Assembly (NCBI GenBank): GCA_021793295.1
Contig: JAJYTA010000015.1
Coordinates: forward strand, 1 to 42,202
Length of the DNA stretch: 42,202 nucleotides
From: Actinomycetes bacterium
GTDB lineage: Bacteria > Actinomycetota > Actinomycetes > Jiangellales > Jiangellaceae
Direction of reading: 5' to 3'
Shown here piece after piece: positions 1 through 42,202 of this stretch. The notes under the pieces were generated by a model that saw nothing but the letters and a program-made list of their open reading frames with translations, was not told the origin of the DNA and made no database searches. The position numbers and the translations under genes were made by a program. Numbering within the stretch: position 1 is the first letter of the stretch; each line of letters opens with the position of its first letter.

Positions 1-2
1 AG

Positions 3-677
3 ATCGGCCGTATCGATCCGCAGTTCCAGCAGACCCGCCCGCACGCCATCACCCACGATCATCGTCGGCGACTGCTCGTGATGGGCACCGAGCCCGATTA
101 CGGCCGGTGGGAAGGCGCGCTGAGCCTCTACCACTTGGACTCGGGAGAGATCGAGACCTTCCGGGGCGTCATCGCCGACCAATCGATCCACGCCGTGCAG
201 ATCGCACCGCGCGGCGTCTTCCTGGGCGGCGACATCGTCAACGGTTTCGGCACCACGCCCACCGCCGAGGCCGCCGAACTCGCCTACTTCGACTACGGCG
301 ATCGGCGCGTCCAGTGGTCGTTCGTGCCGGTCCCGGGCGGTACGCGCATCCTCGACCTCACCCTCGTGGGCCAGGTCCTGGTCGGCACCACCATCGAGGG
401 TCACCTGTTCGGCGTCGACCTTCGCGACCAGCGCGTGCTGTGGACGGTGCGGATCGGCACCCGTGGCGGGCGGATCGCCCGCATCGGCGACCGCATCTAC
501 GCGACCGACGGCGACGCCGTGGTCAGCGCGCGCATCGGTCGTGCCGAGCCGCGCGTACAGACGATCGTCGACGGCTTGGCCCAGGAGTGGTTCGGAACGC
601 CGCAGGTCGTAGCGACGCCGGACGGTGCCTTGATCACGACGCAGGGAACGAACCTGATCCGGATCGACCTGCCCTGA
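3..677 (+). CDS. PQQ-like beta-propeller protein, C-terminal part (5' end outside the window)
   Basis: The reading frame is open to the left edge, so this is the last 224 codons of a longer protein; the GTG/ATG at 78-83 is internal. The sequence shows repeated beta-blade strings typical of PQQ/WD-like propellers, such as LSLYHLDSGEIETF, LFGVDLRDQRVLWTVRIG and ATPDGALITTQGTNLIRIDLP, with about three to four blades visible. Such proteins are often extracellular or periplasmic scaffolds or ligand-binding lyase-like enzymes. No catalytic residue can be assigned from this fragment, and the N-terminus that would show a signal peptide is missing. It ends with TGA just before the intergenic repeat cluster. 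Fold call is fairly safe; function unknown. Confidence 0.7.
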   Translation: MGRIDPQFQQTRPHAITHDHRRRLLVMGTEPDYGRWEGALSLYHLDSGEIETFRGVIADQSIHAVQIAPRGVFLGGDIVNGFGTTPTAEAAELAYFDYGDRRVQWSFVPVPGGTRILDLTLVGQVLVGTTIEGHLFGVDLRDQRVLWTVRIGTRGGRIARIGDRIYATDGDAVVSARIGRAEPRVQTIVDGLAQEWFGTPQVVATPDGALITTQGTNLIRIDLP

Positions 678-693
678 GTCCCGGTGCCGCGTG

Positions 694-822
694 GTGGGTC
701 GTGAAGATCGTCGTGCGGCGTGGGGTGGGTCGTGAAGATCGTCGTGCGGCGTGGGGTGGGTCGTGATGATCGTCGTGCGGCGGCGTGCCGCGTGGGGTGG
801 GTCGTGATGATCGTCGTGCGGC
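694..822 (+). repeat. Four imperfect direct repeats (26-bp unit, period 31/31/41)
   Basis: Four copies of a 26-bp unit start at 694, 725, 756 and 797. The shared core is ggtcgtgaagatcgtcgtg in copies 1 and 2 and ggtcgtgatgatcgtcgtg in copies 3 and 4 (one base changed). The first two intervals are 31 bp; the last is 41 bp because ten extra bases are inserted. The short reading frames across the array only translate the repeat (VVKIVV-like) and are not taken as genes. Confidence 0.85.
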
Positions 823-851
823 CGGGCGCGGGTTATGGCGGCGGTTTTTGC

Positions 852-911
852 CACGACGATCTTCACGGCCGGTTTGAGGCAGCAGGCTCGACCACGACGA
901 TCTTCACGACC
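852..911 (-). repeat. Two inverted copies of the same repeat core
   Basis: CACGACGATCTTCAC at 852-866 and ccacgacgatcttcacgacc at 892-911 are the reverse complement of the core repeated at 694-822; the second copy pairs over 19 bases with copies 1 and 2. A transcript of the region could fold into long alternative hairpins, so the cluster may end transcription of the upstream gene or be a dispersed intergenic element. A degraded third copy (atcttcacca) lies near 950. Between here and the erm leader nothing else is seen. Confidence 0.75.
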
Positions 912-1040
912 GCGGCGGACGCCCCCGAGTGCCCATTGCCACGTGGCAAATCTTCACCACCCCAATGACAGCATCACAAGCGCCTGACCAGCGGCTTCGG
1001 GGACGCTCAATAATGCGTGGCCCTGCCGTCGCGTCATCGT

Positions 1041-1046
1041 TAGGCT
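1041..1046 (+). promoter_or_regulatory. -10 box (TAGGCT) of the erm leader transcript
   Basis: TAGGCT fits the actinobacterial TANNNT -10 pattern and ends 7 bases before the ATG of the leader peptide, so the predicted transcript starts at or within a base of that ATG and is leaderless. No convincing -35 is visible; an AT-rich patch (AATAAT, 1009-1014) lies further upstream. Confidence 0.5.
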
Positions 1047-1053
1047 GTCCCGC

Positions 1054-1113
1054 ATGGGTTCGATAACAGGCTGCGTAGCGTTCTGGCGGCTCCGCCAGTT
1101 CGCTACGGCGTAG
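1054..1113 (+). CDS. Erm leader peptide with WRLR stalling motif
   Basis: The 19-residue frame MGSITGCVAFWRLRQFATA ends with TAG and lies 142 bases before the methyltransferase start. Residues 12-14 are Arg-Leu-Arg, the +X+ motif at which macrolide-bound ribosomes are known to stall (for example in the ErmD leader, MRLR). No Shine-Dalgarno sequence is present, but a -10 box directly upstream suggests a leaderless message. The codons from Val8 to Thr18 are built into a strong hairpin, so a ribosome halted at RLR would open it. Together with the downstream hairpins this fits drug-induced attenuation control of erm. The peptide itself is inferred only from sequence and position. Confidence 0.75.
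   Translation: MGSITGCVAFWRLRQFATA
1074..1107 (+). promoter_or_regulatory. Hairpin H1 overlapping the leader peptide codons
   Basis: CGTAGCG (1074-1080) pairs with CGCTACG (1101-1107), and CTGGCGG (1083-1089) with CCGCCAG (1092-1098); a TT/TT mismatch separates the two stems. All of it lies within the leader-peptide codons that include the Arg-Leu-Arg motif. Confidence 0.8.
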
Positions 1114-1121
1114 CCCCATCG

Positions 1122-1147
1122 GCGGCCGGATCTGTGATGCCGGCCGC
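1122..1147 (+). promoter_or_regulatory. Hairpin H2 downstream of the leader stop codon
   Basis: GCGGCCGG (1122-1129) is the exact reverse complement of CCGGCCGC (1140-1147), with a 10-base loop. The GGCGG at 1121-1125 could instead pair with CCGCC of hairpin H1 (1092-1096), giving a possible switch between H1 and H2 when the leader ribosome stalls. Confidence 0.6.
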
Positions 1148-1158
1148 GGGAGCGCCGT

Positions 1159-1207
1159 AAACCGCGCCCGTCCCCGGTGAGTTCATCCCGGGTCGACGGC
1201 GCGGTTT
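1159..1207 (+). terminator. Terminator-like hairpin H3 in the erm leader
   Basis: AAACCGCGCC (1159-1168) pairs perfectly with GGCGCGGTTT (1198-1207). The stem continues inward through GTC/GAC and CCCGG/CCGGG after small bulges, and is followed by a weak pyrimidine run. It is the strongest stem before the coding region and a natural candidate for premature termination when no drug is present. Confidence 0.6.
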
Positions 1208-1224
1208 CTCGTGTCCGAAACCGC
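1201..1224 (+). promoter_or_regulatory. Alternative hairpin H4 (competes with H3)
   Basis: GCGGTTTC (1201-1208) pairs perfectly with GAAACCGC (1217-1224) around an 8-base loop. It uses the same bases as the 3' arm of H3, so the two cannot form together, as expected for a terminator/anti-terminator pair. Confidence 0.6.
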
Positions 1225-1240
1225 TCCCTGTGACCCAGAT

Positions 1241-1255
1241 AGGTCGTGATGACCT
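1241..1255 (+). promoter_or_regulatory. Small hairpin masking the erm ribosome-binding region
   Basis: AGGTC (1241-1245) pairs with GACCT (1251-1255), directly before the GTG start at 1256. The only purine-rich patch near the start (AGATAGG, 1237-1243) is partly buried in it, so translation may also be controlled. Confidence 0.4.
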
Positions 1256-2083
1256 GTGCATCGCCAAAACCATCGTCGCCGCCGCGCGCCCAACCGCGGG
1301 CCGAGAGCTCCGCATGAGTCCCCCAACCGCTCGGGCATCCATATCCTGCAGGATCGTTCCCTGGTTCGGCGGATGGTCAGGTCGTCCGGAACCGAGGCGG
1401 GCGACCTCGTCATGGAGTTCGGGGCCGGACCCGGCATCTTGACGTCGGCGCTGGCCGCCACCGGCGCGCGCGTCATCGCCGTCGAACGCCACACCGGTTT
1501 CGTCGCGCGGCTGGAACGCCGCTTCGCCGAAGAGCCGGGCGTCCGGGTGGTCGGCGCGGATGCCCGGACCGTCATGCTGCCGCGTCGTCCGTATCACGTT
1601 GTCGCCAACATCCCGTACTCGATCTCGACCACCTTGCTTCGCCGGCTGCTGGACCCGCGGACCACCGCGCTCGCGGGTGCCGATCTCATCGTCGAGTGGG
1701 GCTTCGCAAAACGGGTGACGGCCGACGTGCCGCGCGATCTGGAGACGGCGTGGTGGCAGGTTCGATTCGCCATGAGCATCGCCGAACGAATTCCGCCGGA
1801 AAGTTTCCGGCCTGCGCCTGCGGTGGATTCCGCCCACCTGGTGATCCGGCGCCGTGCGGACGTTTCGAATGCGGCTGCCCATCAGGCGCGGCTGATGTTG
1901 CAAGCGCGTTATCGGTCGCCCCGCCGACCCGCCAAAGAAATTCTCGCCGGCCACGTCACGAAGAAGCGGGCACACCGATTGCTGACCTCGACGGGTATCG
2001 ATCCGCCGACCGAGGCCGCAGCGGTGCCCACGGCCATGTGGGTACGGCTGGCCCGAGAACTTTTGCGGGTGAATGCACGATAG
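1256..2083 (+). CDS. erm: Erm-family 23S rRNA (adenine-N6)-dimethyltransferase
   Basis: This SAM-dependent enzyme methylates a single adenine of 23S rRNA (A2058 in E. coli numbering) in the exit tunnel and gives macrolide-lincosamide-streptogramin B resistance. Visible motifs in the 275 residues are an Arg-rich N-terminus, SGIHILQD (26-33), SAM motif I EFGAGPG (54-60), the acidic residue after motif I in AVER, and catalytic motif IV NIPYSIS (118-124). The C-terminal part is Arg/Lys-rich, as in RNA-binding Erm C-domains. The GTG at 1256 is chosen because an in-frame TGA lies at 1250. KsgA/RsmA is related, but the NIPYSIS motif, the SGIH segment and the leader-peptide attenuator favour Erm. Induction by ribosome stalling is inferred from the leader. 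Confidence 0.88.
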   Translation: MHRQNHRRRRAPNRGPRAPHESPNRSGIHILQDRSLVRRMVRSSGTEAGDLVMEFGAGPGILTSALAATGARVIAVERHTGFVARLERRFAEEPGVRVVGADARTVMLPRRPYHVVANIPYSISTTLLRRLLDPRTTALAGADLIVEWGFAKRVTADVPRDLETAWWQVRFAMSIAERIPPESFRPAPAVDSAHLVIRRRADVSNAAAHQARLMLQARYRSPRRPAKEILAGHVTKKRAHRLLTSTGIDPPTEAAAVPTAMWVRLARELLRVNAR

Positions 2084-2230
2084 TCCGAAAATGCACCTGC
2101 ATGACCATTTCCACGGAACGGCCCAGCGGCTGAAATTCGTGTCCTGAATATGAGACATTCACTTGCGCGATCACCGGGGGTCGAGCTGATGATGGTGATC
2201 AACGTTGGTCCCAGCGTTAGGGGCGTGGCG

Positions 2231-2368
2231 ATGAGCGAGAAACTGACGAAACGGTTGGTCACCGCTTTTGGGCTCGGCCTCGTGCTCGCGCTCGTGTTCG
2301 ATCACACGCCGCTGGGTTTCGCCGTGGGCTTCGGAGTCGTCTTCGGCGGCGGCGTAGCCATGGATTAA
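2231..2368 (+). CDS. Small hydrophobic protein (45 aa), unknown
   Basis: MSEKLTKRLVTAFGLG begins at an ATG preceded by AGGGG seven bases upstream. The remainder is one hydrophobic, glycine-rich segment with an HTP interruption (LVLALVFDHTPLGFAVGFGVVFGGG), so it is probably a one- or two-pass membrane peptide. An in-frame ATG at 2150 would add 27 residues, but it has no ribosome-binding site and the added residues look non-coding. It follows erm by 147 bases on the same strand and precedes the promoter of the epimerase operon. Function unknown. Confidence 0.5.
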   Translation: MSEKLTKRLVTAFGLGLVLALVFDHTPLGFAVGFGVVFGGGVAMD

Positions 2369-2397
2369 CAGCCGACGTGACGCTCTTCTGTGCCAGC

Positions 2398-2437
2398 TTG
2401 ACAGCACTCATATCGGCAAAATACGGTCTAGGCCGTA
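2398..2437 (+). promoter_or_regulatory. Promoter (TTGACA-N18-TACGGT) with overlapping operator
   Basis: TTGACA (2398-2403) and TACGGT (2422-2427) are 18 bases apart. The -10 box lies in the inverted repeat TACGGTCTAGGCCGTA (2422-2437). A copy matching at 13 of 15 bases occurs on the opposite strand before the regulator gene (5846-5860), which points to that regulator as the binding protein and, from the position over the -10 box, to repression. Confidence 0.65.
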
Positions 2438-2461
2438 AGTATCGGTCGAAAAGGAGTGCCT

Positions 2462-3478
2462 GTGCGCAGTGTCGAAGACCTGGAGGACCGGCTGTCCACG
2501 CCTCGATCCGAGCTGGTGGAAGACCTGCGGCACGTCGACGGCGACATCATGGTGCTCGGGGCGAGCGGCAAGCTCGGGCCGAGCCTGGTCCGCCTCGCGG
2601 TCCGAGCTGTCGAGCAGGCTGGCACCGGCGCTCGGGTCCTGGCGGTGTCCCGATTCGGCGCACCCGGATCGGCCGAGGCCATGCGTGCGACCGGGGCGGA
2701 AGTCATCGCCGCGGACATCGCCGACGACCGTGCGCTCGAAGAACTTCCGGACGCCCGCAACGTCGTGTTCCTCGTGGGCGCGAAGTTCGGTAGCGACGGC
2801 AACGAAGCAGGCACCTGGGAGACCAACGCCTACCTGCCCGGCCGGGTGGCGCGACGCTTCGCAGCGTCGCGGATCAGCGCGCTGTCCACCGGAAACGTCT
2901 ACCCCCTGGTTCCGGTCAGCGGGGGAGGAGCCACCGAGGAGACGCCGCCGGAGCCGGTCGGGGAGTACGCGATGTCCTGCCTCGGCCGCGAGCGCGTGCT
3001 GCAGGCCGCGTCGCAGCAGCGCGGGACACCGATGTCGATCATCCGGCTGAACTACGCCGTCGAGATGCGCTACGGAGTCCTCGTCGACATCGCGTCGTCC
3101 ATCGTCGCCGGGGAACCGGTCGACCTGACGACCGGATTCGTCAACGTCGTCTGGCAGGGCTACGCCAACGACGTGACCTTACGAGCGTTGCGACACGCGT
3201 CGTCGCCCCCGTTCGTCTTGAATCTGACCGGTCCCGAGACATTGTCGGTGCGCCAGGTCGCCGAGCAACTGGCCAGCAGTGTGGGCAAGCCGGTGACCTT
3301 CACCGGCCAGGAGGCTGAGACGGCGCTGCTGTCGAACGCGTCGCGTTGTCATGGCTTGTTCGGCTATCCGCAGCTCACGGTCGCGGAGTTGATCGACGCC
3401 ACGGCTTACTGGGTGGGCGCCGGTCTGCCCACCCACGGCAAGCCGACGAAGTTCCAGCGGCGCGACGGGAAGTTCTGA
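2462..3478 (+). CDS. NAD-dependent epimerase/dehydratase family protein
   Basis: An extended short-chain dehydrogenase/epimerase fold of 338 residues. The dinucleotide loop GASGKLG lies near residues 33-39, an acidic segment EVIAADIADD follows, and STGNVYPLV holds the usual active-site Ser/Thr strand. The catalytic YxxxK is changed: the Tyr is in EYAMSCLGRE, with Cys where Lys is expected, so it may be a divergent enzyme. GTG 2462 is preferred over GTG 2456 because AAGGAG (2451-2456) lies five bases ahead and the earlier GTG overlaps it. The stop overlaps the next start (TGATG), so the two genes are translationally coupled. A role in catabolism of a sugar acid or related compound is inferred from the DapA-family partner. 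Confidence 0.75.
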   Translation: MRSVEDLEDRLSTPRSELVEDLRHVDGDIMVLGASGKLGPSLVRLAVRAVEQAGTGARVLAVSRFGAPGSAEAMRATGAEVIAADIADDRALEELPDARNVVFLVGAKFGSDGNEAGTWETNAYLPGRVARRFAASRISALSTGNVYPLVPVSGGGATEETPPEPVGEYAMSCLGRERVLQAASQQRGTPMSIIRLNYAVEMRYGVLVDIASSIVAGEPVDLTTGFVNVVWQGYANDVTLRALRHASSPPFVLNLTGPETLSVRQVAEQLASSVGKPVTFTGQEAETALLSNASRCHGLFGYPQLTVAELIDATAYWVGAGLPTHGKPTKFQRRDGKF

Positions 3479-4515
3479 TGCCCGCAGCCGCACTTCAACG
3501 CTTCCGCAATGGTGGCGTCGTCCCGGCCCACCCGCTGGCCCTGAACCAGGACCGCAAGCTCGACGAACGCCGGCAACGCGCACTGACCAGGTACTACATC
3601 GAAGCCGGCGCAGTCGGCCTGGCGGTCGCGGTGCACACCACGCAGTTCGGCCTGCACGACCGCGCCCGAGGCCTGCTCGCGCCGGTCCTCGAACTGGCCG
3701 CGACCACCGCCGGGGAGTACCCGGACAACAGCACGGTCCTCGTGGCCGGCGTCGTGGGGCCGACCGAGCACGCGGTCGCCGAGGCGGAGTTGGCCGCCTC
3801 GCTCGGCTACGACATGGCGCTCGTCGCACCCTTTGGCGCAGGCGACATCGGCGAGAAGCAGCTGCTCGAACGGGCCCGAGCGGTGGGCGAGGTGCTGCCA
3901 GTCATCGGCTTCTATCTGCAGCCGGCCGTCGGCGGACGGCCGTTGAGCCGAGAGTTCTGGAGCGAGCTGGCCCAGCTGCCCAGCGTGGTCGGTATCAAGA
4001 TCGCACCGTTCGATCGATACGCGACACTCGACGTCATGCACGGCGTGGCTCGCTCCGGCCGCGCCGGCGAGATCGCCCTGTACACCGGCAACGACGACAA
4101 CATCGTGAGCGACCTGGTCAACACCTATCCCGGGCCGGGTGCGCCGTTGCACATGGTCGGCGGCCTGCTGGGACAGTGGGCGGTCTGGGTGCGCGAGGCG
4201 GTGCGGATGTCGCAGCTGGCCAGGCAGGCGCGCGCGGGCGACGACTCCGCGTTGCGGTGTCTGGTCGACCTCGATCCGGCGCTCACCGACGCGAACGCAG
4301 CCCTGTTCGACGCCGCGAACGGCTTCCGCGGCTGCGTGCCCGGCATCCACGAGGCATTACGGCGCCAAGGCCTCCTCGAGGGGTTGTGGTGCCTCGACGA
4401 GGACGAACGGCTCTCGCCCGGTCAGCTCGAGGAGATCGACCGGATCTGGGCTGCCTACCCGCACCTGCGCGACGACGAGTTCGTCGAGGCCAACCTCGAC
4501 CGGTGGCTGGCCTGA
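3478..4515 (+). CDS. Dihydrodipicolinate synthase (DapA) family aldolase/lyase
   Basis: A TIM-barrel class I aldolase of the DHDPS/N-acetylneuraminate lyase family, 345 residues. The probable Schiff-base lysine is in VGIKIAPF (about residue 177) and the preceding strand VIGFYLQP holds the usual Tyr. It has no paired DapA-pathway neighbours, so it probably acts on a keto acid in catabolism rather than lysine synthesis. The extra C-terminal helical segment (WCLDEDERLSPGQLEEIDRIW to the end) is longer than in classical DHDPS. It overlaps the epimerase gene by one base and is convergent with the regulator gene 22 bases downstream. Substrate unknown. Confidence 0.75.
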   Translation: MPAAALQRFRNGGVVPAHPLALNQDRKLDERRQRALTRYYIEAGAVGLAVAVHTTQFGLHDRARGLLAPVLELAATTAGEYPDNSTVLVAGVVGPTEHAVAEAELAASLGYDMALVAPFGAGDIGEKQLLERARAVGEVLPVIGFYLQPAVGGRPLSREFWSELAQLPSVVGIKIAPFDRYATLDVMHGVARSGRAGEIALYTGNDDNIVSDLVNTYPGPGAPLHMVGGLLGQWAVWVREAVRMSQLARQARAGDDSALRCLVDLDPALTDANAALFDAANGFRGCVPGIHEALRRQGLLEGLWCLDEDERLSPGQLEEIDRIWAAYPHLRDDEFVEANLDRWLA

Positions 4516-4537
4516 CGACACCCGAGTGCGCCCGCGC

Positions 4538-5767
4538 TCAGAGCGTGAGCTGATACAGCGTCAGCGGGCGCCCGATGGTGCCGGAGTCGGCGTTGCCGGA
4601 CCGCTTGGCGTAGCCGGCCATCTCGAGGCGCTGCAGAATGCGCCGCGCGGTGCGCAGCTGAATACCCAGGCCGTCGGCGATGTCGCGCGTGGTGAGCGCC
4701 CGCCCGCCCGCGGTGGTCGTCACCTCGCGTAGCCGGTCCAGCGTGTCGGCGGACAGTCCGACCCGGCTGGCCACGACGGCCCGGCTCTGCTCGGTGACCG
4801 GGGTCTGCTCCGGCGCGGCGTCGAGCATCACGTCGACGTCGTTGCGCATCGAGACCACCGCGGCGATCGAGCCGTAGCTACGCGCCCGCGAGAGCGCCCG
4901 ACGGGCCAGGCGTTCGGCCTCGGCGCCACTGTGGCCCAGGCCGAAACCGATGCGGACCGTGTCGTGGGTACGCCCCAGTCGGTGCAGCATCGGCAACGCG
5001 GTGAAGCCGTGGGAGACGTCGTGCAACGGGCCGCGAGTGGTGACGATCATGGACGTCGTGGACGAATAGTTCGACAGCGACCCACCGAGGGCGCCCACCT
5101 CGCGGGCGAGCTCGCCGGATTCGCCGTCGGCGCCCGGAGAAAGTTCCACCAAGCCCAGCGCGACCTGGGCGTCTTCTTGGATCTGGCTGGTCGCGGTCAG
5201 CAGGAGCTGACGCAAGGCCGTGCGCACCGAATGCGGCAGCGGAGCCAGCCGGAAGACCGGGACGCTGCCCTCGAGCTCGTCGTAGACCGAGGCGAGGCAG
5301 GTGATGGCGACAGCATCCGGGTGCCGCGCGGCGTGCCGGCGATGGAAAGCCGCGAAATCGGCGGAGCCGGATCCGGGGCGGTACGGCATGGTGCGGATGC
5401 CGTCGGTCGGGACGCCGGCTGCGGCCAGGGTGTCGTGTACGTGCCGCGTGTCCAGGGTGTCGACCGACAGGTGTGTCACGTCGCGGCCGTCGCGCAGCAG
5501 CCGGACCAGAGCCTGAAGCAGGGTCGATCCGCTGTAGTCGACGAAGGCAGCCGGACGGGTGCGGGCCTCCTGCGAGATCGTGTAGGGCACGATGCCGGTG
5601 AACAGCCAGCCGTCCACACCCGAGGCGTGGGTGCTGACCAGCTCCGCTGCCTGCGATTCGTGGTCGTAGTCGAACCGATGGACCTGGATGCCGGGATGCT
5701 CTTCGCAGACGGCGGCGACGCTGTCGACGAGGTCGTGCGGCCCGACCACGCCGATCGAGGTGTGCAT
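4538..5767 (-). CDS. Winged-helix transcriptional regulator with N-terminal sensor region
   Basis: 409 residues from an ATG preceded by GGGGGAGGA. The N-terminal half (VVGPHDLVDSVAAVCEEHPG, DGWLFTGIVPYT) resembles periplasmic-binding or PrpR_N-like sensor strands. The middle segment (TVRIGFGLGHSGAEAERLARRALSRAR) looks like a degenerate GGDEF/cyclase-type fold. The C-terminus holds a winged helix-turn-helix: LTTRDIADGLGIQLRTARRIL then EMAGYAKR. A DNA-binding domain at the C-terminus after such a sensor is uncommon, and I do not recognise a named family. It is convergent with the epimerase/DapA operon, and its own promoter region and that operon carry nearly the same operator, so it probably controls both. 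Ligand unknown. Confidence 0.6.
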   Translation of the reverse strand: MHTSIGVVGPHDLVDSVAAVCEEHPGIQVHRFDYDHESQAAELVSTHASGVDGWLFTGIVPYTISQEARTRPAAFVDYSGSTLLQALVRLLRDGRDVTHLSVDTLDTRHVHDTLAAAGVPTDGIRTMPYRPGSGSADFAAFHRRHAARHPDAVAITCLASVYDELEGSVPVFRLAPLPHSVRTALRQLLLTATSQIQEDAQVALGLVELSPGADGESGELAREVGALGGSLSNYSSTTSMIVTTRGPLHDVSHGFTALPMLHRLGRTHDTVRIGFGLGHSGAEAERLARRALSRARSYGSIAAVVSMRNDVDVMLDAAPEQTPVTEQSRAVVASRVGLSADTLDRLREVTTTAGGRALTTRDIADGLGIQLRTARRILQRLEMAGYAKRSGNADSGTIGRPLTLYQLTL

Positions 5768-5821
5768 CCGCGTCCTCCCCCTTCTTCCGGAGCCGTCGGC
5801 CGGCTCGCCCGCATCGATCTC

Positions 5822-5860
5822 ACTGTAACCAGGGCGTTTCCATTTTACGGCCGGGACCGT
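5822..5860 (-). promoter_or_regulatory. Regulator promoter (-10 TACAGT) and operator copy
   Basis: On the minus strand TACAGT (5827-5822) is a TANNNT -10 box. TACGGCCGGGACCGT (5846-5860, plus strand) is the second copy of the operator seen at 2422-2437 and covers the expected -35 region, consistent with autoregulation. The -35 itself is weak. Confidence 0.5.
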
Positions 5861-5900
5861 TACCGCGTGGCTATCTCCGCGGTCGTCGGCTCGAAACCGG

Positions 5901-6689
5901 TCACACCTTGCGCCAGCCAGGCACCCAGGCGCCGTCCTCGACGGTGTAGTCACCGAACAACGCGGGTGCTTCCCTCACCATCAGCTCGCCGACCTTGCCG
6001 AGTACGATGCGGATCTCTTCTTCGGCGCCGGGTGCGGTGCGGTTCTCGATCACATGACGCAGCGTGCGGACGTTGGCCGTCCACACCAAACCGGTGGCCA
6101 GCCCCTCGGGCGCGAAGCGGCGCATGAACGACGTCTTCGCCTTCTTCTCGGCGAACTTGACACCTTCGTCGTCGAGCCCGAAGTGCTCGGCCATCCAGCC
6201 CTGGAACTGCTCCATCTGCTCCAGCAGGTCCGTGGCCCGCCGCATGAGCTCGGGATCGGCACGAGCCCATTCGGGGAACCAGAACGGCAGGTCGTCGAGG
6301 CGGACGAAGCGCAGCGACTCCTGGGACACCGCGACCCCGGCGCGGTGGCGGACCAGTTCGTGCGTGGTCACCCGGCTGACGTTGTGCAGCACGAACGAGA
6401 AGTTCACGTGCTCGAGCACCGAACCGTGGGCGCTGGACAGGATGTTCTGCAGGTACTGGGCCTGATCGGTGCGGACCCGGCTGACGTTCGGATTCAGGCC
6501 CGGCTCCCACGAGCGGTAGCAGATGCGACCGGCGAATTCGGCCAGATTCTGCGCGTCGTCCAGTTCACCGCGGTCGACCCGCTCGAGCCAGCTCTCGCCA
6601 CCGACCTCTTTGAGGTAGGCCGCGACCTCGTCGTAGTCGAAGTCGGGCCGGGCAATGAGATGGACTTCGGGTTCGACGGCACGCACCAT
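5901..6689 (-). CDS. thyX: Flavin-dependent thymidylate synthase ThyX
   Basis: Makes dTMP from dUMP using methylene-tetrahydrofolate and FADH2, cytoplasmic homotetramer. The 262-residue protein carries AQNLAEFAGRICYRSW, AHGSVLEHVNFSFVLHNVSR and the signature RHRAGVAVSQESLRF (about residue 112 on). That signature is one residue longer than the usual RHR-x2-S-x-NE-x-S-x-RY form and lacks the first Ser, a variant worth noting. The C-terminal TANVRTLRHVIENRTAPGAEEEIR carries the second Arg cluster. Start: ATG 6689 or the GTG three bases on; GGAGG is spaced better for the GTG. It follows the epimerase gene by 43 bases on the same strand and may be co-transcribed with it. Confidence 0.9.
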   Translation of the reverse strand: MVRAVEPEVHLIARPDFDYDEVAAYLKEVGGESWLERVDRGELDDAQNLAEFAGRICYRSWEPGLNPNVSRVRTDQAQYLQNILSSAHGSVLEHVNFSFVLHNVSRVTTHELVRHRAGVAVSQESLRFVRLDDLPFWFPEWARADPELMRRATDLLEQMEQFQGWMAEHFGLDDEGVKFAEKKAKTSFMRRFAPEGLATGLVWTANVRTLRHVIENRTAPGAEEEIRIVLGKVGELMVREAPALFGDYTVEDGAWVPGWRKV

Positions 6690-6732
6690 GACCTCCGGAC
6701 TGCAGCAGGAATCGCCACCAGTCTGCCACCGG

Positions 6733-7476
6733 TCATGGCACGCGCGTGGCTCGCCAGCCCAGGACGTCACCCGTGTCGTCCGGGCGAACGGACACGCCCT
6801 TGACGTCAGCGGTGATGGTGAACGGACGGTACTGGCCGCGGTAGTCCGCGGCCGCGGCCACCGCGGCAGCCAGATCGCTCGCGGCGAGAACTGGAATCCG
6901 GCGGCCGGTGCGCATCCGCATCGTCCGCGGCCGGTGATCGTCGTCGGCGGCACGCCAGTGCGGCCAGTCCTCGTCGGCGGTGGGGTAGACCAGTCGCAGC
7001 GAGCACGCCGCGAGTCCGAGGCCGGGCGCCACGGCCGCGCACACCTGCTCGCCGAGCCGTTTGGTCAACCCGTACGGTCGGGTCGCATCGGGTGGCGCTG
7101 CCGGGTCGATGGTGACCTTCGCGTACTTCTCGTACACCGACATGGTGCTGATGTGCACGAAGGAGCGGACGCCGGCCGCGGCGGACGCGGTCAAGGCCAG
7201 GTGGATCGAAGCGACGTTGACGTCGAAGGCGGCGCGCACCATGGCGGGGTCCGGGTCGTCGTGGCTGGGGATGACCGCGGCCATGTGGACCACGACGTCC
7301 GAACCGTCGACCGCGGCGGCGACGTCGTCGGGGGAGCAGGCGTCGCCGACGACGGACTGGATGCCGGCGACGGGACTGGGCTTGCGATCGAGGACGCGGA
7401 CCTGGTGGTGCCGCGCAAGCCACGGCACCGTGAACGTCCCCACCAAGCCCGCACCGCCGATGATCGCCATGAGCAT
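6733..7476 (-). CDS. NAD-dependent epimerase/dehydratase (second copy)
   Basis: An extended SDR protein of 247 residues. GGAGLVG near residues 7-13 is the NAD loop, SFVHISTMSVY holds the active-site Ser/Thr and Tyr region, and YGLTK is an intact YxxxK catalytic motif, unlike the first epimerase. It is shorter than typical sugar-nucleotide epimerases and ends soon after the substrate region. ATGs at 7476 and 7470 are both possible. The gene is divergent from the second DapA-family gene across about 90 bases, so the pair mirrors the epimerase/DapA pair at 2462-4515. Substrate unknown; likely sugar or sugar-acid metabolism by context. Confidence 0.75.
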   Translation of the reverse strand: MLMAIIGGAGLVGTFTVPWLARHHQVRVLDRKPSPVAGIQSVVGDACSPDDVAAAVDGSDVVVHMAAVIPSHDDPDPAMVRAAFDVNVASIHLALTASAAAGVRSFVHISTMSVYEKYAKVTIDPAAPPDATRPYGLTKRLGEQVCAAVAPGLGLAACSLRLVYPTADEDWPHWRAADDDHRPRTMRMRTGRRIPVLAASDLAAAVAAAADYRGQYRPFTITADVKGVSVRPDDTGDVLGWRATRVP

Positions 7477-7554
7477 GGCGCTCAGTATGCTCGCCCGGTC
7501 CGGTTGATCGCGCGCTCGGCCCCCGGCCGGCGGGCACGACGGCGACGGCCTGGT

Positions 7555-7560
7555 TACGCT
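7555..7560 (+). promoter_or_regulatory. -10 box (TACGCT) giving a leaderless DapA-family mRNA
   Basis: TACGCT ends six bases before the GTG start at 7567; transcription would begin on the start codon itself. No Shine-Dalgarno sequence is present. Confidence 0.55.
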
Positions 7561-7566
7561 GCCCAT

Positions 7567-8526
7567 GTGGCGAACTCGCGGGACAAGACACACCTCACCG
7601 AACAGTTGCGCTGGTCGTTGGTCGCCGCGCCCGCCACCCCGATGCGCCCGGACGGCACCGTCGATCCCGCCGTGTGCGCCGCGTATTTCACCCACCTGGT
7701 TCACACCGGCGCCAAGGCGCTGGCCATCGGCGCGCACACCGGCCGCGGCGAGCACCTGCCCACCGAGGTCAAGGCCGAGCTCGTACGCCGCGCAGCGGCG
7801 GTGGGCGTGCCGGTGATCGCCGGTGTGGGACACCCGGGGGTGGGCGAGCACGACCAGAAGGAGGCCGAGTGGGCGCGGACGGCGGCCGAAGCCGGCGCGG
7901 ACGCGTTGCTGGTGTTCCCGCCCGCCGACACCGGCGACGCGGCGGCCGTCCTGGCCCACCACGACCTGCTGTACAGCGCGGCCGGTGTCCCGCTGATCGC
8001 GTTCGACCTGTACTCGCGGCCGTACCCGCATGAAGTGCTGACGGTCCTGCTCGAGCATCCCGGCGTCGTGGCGTTCAAGCCGGCCCGCCTCTACGACGCC
8101 ATCGCCTGCCAGGCGGGCATCGCCGCGGCCCGGTCCCGCGGGCGGCTCGTCCTCACCGGCGAGGACCGCATGCTCGGGCCGTCGTTGATGTGGGGCGCCG
8201 AGGGCGCGTTGTTGGGCATCGCCGCCGCTGCCGTCCAGGTGTCCGCCGCCGCAGTGGAGACCTTCGCCGCTGCGGTGCACACCTCGGCGCGGGATGCCGC
8301 GGCCCGGTTCCTCGAAGTGTCGGCGGTCGTCGACGAACTGGCGCGGGTGACCTTCCGCCCGCCGTATGACGGCTACGTGCAGCGGATGCTGTGGATCGCC
8401 GCCGACGAGGGCGCGATTCCCGAGGAGTTCGCCACCGATCCGTACCGCCCCGGCGAACTCGCCGACGACGAACGCGCCGAGGTTCTGCGCGTCGTGCGGC
8501 AGTGCCGTGACCAAGTACGCCAGTGA
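7567..8526 (+). CDS. Dihydrodipicolinate synthase (DapA) family protein (second copy)
   Basis: A 319-residue TIM-barrel aldolase-family protein. The strand LRWSLVAAPATPMRPDGTVD matches the DHDPS N-terminus, ALAIGAHTGRGEHL replaces the usual GTTGE motif, and the probable Schiff-base lysine is in GVVAFKPARLYDA (about residue 177). LIAFDLYSRPYP holds the Tyr strand. The altered GTTGE segment argues against true DapA activity and for another keto-acid aldolase or hydratase. GTG 7567 is chosen because a -10 box lies just upstream and no ribosome-binding site exists. It is divergent from an epimerase gene. Exact reaction unknown. Confidence 0.75.
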   Translation: MANSRDKTHLTEQLRWSLVAAPATPMRPDGTVDPAVCAAYFTHLVHTGAKALAIGAHTGRGEHLPTEVKAELVRRAAAVGVPVIAGVGHPGVGEHDQKEAEWARTAAEAGADALLVFPPADTGDAAAVLAHHDLLYSAAGVPLIAFDLYSRPYPHEVLTVLLEHPGVVAFKPARLYDAIACQAGIAAARSRGRLVLTGEDRMLGPSLMWGAEGALLGIAAAAVQVSAAAVETFAAAVHTSARDAAARFLEVSAVVDELARVTFRPPYDGYVQRMLWIAADEGAIPEEFATDPYRPGELADDERAEVLRVVRQCRDQVRQ

Positions 8527-8549
8527 GCCGATCGGCCACCGTTTCCGCG

Positions 8550-8555
8550 TAGAGT
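8550..8555 (+). promoter_or_regulatory. -10 box (TAGAGT) before rarA
   Basis: TAGAGT ends seven bases before the ATG of rarA, so that message is also predicted to be leaderless or nearly so; no Shine-Dalgarno sequence is seen. Confidence 0.5.
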
Positions 8556-8562
8556 CGCCGTC

Positions 8563-9930
8563 ATGGAGCAGGAGGGACTCTTCAGCACGGGGCTGGGGCC
8601 GGGGCCGGCCGTGCCGGCGGGTTCGCTCAGCGGCGCCGACGAGGACCACACCGGCCAGCCGCTCGCGGTGCGGATGCGCCCGCGCACGCTGGATGAGATC
8701 GTGGGCCAGGAGCACCTGCTCGGTCCCGGCACGCCGCTGCGTCAACTGGTCGAGCACGACCAGCCGATGGCGCTGGTGTTGTGGGGCCCGCCCGGCACCG
8801 GAAAGACGACCCTGGCCTACGTCGTCAGTCGCGCCACCCAGCGCCGCTTCGTCGAGCTGTCCGCGGTCACCGCTGGTGTCAAAGACGTGCGCAACGTCAT
8901 CGACGGCGCCCGGCGAGAACTCGTCCGCTCCGGTGTCGGCACCGTGTTGTTCGTCGACGAGGTGCATCGCTTCTCGAAGACGCAGCAGGACGCCTTGCTG
9001 CCCGGGGTGGAGAACCGCTGGGTCTCACTTGTCGCCGCCACCACCGAAAACCCCTACTTCGCCCTCATCAGCCCGTTGTTGTCGCGCTCGTTGTTGCTCA
9101 CGCTCGAGCCTCTCGACGACGATTCGATCAGCCAGGTGGTGCGCCGGGCGCTGAGTGACGAACGAGGTTTGGCCGGGACGGTCGAGCTCGCCGACGACGC
9201 GCACGACCACCTGGTCCGCCTGGCCGGCGGTGACGCGCGGCGGGTGCTGACCTACCTCGAGGCGGCGGCCGGTGCGGTGGCCGGCACGGCCGATCCCACC
9301 GTCACCCTCGAGGTCGCCGAGAAGGCGGTCGACCGCGCCGCGGTGCGCTACGACCGCGACGGCGACCAGCATTACGACGTCATTAGTGCCATGATCAAAG
9401 CGATTCGCGGTAGTGACGTCGACGCCGGTTTGCACTACCTCGCGCGGATGGCCGAAGCCGGCGAGGACCCTCGATTCCTGGCTCGGCGGCTGGTCATCCT
9501 GGCCAGTGAGGACATCGGACTGGCCGATCCCACCGCGTTGACGACGGCAGTCGCGGCTACGCAAGCAGTGCAGTTCATCGGCTGGCCCGAGGCGCAGATC
9601 ACCTTGGCCCAGGCCGTCATCGCACTCGCGCTCGCGCCGAAATCCAACAGCGTCGTCAAGGCCATCGGCTCCGCGGTCAGCGACGTGCGTGCCGGACTGG
9701 CCGGCCCGGTGCCGCCGCATCTGCGCGACTCGCACTACGCGGGGTCGAAGAAGCTGGGCCACGGGACTTCGTACACCTACGCCCACGACGATCCGCGGGG
9801 TGTGGTCGCCCAGCAGTACGCGCCCGATGCCGTGGCGGGCAAGCAGTACTACGAGCCTGGCACGCGAGGAGCCGAGAGCGACTATGCCGAGCGCTACGCC
9901 AGGCTCAGAGCGATCATCCACGGTCGCTGA
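8563..9930 (+). CDS. rarA: Replication-associated recombination protein A (AAA+ ATPase)
   Basis: RarA/MgsA acts at stalled replication forks and is related to clamp-loader and RuvB ATPases. In the 455-residue protein the N-terminus ends in [21 protein letters not shown]. Walker [10 protein letters not shown] is near residues 74-82, Walker [11 protein letters not shown] near 127-136, sensor 1 AATTENP near 158, and the Arg finger is in [13 protein letters not shown]. The C-terminal part with [19 protein letters not shown] and the MgsA tetramerisation region is complete. In actinobacteria this gene commonly sits near alaS, as here, but two Gfo/Idh/MocA genes have come between. Length and motifs are normal. 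Confidence 0.92.
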
Positions 9931-9942
9931 GCCGAACCGCTC

Positions 9943-9981
9943 TGCAAGCGGTTGCATCCGCGCACTCGATCACCGTACGCT
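9943..9981 (+). promoter_or_regulatory. LacI-type operator overlapping the promoter of the oxidoreductase pair
   Basis: TGCAAGCGGTTGCA (9943-9956) is a perfect TGCAA/TTGCA palindrome of the kind bound by LacI-family repressors. It overlaps a weak -35 (TTGCAT, 9952-9957), 18 bases before a -10 box TACGCT (9976-9981). No LacI-family gene is in the window, so the regulator would be encoded elsewhere. Confidence 0.6.
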
Positions 9982-10016
9982 CGGCTCCAGACGCTCGACT
10001 CGGCGACGGGAGTTCC

Positions 10017-11042
10017 ATGGGCGCACAACGCCTCGGTATCGGGATCATCGGCATGCGCACGATCGGCTCCACCCACGCGCAAGCCCTCAAGCATTGCGAC
10101 GACGACGTCGACCTCGTGGCCGTCAGCGGGGGCGAGCCGGACGCAGCCGCTCGCACCGGCTGGCCCGACGCCCGGGTCATGACACCGGAACAGGTACTGG
10201 CCGACTCCGCCGTCGACGTCGTCGTGGTCTGCTCACCCAGCGAACACCACGCCGCGCAGGCGCTAGCGGCGCTCGAGGCAGGCAAGCACGTCGTGGTGGA
10301 GAAGCCGCTGGCGTTGCGCGTCGCTGACGCGGACAAGGTCGCCGCGGCGGCAGCCGAGCGAGGACTGTCGGCCACGATGATCGCCCAGCGCCGTTTCGAG
10401 CCGGAGCATCAGCATCTGAAGACCCTGCTGGACACCGGCGGACTCGGCCGGGTGGTGCTCGGCGAGACGTTCGTCCGCTGGCACCGCGACGACGCGTACT
10501 ACGCCCACGCCCCGTGGCGAACCTCGATGGACGGCGGCGGGGGATCGCTGATGAACCAGGGGGTCCACAACGTCGACCTGCTGCAGTGGCTGCTGGGCCC
10601 CGCCGCGGAGGTGACCGCCCAATACGCCACGCTCGGGCACGCCATGGACGCCGAAGACACCACGGTCGCCACCGTGCGCTTCGCCTCCGGAGCACTCGGC
10701 CTGGTGGCGACGTCGACGGCCACACCACCAGGCCGACCGGCCGAGGTGTCCGTGCACACGTCGACCGGATCGGTGACTCTGACCCAGGACGGCGTGCAGC
10801 GCTGGGACGTCACGGCGCCGGCACCGCCGTCGCGTGACATGCCCGGGCACGGAGCCGCCGACCCGGCAGCCATCGGAGTGGTAGGCCACCTGACCCAGTG
10901 GCGCGACATCGTGGCAGCCATCAGTGCCGGCCGCGCGCCCGCGGTGAGCGCCGAGGACGGAGCTCGAACGGTCCGGCTGCTGTGCGCCATCTACGAAGCC
11001 GGCCGAACCGGCCGCACCATCCGCCCGGAGGAGCTGTCATGA
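10017..11042 (+). CDS. Gfo/Idh/MocA-family oxidoreductase
   Basis: NAD(P)-dependent dehydrogenase of the glucose-fructose oxidoreductase/inositol dehydrogenase/MocA family, 341 residues. The Rossmann start is IGIIGMRTIGSTHAQAL, the family EKP motif is HVVVEKPLAL (about residue 92), and the C-terminal domain has GGGGSLMNQGVHNVDLLQWLLG with the His used in catalysis. The start ATG has GGGAG eight bases ahead. Its stop overlaps the next start (ATGA), and both genes lie behind a LacI-type operator, so the two enzymes probably act on one sugar, inositol or sugar-acid substrate. Confidence 0.85.
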   Translation: MGAQRLGIGIIGMRTIGSTHAQALKHCDDDVDLVAVSGGEPDAAARTGWPDARVMTPEQVLADSAVDVVVVCSPSEHHAAQALAALEAGKHVVVEKPLALRVADADKVAAAAAERGLSATMIAQRRFEPEHQHLKTLLDTGGLGRVVLGETFVRWHRDDAYYAHAPWRTSMDGGGGSLMNQGVHNVDLLQWLLGPAAEVTAQYATLGHAMDAEDTTVATVRFASGALGLVATSTATPPGRPAEVSVHTSTGSVTLTQDGVQRWDVTAPAPPSRDMPGHGAADPAAIGVVGHLTQWRDIVAAISAGRAPAVSAEDGARTVRLLCAIYEAGRTGRTIRPEELS

Positions 11043-12049
11043 TCCGCGTCGCCATCGTCGGCCTGGCCCATCCGCACGTCACCTATCTACTCACCGAGAT
11101 CGCCCACCGCCCCGAACTGCGCCTGGTGGCCGTCGCCGAACGCGATGCCGACCTGCGCGCACGCTACCTCGGCGATGTGGAGGCCGACGTCGTCGTGCAC
11201 GACCACCACGACACGCTGCTGGCCGACCACGAGGTCGACGTCGTCGCGATCTGCGGCATCTACGCCGAGCGAGCCGATGCGGTCGTGGCCGCGTTGCGGG
11301 CCGGTGCGCATGTGGTGGCCGACAAGCCACTGTGCACCGAGCTCGATCAGCTCGCGGCGATCGAGAAGACGGCTGCCGAGACCGGCCGGATGGTCTCGGT
11401 GATGTTCGAGAAGCGTTTCTACCCGTCCACGCTGGCCGTGCGCAGGCTGATCGATGCCGGCGTGCTCGGTGTGCCGGCCCTGATCGCCAGCACCGGTCCG
11501 CACAAGCTGAACCGGGCGACGCGTCCGGACTGGTTCTTCCGCCGCGATGGCTACGGCGGCATCACCGGTGATCTCCCGGTACACGACATCGATCTGGTCC
11601 TGCTGCTGTCCGGAGCGACGGACGGCACGGTGAGCGCGCTGGCCGGCAATGCGAGGCTGCCCGAGCTGCCCGAGTTCTCCGACCACACCGCGGTGCTGCT
11701 CAACGCCGGCGACATCGCGGCCACCATCGAGGCGAACTGGCTGTCGCCCGAGGCCGCCGACGTCCACGGCCACTACCGAATGCGCATCGCCGGCACCGAA
11801 GGCACCGCCGAGATCGACTGGGCCTACAACCGCCTGGATGTCGCCACGCACACCCGTGCGCCGTGGCAGGAGCCGTTGGGCGAGCGCAAACGGGCTGCCG
11901 AGGACTTCTTCGACGCTGTCCTCGCCGGCACGTCGCCCGAGGTCGACACCGCCGCGAGCCTCACCGCCACCGGCGTGGCGCTGCTGGCCCAGCGCAGTGC
12001 CGACAGTGGGGGAGAGGTGCTGCGCTGGACCAGGCGGGGCGAGAGCTGA
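11039..12049 (+). CDS. Gfo/Idh/MocA-family oxidoreductase (second)
   Basis: A 336-residue relative of the preceding gene. The Rossmann segment is VAIVGLAHPHVTYLL; the G-x-G-x-x-G loop is incomplete (GLAHPH). The EKP motif appears as DKP in HVVADKPLCT, and the C-terminal catalytic strand is GGITGDLPVHDIDLVLLLSG. The two paralogues are quite different, so they probably do successive steps rather than the same one. Start ATG overlaps the upstream stop by four bases, which sets the start. A perfect 10-bp stem just after the stop probably ends the operon. Confidence 0.82.
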   Translation: MIRVAIVGLAHPHVTYLLTEIAHRPELRLVAVAERDADLRARYLGDVEADVVVHDHHDTLLADHEVDVVAICGIYAERADAVVAALRAGAHVVADKPLCTELDQLAAIEKTAAETGRMVSVMFEKRFYPSTLAVRRLIDAGVLGVPALIASTGPHKLNRATRPDWFFRRDGYGGITGDLPVHDIDLVLLLSGATDGTVSALAGNARLPELPEFSDHTAVLLNAGDIAATIEANWLSPEAADVHGHYRMRIAGTEGTAEIDWAYNRLDVATHTRAPWQEPLGERKRAAEDFFDAVLAGTSPEVDTAASLTATGVALLAQRSADSGGEVLRWTRRGES

Positions 12050-12051
12050 CG

Positions 12052-12087
12052 GCGTCGCCGGCGGAGCGGACCGTCGTCCGGCGACGC
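12052..12087 (+). terminator. Probable terminator after the Gfo/Idh/MocA operon
   Basis: GCGTCGCCGG (12052-12061) and CCGGCGACGC (12078-12087) form a perfect 10-bp stem with a 16-base loop that starts two bases past the stop codon. It is followed by TTGCTGT rather than a long T run, as is common in high-GC actinobacteria. Confidence 0.6.
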
Positions 12088-12135
12088 TTGCTGTCGGCGC
12101 CCGGCGCCGAATCGCTGCGGGGAAGTCCGGTCGGA

Positions 12136-12172
12136 GTCTGACCCGGGCGCCCTGCGAGGGGTAGGGTCAGAC
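12136..12172 (+). promoter_or_regulatory. Inverted repeat and probable promoter of the alaS cluster
   Basis: GTCTGACCC (12136-12144) and GGGTCAGAC (12164-12172) are perfect inverted repeats. They cover a possible -35 (CTGACC, 12138-12143) and -10 (TAGGGT, 12162-12167) with an 18-base spacer. The repeat may be an operator or simply a hairpin; only the symmetry is certain. Confidence 0.4.
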
Positions 12173-12211
12173 GCTTGAGAAGACCGTCATCCTAGAGAGG
12201 CTGCTCCGCTC

Positions 12212-12604
12212 ATGTCCGTAGGCGAGTTCGCCGCGCTGCTGGCCGCCGTCGCCTTCGTGGCGCTGGTGGCGTTACTTGCTGTGCCGATCATCCGGCTGGG
12301 TCAAACCGTCGATCAGTGCACCCGCGCCGTGCGCGACCTTCGCCAGGGTCCGGTCTCGCGTACCGCGGCCACCGTGGACGAGACGAACGAGCTGCTGGCG
12401 TCGACCAACGCCCAACTGCAGCGCGTCGACGCCATCACGGCCAACGCGCAGACGGTCACCACCAACGTGGCGGCCATGTCGGCGCTGTTCTCCGCGACGC
12501 TGGGCGGCCCGCTGGTCCGGACCGCGGCGTTCACCTACGGCGTGCGGCGGGCCATCGCAGGACGCCGGGACGCGCGCAACAACCGGAGGGCGGGCCGGCT
12601 ATGA
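12212..12604 (+). CDS. DUF948-type membrane-anchored coiled-coil protein
   Basis: 130 residues with one N-terminal transmembrane helix (FAALLAAVAFVALVALLAVPII), then an amphipathic region with many Thr/Asn/Val residues (TVDETNELLASTNAQLQRVDAI) likely to form a coiled coil. It ends with a basic tail. This matches the DUF948 proteins found next to alaS in many actinobacteria. It overlaps the next gene by ATGA, and a role at the membrane is likely, but no biochemical function is established. It begins the alaS-ruvX-mltG-aroE cluster. Confidence 0.8.
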   Translation: MSVGEFAALLAAVAFVALVALLAVPIIRLGQTVDQCTRAVRDLRQGPVSRTAATVDETNELLASTNAQLQRVDAITANAQTVTTNVAAMSALFSATLGGPLVRTAAFTYGVRRAIAGRRDARNNRRAGRL

Positions 12605-12906
12605 GGCGCGTATTCTGGATTGCGTTGGGCGCCACGGCCGGAGTCCTGGTCGTGCGCCGGGTGACCCGGGTCGCCGAGAGCTTGACGCCCGAGGGCGCCG
12701 CCGATCGGCTCTCGGCCGGGCTCGGCCAACTGGCCGAGTCGGTCCGGGCTTTCACCGACGAGGTCCGGGCGGGCATGGCCGAGCGTGACGCCGAACTGCG
12801 CCATGCTCTGGGTATCGCCGCCGACGGTTCCGGCGCCACCCCCGGTGTCGCCGACGTCAAGGCTGTTGACGACCTGTTTCGCACCACACCGAGAGGCACG
12901 TACTGA
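12601..12906 (+). CDS. Small membrane protein of the alaS cluster (DUF6167-type)
   Basis: 101 residues: a short N-terminal hydrophobic segment (RVFWIALGATAGVLVVRRV), then a helical stretch (LGQLAESVRAFTDEVRAGMAERDAELRHAL) and a flexible tail. It starts inside the stop of the DUF948 gene (ATGA) and ends two bases before alaS. This pairing with a DUF948 gene and alaS is typical in actinobacteria. Function unknown; membrane-associated by its first helix. Confidence 0.75.
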   Translation: MRRVFWIALGATAGVLVVRRVTRVAESLTPEGAADRLSAGLGQLAESVRAFTDEVRAGMAERDAELRHALGIAADGSGATPGVADVKAVDDLFRTTPRGTY

Positions 12907-12908
12907 TC

Positions 12909-15590
12909 ATGGAGACCGCCGAGATCCGGCGCCGCTTCCTCGACCACTTCGAGAAGAACGGTCACACCGTCGTCCCCAGTGCCTCGCTGGTCTCTCCGGA
13001 CCCGTCGCTGCTATTCACCGTGGCGGGCATGGTGCAGTTCATTCCGTATCTGACCGGCCAGCAACCCGCACCGTGGCCGCGGGCGGCCAGCGTGCAGAAG
13101 TGCATCCGCACCCAGGACATCGAAGAAGTCGGCAAGACCACCCGCCACGGCACGTTCTTCCAGATGAACGGCAACTTCTCCTTCGGCGACTACTTCAAGG
13201 AAGGCGCCATCGAGTTCGCCTGGGACCTGATCACCCGGTCACAGGCCGACGGCGGGTACGGCTTCGATCCGGCGAAGATCTGGGTCACCGTCTACGAGGA
13301 GGACGACGAGGCCGCCACGCTGTGGCGCAAGATCGCCGAGTTGCCCGAGGAACGGATCCAGCGGCGTGGGCGCAAGGACAACTACTGGCACACCGGCCAG
13401 CCCGGCCCCGGCGGGCCCTGTAGCGAGATCTACGTCGACCGTGGTCCGGAATTCGGCCCGGACGGTGGTCCGGTGGTCGACGAGGACCGCTTCCTCGAGA
13501 TCTGGAACCTCGTGTTCATGCAGTACGAGCTCGCCGATGTGAAGAGCAAAGAGGACTTCACGATCGTCGGGGACCTGCCGTCGAAGAACATCGACACCGG
13601 CATGGGCTTGGAGCGGGTTGCGTACCTGCTGCAAGGCGTCGAGAACATGTACGAGATCGACCAGACCTTCCCGGTCATCGAGCACGCCTGCGAGCTGGCC
13701 GGCAAGCGTTACGGCGCCGACCACGACGACGACGTGCGCCTGCGCGTGGTGGCCGATCACGTGCGCAGCTCGTTGATGCTCATCGGAGACGGCGTCACGC
13801 CGGCCAACGAAGGCCGCGGCTACGTCCTGCGGCGGCTGCTGCGCCGCAGCGTGCGCGCGATGCGGCTGCTCGGCGTCGACACTCGCGTGTTGCCCGAACT
13901 GCTCCCTGTGAGCCGCGATTGCATGCAGGCGGCCTACCCCGAGGTGGCGGCGGACTTCGCACGCATCTCGTCGGTGGCTTACGCCGAGGAAGAGACCTTC
14001 CGCAAGACGTTGCAGACCGGCACCCAGATGTTCGACCTGGCCGCGGCGCAGGCGCGAACGGCACAGCGCACCGAGCTCCCGGGTGAGACGGCGTTCAAGT
14101 TGCACGACACGTACGGCTTCCCCATCGACCTCACGCTGGAGATGGCCGCCGAGCAGGGCCTGTCCGTCGACGAGGCGGAGTTCCGGCGGCTCATGACCGA
14201 ACAGCGTGAACGCGCCAAGGCCGACGCGCGGGCCAAGAAGACCGGCGCGGGCGAGTCGCCGGCCTACCGGGAGCTGCGCGAGGCGGGTCCCACACCGTTC
14301 ACCGGCTACGACGAGCTGCGTACCGACAGCCGGGTACGCGGCATCGTCCGCGATGGTGTGGCGGTCCCGGCGGCCAGCGAAGGCGAGATCGTCGAACTGG
14401 TGCTCGATCGCACCCCGTTCTACGCCGAGTCCGGCGGCCAGGACAGCGACGCCGGCCGGATCCGGGGCGAGGGCGTCGAGCTCGACGTCCTCGACGTGCA
14501 GCGCCCGATCAAGGGCCTGATCGTCCATCGTGTCCGTGTCCTGCACGGTGAGCTGGTCACCGGCCAGGAGGTCGAGGCCGCCGTCGACGTGGAATGGCGG
14601 ATCGGCGCGTGCCAGGCCCACTCGGGCACGCACGTCATGCACGCCGCCCTGCGGCAGGTTCTCGGTCCCCAGGCGCTGCAGAGCGGCTCGTACAACAAGC
14701 CCGGCTACCTGCGCCTCGACTTCTCGTGGGGGCAGGCGCTGGGCGCAGCCACGCGCAGTGAGGTCGAGGAGGCCGCCAACCAGGCCATCCGTCGTGACTA
14801 TCCCGTGTCGGCGACGTACATGCCGCTGGACAAGGCGCGCGAGATCGGTGCGCTCGCCCTGTTCGGCGAGACCTACGACGAGCAAGTGCGAGTCGTCGAG
14901 ATGAACGGCGCCTGGTCGCGCGAGCTGTGCGGCGGCACGCACGTCCAGCATTCGTCCCAGGTCGGGCTCGTGACGATGATCGGTGAGAGCTCCGTCGGCG
15001 CGGGATCGCGCCGGGTCGAGGCCTACGTCGGCATCGAGGGATTCCGGTACCTGACGAAGGAACGTGTCCTGGTGACGCAGTTGGCGGACCTGCTGAAGGT
15101 GCAGCCGGAGCAGCTGCCCGAACGCGTGGAGCGACTCGTCACCCAGGTCCGCGATGCCGAGAAGGAGCTCTCCAAGGTCCGCGCGGCGGCGCTGGGCTCG
15201 CGGGCCGCGGAGCTGGCGAGCTCCGCACGCGACGTGTACGGCGTGTCGTTCGTCGGTTTCGAGGCGCCCGTGGGCTCGGCGGCCGACGATCTGCGCAGCC
15301 TCGCTCTGGACGTCCGAGGGCGGCTCGGAGCGGACCGCCCGAGCGTCGTGGCCATCGCCGGAACATCGGACGCCGGGCGGCCCAGCGTCGTCGTGGCGGT
15401 GAACGAGACCGGCCGCGATCAGGGCCTGAAGGCCGGCGACCTCGTGCGGGTCGCGGCGAAAGAGCTCGGTGGCGGCGGAGGCGGCAAGGACGATGTCGCC
15501 CAGGGTGGCGGCACGAACGCCGCCGCGGTGGGTCAGGCGCTCGCTCGAGTCGAGCAGGCCGTCGGCGATACCGTCACGCGCGGTTCGTGA
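12909..15590 (+). CDS. alaS: Alanyl-tRNA synthetase
   Basis: Charges tRNA-Ala in the cytoplasm, with editing of mischarged Ser and Gly. The full 893-residue protein begins METAEIRRRFLDHFEKNGH. Class II motif 2 (IRTQDIEEVGKTTRHGTFFQMNGNFSFGDYF) lies near residues 65-95, and motif 3 with the TGMGLER string near 229-235. The editing-domain zinc site appears as HSGTHVMH (about 572-579) and CGGTH (about 674-678). The C-Ala domain ends with the glycine-rich stretch LGGGGGGKDDVAQGGG. Length is typical. It is the central gene of a four-base-overlap operon: its TGA overlaps the GTG of ruvX. No T-box-like leader was found upstream. Confidence 0.97.
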   Translation: METAEIRRRFLDHFEKNGHTVVPSASLVSPDPSLLFTVAGMVQFIPYLTGQQPAPWPRAASVQKCIRTQDIEEVGKTTRHGTFFQMNGNFSFGDYFKEGAIEFAWDLITRSQADGGYGFDPAKIWVTVYEEDDEAATLWRKIAELPEERIQRRGRKDNYWHTGQPGPGGPCSEIYVDRGPEFGPDGGPVVDEDRFLEIWNLVFMQYELADVKSKEDFTIVGDLPSKNIDTGMGLERVAYLLQGVENMYEIDQTFPVIEHACELAGKRYGADHDDDVRLRVVADHVRSSLMLIGDGVTPANEGRGYVLRRLLRRSVRAMRLLGVDTRVLPELLPVSRDCMQAAYPEVAADFARISSVAYAEEETFRKTLQTGTQMFDLAAAQARTAQRTELPGETAFKLHDTYGFPIDLTLEMAAEQGLSVDEAEFRRLMTEQRERAKADARAKKTGAGESPAYRELREAGPTPFTGYDELRTDSRVRGIVRDGVAVPAASEGEIVELVLDRTPFYAESGGQDSDAGRIRGEGVELDVLDVQRPIKGLIVHRVRVLHGELVTGQEVEAAVDVEWRIGACQAHSGTHVMHAALRQVLGPQALQSGSYNKPGYLRLDFSWGQALGAATRSEVEEAANQAIRRDYPVSATYMPLDKAREIGALALFGETYDEQVRVVEMNGAWSRELCGGTHVQHSSQVGLVTMIGESSVGAGSRRVEAYVGIEGFRYLTKERVLVTQLADLLKVQPEQLPERVERLVTQVRDAEKELSKVRAAALGSRAAELASSARDVYGVSFVGFEAPVGSAADDLRSLALDVRGRLGADRPSVVAIAGTSDAGRPSVVVAVNETGRDQGLKAGDLVRVAAKELGGGGGGKDDVAQGGGTNAAAVGQALARVEQAVGDTVTRGS

Positions 15591-16051
15591 CTGTGCGATC
15601 TGGGGCCAGGCTTGGCGTCGATGTCGGCAGTGTCCGCATCGGGGTAGCGGTCTGTGATCCGTCCGGGCTGCTCGCCACGCCGCTCGAGACGGTTCGGCGT
15701 GGCTCCGGCGATGTGCGTCGACTCGCTCGGCTGGCCGCTGAATACGAGGTCATCGAGATTGTCGTGGGCCTGCCGCGTACGCTCAGCGGTGAGGAGGGCA
15801 TCGCTGCCGAGCACGTGCGTTCCTTTGCTGCCGATTTGGCGCGATTTGTGGCACCATGCCCGGTGCGGCTGGTCGACGAACGGCTGACCACCGCTGTGGC
15901 CACGCGCGGCATGCGGGCCAGCGGTGTCTCTGCCCGTTCCGGGCGGGCCACGGTTGACCAGGCCGCGGCCATGGTGATCCTGCAGGATGCGCTGGATGCC
16001 GAGCGAGCGGCCGGGAGGCCGCCGGGAGAGGTGCTGACGTTGACGCCATGA
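15587..16051 (+). CDS. ruvX: Putative pre-16S rRNA nuclease / Holliday junction resolvase-like RuvX (YqgF)
   Basis: RNase H-fold protein of 154 residues. Expected motifs are present: GVDVGSVRIGVAV with the first catalytic Asp, VVGLPRTLSGEEG, LVDERLTTAVA with the acidic residues, and the C-terminal VDQAAAMVILQ with the last Asp. In bacteria YqgF is needed for maturation of the 16S rRNA 5' end and has been linked to DNA recombination. GTG start overlaps the alaS stop. The gene order alaS-ruvX-mltG is widely conserved. Confidence 0.92.
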   Translation: MTVRSGARLGVDVGSVRIGVAVCDPSGLLATPLETVRRGSGDVRRLARLAAEYEVIEIVVGLPRTLSGEEGIAAEHVRSFAADLARFVAPCPVRLVDERLTTAVATRGMRASGVSARSGRATVDQAAAMVILQDALDAERAAGRPPGEVLTLTP

Positions 16052-16085
16052 CGGACCGCACGTATCGCCCGCACACATCCGTCCG

Positions 16086-17252
16086 GTGACCAAGAAGGCG
16101 AGCTTGACCACTAGCGATACCGACGAGATAGTCCGACCCCGGCGGCACCGCCGCCGGCGCCGGCGAAAGAGCCGTTTCGGATCATTCGTAGCGGTCGTGG
16201 CCTCGATCGCTGTCATCGGCGGCTTGGTGGCCGGGTTGTACTACGGCGGCAGCGCCGTGTTGGACAGCGCCTCGGACATGTTCGGCGAAGCCGAGGACTA
16301 TCCCGGGCCGGGTTCGGGCGAGGTCACCATCACCATCGAGTCGGGGGATTCGCTGCGCTCGATGGGTACCACGCTCTACGAGGCCGGCGTCGTCGCCAGC
16401 CAGGACGCCTTCCTCGCTGCCGCCGACGCCAACCCGGACTCCACCAGCATCCAGCCCGGCACCTACGTGCTCGCGCGCGAGATGCGTGCCGCGGATGCGG
16501 TGGCCTCGCTCGTCTCCGGTGACACCGCGCGCCCGAGGCTGACCATTCCCGAGGGTTTCCGGGTGCGTCAGGTGGTGGCCCGCGTGGCTGAGCAGGCAGG
16601 CTTGCCGCCCGAGCAGGTCAAGGCGGCCATCGACGCAGCGCCGCTGCCGGAGTACGCCGAGGGCGATCCCGAAGGCTTCCTGTTCCCGGCGAGGTACGAG
16701 CTGCCCGATGACGTGACCGCCGAAGCGCTGGTCAAGCAGATGTTGGGGCGGTTCAACCAGACGGCCGGCAAGGTCGGGCTGGTCGACGGCGCGGCCGGGC
16801 TGGAGTACACGCCGCGCGAAGTCCTGACCGTGGCCAGCATCGTGCAGCGCGAAGTGAGCAACACCGAAGACATGCCGCAGGTCGCCGAAGTGATCTACAA
16901 CCGGCTCAACGGCGCCTGCGAAGCCAACGGTGTTCCGAAGCGGCGGTTGCAGATGGATTCCACCGTGCACTACGCCGTTGACGACTACTCCAGCGTGTTC
17001 ACCACCGCTGAGATGCGCCAGAGTGACTCCCCGTACAACACCTACCGGGTCTCCGGGCTTCCGCCGGGACCCATCGCGTCACCCGGGGAGCAGGCGATGG
17101 CGGCCGCGCTCAATCCGTCTTCGGAAGGCAACTGCTACTTCGTTGCGGTCAACCTCGAGACCGGCGAGACGCGCTTTGCCGCCACCGCTGCCGAACACGC
17201 GCAGAACGAGAAGATACTGAACGAGTATTGCCGAAAGAGTGACCTGTGCTGA
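16086..17252 (+). CDS. mltG: Endolytic murein transglycosylase MltG
   Basis: MltG (YceG family) cleaves nascent glycan strands and limits their length; it is anchored in the cytoplasmic membrane. In the 388 residues an Arg-rich cytoplasmic segment (RRHRRRRRRK) precedes one membrane helix (FVAVVASIAVIGGLVAGLYYGG, about 34-55), and the extracellular part follows. The catalytic Glu is in TVASIVQREVSN (about residue 255), followed by VAEVIYNRLN and LQMDSTVHYA. A short insertion (GACEANGVPKRR) lies before the LQMDST motif compared with the E. coli protein. GTG 16086 is used; nothing better exists after the ruvX stop 34 bases before. Confidence 0.92.
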   Translation: MTKKASLTTSDTDEIVRPRRHRRRRRRKSRFGSFVAVVASIAVIGGLVAGLYYGGSAVLDSASDMFGEAEDYPGPGSGEVTITIESGDSLRSMGTTLYEAGVVASQDAFLAAADANPDSTSIQPGTYVLAREMRAADAVASLVSGDTARPRLTIPEGFRVRQVVARVAEQAGLPPEQVKAAIDAAPLPEYAEGDPEGFLFPARYELPDDVTAEALVKQMLGRFNQTAGKVGLVDGAAGLEYTPREVLTVASIVQREVSNTEDMPQVAEVIYNRLNGACEANGVPKRRLQMDSTVHYAVDDYSSVFTTAEMRQSDSPYNTYRVSGLPPGPIASPGEQAMAAALNPSSEGNCYFVAVNLETGETRFAATAAEHAQNEKILNEYCRKSDLC

Positions 17253-17258
17253 GGTGCC

Positions 17259-18098
17259 GTGTCCGATCCTGACCGTTCGCGGCGCTGCGCCGTACTGGGC
17301 TCTCCGATCTCACACTCCCTGTCCCCGGTGATCCACCGCGCGGCGTACCGCCACTTGGGCCTCGACTGGCACTACAGCGCCCATGACGTCGGCGAGGCGG
17401 ACCTGGCGAGTTTCCTGGCCACGCTGGACGCGGACTGGCGTGGACTGTCGCTGACCATGCCGCTCAAGCGGGTGGCCCTGGACCTCGCCGACGACGCTTC
17501 GGACATCGCGCGAACGGTCGGCGCTGCGAACACGCTGATCCACGACGGCGAAGGGCGATGGTCGGCTGACAACACCGACGTCGGTGGCGTCGTGGCCACC
17601 CTGACCGAGCACGGTGTCGATGTCACCGGCTCGGTCTGCGTCTGGGGCGGCGGGGCCACCGCGGCCAGCGTTCTGGCCGCCCTGGCGCAGATGGGCACCG
17701 GCGCCGTACATGTCCACGCGCGTTCACCGCAACGTGCGGCGTCGGCGTTGGGCGTCGCTGAGGCACTCGGACATCCCGCCGCGCCGGTGGCCTGGGCGGT
17801 GAGCGAGCAGTGTCATGAAGCGGCGACGACGATCTCCACCGCACCGGCCGGTGCGGTGGACCCACTGGTCGCCGACATCGCGGAGCGCCCGAGTGGACGG
17901 CTGTTGTTCGACGTCGTGTACGCGCCGTGGCCGACCCCGTTGGCCGCGGCCTGGGCTGCGGGCGGGGGAACCGTCGCCGGCGGACTCGACCTGCTGGTGC
18001 ACCAGGCGGTCGGACAAGTGCTGCTGATGACCGGTGCATCGGTGCCCGCCGGGGTACTGCGGACGGCTGCGGTCGAGGCGATGGGTACCCGCACGTGA
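17259..18098 (+). CDS. aroE: Shikimate dehydrogenase
   Basis: Reduces 3-dehydroshikimate to shikimate with NADPH in the aromatic amino acid pathway. The 279-residue protein has the substrate loop GSPISHSLSPVIH (residues 14-26) with both Ser residues, the catalytic Lys in LSLTMPLKR (about 70), the Asp in DNTDVGG (about 107), and a degenerate nucleotide loop WGGGATAAS. GTG at 17259 begins six bases after the mltG stop. Its stop overlaps the next GTG, consistent with the conserved alaS-ruvX-mltG-aroE order. All catalytic residues are present. Confidence 0.93.
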   Translation: MSDPDRSRRCAVLGSPISHSLSPVIHRAAYRHLGLDWHYSAHDVGEADLASFLATLDADWRGLSLTMPLKRVALDLADDASDIARTVGAANTLIHDGEGRWSADNTDVGGVVATLTEHGVDVTGSVCVWGGGATAASVLAALAQMGTGAVHVHARSPQRAASALGVAEALGHPAAPVAWAVSEQCHEAATTISTAPAGAVDPLVADIAERPSGRLLFDVVYAPWPTPLAAAWAAGGGTVAGGLDLLVHQAVGQVLLMTGASVPAGVLRTAAVEAMGTRT

Positions 18099-18778
18099 TC
18101 CCTGCTCTGGCTGCGGCCGGGCTCCTGGCCGGGCTGATGCTGCCCCAGGTGATCGCCCGCATCCCGGATCGCGCCCCGGCCGACGACGAGCCGGAACCGA
18201 CGCCGTATGCCGAGCTCGCGCGGGCGCCACGACTGGCGTTGTTGCTGGGCGTGACCGCTGCCGTGGTGTGGGCGTTGGTCGGCTTCACCGGGCTCGAGGC
18301 GGTCGAACTCCCCGCGTACTTGCTGGTCGCCACGCTCGGCGTGGCCATGGGCTACATCGACCTGCGTGAGCACCGCCTACCGGACTGGCTGACCCTGCCC
18401 GCCCTGGCCGGCGCCGCTGTGTTGTTGGCGGTTCCCGCGGTGCTCGACTCGGACTGGTCGGCCTATGGGCGCGCCTGGGTGGCGGCGGGCGCGTGCTTCG
18501 TTTTTTATCTCGTTCTCGTTCTGCTGCGCCCGGCAGATCTGGGCTTCGGCGACGTCAAGCTGGCTGCTGTGCTGGGCCTCCTGCTCGGCTGGGTCGGGTG
18601 GCCGACGGTCGTGCTGGGGGTGTTCTGCGGCTTCCTCGTCGGCGGCGTCGTGGGCGTGATGCTGCTGTCGACCGGGCGGGCCGGTCGGCGTTCGAGCATC
18701 CCGTTCGGCCCGCCGATGCTGGTCGGCGCCCTGATCGCGCTGGTGTGGGTGGAGTTCGTCGCAGCACTGCCGGCCTAG
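18095..18778 (+). CDS. Prepilin peptidase, A24 family (TadV/PilD-type)
   Basis: Integral membrane aspartic protease that cuts type IV prepilin-like signal peptides. About seven hydrophobic segments are visible in 227 residues. The two catalytic aspartates are in YIDLREHRLPDW (about residue 89) and GFGDVKLAA (about residue 152; the family GxGD motif). The N-terminal methylase domain of full PilD is absent, so this is a short A24 enzyme. GTG 18095 overlaps the aroE stop by four bases. No pilin or tad genes are in the window. Confidence 0.88.
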   Translation: MIPALAAAGLLAGLMLPQVIARIPDRAPADDEPEPTPYAELARAPRLALLLGVTAAVVWALVGFTGLEAVELPAYLLVATLGVAMGYIDLREHRLPDWLTLPALAGAAVLLAVPAVLDSDWSAYGRAWVAAGACFVFYLVLVLLRPADLGFGDVKLAAVLGLLLGWVGWPTVVLGVFCGFLVGGVVGVMLLSTGRAGRRSSIPFGPPMLVGALIALVWVEFVAALPA

Positions 18779-18785
18779 GGGTCGC

Positions 18786-19265
18786 TCAGGTACGGCCGTG
18801 GCGTTCCTGAGCGGCGTGCAGCGTGGCCGCCTGGGTACCCCAGCTCACCTGCCGGACCTGGAATCCGGCCGTGCGCGCGGCGTCGCAGACTGCCGGGTCG
18901 TCATCGACGAGTAGGGCCACCGTCCGCTGGGCGGCCAGCCGCTTGAGCACGCCGATCTTGAACAGGCGGGCCGGGCGGCGGTCGTCGTCGGGGCGCAACA
19001 TCACCCGTCCGTGCGGTGCCTCGTGCGCGGCCAGCCACGCTTGGGTGACCGCGCGAGTGCGTTCCGGGCGACCGCTGAGGTAGACGACCGCGTGCTCGGC
19101 GGCCAACTGGTGCGCCAGGGCCAGCCCCTCGGTGTACGGCGGGTCGTCGCCCATGCCGGCGAAGAAGCCGGCCCAGTTCTTGGGGCGGCCGCGCAGATGA
19201 TGTAGCCGGTGGTCGACGTCGGCCAGCACACCGTCGATGTCGATGACCGCTAGGGGCCGGGTCAT
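18786..19265 (-). CDS. HAD-superfamily phosphatase (polynucleotide-kinase 3'-phosphatase-like)
   Basis: 159 residues with motif I DIDGVLADVDHR (residues 8-19) and the motif II Ser in VVYLSGRPERTR. The Lys of motif III is in LFKIGVLKRL, and the final acidic motif is LLVDDDPAVCDAA. The overall form matches the small HAD proteins related to the T4 Pnk phosphatase domain. ATG overlaps the stop of the deacetylase gene (ATGA), so it is the last gene of the VWA-deacetylase operon. It is convergent with the prepilin peptidase gene, seven bases away. Substrate unknown. Confidence 0.8.
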   Translation of the reverse strand: MTRPLAVIDIDGVLADVDHRLHHLRGRPKNWAGFFAGMGDDPPYTEGLALAHQLAAEHAVVYLSGRPERTRAVTQAWLAAHEAPHGRVMLRPDDDRRPARLFKIGVLKRLAAQRTVALLVDDDPAVCDAARTAGFQVRQVSWGTQAATLHAAQERHGRT

Positions 19266-20080
19266 GTGTCCGCCCCCGGCAACACGTAGCCGTAGCCCGC
19301 GCGCGACAGCGCGTCGAGGATCTGCCCGAGCGCGGTGACCGTCTGGGAACGGTCGCCGCCACCGTCGTGCAGCAGCACGATCGCACCGGGCTGGACCTTG
19401 TTCAACACGCCCTGAACAATAGAGGCCGAACCCGGGCGTGACCAGTCTCGTGGGTCTACGGTCCAGTCCAGCGGCGTGAGGCCGTGGTCGGCGACGACGC
19501 CGGCAACAGCCGGCTTGACGAAGGTGTTCGGTTGGCGGAAGTACCGGACTTCGACGTCGGTGCCCACCGCGGCGTCAATGGCGGCGTCGGTGACCTCGAT
19601 CTCGTGCTCGATCATGTCGTCGTCGCGCTGAGCCAGCTCCTCGTCGTGGCTGTCGGTGTGGTTGCACAGCGCATGGCCATCGTCGACGATGCGCCGGACG
19701 ATCTCGGGGTGCGCCCGGACCTGCTCGCCGACGACGCAGAACACAGCCGTGGCCTCGTACTGCTCGAGAAGGTCGAGGATCTGCGGCGTATAGGTAGGAT
19801 GCGGGCCGTCGTCGAACGTGAGAGTCAGCGCATACGTCCCGTTGGGGTCGGTCGTGGTGGGGGAGCCGTCAGTGATGGTCTCGTCCGGTGCGTCCGAGCC
19901 TGACCCGCTCGAATCCGGTGCGCCGTCGTTCGACGCGTCCTGCGCGCCCTGGCCGCCGGACGTCTCGGCGCCGTTGCGCTCGTCGACGCTACGGTCAGCG
20001 GCCACCAAAGCCAAGCCGAGCAAGATGCCCAGCAGGACGCACGTTGGCCACGACAGGTTGTTCATCGAGACCATGATCAT
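19262..20080 (-). CDS. Secreted polysaccharide deacetylase (NodB domain)
   Basis: Removes acetyl groups from cell-wall or other polysaccharides outside the membrane. Of the 272 residues, the first 30 contain a hydrophobic signal or anchor (WPTCVLLGILLGLALVAA). A Gly/Ser/Asp-rich linker (30-75) precedes the NodB domain, which starts at LTLTFDDGPHPT (about 84) with the catalytic Asp and metal Asp, followed by HTDSHDEE (about 141) and a C-terminal VLLHDGGG motif. ATG 20080 has GGCGGAG seven bases ahead and is preferred over the nearby in-frame ATGs. It lies 68 bases after the VWA gene and overlaps the HAD gene. Confidence 0.88.
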   Translation of the reverse strand: MIMVSMNNLSWPTCVLLGILLGLALVAADRSVDERNGAETSGGQGAQDASNDGAPDSSGSGSDAPDETITDGSPTTTDPNGTYALTLTFDDGPHPTYTPQILDLLEQYEATAVFCVVGEQVRAHPEIVRRIVDDGHALCNHTDSHDEELAQRDDDMIEHEIEVTDAAIDAAVGTDVEVRYFRQPNTFVKPAVAGVVADHGLTPLDWTVDPRDWSRPGSASIVQGVLNKVQPGAIVLLHDGGGDRSQTVTALGQILDALSRAGYGYVLPGADT

Positions 20081-20148
20081 GCGAACGCTCCGCCGGAGGC
20101 GGAAGGCGCGCCGCGCGGAGCCTCGTCAGCAGATGGTCAGCAGGTGGG

Positions 20149-21816
20149 TCAGCAGTTGGGGCGGCATTGCCGTTCGACCATGGCCTGGAAGAACACGCTG
20201 CGGATCTCGCGCGGGTCACGGGCCTGGTAGGCCGTCGTGCCGGTCGCGTCGGAGATCTGGCGCAGCGCGTCCATGTCCGCGTCCGGCCCCATACCGATGG
20301 TGATGACCGGTACCGGCGCACTGGGATCGAACTGCGCCGTGAGCGTGTTGAGCAGAGTAGCCAGGTCGACGCCGTCGGGATCGTCCTCGTTGCGCCCGTC
20401 GGTGAGCAGGACGACGGAGTTGATCATCCCGGGCTGGTAGTTGGCTCGCATCTCCTGGAACGCAGCCATCACCGTGTCGTACAGCCCGGTTCCGCCTTCG
20501 GCGAGGTCCGGCAACGACTCCAGTCCGGCGACCAGGTCGTCCATCCGTGTCCCGCCGTCGTCGAGGACGTCGTCGAGCGGACCGACCTCGACCAGTTCGA
20601 TGTGATCGTCGGGTGGATTGCGCAGCGTGGAGAACGCCCAGAGGCCGACCGACGACGACGGCGGGAACAGTTGGACCGCTTCGAGTGCGGCGTCACGCGT
20701 CAGCTCGATCCGGGTGCCTTGGTCACCGACCTGCTCTTTCATCGAGCCGGACACGTCGATGACCGCCAGCATGCGCATGTCCAGCGACAAGGCGGCCCAC
20801 TGTCGCTCGATCCCCGCGATCACCGCCGGATCGGGCTCGGGCAGCAGGTCAGGCATCTCCGCTTGGATACCTTCGACGATCTTGGCGACTTCGGCGGGCA
20901 CGCCGTCCGGAGAGCGCAAGCCCGTGGCCCGGATCGTCTCCAACGCGTCGGCGGTGCCCAGGTACGTCACGAAGTCCGTCACCGCGGTCTGCACCGACTT
21001 GTCGGTGTCGGGACCGCGCACCGCCAGGGCGGGGAAGTCGAACGCCAGCGTTCCCTCGCCCGGGTAGACCGCCACGTACGGGGATTCGGGGACCTCGCGG
21101 TTGTGCAGGATGACGTCGCGCTCCAAAGCCGTGAACGTGTCGCCGCCGTTTTCGGCGGTGGAGGCGAAGGCGGTCTCGGTCGTGGGATGCACGGTCTGCG
21201 CGACCTGAGTCATCACCTGGACCAACTCGGCCTGGTCCACGTTGTCGCCGAGCGCGGCCTGCAACGCCAGCAGGCTGGCCAGACCCTCGTCGGTGCTCGC
21301 CGGGTCGACCAGGATCCCGGGGCCGCTGTCGAGCAACGATTGCCAGGAGTACTCGGCGTCGGGCCAGCCCAGCTCCTCGGCCTGGTCGCGGGGCATGGCG
21401 ACGACGAGCGGTGAGACGGCCACCTCCGCCAGGCGCTCGAGGTCCGCACCCTCGCCCGGGCGGGCCAGCAGCTCAGTCTTCGGCACCCAGAGGTCGGGGG
21501 AGTCGTCGGTGGTCAGTGTCGGCTCGACCTCATCGGACGACGCCGCGTTCACCTCGATCTGCACGCAGTGTCCGCCGGTGGTCGGCTCCGTCTCGGCGTA
21601 GGCGTCGGCGATCTCGCTCAGCGCCGGGGCGATCGCCGGGTCGGCGCTGACCGCAGCCAGCACCGACCCCGAGCATTCCTCGTCCGAGGGTGCCACGACC
21701 GACGCCACGGCCAATCCGGCCGCACCGAGCGTGGCCATCGCGGCCACCGACAGCCCGAGCCGACGCGGCCACGAACGATCTTGCGACGCCCGAGGCGTGG
21801 CATGGCGACCCGTCAT
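20149..21816 (-). CDS. Extracellular binding protein-VWA domain fusion
   Basis: 555 residues. An N-terminal membrane segment (LGLSVAAMATLGAAGLAVASVV) exports it. About residues 50-330 look like an extracellular solute-binding domain (SDEVEPTLTTDDSPDLWVPK, TEDGLASLLAL-like segments). A C-terminal von Willebrand A domain begins at MLAVIDVSGSMK (MIDAS DxSxS, about 350-357), with the conserved Thr later in EGGTGLYDT and Asp in VVLLTDGRNED. Such fusions are common secreted actinobacterial proteins; the ligand is not known. It heads an operon with a polysaccharide deacetylase and a HAD phosphatase. The first ATG has CGGAG upstream. Confidence 0.8.
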   Translation of the reverse strand: MTGRHATPRASQDRSWPRRLGLSVAAMATLGAAGLAVASVVAPSDEECSGSVLAAVSADPAIAPALSEIADAYAETEPTTGGHCVQIEVNAASSDEVEPTLTTDDSPDLWVPKTELLARPGEGADLERLAEVAVSPLVVAMPRDQAEELGWPDAEYSWQSLLDSGPGILVDPASTDEGLASLLALQAALGDNVDQAELVQVMTQVAQTVHPTTETAFASTAENGGDTFTALERDVILHNREVPESPYVAVYPGEGTLAFDFPALAVRGPDTDKSVQTAVTDFVTYLGTADALETIRATGLRSPDGVPAEVAKIVEGIQAEMPDLLPEPDPAVIAGIERQWAALSLDMRMLAVIDVSGSMKEQVGDQGTRIELTRDAALEAVQLFPPSSSVGLWAFSTLRNPPDDHIELVEVGPLDDVLDDGGTRMDDLVAGLESLPDLAEGGTGLYDTVMAAFQEMRANYQPGMINSVVLLTDGRNEDDPDGVDLATLLNTLTAQFDPSAPVPVITIGMGPDADMDALRQISDATGTTAYQARDPREIRSVFFQAMVERQCRPNC

Positions 21817-21916
21817 CGTCGGCAGCTCCGGACATATCAGGCATTGACACCAGAACTCTGTACAAAACGGCTACATTACCCTCGATGTCGTCCGGAGCGT
21901 CGACGCGGCCCCGGGC

Positions 21917-22117
21917 TCAGCCTGCCGACGTGGTGCCTGCGGGCTCGATGCGGGCGTCCGGCCCGGGGTAGACGAGCCCCTCGGACCCGTCGGACCACCG
22001 AACCACGAACGGTGGGGTGCCGTCCGGTCCGTGCGTCTCGAGAACCTCACCCTCGCGACGCGGTTCGCCGACCTTCGTCCCTTCGACTACCAGGCGGTCA
22101 CCGTCACGTGCACGCAC
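21917..22117 (-). CDS. DUF1918 domain protein
   Basis: A 66-residue all-beta protein: VRARDGDRLVVEGTKVG, PRREGEVLETHGPDGTPPF and VVRWSDGSEGLVYPGPD are the classic DUF1918 strands. GTG 22117 is selected because GGGAGG lies five to six bases ahead; an upstream extension to 22195 would add only a basic, non-family stretch. It lies between the VWA gene and the ABC exporter, 84 bases after the permease stop. Function is not established for the family. Confidence 0.85.
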   Translation of the reverse strand: MRARDGDRLVVEGTKVGEPRREGEVLETHGPDGTPPFVVRWSDGSEGLVYPGPDARIEPAGTTSAG

Positions 22118-22201
22118 CTTGGCCTCCCTTCGACGTTGGTCTTCACAGACGGTTGTCCGTACTTCCAGATTCCCCCGAACGCGACGGCGGTTCAACTGTC
22201 G

Positions 22202-23068
22202 TCATCGACTGAGCCGTTGGTATCGCCATACCGAGAGCGGTACGAAGATCGCGAGCATCAGCAACGGCCACACCACGGCCATCACGAGGGCGTGCTCGGC
22301 GACCCATGAGCTGCCGCCCAGGCCGGGGTTGCCGAACAGTTCGCGAATGGCGCCCACGGTCGCCGACAGCGGGTTCCACTCCGACACCGCGCCCAGCCAG
22401 CCCGGCATGAGCTCGGGTGCGACGAACACGTTGGACACCGCCGTCAGGGGAAACGCGGTCGGGAAGACGATCACGGCGACCAAGTCCGGGTTCGGGACGA
22501 TCAGGCCGAGCAGGATGCCCATCCAGGTCAGTGCGATCCGCAGCAGCAGGATCAAGCCCACCGCCAGTAGAGCGTTGCCGATACCGCGGTGCCACTGCCA
22601 GCCCACCAGCAGTCCGCACACGACGAGCACCGTCATCTCCAGCAGCGCACGCAGCAGATCGGCGAGGCTACGACCGGTCACCAGCGCCGAGCGCGTCACC
22701 GGCATCGACCGGAACCGGTCGACCACCCCGCGGCCGACGTCGAAGGCGATCCCGCTGGCGGTGGCGCCCAGGCCGTAGAGCATGGTCATGACGAAGACGC
22801 CCGGCAGCAGGAACTCCCGGTAGGCGGAGTCGCTGGAGGCTCCGGGCACGGCCATGCCACTGCCGAAGACGTACCCGAAGACCAGCACGAACATGATCGG
22901 CAACGTGAAGTAGATGACCACTTCTTCCGGCTCCCGGACGACATGAGTCATGTTCCGCTTCGTCATGACCCAGCTGTCGCAGACCCACCAGCGCAGGCGA
23001 GTCAGCGCCGAGGGCGCTGCCGTGGCCGGCGACGATGCGGGTGCGGATGTACTGATCGCCGTGCTCAT
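22202..23068 (-). CDS. ABC-2 type exporter permease (DrrB-like)
   Basis: 288 residues with about six membrane helices, for example YFTLPIMFVLVFGYVFGSG, LLPGVFVMTMLYGLGATASG and LLAVGLILLLRIALTWMGILLG. The arginine-containing motif DRFRSMPVTRSALVTGRSLAD (about 117-137) is the standard ABC-2 signature. It pairs with the ATPase gene through an ATGA overlap and forms a DrrAB-like efflux pump, probably for a drug or lipid substrate. Both are minus-strand and divergent from a TetR regulator. Actual substrate unknown. Confidence 0.9.
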   Translation of the reverse strand: MSTAISTSAPASSPATAAPSALTRLRWWVCDSWVMTKRNMTHVVREPEEVVIYFTLPIMFVLVFGYVFGSGMAVPGASSDSAYREFLLPGVFVMTMLYGLGATASGIAFDVGRGVVDRFRSMPVTRSALVTGRSLADLLRALLEMTVLVVCGLLVGWQWHRGIGNALLAVGLILLLRIALTWMGILLGLIVPNPDLVAVIVFPTAFPLTAVSNVFVAPELMPGWLGAVSEWNPLSATVGAIRELFGNPGLGGSSWVAEHALVMAVVWPLLMLAIFVPLSVWRYQRLSR

Positions 23069-24027
23069 GCGGCCACCTCTTCCTCGGCTCGGTGCCCGGT
23101 CAGGGCCAGGAACGCTTCGTCCAGGCTGGGCCTGCGCACGCCGATGTCTTCCGCCACGATGCCGGCCTCGCGCAGCCGCTGCACGACATCGCCGAGAGCC
23201 TCGACGCGGTCGCGGACAGGGCTGCTGACCCGGCGGGTGTCCGGGTCGGTGTGCACGGCGCCGCCGCCGACGGCTTCGACGACGTGCGCAGCTGACGCCA
23301 GATCAGCGGCATCGCGCACGACCACCTCGATCCGGTCGCCGCCGATCTGCGACTTCAGTTCGTCGGACGTGCCTTCGGCGACCACCCGTCCGGTGTCGAT
23401 GACCGAGATGCGGTCGGCGAGCTGATCGGCCTCCTCCAGATACTGAGTGGTCAGCAGCACCGTGGTCCCTCCGGCGACCAGAGACCGCACGCCGTCCCAC
23501 ACCCCGTTGCGGCTGCGTGGGTCGAGTCCGGTCGTCGGCTCGTCGAGGAACAGCACGTCGGGCGCGAGGATCAGGCTCGCGGCGAGGTCGAGCCGTCGGC
23601 GCATGCCGCCGGAGTACTGCGCCGCGGACTTTCCCGCGGCGTCGACGAGGTCGAACTGCTCGAGCAGTTCGTCAGCCCGGGCCCGGGCAGCTCGGGGGCT
23701 GAGGTGGAACAACCGCGCGAACATGATGAGGTTCTGCCGTCCGGACAGCACCTCGTCCACCGCCGCATACTGGCCGGTCAGGCCGATTCGCGCCCGCACC
23801 CGTTCCGGCTCGCGCTGAACATCGAACCCGGCCACCTCCGCCCGGCCGGCGTCGAACCGCAGCAGCGTGGCAAGGATGCGCACGGCGGTGGTCTTGCCGG
23901 CTCCGTTGGGTCCGAGCAGCCCGTGGACCGTGCCCCTGGGGACCGTCAGGTCCACGCCGTCCAGCGCACAGGACCTGCCGTACCGCTTGTGCAGCCCCTC
24001 CGCGACGACGGCGAATTCGTTCGTCAT
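23065..24027 (-). CDS. ABC exporter ATPase (DrrA-like)
   Basis: 320 residues. Walker A is GPNGAGKTT (about 40-48), the Q-loop region is LTGQYAAVDEVL, the signature is YSGGMRRRLDLAASL, and Walker B is VLFLDEPTTGLD. The C-terminal extension with PSLDEAFLALTG is the typical DrrA regulatory tail that couples with the permease. Start ATG has GGAGG seven bases upstream. The promoter region holds a 36-bp palindrome shared with the divergent TetR gene. Daunorubicin/doxorubicin resistance is the family name only; the real substrate is unknown. Confidence 0.92.
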   Translation of the reverse strand: MTNEFAVVAEGLHKRYGRSCALDGVDLTVPRGTVHGLLGPNGAGKTTAVRILATLLRFDAGRAEVAGFDVQREPERVRARIGLTGQYAAVDEVLSGRQNLIMFARLFHLSPRAARARADELLEQFDLVDAAGKSAAQYSGGMRRRLDLAASLILAPDVLFLDEPTTGLDPRSRNGVWDGVRSLVAGGTTVLLTTQYLEEADQLADRISVIDTGRVVAEGTSDELKSQIGGDRIEVVVRDAADLASAAHVVEAVGGGAVHTDPDTRRVSSPVRDRVEALGDVVQRLREAGIVAEDIGVRRPSLDEAFLALTGHRAEEEVAA

Positions 24028-24043
24028 GGGCCTGCCTCCAAAC

Positions 24044-24079
24044 TGTGTATGCCATATACGTCGGTATAGGGTATACACA
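24044..24079. promoter_or_regulatory. 36-bp TetR operator between the exporter and its regulator
   Basis: TGTGTATGCCATATAC (24044-24059), a four-base centre GTCG, and GTATAGGGTATACACA (24064-24079) form a palindrome with 14 of 16 base pairs matching. It lies between the divergent DrrA-like and TetR genes; a tetR -10 box TAGGAT (24084-24089) follows at once. Binding here could repress both directions. Confidence 0.75.
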
Positions 24080-24106
24080 GTTCTAGGATGGGCGTCAACA
24101 CGGCAG

Positions 24107-24892
24107 ATGGGTGAGGAGATGCCACGTGAAGACCGCCGCGACCCCGCTCGCACGCTCGAGCTGTTGTGGGGCACCCAGTCACCGCGGACCCGGGGACCAA
24201 AACCAGGCCTGAGCCTCGAGCGCATCGTCGAGACGGCCATCAAGATCGCTGACACCGAAGGGCTCGGCGCGCTGTCGATGCGGCGTGTCGCAGAACAGCT
24301 CGGCTTCACGACGATGTCGCTGTACCGGTACGTGCCCAGCAAGGACGAGCTGATCGAGCTGGCCATCGAAGCCGTGGCAGGCGAAGAGATCCCAGCGCCC
24401 ACCGCCAGCACCGACTGGCGCGTCGGCCTGGCCGACTGGGCGCGCCGGACGATCCAGATGTATCGCGACCATCCGTGGGTCATTGAGGTCCCGCTCAACT
24501 CGCCGCCCATGGGGCCGAACATGATCACCTGGACCGAGCGAGGCCTGGCGACGTTGAGCGACACGCCCCTGACCGGGGGAGAAATGATTCAGATCCTGGT
24601 CATGATCACCGGCTACGTGCGTGGCCACGCCCAATTGACCATCACGCTGTCCCAGGCCGAAGCCCGCACCGGCGTGCCCGAAGCGGAGTGGGACACCGCG
24701 TACGGCCAGGCGCTCGAGCGGGCGATCACCCAGGGCGAATACCCCATGCTGGCCCGGCTGGTCTCGGCGAACGTGTTCGATGTCGAAGAAGACGACGTCT
24801 GGCTGGAAGCGGATTTCGAGTTCGGGCTCGAGCGCATCCTGGACGGCATCCAGGCGCTGATCGACCATCGCCAGGCGGCCCCGGCGTCCTGA
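24107..24892 (+). CDS. TetR-family regulator of the DrrAB-like exporter
   Basis: 261 residues (257 if the ATG at 24119 is used). The N-terminal extension includes MPREDRRDPARTLELLWG and a basic run RTRGPKPGLSLERIVE. The HTH is ALSMRRVAEQLGFTTMSLYRYVPSKDEL (about 58-85). The C-terminal ligand domain (from ADWARRTIQMYRDHPWV) resembles the tetracycline-repressor-like C-terminal family. The predicted transcript begins near 24096, so both ATGs are close to it and neither has a well-spaced ribosome-binding site. It is divergent from the exporter genes across the palindromic operator and probably represses them. Confidence 0.85.
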   Translation: MGEEMPREDRRDPARTLELLWGTQSPRTRGPKPGLSLERIVETAIKIADTEGLGALSMRRVAEQLGFTTMSLYRYVPSKDELIELAIEAVAGEEIPAPTASTDWRVGLADWARRTIQMYRDHPWVIEVPLNSPPMGPNMITWTERGLATLSDTPLTGGEMIQILVMITGYVRGHAQLTITLSQAEARTGVPEAEWDTAYGQALERAITQGEYPMLARLVSANVFDVEEDDVWLEADFEFGLERILDGIQALIDHRQAAPAS

Positions 24893-25040
24893 TCACGCTG
24901 AACTGCGCTCGCTCGAGGGCAGGGTCCGACCTTGTCGGGCCGGCAAGGAATACTGAACTGGCGTCACCTCGCAACTGGGCTCGAAGGTGCGCCATGCGGG
25001 CGACGCGGCCTCCGACGTCGACACGGGAGATGAACAACTG

Positions 25041-26483
25041 ATGGCTGGACAGGCGCAGATCGGTGTCACCGGGCTCGCGGTCATGGGCCGCAATCTCGCG
25101 CGCAACTTCGCTCGGCACGGCTACACCGTGGCGCTGCACAACCGGACGCCCGAGCGCACTCACGAACTCGTTGAACACTTCGGGCACGAAGGCACGTTCG
25201 TGGCCACCGATACGGCCGAAGAATTCGTCCAGGCGCTCGAGCGTCCCCGCCGACTGGTCGTGATGGTCAAGGCGGGCGAGGCAACCGACGCCGTCATCAA
25301 CCAATTCGCGCCGCTGCTCGAACCCGGCGACATGATCATCGACGGCGGCAACGCCCATTTCGCCGACACGCGTCGCCGTGAGGCGAGCTTGCGCGAGCGC
25401 GGGATCCACTTCGTCGGCACCGGCATCTCCGGGGGAGAGGAGGGTGCGCTCAACGGGCCCAGCATCATGCCGGGCGGTTCCGCGGAATCCTACGCATCGC
25501 TCGGTCCGATCCTCGAAGACATCTCGGCCAAAGCCGCCGACGGCGCGCCCTGCTGCACCCACGTCGGCGCCGACGGCGCCGGACATTTCGTCAAGATGGT
25601 GCACAACGGCATCGAATATGCCGACATGCAGCTCATCGCCGAGGCCTACGACCTGTTGCGCCACGTCGCCGGATACGAGCCCGCCCAGATCGCGGCGATC
25701 TTCCGTGAGTGGGACGAAGGGCGCCTGGGCTCTTACCTGATCGAGATCACCGCTGACGTGCTCGACCACGTCGACGCCGCCACCGGCCGCCCGTTCGTCG
25801 ACGTCGTCGCCGACGAAGCCGAGCAGAAGGGGACCGGCCGGTGGACGGTCCAGATCGCGCTCGACCTCGGCGTTCCGGTCAGCGGTATCGCCGAAGCGGT
25901 CTTCGCTCGCTCGGTGTCCGGGCACACCGATCTGCGCGCCGTCGGGCGCTCGCTCGCCGGGCCGGAGCGCACTCCGCTGTCCGCTGACGAGGCCCGAATG
26001 TTCGCCGCGCTCGTGGAACAGGCGCTGTATGCCTCCAAGGTGATCTCCTACACCCAGGGTTTCCACCAGATGCAGGCTGCCGGCGCCGAGTACGGCTGGG
26101 ACCTCGATCTGGGTTCCATCGCCGCGATCTGGCGGGGGGGCTGCATCATCCGGGCCGCGTTCCTCGACCGGATCACCGCGGCCTACGCCAAGGACGCCGC
26201 GCTGGTCAGCCTGCTGGCCGACGAGCAGTTCGCCGGGGAAGTGGCAGCGGCACAGGATGCCTGGCGCGAGGTGGTCGCCACTGCCGCTCGTACCGGCGTA
26301 CCCGCCCCTGGGTTCTCGACCGCGCTGGCCTACTACGACTCCCTTCGCGCCGAGCGGTTGCCGGCCGCACTGACCCAAGGCCAGCGTGACTATTTCGGCG
26401 CGCACACCTACCGCCGAGTCGATCGCGAGGGTGTCTATCACACGCTGTGGGCCGAGGATCGCTCCGAGCAACGCCAGAGCTGA
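25041..26483 (+). CDS. gnd: 6-phosphogluconate dehydrogenase (decarboxylating)
   Basis: Converts 6-phosphogluconate to ribulose-5-phosphate with NADP in the pentose phosphate pathway; cytoplasmic. The full-length 480-residue protein has IGVTGLAVMGRNLARNFARHG (NADP loop), VVMVKAG, IIDGGNAHFADTRRR, GTGISGGEEGALNGPSIMPGG and the catalytic GADGAGHFVKMVHNGIEYADMQLIAE with Lys and Glu. The C-terminal NFFRDYFGAH-like motif appears as GQRDYFGAHTYRR. ATG 25041 fits the family start; GGGAG lies 11 bases ahead. A VOC gene follows 14 bases later and is likely co-transcribed. Confidence 0.95.
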   Translation: MAGQAQIGVTGLAVMGRNLARNFARHGYTVALHNRTPERTHELVEHFGHEGTFVATDTAEEFVQALERPRRLVVMVKAGEATDAVINQFAPLLEPGDMIIDGGNAHFADTRRREASLRERGIHFVGTGISGGEEGALNGPSIMPGGSAESYASLGPILEDISAKAADGAPCCTHVGADGAGHFVKMVHNGIEYADMQLIAEAYDLLRHVAGYEPAQIAAIFREWDEGRLGSYLIEITADVLDHVDAATGRPFVDVVADEAEQKGTGRWTVQIALDLGVPVSGIAEAVFARSVSGHTDLRAVGRSLAGPERTPLSADEARMFAALVEQALYASKVISYTQGFHQMQAAGAEYGWDLDLGSIAAIWRGGCIIRAAFLDRITAAYAKDAALVSLLADEQFAGEVAAAQDAWREVVATAARTGVPAPGFSTALAYYDSLRAERLPAALTQGQRDYFGAHTYRRVDREGVYHTLWAEDRSEQRQS

Positions 26484-26497
26484 AACGGAGGTCACTG

Positions 26498-26959
26498 ATG
26501 AGTCGCGATGTCCAGGTCACCTTCGACGCCCACGATCCGCGCGCCTTGTCGACCTTCTGGCGAGACGTGTTGGGTTACGTTCACCCAGGCCCGCCCGGGG
26601 TCGACGTGCCCGACGGCGTCGACCCACTGGCCGCGTGGGACGACTTCCTCGAGCAGATCGGGGTGCCGGAAGATCAGCGCAACACGAGATCAGCCATCGA
26701 GGACCCGGACGGGAGCGGCCCGCGGCTGTTCTTTCAGCAGGTCCCGGAGGACAAGGTCGCCAAGAACCGGGTCCACCTCGATGTTCGTGCCGCTCCCGGC
26801 CTGCAGGGGGACGAGCGGATGGCAGCGCTGGAGGCCGAGTGCGAGCGCCTCGTCGCCCTCGGGGCTACTCGGCAGCGTCGTCACGACCCCGAGCCGCCGC
26901 TGAGCCAGGGCTTCATCGTGATGCTCGACCCCGAAGGCAACGAGTTCTGCCTGGACTGA
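26498..26959 (+). CDS. VOC-superfamily (glyoxalase-like) protein
   Basis: 153 residues with the paired beta-alpha-beta-beta-beta layout: DVQVTFDAHDPRALSTFWRDVLGY at the start, RLFFQQVPEDKVAKNRVHLDVRA in the middle, and GFIVMLDPEGNEFCLD at the end. That final strand contains the Glu often used for metal binding in glyoxalase-type proteins. It belongs to the glyoxalase-like group that uses the VHLD/DPEGNEFC motifs. ATG has GGAGG six bases ahead. It follows gnd by 14 bases and is convergent with the HAD gene. Substrate unknown. Confidence 0.85.
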   Translation: MSRDVQVTFDAHDPRALSTFWRDVLGYVHPGPPGVDVPDGVDPLAAWDDFLEQIGVPEDQRNTRSAIEDPDGSGPRLFFQQVPEDKVAKNRVHLDVRAAPGLQGDERMAALEAECERLVALGATRQRRHDPEPPLSQGFIVMLDPEGNEFCLD

Positions 26960-26986
26960 CTCCCGCCGGGGCCGTGACGCTGGCAG

Positions 26987-27691
26987 CTAGGCCCGAGTCA
27001 GGGCGTTGATGAGTCCGTGCAGGCTGGACGCGTGAAAGTCGAACGTGTCGTCGCTGGTCGGGCGATCGCCGACGGGGCGCGGTACGTACGCCGTTCGCAT
27101 TCCGGTGGCCTTTGCGGCGCGAAGGTCCCACGCATGCGCGGCGATCATCAGGATCCGTTCCGGTGGGCATCCAGCGGCGTCGATCGCGAGGTGGTAGACC
27201 TCCGCGGCCGGCTTGTAGGCCTTCGCGTCCTCGGCGGACAAGGCCGCATGCCAGCGCAGGCCGGCGTGGGCGTTGAGACGCAGGAGAGCGGCGCGACTGG
27301 CGTTGGACAGCCCCAGCACAGGCAAGCACTCGGCCAGCCGAGCGAGCTCGGCGGGGGAGTCGTGCCAAGGTTCCAGGCGCTGCCCCGCCGTGGCCAACCG
27401 CTCGATGATCGCTGGATCGCTGCGGCCGGCATACTCGGCGACGAGCTGAGCAGCCTCGCGGTCGATGACGTCGGTATTGGCGTAGGTGCGGCATCCGGCC
27501 CCGATGCGGTGTTGCTCGCTTTCCACATGGTCCTGTCGGAGCTTGACCAGTCGATCGAGCGACGCGTCATCGAGGCCGGGCGCCGCCTCGCGGATGGCTG
27601 TTCGATGTCCGCCCGGCTCGTCCACCATCGTGCCGAGGACGTCGAAGACGACGACGTCGAACGCCGCCGTAGGGGAGTGTGCCTGCATCAT
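26987..27691 (-). CDS. HAD family haloacid dehalogenase type II
   Basis: 234 residues. Motif I is VFDVLGTMVDEPG (about 15-27) with the nucleophile Asp, motif II is LGLSNASRAALL, motif III AYKPAAEVY with the Lys, and motif IV is MIAAHAWDLRAAKATGMRTAYV. These are the signature strings of type II haloacid dehalogenase-like proteins. Start MMQAHSPT is placed at the first ATG; the -10 box TATAGT on the minus strand is 12 bases before it. Twin palindromic operators lie in the divergent region shared with the small gene at 27764. Actual substrate unknown. Confidence 0.82.
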   Translation of the reverse strand: MMQAHSPTAAFDVVVFDVLGTMVDEPGGHRTAIREAAPGLDDASLDRLVKLRQDHVESEQHRIGAGCRTYANTDVIDREAAQLVAEYAGRSDPAIIERLATAGQRLEPWHDSPAELARLAECLPVLGLSNASRAALLRLNAHAGLRWHAALSAEDAKAYKPAAEVYHLAIDAAGCPPERILMIAAHAWDLRAAKATGMRTAYVPRPVGDRPTSDDTFDFHASSLHGLINALTRA

Positions 27692-27702
27692 CCGAGCACC
27701 TA

Positions 27703-27756
27703 ACTATACCGATCAGTATACCTATGAAGGATCGACAGTACACCGCTCGGTATAGT
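27703..27756. promoter_or_regulatory. Twin 16-bp operators and back-to-back -10 boxes
   Basis: TATACCGATCAGTATA (27705-27720) and TACACCGCTCGGTATA (27739-27754) are related 16-bp sites 34 bp apart that share ACCGNTCNGTATA; the first is nearly a perfect palindrome. Minus-strand TATAGT (27708-27703) and plus-strand TATAGT (27751-27756) -10 boxes overlap them, so one regulator could control both divergent genes. The plus-strand message begins at or next to the ATG at 27764. Confidence 0.6.
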
Positions 27757-27763
27757 GGCGTCC

Positions 27764-28159
27764 ATGCCCGCTTCCGATTCAATGCCCGGCGCTGGAACGC
27801 CATGGGTGCTGGTGATCGGACTGGACCCGTACCGGGTACCCGGCCCGTGGGATCCCGAGCCGGTGGCACGCGCGATCGCCCAGGGAATGCAGCGCTTCGC
27901 CGATGCTCAGGTGAGTGCGACGAGTTGTCTGTTCGGTCTCGACGGCAGCGACGACATCGACGAGGTGGTGGTCGAGGCGCTCGACAGCCGGTCATGGGCC
28001 GTGGTGGTCATCGGCGGGGGAGTGCGGACCGCCGAAGATCCGCTGCTGTTCGAACGCATCGTCAATCACGTACACCGGCATGCACCCGAAGCAGCGATCG
28101 CATTCAACAGCAGCCCGGCGGACACCTTCGAGGCCGCGGCCCGGTGGCTTCCCTGTTAA
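27764..28159 (+). CDS. Conserved-looking hypothetical protein (131 aa)
   Basis: After a short flexible start (MPASDSMPGAG), alternating strands and helices are visible: WVLVIGLDPYRV, then GMQRFADAQVSATSCLFGL and WAVVVIGGGVRT, and a final HAPEAAIAFNSSPADTF. This suggests a small alpha/beta (Rossmann- or flavodoxin-like) fold, and GGGVR may contact a phosphate. ATG 27764 fits a leaderless message from TATAGT; a GTG three codons earlier is the alternative. It is divergent from the HAD gene across twin operators and its end overlaps the convergent kinase gene by four bases. Function unknown. Confidence 0.6.
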   Translation: MPASDSMPGAGTPWVLVIGLDPYRVPGPWDPEPVARAIAQGMQRFADAQVSATSCLFGLDGSDDIDEVVVEALDSRSWAVVVIGGGVRTAEDPLLFERIVNHVHRHAPEAAIAFNSSPADTFEAAARWLPC

Positions 28160-29076
28160 CCGGAGTACTCGAGGAAGATCTCGTCGAGCACGCGCCTCGC
28201 ACTGGCGAAGTCATCTGCGTCGTCGGGATCGTCACAGGTGTACGAACAGGTGGCCAGTGCCTTCCACAACGCCCAGCCGCGCCCACGCGCCCAGGTGTGG
28301 TCGTCGATGGAAAGGCGCTGCTTGAACACCTGCCGCCCCGCATCGTTCAGCAGCGTCCAGGCGACCGCGAGATCGCAGGCCGGATCGCCGACTCCGCAGG
28401 TCCCGAAGTCGATGACGGCCGTCAGCACGCCGTCGGTGAGAAGGAGATTCCCCGCGGCGACGTCACCGTGGAACCAGCGCTGGACGCCATCCCACGGCGC
28501 CGCGAGGGCCTCGGCCCAGATCTCGCGAGCCAGGCCGACGTCGACATGACCCCTGAGGACCTCGAGCGCGCGCTGCGTGCCCTGGTCGTAGGTGCGTAAC
28601 GGCCCGCCTCGGAACCAGTTGTGAATGCCTGGCCGCGGCCCGTCACCCGGGTCGACGCGCTGTAAGGCGGCCAGGAAACCGGCGAGGTCGTCAGCGAACC
28701 GGACCGGGTCGGCGATCCGGTCGACTCGCGCCGGCACGCCCTCGATCCACCGGTAGACCGACCACGGATGCGGATAGCCCGCACCCGGTGCGCCTTTCGC
28801 CAGCGGAACGGGGATCGGCAGCGGCAGCAGGGGAGCGAGGACCGGAAGCCATCGGTGCTCCTTCTCCACCGCCGTGGCGTACTCGGCCGCGCTGGGCAGA
28901 CGGACCAGCAGGTCAGGGCCCAGATGGAAGGTCTGATTGTCCCAGCCGCCATGGGCCACGGGTTCGACCGCACGATCGGCCCACTGTGGGAACTGTTCGG
29001 CAACGAGACGACGTACCTGCACGGCCTCGACGGTGATACGTTCAGGCACGGGCCCGAGATCAGGCGTGTTGCTCAT
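28156..29076 (-). CDS. Aminoglycoside-phosphotransferase-fold kinase
   Basis: 306 residues of the APH/choline kinase fold. The glycine-loop region is VAHGGWDNQTFHLGPDLLVRLP, and EKEHRWLPVL carries the conserved Glu. The Brenner motif is WFHGDVAAGNLLL with catalytic Asp and Asn, and the metal motif is VIDFGTCGVGDPACDLA. Similar proteins are widespread in actinobacteria, and antibiotic kinase activity cannot be assumed. ATG overlaps the preceding stop (ATGA) and is therefore used rather than an upstream in-frame start. It is coupled to the putative immunity-type gene. Confidence 0.82.
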   Translation of the reverse strand: MSNTPDLGPVPERITVEAVQVRRLVAEQFPQWADRAVEPVAHGGWDNQTFHLGPDLLVRLPSAAEYATAVEKEHRWLPVLAPLLPLPIPVPLAKGAPGAGYPHPWSVYRWIEGVPARVDRIADPVRFADDLAGFLAALQRVDPGDGPRPGIHNWFRGGPLRTYDQGTQRALEVLRGHVDVGLAREIWAEALAAPWDGVQRWFHGDVAAGNLLLTDGVLTAVIDFGTCGVGDPACDLAVAWTLLNDAGRQVFKQRLSIDDHTWARGRGWALWKALATCSYTCDDPDDADDFASARRVLDEIFLEYSG

Positions 29077-29597
29077 ACTTCGAACACCGACCAGCAGATG
29101 TCGTTTCGCAACCGCTGGTCGTCCAGGACGAGCTCGCGAATCTCCGCGGGCAGTTGATCGCGCTGCCACCGGCATTCACGTCGCCCGGCGGCGTCGCTGT
29201 CGGCTTCGGGCACCGCAGCGCGCGCGGCCTTGATGGCGTAGGCAGCGGCGCCCAGCTCGTGGGCAGCGACGTGAGCGACGGCACCGGCCTGCCCGGCAGC
29301 GTAGGCGGCGTGCCGGGGCGCTCCGCGCAGGTCACGCGCCGCACCCATGGCGTGCCCACCTGCTGCGCGCGCTTGCATCATCGTCACTTCACCGCGGGTC
29401 CAGGCGCGAGCGTGCTCGATCGCCTGGCGCGGGCGTGGGTCGTCGGGTTGAACGGCCTCGAACAGCGGCAGCACGTGTTCCGCGCACACCGCCGCCCACA
29501 GCGCGAGCAAGCGATGATGCTCGTCGGTGAGGCTCCCGCCACGCCGGATCGTCACGAACCGTGGATCGCGGACCTTCGGGAGGATCAACGTCGGCAC
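29073..29597 (-). CDS. Imm-5-like putative immunity protein
   Basis: 174 residues. The segment LPKVRDPRFVTIRRGGSLTDEHHRLLALWA is followed by a long Ala-rich helical region (RDLRGAPRHAAYAAGQAGAVAHVAAHELGAAAYAIKAARAA) and a C-terminal WQRDQLPAEIRELVLDDQRLRNDICW. This pattern matches proteins annotated as putative immunity (Imm-5-like) proteins in actinobacteria. No toxin gene is nearby, so an immunity role is only a family label. GTG start lacks a well-spaced ribosome-binding site. Its TGA overlaps the start of the APH-fold kinase. Confidence 0.7.
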   Translation of the reverse strand: MPTLILPKVRDPRFVTIRRGGSLTDEHHRLLALWAAVCAEHVLPLFEAVQPDDPRPRQAIEHARAWTRGEVTMMQARAAGGHAMGAARDLRGAPRHAAYAAGQAGAVAHVAAHELGAAAYAIKAARAAVPEADSDAAGRRECRWQRDQLPAEIRELVLDDQRLRNDICWSVFEV

Positions 29598-29770
29598 CCC
29601 TTCTGCCCTGGATCAGCTGTCGTGACGCCGTCGGCGCGGAGGCCAGTCTGTGATCCGCTCCGGCGGCGGCGCAACCGAATATGCAACTGACTGCGCGGGC
29701 GCCGAGTGTCAGGTCCACGCGCCGACGATGACGCCGATGATCAGCAGGTGCAGATCCGCAACCTCGAATG

Positions 29771-30454
29771 TCACCTGAGCTCACCGCTTTCCAGGGCCGT
29801 CTTGAGATCGGCGAGGCACCGGCCCCACAGGCGCTTTGCCTGATCGCGGGCAGCCGCGTCGGTCAGGCGCGCGTGTTCGATCGTGATGACGCTCTTGTCG
29901 GTCTCCTTGACCCGGATGTACACGTGCAGTCTGGACTCGTCGCCAGCCCAATCGAAGTGCGCCGACTTCGGGCGAGTGGCCTGCCGCTCGCGCAGCAGGC
30001 CCGCTTCGGGTAGCCAACGGCCACGCAGCGCCGGGTCGAGAACGGCGTCGTACACCTGCTCGACGGGCACGGCGATCGTGCGTGACGCGTTGACCGAGAA
30101 CCCGTCGGGGTGTTCGCCGACGTCCCGGATCCCGCGCGCACGCTCGTAGCTGGTGGCGATCGCCTGAACGTTCCACGCGAGCGGCTGCAGATCCAGCTTG
30201 CCGGCGACCCACCGCGCGATCTCTCGGTGGGGCAGGTTCAGTCCGCCCGCTTCGTCGAGGAGGTCGAACCACATCTCCCAGCCGAGCCCGGTACGTTCCC
30301 GAATCCGTTCGTCGGTGGTGACCAGCGCCGGCTGGTCCGCCCGGCTGACCGGCGTCGTGGCGCTCAGCAGCTGGCGCCGCGCGGTCGTGTAGCTCTCGCC
30401 AGTCTTCGCCATCCGGGCTCGAACGAGGCGCTTGAAAGACTTCTGCCTGGTCAT
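29771..30454 (-). CDS. DUF4287-SRPBCC domain protein
   Basis: 227 residues. The N-terminal helical part (MTRQKSFKRLVRARMAKTG, then SYTTARRQLL and TGLGWEMWFDLLDEAGG) fits the DUF4287 domain. From about residue 110 (NASRTIAVPVEQVYDAVLDP) the sequence follows an SRPBCC/AHSA1-type fold: RWLPEAGLL, LHVYIRVKETDKSVITIEHARL and a final helix AKRLWGRCLADLKTAL. Such proteins usually bind hydrophobic ligands. The ATG has GGAGAGAAG about five bases ahead. It stands alone on the minus strand; the 173 bases to the next gene show no clear element. Ligand unknown. Confidence 0.8.
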   Translation of the reverse strand: MTRQKSFKRLVRARMAKTGESYTTARRQLLSATTPVSRADQPALVTTDERIRERTGLGWEMWFDLLDEAGGLNLPHREIARWVAGKLDLQPLAWNVQAIATSYERARGIRDVGEHPDGFSVNASRTIAVPVEQVYDAVLDPALRGRWLPEAGLLRERQATRPKSAHFDWAGDESRLHVYIRVKETDKSVITIEHARLTDAAARDQAKRLWGRCLADLKTALESGELR

Positions 30455-30633
30455 GTCGACTTCTCTCCTGGCGGCTGCCGCGGTGACTCACGCTCACCTC
30501 GACCCCGCCGGAAGAGTGACAGACCACCGGCAACCCGAGAGCTCAAGGCCCCCTTTGCCTCCGCTGCGCCGACGGCGTGAGCGCCGGAATCGGAGGTGAG
30601 GTGCGGGAACGGCACCAAGTCTTGCGGTCAACA

Positions 30634-31653
30634 TTAAACCTGGCCGACAGCGCTGACAATGGGCTGCAGCGCGGCTAGTTGGCCGAGCGCCGACGAACCC
30701 CAGCCGGTCGGATCATCGCCTGGTGGCACGAACGCCAGCGTGTACCAGAGCACGAGGGCGTTCCACCAGTACTGCTCGACCGGTGTCAAGGCCCGCTCGG
30801 ACTCGTAGCCGGCCAAGAATGTGGCCCGGACCTCCGGCGACACCGGCCCCCAGTCACGGAAGCGGGTACCGAGCAGGACCGCCGAGCGCGCCAACTCGTC
30901 GGCACAGTGGTCGAGCCGGGCCGATTCGAAGTCGATGACAGCGGCGATCCGAGAACCCACACACACGATGTTCGACGAGCGAAAGTCGCCGTGGACGAGT
31001 TGGACCGGCAGTGGGGTAGTGGGAGCGTCCTGCACCAGGCTTCGCAGTGCGGTGCGGCCGGCATCCGGCACATGTGGGCCGGCGGAGTTCAGCCAGCTGG
31101 CGATTCGCGCAGCTAACGGCTGTGGCCGAGCGTAGGCAGGCAAGATGTGATCGTGGCGGGGGTAGTCGGTGAGGGCATGATGGAGGCGAGCCAACACCTG
31201 GCCGGCAGCTCGAACCTGGTCCAGGTCGTCGACGTCGAGAAGATCGCCTTCGACGACACGCTGCAGGCACATCGACACCTTCTCGGTCTCGACCTGCAGG
31301 CACCCGGCCAGGGACGGCAACGGCGCTGAGACGGGCAGTCCGTTGACGTGGAGCCAGTGGGTGAACCGAGAAACCCGCGACAGGGACGCGAACGTGTCTG
31401 TCGCGACCGACCACTTCGCGATCAGCCGGTCGCCGGACGAACTGGCCAGCCAGGCCAGTGCATTGGTGTGGCTGATGACGATTCGCTCGACGGCCTCGAT
31501 CTGCGCATCCCAGTGCGTGTTCACCGTGGCAGCGATCCAGCGGCCGGCTGAGGCCGGCGCCCGGAAGCCGAATCGTTCCCGGAGCGTCTCATGAGGGTCA
31601 TGCGGCTCCCACAGCATCTCCACGACAGGCTGCGGTGCACCGGGCATGGTCAT
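30634..31653 (-). CDS. APH-fold phosphotransferase (second)
   Basis: 339 residues. The N-lobe is divergent, without a clear glycine-rich loop (ALAWLASSSGDRLIAKWSV). The C-lobe has VQLVHGDFRSSNIVCVG (Brenner motif with catalytic Asp and Asn) and AAVIDFESARLDHCADELA (metal motif). ATG 31653 (MTMPGAPQ) is used; ATG 31647 is also possible. A further upstream extension would begin in a region without coding character. It is not closely related to the other kinase at 28156. Substrate unknown; antibiotic resistance is possible but unproven. Confidence 0.75.
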   Translation of the reverse strand: MTMPGAPQPVVEMLWEPHDPHETLRERFGFRAPASAGRWIAATVNTHWDAQIEAVERIVISHTNALAWLASSSGDRLIAKWSVATDTFASLSRVSRFTHWLHVNGLPVSAPLPSLAGCLQVETEKVSMCLQRVVEGDLLDVDDLDQVRAAGQVLARLHHALTDYPRHDHILPAYARPQPLAARIASWLNSAGPHVPDAGRTALRSLVQDAPTTPLPVQLVHGDFRSSNIVCVGSRIAAVIDFESARLDHCADELARSAVLLGTRFRDWGPVSPEVRATFLAGYESERALTPVEQYWWNALVLWYTLAFVPPGDDPTGWGSSALGQLAALQPIVSAVGQV

Positions 31654-32049
31654 ATCCCAACACATGCACGGTCGACGTGCGGTCGGTGTCGATGTGGAGT
31701 CAAGGTGCTCGAACCATGATGTCGGCTGGCCAGGCAGCAGATGCCGGGTGCCCGGGCCAGCGAAACGAGGCATCGATCGAGGCACGAGAGCGTCTTAGTC
31801 GAACGCCGATAATGTGCATTATGTCAAGTAAGCCTTGGATCGAGCCTCTGACGCGGCGCTGTGCGCCCTCCTCCGGCCACGGTCACCCAGCCCCGACGCT
31901 GTTCATTGCCATCACCCGGCATCTGACGCTGGACGCTCGGCGATCATGGGTCAGTGACGGCGTTGTCGCGCCGCCAACGCCTCATGATCTGCCCGCTGCA
32001 GCGTTGTCGGCGCGTACTGTTTCAGGTGACGCACGACACTGACGCCCGA
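31654..32049. other. Gene-free stretch with one palindrome
   Basis: No reading frame here has a plausible start, ribosome-binding site and codon bias. The only clear structure is ATAATGTGCATTAT (31809-31822), a palindrome that abuts a minus-strand TTGACA (31827-31822) and may be part of a promoter for the kinase gene. The J-domain promoter starts at 32050. Confidence 0.5.
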
Positions 32050-32076
32050 TGTCACATTCCACGGCCGATCGCCGTC
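32050..32076 (+). promoter_or_regulatory. ECF41-type promoter before the J-domain gene
   Basis: TGTCACA (32050-32056) followed after exactly 16 bases by CGTC (32073-32076) matches the consensus reported for ECF41 sigma factors. Transcription would start near 32083, and the ribosome-binding site AGGAGG and GTG start follow at 32103 and 32116. An ECF41 sigma gene lies 4.4 kb downstream. Confidence 0.65.
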
Positions 32077-32115
32077 TTATGTGCACCAGGACGCACCTGG
32101 CCAGGAGGCAGCACG

Positions 32116-32727
32116 GTGAGGGCGAACAACGACTTCACAGAACTACGTGGGCGCGACCCGCATGCAGTGCTCGGCGTGTCTCACGGCGCCCGCGACCACG
32201 AGGTCGTCAGCGCATACCGGCGCGCCGCACGCGGCGGGCATCCGGACGCCGGCGGTGACGCCAGTACGTTCCGGCAGCTCACACGGGCTCGTGACGTCCT
32301 GCTCGACCCGCGCCGGCTCGCTGCGTACAACGTCGCTCGCCAAGCGGCGGGGATGGCTCCGGTCGGCGCCGGCAGTGCACCCAACGGCCGGGGTGCACCG
32401 AACAGCGCGTTTGCATCGGTCCACGAACCCCCGTCGGCTGGCACGCGTACCGCCACGGCTCCCCACCCCCGCACCGCACCGGTGACGCCACGGCGTTCGG
32501 CGAATGGCGCCGGCACCGATGCCAGCCCGTTGGCGGCCATCGCTCTCGTTCTCGTGCTGCTGGGCCCGCTGGCGTGGCCGTTGGCGATAGTCATCGGCTT
32601 TCTCGCGATGTGGCAGACCGGACGCTCCAGCCGCGATGGGCGCTCCGGCGTCTTCGGGGCGGTTGCCGTCGTTGCGCTCTTCGTGTTGCCGAGCCTGCTG
32701 GCGTTCGCCCTCGTCCTGATCATCTGA
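32116..32727 (+). CDS. J-domain protein with C-terminal membrane segments
   Basis: 203 residues. The N-terminal J-domain (DPHAVLGVSHGARDHEVVSAYRRAARGGHPDAGGD) contains HPD (about 42-44) needed to stimulate DnaK-type Hsp70, and VLLDPRRLAAYN closes it. A Pro/Ala/Thr-rich linker (about 80-135) leads to two hydrophobic segments (AAIALVLVLLGPLAWPLAIVIGFLAMW and GAVAVVALFVLPSLLAFALVLII). This is a membrane-anchored, non-canonical DnaJ-like protein without zinc-finger or client-binding domains. GTG has AGGAGG eight bases ahead. The ECF41-type promoter upstream suggests stress-linked expression. Confidence 0.8.
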   Translation: MRANNDFTELRGRDPHAVLGVSHGARDHEVVSAYRRAARGGHPDAGGDASTFRQLTRARDVLLDPRRLAAYNVARQAAGMAPVGAGSAPNGRGAPNSAFASVHEPPSAGTRTATAPHPRTAPVTPRRSANGAGTDASPLAAIALVLVLLGPLAWPLAIVIGFLAMWQTGRSSRDGRSGVFGAVAVVALFVLPSLLAFALVLII

Positions 32728-32891
32728 GCGGCCACGTTCGACTGTTGCATCAAACGACGAACCGTCGCCGCCTACTCCCCTCTCGCCCACTCCCCCCGGT
32801 TGTCACGACTTTCGCCGCGGCACGCTTTCCCTGCGACTTATGCCACACGTGATGTAGCGCATATTCACGCGCATTTTCCGGCCGTGGTCCG

Positions 32892-32906
32892 GACAATGAA
32901 ATTGTC
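32892..32906 (+). promoter_or_regulatory. Inverted repeat just before the SdhA-like gene
   Basis: GACAAT (32892-32897) and ATTGTC (32901-32906) are perfect inverted repeats around GAA, extended by TCC/GGA with a one-base bulge. They end 20 bases before the ATG and may be an operator or an mRNA hairpin in the untranslated leader. Confidence 0.45.
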
Positions 32907-32926
32907 GGATGAATGGAGAACGGGCC

Positions 32927-34657
32927 ATGAATAATTCCGAAATTCAGATCTCGACCTCGGTACTCGTCGTGGGCCTCGGCGGCTCAGGTCTGCGCGCCGC
33001 GATCGAACTGGCCGAACGCGGCGTCGACGTACTCGCCGTCGGAAAACGCCCCGTCGGCGATGCACACACTTCGCTGGCCGCTGGAGGTATCAATGCCGCG
33101 CTGGCCACGATGGACCCGGACGACACGTGGCAGCAGCACGCCGCCGACACACTGACGGAAAGTTACCTGCTCGCCAACCCGATCACCGTGCAGATCGTGA
33201 CCGAAGGCGCAGCGGCCGGCATCGACGATCTCGTCCGGTATGGCATGCCGTTCACGACAACCGAAGACGGGCGTATCTCGCAGCGCTTCTTCGGCGCGCA
33301 TCGTTACCGGCGGACGGCATTCGCCGGCGATTACACCGGTCTGGAGATTCAACGCACCCTGCGCAACCGGGCGCAGCAGGTCGGCATTCGTATGCTCGAT
33401 CAGGTCTACATTACACGGCTTTTAGTGCACGAGAATGTGATCTTCGGCGCCTACGGCTTCGATCTTTACAGCGGTACTCGGTATGTCATACACGCCGATG
33501 CGGTAATTCTCGCCTCGGGCGGACACAATCGCATCTGGCGTCGCACCTCGTCGCGGCGTGACGAGAACACCGGTGATTCGTTCCGGTTGGCGCTCTTGGC
33601 CGGCGGCCGCATCCGTGATCCCGAGCTGGTGCAGTTCCACCCGTCGGGCCTCATCGATCCGGAGAGCGCCGCAGGCACCCTCGTGTCCGAGGCGGCTCGC
33701 GGCGAGGGCGGCATCCTGCGCAACGCTCTCGGTGAGCGCTTCATGGAGCGTTACGACCCGCAACGCATGGAGCTGTCCACGCGAGACCGGGTCGCACTGG
33801 CCGCGTACACCGAGATCAAAGAGGGCCGCGGTACGCCGAAGGGCGGCGTGTGGCTGGACGTCTCACACTTGCCGAAAGAGACGATCATGAGCCGTCTCCC
33901 CCGCGTCTACCAGACGCTGCTGGAACTACAGCTGCTCGACATCACCGAGGAATCGATCGAGATCGCGCCCACGGCGCACTACTCCATGGGCGGTGTGTGG
34001 GTGCGCCCGGAGGATCACAGCACCGGGGTCGAGGGCCTCTACGCCATCGGCGAAGCAGCCAGCGGGTTGCACGGCGCGAACCGCCTCGGCGGAAACTCGT
34101 TGATCGAACTGCTGGTCTTCGGGCGGATCGTGGGTGCTGCCGCGGCCGAATACTCCACGACATTGCCGGCGCAGCAGCGTTCGGCAGCGGCGCTGGCCGA
34201 AGCCCGATCCGAGGTCGACGAGCTCCTCGCCAGTCGGGGGCCCGAGAACGTCCGGTCGCTGCAGCGTGCGATCCGCAACACCATGACAGACCACGCCGGT
34301 GTCGTCCGCGACGAAGCTGGGCTGCTCAAGGGGCTCACGGAGTTGGACGGCATCGAAGCTCGTATCGCCGACATCGGGGTGCATCCCGACATCGCCGGTT
34401 ATCACGACCTGGCGCATGCCTTCGACCTGAAGGCGGCGGTGCTCGCTGGCCGCGCCACGCTCGAGGCGGCGCTCGAACGTCGCGAGACACGCGGCTGCCA
34501 CAACCGCTCGGACTACCCCGAGCTGGATGAGTCGCTCCAGGTCAATCTGGTGTGGTCCGGCCCGGAGCGCCTCGAGCGAGAGGCGATTCCGGCCATCCCG
34601 GCCGAGATCGCCGAACTCATGGGCGACGTCGCAACCGAGGGCAAGCTCCTCGAATAG
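32927..34657 (+). CDS. SdhA/FrdA/NadB-family flavoprotein, orphan
   Basis: 576 residues with all hallmarks of succinate dehydrogenase/fumarate reductase flavoprotein subunits. They are the Rossmann loop VVGLGGSGLRAAIELAERG, the His that binds FAD covalently in SdhA (AHTSLAAGGINAAL, about 45), ELVQFHPSGL, SEAARGEGGIL with the catalytic Arg, STRDRVALAAYTEI, HYSMGGVWV and GANRLGGNSLIELLVFGR. No iron-sulfur, membrane or hydrophobic-anchor subunit gene is adjacent, so it may be a soluble fumarate-reductase-like or L-aspartate-oxidase-like enzyme, or pair with subunits encoded elsewhere. ATG 32927 is preferred (GGAGA ahead) over ATG 32909. It converges with the cytochrome b gene, six bases apart. 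Confidence 0.85.
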   Translation: MNNSEIQISTSVLVVGLGGSGLRAAIELAERGVDVLAVGKRPVGDAHTSLAAGGINAALATMDPDDTWQQHAADTLTESYLLANPITVQIVTEGAAAGIDDLVRYGMPFTTTEDGRISQRFFGAHRYRRTAFAGDYTGLEIQRTLRNRAQQVGIRMLDQVYITRLLVHENVIFGAYGFDLYSGTRYVIHADAVILASGGHNRIWRRTSSRRDENTGDSFRLALLAGGRIRDPELVQFHPSGLIDPESAAGTLVSEAARGEGGILRNALGERFMERYDPQRMELSTRDRVALAAYTEIKEGRGTPKGGVWLDVSHLPKETIMSRLPRVYQTLLELQLLDITEESIEIAPTAHYSMGGVWVRPEDHSTGVEGLYAIGEAASGLHGANRLGGNSLIELLVFGRIVGAAAAEYSTTLPAQQRSAAALAEARSEVDELLASRGPENVRSLQRAIRNTMTDHAGVVRDEAGLLKGLTELDGIEARIADIGVHPDIAGYHDLAHAFDLKAAVLAGRATLEAALERRETRGCHNRSDYPELDESLQVNLVWSGPERLEREAIPAIPAEIAELMGDVATEGKLLE

Positions 34658-34663
34658 CGCGCC

Positions 34664-36295
34664 CTACGCCGCGGGCCGTTCGTCGCAGTCGACCTCCTGG
34701 GACGCCACGAGGTCGGCGAAGTAGAACCGCGCCAGCCGGGCGCGTCGCCGAGCTGCACGGTAGTGCGGGTTCACCACGCCGTTGGCATCGGTCGCCGAAC
34801 CCGGGTCGGGCACCGTCCATCGTGGCGTCCGGACCTGTGCGTCGAACGCCGACAGTTGCGTATGCACCTCGGAGAACGCGCCGCTCGAGCTGACGACGAT
34901 CACCCCGGAGGCCCGGCCGTGCAGCACCTCGTCGCGTTCGCGACGTTGCAGGCCGAGGCAGATCCGCTTGGTGATCCAGAACGCCACCACAGGCAGGACG
35001 ATGGCGCCGACCTGCAGGAACCGGGTGATCCAGTTCAGCGGGACCTCGATCACCGTGGCGAGAATGTCGTTGCCGCCGGCGATCCACAGCACGAGGTAGA
35101 AGACCACGAACGCGACTCCGAGCCCGGTCCGTACCGGCATGTCGCGGGGGCGATCCAGCCGTAGCGGGTCCGGTCGGGCACCCGTGGCCAGCTGTTCGAT
35201 CCATGGATAGGCCGCCAGCGCTGTCAACATGAGCCCCGGCACCACCATCGCGGGGATCAGCACGCTCAAGTTCAGTTCGTGCCCCATCAGGTCGAGGTCC
35301 CAGGGCGGCGTCAGGCGCAGGCCACCGTCGAGGAACCCGAAGTACCACGGCGGTTGGCTGCCCGCGAACGCCTGGGCCGCGTCGAACGGCCCCCACAGCC
35401 ACACCGGATTGATCTGCAAGGTCGCGGCCATGATGACGATGACACCGGAGACGATGAACCCCAGCCCGACGACCTTGACCGGATGGTCGGGGAAGAGCGC
35501 GACCGTGCTCCCCCGCCGGTCGGATCCGCGGCCCGACGTCGTGGTGCCCGCAGCGGTGTCGGCCGCGGTGTCGGCTGCGGTGTCGGCCGCGCGTTGCTGT
35601 CGTCGCGCGTGTAGCACCAACACAGCGAACAGTGCGATCATCAACGCTGGCAGCACGTACACATGCACCGTGTTCAGGCGCGAGATGATGTCGTCGCCGG
35701 GGAACTCGCCGCCGAACAGCAGCGCAGCCGCGTGGGTGCCGATGATCGGGATCGCCAGCATGACGCCTTCGGTCACCCGCAGGCCCGTGCCCGTCAGCAT
35801 GTCGTCGGGCAAGGCATTGCCGGTGTAGGCCTCCACCATGCCCACCACCAGCAGCCCCAGCACGATCAACCAGCTCACCCGGCGCCGACCGCGAAACGCG
35901 CCGGTGAAGAAGATGTGCAGCATGTGCACCGACAACGCGGCCACGAACACGTGCGTCGCCCAGGCGTGAATCTGGCGCATCAACAACCCGCCGCGCACCT
36001 CGAACGACAGGTTCACCGTGGACGCGTAGGCCTCGGACATTTCGACGCCGCGTAGCGGAACGTAGCCTCCGGAGTACTTGACGGTGGCCATCGACGGTTC
36101 GAACCACCAGGTCAGGAAAACCCCGGAGACGAAGATCAGGAGAAAGCTGAACACCGCGACATGACCGAAGAGCATGGCCCAACGGTCGGGGAACGCCCGC
36201 CGGAGGGTGCGCGAGAATCCGCGCGACGCCGAGTTGTCGCCGTCGGCGAGGCGCACGATGCGCGCAGCCAGCCTTTCGGTGCGGTTGGTCGTCAT
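34664..36295 (-). CDS. Divergent QcrB-like cytochrome b, orphan
   Basis: 543 residues resembling actinobacterial cytochrome b (QcrB) of the bc1 complex. Eight or so membrane helices are visible, with heme histidines at about 110 and 124 (RQIHAWATHVFVAALSVHML) and 211 and 229 (NTVHVYVLPAL, LVLHARR). The Qo-site motif is PPWY (315-318), not PDWY or PEWY. The linker after helix IV contains the repeat AADTAADTAADTAAG. No qcrA or qcrC gene is nearby. ATG has AGGAGG ahead. It is divergent from the ECF41 sigma gene, and its promoter contains a weak ECF41-type match. It may be a repurposed or inactive paralogue. Confidence 0.8.
   Translation of the reverse strand: MTTNRTERLAARIVRLADGDNSASRGFSRTLRRAFPDRWAMLFGHVAVFSFLLIFVSGVFLTWWFEPSMATVKYSGGYVPLRGVEMSEAYASTVNLSFEVRGGLLMRQIHAWATHVFVAALSVHMLHIFFTGAFRGRRRVSWLIVLGLLVVGMVEAYTGNALPDDMLTGTGLRVTEGVMLAIPIIGTHAAALLFGGEFPGDDIISRLNTVHVYVLPALMIALFAVLVLHARRQQRAADTAADTAADTAAGTTTSGRGSDRRGSTVALFPDHPVKVVGLGFIVSGVIVIMAATLQINPVWLWGPFDAAQAFAGSQPPWYFGFLDGGLRLTPPWDLDLMGHELNLSVLIPAMVVPGLMLTALAAYPWIEQLATGARPDPLRLDRPRDMPVRTGLGVAFVVFYLVLWIAGGNDILATVIEVPLNWITRFLQVGAIVLPVVAFWITKRICLGLQRRERDEVLHGRASGVIVVSSSGAFSEVHTQLSAFDAQVRTPRWTVPDPGSATDANGVVNPHYRAARRRARLARFYFADLVASQEVDCDERPAA
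35551..35586 (-). repeat. 12-bp tandem repeat inside the cytochrome b gene
   Basis: Three copies of a 12-base unit (GCCGCGGTGTCG-like on the plus strand) encode the AADT tetrapeptide repeats in the loop after heme helix IV. The repeat number is likely to vary among strains because of slippage. Confidence 0.8.
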
Positions 36296-36324
36296 GCCGG
36301 CCTCCTGTGCTGTCTCGACATGAA

Positions 36325-36351
36325 GACCCCGGTGAACACGCTGATGTGACG
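36325..36351 (-). promoter_or_regulatory. Weak ECF41-type promoter before the cytochrome b gene
   Basis: On the minus strand CGTCACA (36351-36345) and GGTC (36328-36325) are 16 bases apart, each one base away from the ECF41 consensus TGTCACA-N16-CGTC. The start would be about 24 bases before the cytochrome b ATG. The palindrome CTCACC-GA-GGTGAG lies just upstream. Confidence 0.4.
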
Positions 36352-36401
36352 CCTCACCGAGGTGAGCTCGACCACAGTCCAGGCGGCGCGGCGCGAATGG
36401 A

Positions 36402-36428
36402 TGTCACACGACGGCCCGCTGCGGTGTC
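36402..36428 (+). promoter_or_regulatory. ECF41-type promoter of the sigma factor gene
   Basis: TGTCACA (36402-36408) and TGTC (36425-36428, one base from CGTC) are 16 bases apart, about 36 bases before the ATG. Autoregulation is usual for ECF41 factors. The position rules out the in-frame GTG at 36362 as start. Confidence 0.55.
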
Positions 36429-36463
36429 TGATGGGTGTGCATGAAGCCACGGACAACACCCGT

Positions 36464-37360
36464 ATGAGCGACGACCGGGCTCCGAATGCCGCGACCGAGG
36501 CATTCCTGACCCACCGCAACCTGCTGTTCACCGTCGCCTACGAAATGCTCGGCTCGGCGGCCGACGCCGAAGACGTACTCCAGGAGACCTGGCTGCGCTG
36601 GGCCGGTGTCGATCTGGCCACAGTGCGCGACCAGCGCGCGTATCTGGTTCGCATCACGACTCGCCAGGCACTCACCCGGCTGCGTACAGTGGCGCGGCGC
36701 AGGGAGTCCTATGTCGGTCCGTGGCTGCCTGAGCCACTGCTCACCGCGCCTGACGTGGCCGACGACGTTGAACTGGCCGAAAGCATCTCGATGGCGATGT
36801 TGTTGGTGCTCGAGACGCTCACGCCCACAGAACGAGCGGTGTTCGTCCTGCGTGAGGTGTTCGCTCTGGACTATGACGAGATCGCCGAGGCCGTGGACAA
36901 GAAGGTGGCGGCGGTGCGCCAGATCGCGCACCGGGCCCGCGAGCACGTCGCCGCGCGTCGTCCTCGCCAGGCTGTCTCCCCGGCTGAGAACCGCGCCGCC
37001 CTCCAGGCGTTCCAACGAGCGGTCGATACCGGTGACGTTCAGAGCCTGCTCAACGTCCTCGCGCCCGACGTGGTCCTGTTGAGCGACGGAGGCGGCGTGA
37101 AGCGGGCCGTACCACGTCCCCTCGTGGGCGCGGACAAGGTGACGCGGCTGTTCGGCGTGGGGCTGGAGCAAGTCGGTGACGCGTTGTCGGTCGAGGCGAC
37201 ACAGGTCAACGGACACCCGGCTCTGATCATCCGCCTCGACGGGGAGGTCGACGGCGTCCTGGCGGTACGACTCGATCAAGGTCTGGTGACAGGGCTGTAC
37301 TACGTGCGCAATCCGGACAAGCTCTCGCGTGTGGCGTACGAGACCGCAGTGAGCCGTTGA
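36464..37360 (+). CDS. ECF41-type sigma factor with C-terminal SnoaL-like extension (SigJ-like)
   Basis: 298 residues. The sigma-2 region is LFTVAYEMLGSAADAEDVLQETWLRW (about 21-46). A linker carries WLPEPL (about 86), sigma-4 (LTPTERAVFVLREVFALDYDEIAEAV) follows, and a C-terminal SnoaL/NTF2-like domain carries DGGG (about 207) and NPDKL (about 283). WLPEPL, DGGG and NPDKL are the three hallmarks of ECF41 factors, in which the extension controls activity instead of a separate anti-sigma factor. A GNAT gene follows 32 bases later, where the usual ECF41 COE-type target gene is absent. ATG 36464 fits the family start and the promoter. Confidence 0.92.
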   Translation: MSDDRAPNAATEAFLTHRNLLFTVAYEMLGSAADAEDVLQETWLRWAGVDLATVRDQRAYLVRITTRQALTRLRTVARRRESYVGPWLPEPLLTAPDVADDVELAESISMAMLLVLETLTPTERAVFVLREVFALDYDEIAEAVDKKVAAVRQIAHRAREHVAARRPRQAVSPAENRAALQAFQRAVDTGDVQSLLNVLAPDVVLLSDGGGVKRAVPRPLVGADKVTRLFGVGLEQVGDALSVEATQVNGHPALIIRLDGEVDGVLAVRLDQGLVTGLYYVRNPDKLSRVAYETAVSR

Positions 37361-37392
37361 ATACTGCGTAGCGTGCCGCTGCCTGACGGGGG

Positions 37393-38193
37393 ATGATGCC
37401 GTGGGTGAAAACCGCTGATCAGCTGCTGGCTACCTATGACGAACAATTGCGTACCGACGCCGAAACGCCGAGTGCCCTGGCCGTCACCCGACTCGGGCCG
37501 CTGCGCCTGGTGACCTACGCGCATGGCCGGGGCTTCGTAACTTACCGCGACCTCGGCGGGCTCGACGCCGACGGTATCCGCCGGCTCGTACCGCAAGCAC
37601 GGGCTCATTACGAATCCGATGCCACGGTCAACTGCGTGGAGTGGAAGACCCGCGCCCATGACGACGCACCTGGGTTGCCGGACGCGTTGGTCGCGAACGG
37701 GTTCGTGCCCGAGGAGTCCGAGTCGATCATGGTCGGCGAGGCCCGAGTACTCGACGTCGAGGTGCCGCTCCCCCGCGGCGTCACGCTGCGTGAGGTGTCG
37801 GCCGACGCCGATGTCCGAGCGATGAGCGCGATGCAGGACGAAGTGTTCGGCGACCCGGTGTCGGATGAGTCCGCCGATGCGTGGCTTCGGCGACTCGCGT
37901 TGGCCGACGGGATGCAGCTCTGGGTCGCCGAAGCCGAGGGCCGCATGATCAGCGCCGGCCGTCTGGAGCCGGTGGCCGGCACGGACTTCGCCGGCATCTG
38001 GGGCGGAGCGACCCGTCCGGAATGGCGCGGAAAGGGCATCTACCGCGCCTTGACCGCTGCGCGGGCGCGCCGCGCGCTCCACCTGGGCAAGACGCTCGTC
38101 CACAGCGACTCGACCGAGTTCTCCCGCCCCATCCTCGAACGCGCCGGGCTGGTCAAGGTTTCGACCACGACTCCGTACGTGTGGCGGCGCTGA
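37393..38193 (+). CDS. GNAT-family N-acetyltransferase
   Basis: 266 residues (or 262 from the GTG at 37405). The C-terminal half is a GNAT domain: LREVSADADVRAMSAMQDEVFG, QLWVAEAEGRMISAGRLEPV and FAGIWGGATRPEWRGKGIYRALTAARARRAL, the last being the acetyl-CoA loop (R/Q-x-x-G-x-G/A). The N-terminal half is variable and may form a second, degenerate GNAT repeat. GGGGG precedes ATG 37393/37396 closely, so the exact start is not fixed. It probably shares a transcript with the ECF41 sigma gene. Substrate unknown. Confidence 0.82.
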   Translation: MMPWVKTADQLLATYDEQLRTDAETPSALAVTRLGPLRLVTYAHGRGFVTYRDLGGLDADGIRRLVPQARAHYESDATVNCVEWKTRAHDDAPGLPDALVANGFVPEESESIMVGEARVLDVEVPLPRGVTLREVSADADVRAMSAMQDEVFGDPVSDESADAWLRRLALADGMQLWVAEAEGRMISAGRLEPVAGTDFAGIWGGATRPEWRGKGIYRALTAARARRALHLGKTLVHSDSTEFSRPILERAGLVKVSTTTPYVWRR

Positions 38194-38282
38194 AGACAGC
38201 CGCCCGGATGGATCATTGCCGCGGCCCCCCGGGTCGCTGCGGCCTCACCCGGACAGTCATTCCAGTTTAACGCTCCACTATG

Positions 38283-38310
38283 TTGAGTTTATAAAACTTG
38301 ATGCTATGTA
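38283..38310 (+). promoter_or_regulatory. Promoter in an AT-rich island
   Basis: TTGAGT (38283-38288) and TATGTA (38305-38310) are 16 bases apart. The surrounding 60 bases are strongly AT-rich for this genome and contain AGTTTATAAAACT (palindromic). A Shine-Dalgarno run GGAGGAG (38323-38329) follows 12 bases later, ahead of a 20-codon TTG frame at 38333-38395 that may or may not be translated. Confidence 0.5.
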
Positions 38311-38400
38311 TCACGATCGCTCGGAGGAGCTATTGTCAGGCAACGGGCACGGTCTGGCTAAGCTTGAACATGGGCGCGCAAACGTGGGTGGGTAGCGATC

Positions 38401-38561
38401 ATGGACGACGGCGGGGCCGTGGCCACGCCGGCCGGGCCCCGGGCTGATCGCGCAGCACTCTGTATCTCCCCGCCGAGCTGCCCGAGGACCTGGAACCGGT
38501 CGAGGCAGCCGTGGCCGCCTACCTCGACGGGCGCCCGTACCGGGCTTGTCGCCCGCGATGA
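38401..38561 (+). pseudogene. Small frameshifted gene remnant, unknown
   Basis: ATG 38401 opens a frame with strong coding bias (MDDGGAVATPAGPRAD) that loses it near 38450. From there the next frame has strong GC3 bias and reads TLYLPAELPEDLEPVEAAVA, then AYLDGRPYRA, to a TGA at 38559-38561, but it lacks its own start. A one-base loss near 38450 explains both. The product family is not recognised. It could also be a chance open segment. Confidence 0.3.
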
Positions 38562-38648
38562 GTGACCGGCTTGTGCCCTGGCACGATGTGAGTGAGGCGA
38601 GTGGTGTTGGAGGAAGCAGCGACGGCGTCGAGGCGACCATGGACCGGT

Positions 38649-39272
38649 ATGCGCAGGTGGCGAGCCCGCCGCGGCGGTGCGGCAGGCTTGTCCAAGGCGC
38701 TGGCCGGGCAGGTCCATGCGGCGCTGGAAGGCGCAGCTGTCGCCCGGGCGATGGTGGCCGATGAGATCACCCCGGCACAGGCTCGTTCGCGCATCGCCGA
38801 GGTCGAACACCGGGGCGACGCCATGCGAGCTGCCTTGATCGAGAAGCTCTCCCGGACGTTGGTCGTACCCCTGGACCGCGAAGACATTTTCCGGCTGTCC
38901 AGGTCGATCGACGACGTGCTCGACACCATCCGTGAGTTCATCCGCGAGGCCGACCTCTACCAGATCGAAGACAGGCGATCGTATGTGCCGGTCGTCGAGG
39001 CGGTCGGCACCGCGATCGAGGCGCTGGAGGCAGCGCTGGAAGCGCTGTGGCGCACACCTGGTGATGTGCTGCCGCGGGCGCTCGAGGCCAAGAAGGCGGC
39101 ACGCGCGGTGAACCGCGAGTATCAGAACGAGTTCGCGCGAATCGTCGGCGGCGAGCTCTCCCCGCGGACGCTGAAACATCGTGAGCTGGTCAAGCGGCTG
39201 GATTGGGTCGGCGTCCGGATCAGCGAGGCCGCCGATGTCTTGGCCGATGGTGCGCTCAAACGTGGCTATTGA
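38649..39272 (+). CDS. DUF47/PhoU-like accessory protein of a phosphate transporter
   Basis: 207 residues of the all-helical DUF47 family, related to PhoU. Motifs visible are AEVEHRGDAMRAALIEKLSRTL, PLDREDIFRLSRSIDDVLDTI, and the C-terminal VKRLDWVGVRISEAADVLAD, whose final helix resembles the second PhoU-type metal-contact helix. ATG 38649 (MRRWRARRGG) is used; an in-frame GTG at 38592 would add 19 residues that have no family character. It is followed 24 bases later by the PiT transporter, the usual partner, and probably regulates it. Confidence 0.85.
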   Translation: MRRWRARRGGAAGLSKALAGQVHAALEGAAVARAMVADEITPAQARSRIAEVEHRGDAMRAALIEKLSRTLVVPLDREDIFRLSRSIDDVLDTIREFIREADLYQIEDRRSYVPVVEAVGTAIEALEAALEALWRTPGDVLPRALEAKKAARAVNREYQNEFARIVGGELSPRTLKHRELVKRLDWVGVRISEAADVLADGALKRGY

Positions 39273-39296
39273 CGGCGTGGCGGCAGGTCCGCTTCT

Positions 39297-40232
39297 GTGA
39301 CGGCCGAGGTTGTCACGGCCGTGGCCGTGGCGTTCGCCGTCGTCACCGGCGCCAACGATGGCGGCGCGCTCATCGCCCCCGGGCTGCGTGTGCCGATCCT
39401 GAACGTCCCGATCAGTCTCGCCGTGCTCGCCGGGGCCACCGTGGCACTGCCGTTGCTGGCCGGAACCGCGGTGGCCAGTACGTTGTTGCGATCCATCGTC
39501 CCGCCGGGTGACGCCGGGCGCACCGCCGTCGTCACCGGGTTCGTCGTGGCGGTGGTGGTCGTGGCCGTCTTGACGAGAGTCGGACGGCCCACGAGCCTGA
39601 CGCTGGCTGTGATCGGCGGGCTCACCGGTGCCGGATTCGGCTTCGCCGTGCCGGTCGACACTGGCGTAGTGGGTCGAGTCCTGGCCATCGGCCTCGCCGC
39701 GCCGGCAGTCGGGATGCTGCTGGCTCTACTGGCCTCGTCGTGGTGGCGCCCCGCCCGCGGCGTCCGGTACCTGACCGCGGTTCGCCGCGCGCACGTCGTC
39801 GCGTACGTGACCCAGTGCGTGGCGTACGGAGCCAATGACGGTCAGAAGATGCTGGTTCTGTTCATGATCGCCGGGACGGGCGACAGCCTCGAGTGGTGGT
39901 CGTACCCGGTCGTCGCCATCGCTTTCGCTCTCGGCGCGGTGCTGGGCCTGCCGAGGGTCGCTCGCACCGTCGGCACCGGGATTCTGAACGTGCGCCCCAC
40001 CCACGCGGTGACAGCGGAGATGTCTGCGGCGGTCGCCGTGCTGGGGAGTTCGGCGCTCGGTGCTCCGGTCAGCATGACGCAGGCGGTGACCGGCGGACTT
40101 CTGGGAGCCGGCGTGCACCAGAGCTATCGGCGGATTCGCTGGGAGGTCGTGCGCAACCTGGTGGCGGCCTGGATGATCACGCTTCCTGTCAGCGCCGGAC
40201 TGGGCGCCCTGGTAGGAATTGTCCTCAGCTGA
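39297..40232 (+). CDS. PiT-family inorganic phosphate transporter
   Basis: 311 residues with about eight to ten membrane helices. The two inverted halves carry the PiT signature GANDGGALIAP (about 18-28) and AYGANDGQKMLVLF (about 180-193). It imports phosphate with a cation, usually a proton or sodium. The family commonly has about 330-500 residues, so this is a short but complete-looking member. GTG 39297 begins 24 bases after the DUF47 stop, an arrangement typical of the DUF47-PiT pair. Confidence 0.9.
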   Translation: MTAEVVTAVAVAFAVVTGANDGGALIAPGLRVPILNVPISLAVLAGATVALPLLAGTAVASTLLRSIVPPGDAGRTAVVTGFVVAVVVVAVLTRVGRPTSLTLAVIGGLTGAGFGFAVPVDTGVVGRVLAIGLAAPAVGMLLALLASSWWRPARGVRYLTAVRRAHVVAYVTQCVAYGANDGQKMLVLFMIAGTGDSLEWWSYPVVAIAFALGAVLGLPRVARTVGTGILNVRPTHAVTAEMSAAVAVLGSSALGAPVSMTQAVTGGLLGAGVHQSYRRIRWEVVRNLVAAWMITLPVSAGLGALVGIVLS

Positions 40233-40282
40233 GCCACCGGCCGCACGCGACAGCTCGTGGCCCTCAGCCTGGAGCTCGGCTT

Positions 40283-41182
40283 CTACCGCCAGGGATCGAG
40301 GGAGTGCTTGCCGTGAGTAGCGCCGCCCTCGAGGTGCCGCAGGACGTCCGGCCCCTCGGCCAGGGGGTGAACCTGGGGGTTGCCCGGCGGGTAGACGCCG
40401 CAGGCGATGAGGGCATCGATCTCTGTGAGCAGCGACTGGTACGTGGACGGAGCTTGAGTTGCGAACGCACCGATGTGCAGGCCCTTGATCGTCGCGTGGT
40501 GGGTGAAGACCAGGTCGTGTGAGGTCACGGTGGCATCACCGGAGGCGGCGCCGAACACCACGACACGGCCGGAGAAGGGTCTGGCGACCGTCAAGCTGGT
40601 GGTGAAGGTGGCCTTGCCCACCGATTCCAGGACCAGGTCGGCTCCGGTCCCACCGGTCAACCGGGTGATCTCCGCGGCCTGGCCCACGCCGCCGGCCGCG
40701 GCATGGATGAGCACCACATCGCCGGTGCTGATCTCGCCTAGAGGCTTGAGTGCCGCCAGTGCGGTGACCCAGTTCAGCACCATGCCGAGCGCTTCGGTGT
40801 CGCTCCAGCCGGTCGGCACGGGCAGGGCACCGGCGGCCGGCATCGTCATGTACTGCGCGGAGGCGCCAGGACCCGCGCCGATGACGTGGGTGCCGAGCGG
40901 CAAGGGGCGCTCGACGTCCGCGCCGATCCCCACGATCTCGCCGGCGGCTTCGAAGCCCGCCACGTAGGGCGCCTCCGGCCCGCCGCCGTAGCGGCCGCGG
41001 GTCTGCATGACATCGGCGAAGTTGACCCCGGCGGCGACGACGCGGATCAGGTAATCGCCGGGCCCTGGAGCCGGGCGAGGGTGGTCGGTGGCGAGGGCGA
41101 GGTCCTTCGGTCCCCGGTCCGAGTGCTGGATCAGTGCTCGAATCGTTTGGTCAGCGGTCTGCTGCGGCTCGTTGATCACCAT
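40283..41182 (-). CDS. Zinc-free quinone oxidoreductase with internal deletion
   Basis: MDR-family NAD(P)H:quinone oxidoreductase, 299 residues where relatives have about 320-340. N-terminal catalytic part is intact (VAAGVNFADVMQTRGRYGG, AGFEAAGEIVGIGADV, GLVLNWVTALAAL-like segment). After IHAAAGGVGQAA (162-170) the sequence jumps directly to EITRLTGGTGADLVLESVGK. The second and third strands of the Rossmann fold, which normally bind the adenosine ribose, are missing (roughly 40-50 residues). The frame stays open, so a short protein is still made, but NAD(P)H binding should be impaired. It lies 46 bases after a MerR gene and has a palindrome before it. Probably decaying. Confidence 0.75.
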   Translation of the reverse strand: MVINEPQQTADQTIRALIQHSDRGPKDLALATDHPRPAPGPGDYLIRVVAAGVNFADVMQTRGRYGGGPEAPYVAGFEAAGEIVGIGADVERPLPLGTHVIGAGPGASAQYMTMPAAGALPVPTGWSDTEALGMVLNWVTALAALKPLGEISTGDVVLIHAAAGGVGQAAEITRLTGGTGADLVLESVGKATFTTSLTVARPFSGRVVVFGAASGDATVTSHDLVFTHHATIKGLHIGAFATQAPSTYQSLLTEIDALIACGVYPPGNPQVHPLAEGPDVLRHLEGGATHGKHSLDPWR

Positions 41183-41188
41183 GCGCCG

Positions 41189-41221
41189 AACGTAGGAACC
41201 TGACGCATGTGTCAACGTCAA
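41189..41221 (-). promoter_or_regulatory. Probable MerR-type promoter/operator of the oxidoreductase
   Basis: TGACGCATGTGTCA (41201-41214) is a palindrome except for one base pair. On the minus strand TTGACG (41221-41216) and TACGTT (41194-41189) are about 21 bases apart, the stretched spacing seen in MerR-controlled promoters, and TACGTT ends six bases before the oxidoreductase ATG. Confidence 0.5.
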
Positions 41222-41228
41222 GCGGCTC

Positions 41229-41594
41229 TCAGAGATCGTTGCGGCGAGCCTCCCGAAGATATTTGTCCAGGGCCCGCCGCTGATCACTCAGTGCGGCAAT
41301 GCGTGCGACGAGCCGATCGCGATAGTTCTGCGCCTCAACCAGAAACTCCGCGCACACCGCCTGGGTTCCGGCAACGGTTCCGTCCGTCAGAGTAGGCAGG
41401 ACTTCCCTGATCAACCGCAGCGGCAACCCAGACTCCAAGAGCGAGCGGATGACGAGAACCCGGTCGATCGTGGACTGGCAATAGTCGCGGAACCCGTTGC
41501 TGAAGCGGCCAGGCGAGATCAGCCCCTCGTCTTCGTAGTGCCGCAGCGAGCGTGCGCTCACACCACTGACGCGAGAGGCTTCGCTGATCTTCAC
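41229..41594 (-). CDS. MerR-family transcriptional regulator
   Basis: 121 residues from GTG 41594 (a TTG at 41606 would add four). The N-terminal winged HTH is KISEASRVSGVSARSLRHYEDEGLISPGRFSNGFRDY, the wing ends at YCQSTIDRVLVIRSLLESG, and a dimer coiled coil follows (LVEAQNYRDRLVARIAALSDQRRALDKYLREARR). No Cys pair for metal binding is present; only one Cys remains in the coil, so it more likely senses an organic compound or redox change. It is upstream of the quinone oxidoreductase on the same strand and probably activates it through the palindrome between them. Confidence 0.88.
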   Translation of the reverse strand: MKISEASRVSGVSARSLRHYEDEGLISPGRFSNGFRDYCQSTIDRVLVIRSLLESGLPLRLIREVLPTLTDGTVAGTQAVCAEFLVEAQNYRDRLVARIAALSDQRRALDKYLREARRNDL

Positions 41595-41694
41595 ATCTGG
41601 CCGCAACGTTCGAGGCTAGCGAAAGCTTCCGGACCCAAGCGCCGCGGCGATCGAGGACCTGCTCAGGCGCTCACGACGTCATGTCCCGCAACAG

Positions 41695-41841
41695 CTAGTC
41701 GCCTGCCCCGGCGTAGCGCAGAAAGACCACGCCGTTGTACTCGGACTCGGCTTTCCAGACCCGTATCGCATCGGGGTCGAACGTCGGCTCGATCCTGGTA
41801 CGCGCGCTGGCGGGCTCGGTCAGCGTCGTGGAGTAGGCGAT
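41695..41841 (-). pseudogene. C-terminal fragment of an unidentified protein
   Basis: The minus-strand frame is open for 48 codons after a TAG and reads IAYSTTLTEPASARTRIEP, TFDPDAIRVWKAESEYNGV and VFLRYAGAGD before its stop. Codon third positions are GC-rich, but no start or ribosome-binding site exists. It looks like the end of a degraded gene; family unknown. Confidence 0.3.
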
Positions 41842-41953
41842 CTACAGCCTGACCGAGGCCTCGATTCAGTTCGTGCCGGTGATGGCGGCGCTGGGTCGGT
41901 GGGGCTTGCGGCCTGCCCGCAGGACCGCCACCGGACGGCCAGCGGGTACGTGA
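41840..41953 (+). pseudogene. HxlR-family regulator C-terminal remnant
   Basis: Reading from 41840, IYSLTEASIQFVPVMAALGRWGLR matches the wing and last helix of HxlR-type winged-helix regulators (YxLTExG...PVxxALxxWG). An in-frame TAG precedes it and nothing upstream in frame resembles the rest of the domain, so it is a fragment. It overlaps the minus-strand fragment. Confidence 0.35.
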
Positions 41954-41982
41954 TCGCCTCAACGCTGCCTACCTCGAGGTCG

Positions 41983-42202
41983 TCACGCGTGGGTGAGCTT
42001 CTCCACGACCGGTGCGAAGTCGTCCATCACGGCGTCGGAGACGACGTAGTACGAGAACCCGTATTGGTCCCGGCGTTCCCGCATGCTCTCGGCGATGTGT
42101 TCGACGGACCCGATGAAGACCCCGGGCAGCTGCATGACGCCGTGCGGGTCGAGCCACGGCCAGCCACGGCTGGTCGCATACTGCTCGCACGCCTGAACGA
42201 CG
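41983..42202 (-). CDS. LLM-class F420-dependent oxidoreductase, C-terminal part (5' end outside window)
   Basis: About 72 residues are visible: VVQACEQYATSRGWPWLDP, then QLPGVFIGSVEHIAESMRER and FSYYVVSDAVMDDFAPVVEKL. The string around SYYVVSDAVMDDFAPVVEKLT is the C-terminus of the luciferase-like monooxygenase subfamily that uses F420, common in mycobacteria and related actinobacteria. The start and cofactor-binding part are beyond the right edge. Two gene fragments lie between it and the MerR gene. Confidence 0.8.
   Translation of the reverse strand, partial: VVQACEQYATSRGWPWLDPHGVMQLPGVFIGSVEHIAESMRERRDQYGFSYYVVSDAVMDDFAPVVEKLTHA

Follow-up and report, generated by a model that had tools for sequence, protein, structure and literature searches.

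Upstream of Erm-like genes in actinomycetes: candidate leader peptides with an Arg-X-Arg motif and a predicted leaderless start

Stalling at Arg-X-Arg (RXR, or +X+) sequences is best known from Bacillus ermD: during synthesis of the ErmDL leader peptide the ribosome halts at Arg-Leu-Arg, Leu occupying the P site and Arg the A site, and stalling by erythromycin depends on RXR less strictly than does stalling by the ketolide telithromycin (PMC8298421). The ermC translational attenuator combines a leader ORF with mutually exclusive RNA pairings (PMC13410324). For erm(X) of corynebacteria a leader gene has been annotated, and attenuation inducible by erythromycin is believed to be its mode of action (PMC3350403); a survey published in 2024, in which regions upstream of erm genes were examined with ORFfinder, described uORFs and no universal pattern (PMC11264731). 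In leaderless genes of Actinobacteria, for their part, TANNNT precedes the start codon by about 12-13 bp and a Shine-Dalgarno sequence is missing (PMC3160421, PMC3898074).

The locus compared here with these systems lies in a 42,202-nt stretch of DNA (the window, meaning the whole stretch analysed), and all its features are on the forward strand. A -10 element of the form TANNNT (TAGGCT, 1041-1046) stands 7 nt upstream of the ATG of a short, predicted leaderless ORF of 19 codons (MGSITGCVAFWRLRQFATA, 1054-1113, with the stop codon TAG at 1111-1113), which is followed after 142 nt by the GTG of an Erm-like gene. Codons 12-14 of the leader, CGG CTC CGC (1087-1095), encode Arg-Leu-Arg, the expected stall site of macrolide-bound ribosomes. 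From the placement of the -10 motif, the transcript is likely to start at the A of the leader ATG or adjoining it.

Like ErmDL, this is a short ORF before erm with Arg-Leu-Arg, but in ErmDL the motif occupies codons 6-8, the flanking residues and RNA folds differ, and here the start is predicted to be leaderless. The erm(X) leader (MLISGTAFLRLRSNR) likewise begins 7 nt after a -10 element, whereas its sequence is unrelated to that of the window leader outside the RXR region. As in ermC, a leader ORF is combined with alternative RNA pairings, which here are predicted, but sequestration of the erm ribosome site, a feature of ermC, would be only a tentative parallel in the window. ErmCL is not usually described as containing RXR. 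Ramu, Mankin and Vazquez-Laslop, who reviewed drug-dependent stalling in 2009, reportedly listed leaders of the RLR class. The window leader in its -10 spacing, and the leaders as a group in having no clear Shine-Dalgarno excess, agree with leaderless genes of Actinobacteria, although the surveys of those genes cover ordinary protein genes and this ORF would be a regulatory leader peptide.

The downstream gene (1256-2083, GTG start) encodes a probable 23S rRNA adenine methyltransferase. It is termed Erm-like because the Erm profile, NCBIfam NF000499, is its best match (179.7 bits, with KsgA far behind at 118 bits) but lies under the curated cut-off of 212 bits, because Erm(38) is the nearest solved chain to its product, and because rsmA is separate from it, being a second, weaker match in the window's genome (G000:C160). 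The Erm-like clade of the whole family to which the window belongs scores 149-185 bits on NF000499, and an Erm-like gene and rsmA are both present in every near-complete genome of that family. The gene has a probable Shine-Dalgarno sequence, GTGAT within GGTCGTGAT (1246-1250), which in A2 is kept at a distance of 8-9 nt upstream of the erm start. In genera g6 and g2 (loci L015-L020) the Erm-like proteins have open frames of 213-249 residues, compared with 276 in the window, and align to the window protein only up to residue 221-238 or so; in this they resemble Erm(37) and Erm(41), which are likewise short.

The leader recurs throughout the window's family; Erm relatives and family structure put the window in an actinomycete order that a single family represents in the set analysed. 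The family set comprised 22 genomes, of which 20 have a comparable erm locus, and the leaders of all 20 loci are built alike: TANNNT, 6-7 nt, ATG or GTG, 19-21 codons, R-X-R, and TA or AA at the C-terminus. The two genomes that lack a leader (G004 and G005) are small, 75-81% complete, and gave only distant matches. The preliminary description had placed a 19-residue frame behind TANNNT and just 5' of an Erm gene, and this arrangement was confirmed in the window and recurs at all 20 family loci, where TANNNT is kept despite variation in its three middle bases. RXR is invariant in the form R-[L/P/I]-R. Its first Arg codon is CGG, CGT, CGC or AGG and its second CGC or CGT, while the middle residue changes among Pro, Leu and Ile; because the Arg codons vary synonymously while X is replaced, selection appears to act on the +X+ peptide. 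The exact leader DNA, used as a search pattern, matched the sister species only: conservation of the leaders lies in motif and peptide rather than in the DNA. A related-locus search of genome contigs returned two distant loci only, and the window region had no Rfam match at the gathering threshold. Short ORFs with RXR are common in GC-rich, Arg-rich DNA if promoter spacing is ignored, and the window ORF might be such a chance frame, devoid of function; the conservation at 20 of 20 loci and the control rates given below contradict this so strongly that it can practically be dismissed.

Beyond the family, a sample of 394 genomes of the class provided 69 erm genes over the NF000499 cut-off and one Erm-like gene below it, and the 600 bases upstream of each of these 70 genes were scanned under a strict rule (TANNNT, a spacing of 6 or 7, and a short ORF with RXR). 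A leaderless RXR leader was found upstream of 52 of the 70; 9 of 10 families are represented among them, as are 22 of 31 genera, and several of the remaining loci carry RXR leaders that fail the strict rule. As background, the same scan returned 0/70 on the reverse complements of the erm upstream regions and 0/40 upstream of rsmA in the same class, and leaderless RXR short ORFs occurred in 0.4% of dinucleotide shuffles of the other-family erm upstream regions (0.2-1% according to the permitted spacing); for shuffled regions of the window's own family the rate was 1.25%. Because the genomes are related, the 52 leaders are non-independent events, but the contrast with the controls is still large. 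The preliminary description held that absence of the peptide or of its RLR from relatives would speak against a stalling leader; the relatives, inside and outside the family, show the opposite. Its proposed stalling leader before erm is thus supported in the general form RXR, whereas RLR as such is a special case, X being Pro, Ile or Leu in most leaders.

Spacing bears on how these leaders are started. In 46 leaders outside the window's family the distance from TANNNT to the start codon is exactly 7 nt, a sharp peak, and Shine-Dalgarno matches of at least 5 bases accompany 8 of 75 leaders, compared with about 6% of random positions, which is no clear excess. Both observations support the leaderless start that had been proposed for the window leader. 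The alternative, in which the leader is read from a longer, led transcript and the TANNNT match is incidental, is improbable in view of the spacing peak, the presence of TANNNT at every family locus and the Shine-Dalgarno figures.

One genome, G122, has two Erm-like genes (L080 and L103), each with a leaderless RXR leader of its own, MSGITGQHAACAVGVNFFRLRT... and MPCLCFIRIRHGRALAR. Leaders of family f19 (L049, L051, L053-L056) share the long form M[AG]AxNAI..GLGRG...HS.R[MK]RRGPGALTG, with RXR near codon 22-25, which suggests a distinct, ErmSV-like subtype. Among named genes, leaderless RXR leaders with a spacing of 7 precede erm(36) (MGSPSIAVTRFRRF), erm(X) and erm(50) (plasmid copies), and also a Nocardioides erm and an unannotated Nonomuraea match. 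In erm(46) of Prescottella the leaderless start is GTG and the spacing 6; in P. equi (L148, about 510-560), the position that the first Arg of R-F-R holds in erm(36) is taken by Glu, so that +X+ is lost there, a change that might alter inducibility.

The leader RNA has a marked propensity to fold. The region 1054-1258 folds far better than shuffles (z -7.1), and within it 1070-1115 folds at -28.1 kcal/mol (z -4.3). Three elements recur among the loci: hairpin H1 in the leader ORF (1074-1107, CGTAGCG..CTGGCG-GCTC-CGCCAG..CGCTACG) and a middle hairpin, H2 (1122-1147), both from folding, and H3 (1159-1207, AAACCGCGCC...GGCGCGGTTT), a terminator-like stem with covariation exceeding that of all 500 shuffles. 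The shape of H1 is kept in genera g1 and g3; its covariation is no better than in shuffles, and as part of an ORF it has little room to covary. The strong hairpin of the preliminary description is retained, and the position given there for RLR, the loop and 3' arm, is slightly corrected: at Arg12 (CGG, 1087-1089) the 5' arm passes into the loop, Leu13 (CTC) forms the loop, and Arg14 (CGC) lies in the 3' arm. H3 is a strong covarying stem in 18 loci and is altered in L016 and L018, which retain the leader and the pairing of its end described next.

The last codons of the leader, running into the stop (TACGGCGT, 1104-1111), pair with a segment some 40 nt downstream of the leader end (GCGCCGTA, 1152-1159). 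This pairing covaries between genera, with four pairs invariant and three changed on both sides, and 89% of cells are paired, compared with 15-52% when the segments are slid by 1-3 columns. Duplex prediction gives it in most loci, and in genus g6 a change of GCG to GCA in an Ala codon is compensated downstream. The leader end is proposed to act as a switch arm. In free RNA a competing stem, GGGAGCG (1148-1154) with CGCTCCC (1222-1228), which encloses H3 and so spans 1148-1228, is predicted, and it is part of the consensus fold of 14 loci. In constrained folding (H3 figures unusable for L001, L002 and L010), leader-end pairing is predicted in most relatives only when a ribosome is modelled at RXR, with loss of the competing stem, whereas with a ribosome at the stop codon leader-end pairing is unable to form. 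In the window itself the modelling gives a weak switch, with a value of only 0.08 for leader-end pairing in the stalled state.

How such a fold might be read out can be weighed against two schemes. If the locus worked by transcription attenuation of the ermK type, H3 would be an intrinsic terminator and the stalled ribosome would block it. The strength and covariation of H3, and the CTTTTC that follows it in the sister genus g3, agree with this, but in the window no terminator match was found, H3 has no clear U-tract there, and the leader-end pairing ends where H3 starts. H3 is moreover predicted with or without a stalled ribosome; being predicted in every state, it is not the regulated step as modelled, and this scheme is doubtful. 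A direct form of translational attenuation, in which the leader end sequesters the erm ribosome site until a stalled ribosome masks the leader end, can be entertained only tentatively: the two are complementary over 9-11 pairs in several relatives (e.g. L017 and L011), but the match in the window is no better than in shuffles (0.34), several other loci are weak too, and H1 competes locally for the same leader-end bases; a region-3 control, misplaced in L002, L010 and L014, is left out of this comparison. The erm ribosome site of the window has a mean unpaired probability of about 0.3-0.35 across all modelled states.

The interpretation preferred here, which is held with good though not full confidence, is that the 60-bp ORF encodes the leader peptide of an erm attenuator that macrolides induce, and that the transcript on which it is translated is leaderless. 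Because the same arrangement precedes most of the erm genes checked across actinomycetes, it probably senses macrolides and turns resistance on. The transcript would begin at or next to the leader ATG, and in the absence of drug ribosomes would traverse the leader and depart, allowing the RNA downstream to take its default fold. A ribosome with bound macrolide or ketolide would stall, by analogy with ErmDL, when Leu13 occupies the P site and Arg14 the A site. It would cover H1, shielding some 15 bases on its downstream side, and leave the RNA free from about 1106 onward. The freed leader end could then pair with 1152-1159, which is the presumed induced state; this pairing would exclude the stem 1148-1154/1222-1228 and thereby give more Erm, the last step being exerted through transcription, translation of erm or stability of the mRNA. 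Among possible inducers, natural ketolides are plausible, given the less strict need of erythromycin than of telithromycin for RXR in ErmDL.

RXR-type erm leaders are already known, both from ErmDL and, in actinomycetes, from the annotated leader gene of erm(X). Of the leaderless RXR leader put forward in the preliminary description, the RXR frame is confirmed at this locus and the leaderless start is supported. It is leaderless initiation as the common form of actinomycete erm leader that looks new: in the freely accessible literature searched, no paper was found that joins erm leaders with leaderless initiation or that calls the erm(X) leader leaderless. With somewhat better than even confidence, leaderless initiation is proposed as the default route of macrolide sensing for actinomycete erm genes. 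The promoter would direct transcription to begin at the first codon of the RXR leader, sensing would begin on a 70S ribosome at a bare 5' end, and the architecture would be an old, class-wide one that searches based on Shine-Dalgarno sequences do not target.

If so, leader peptides at the extreme 5' end of the mRNA would mediate the induction of most genes for intrinsic macrolide resistance in actinomycetes, among them those of soil producers and some that clinical species carry on plasmids. Ordinary gene calling passes over ORFs as short as these, and since uORF4u, a tool for finding leaders of this kind, includes a Shine-Dalgarno search among its steps, leaderless ones may escape it as well. 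Two questions would become open to experiment: by what steps a ribosome with bound drug, having initiated on a leaderless mRNA, stalls and alters the RNA fold, and whether stalling at RXR serves as the main sensor in a phylum other than that of Bacillus.

Near the locus, positions 678-911 of the window contain copies, both direct and inverted, of an intergenic repeat of the dispersed type, GTCGTGAWGATCGTCGTG. Across the window's genome it has 147 exact matches (77 forward and 70 reverse), mostly in small clusters in which the copies are about 40 bp apart and flipped in orientation, in the manner of REP or BIME-type elements.
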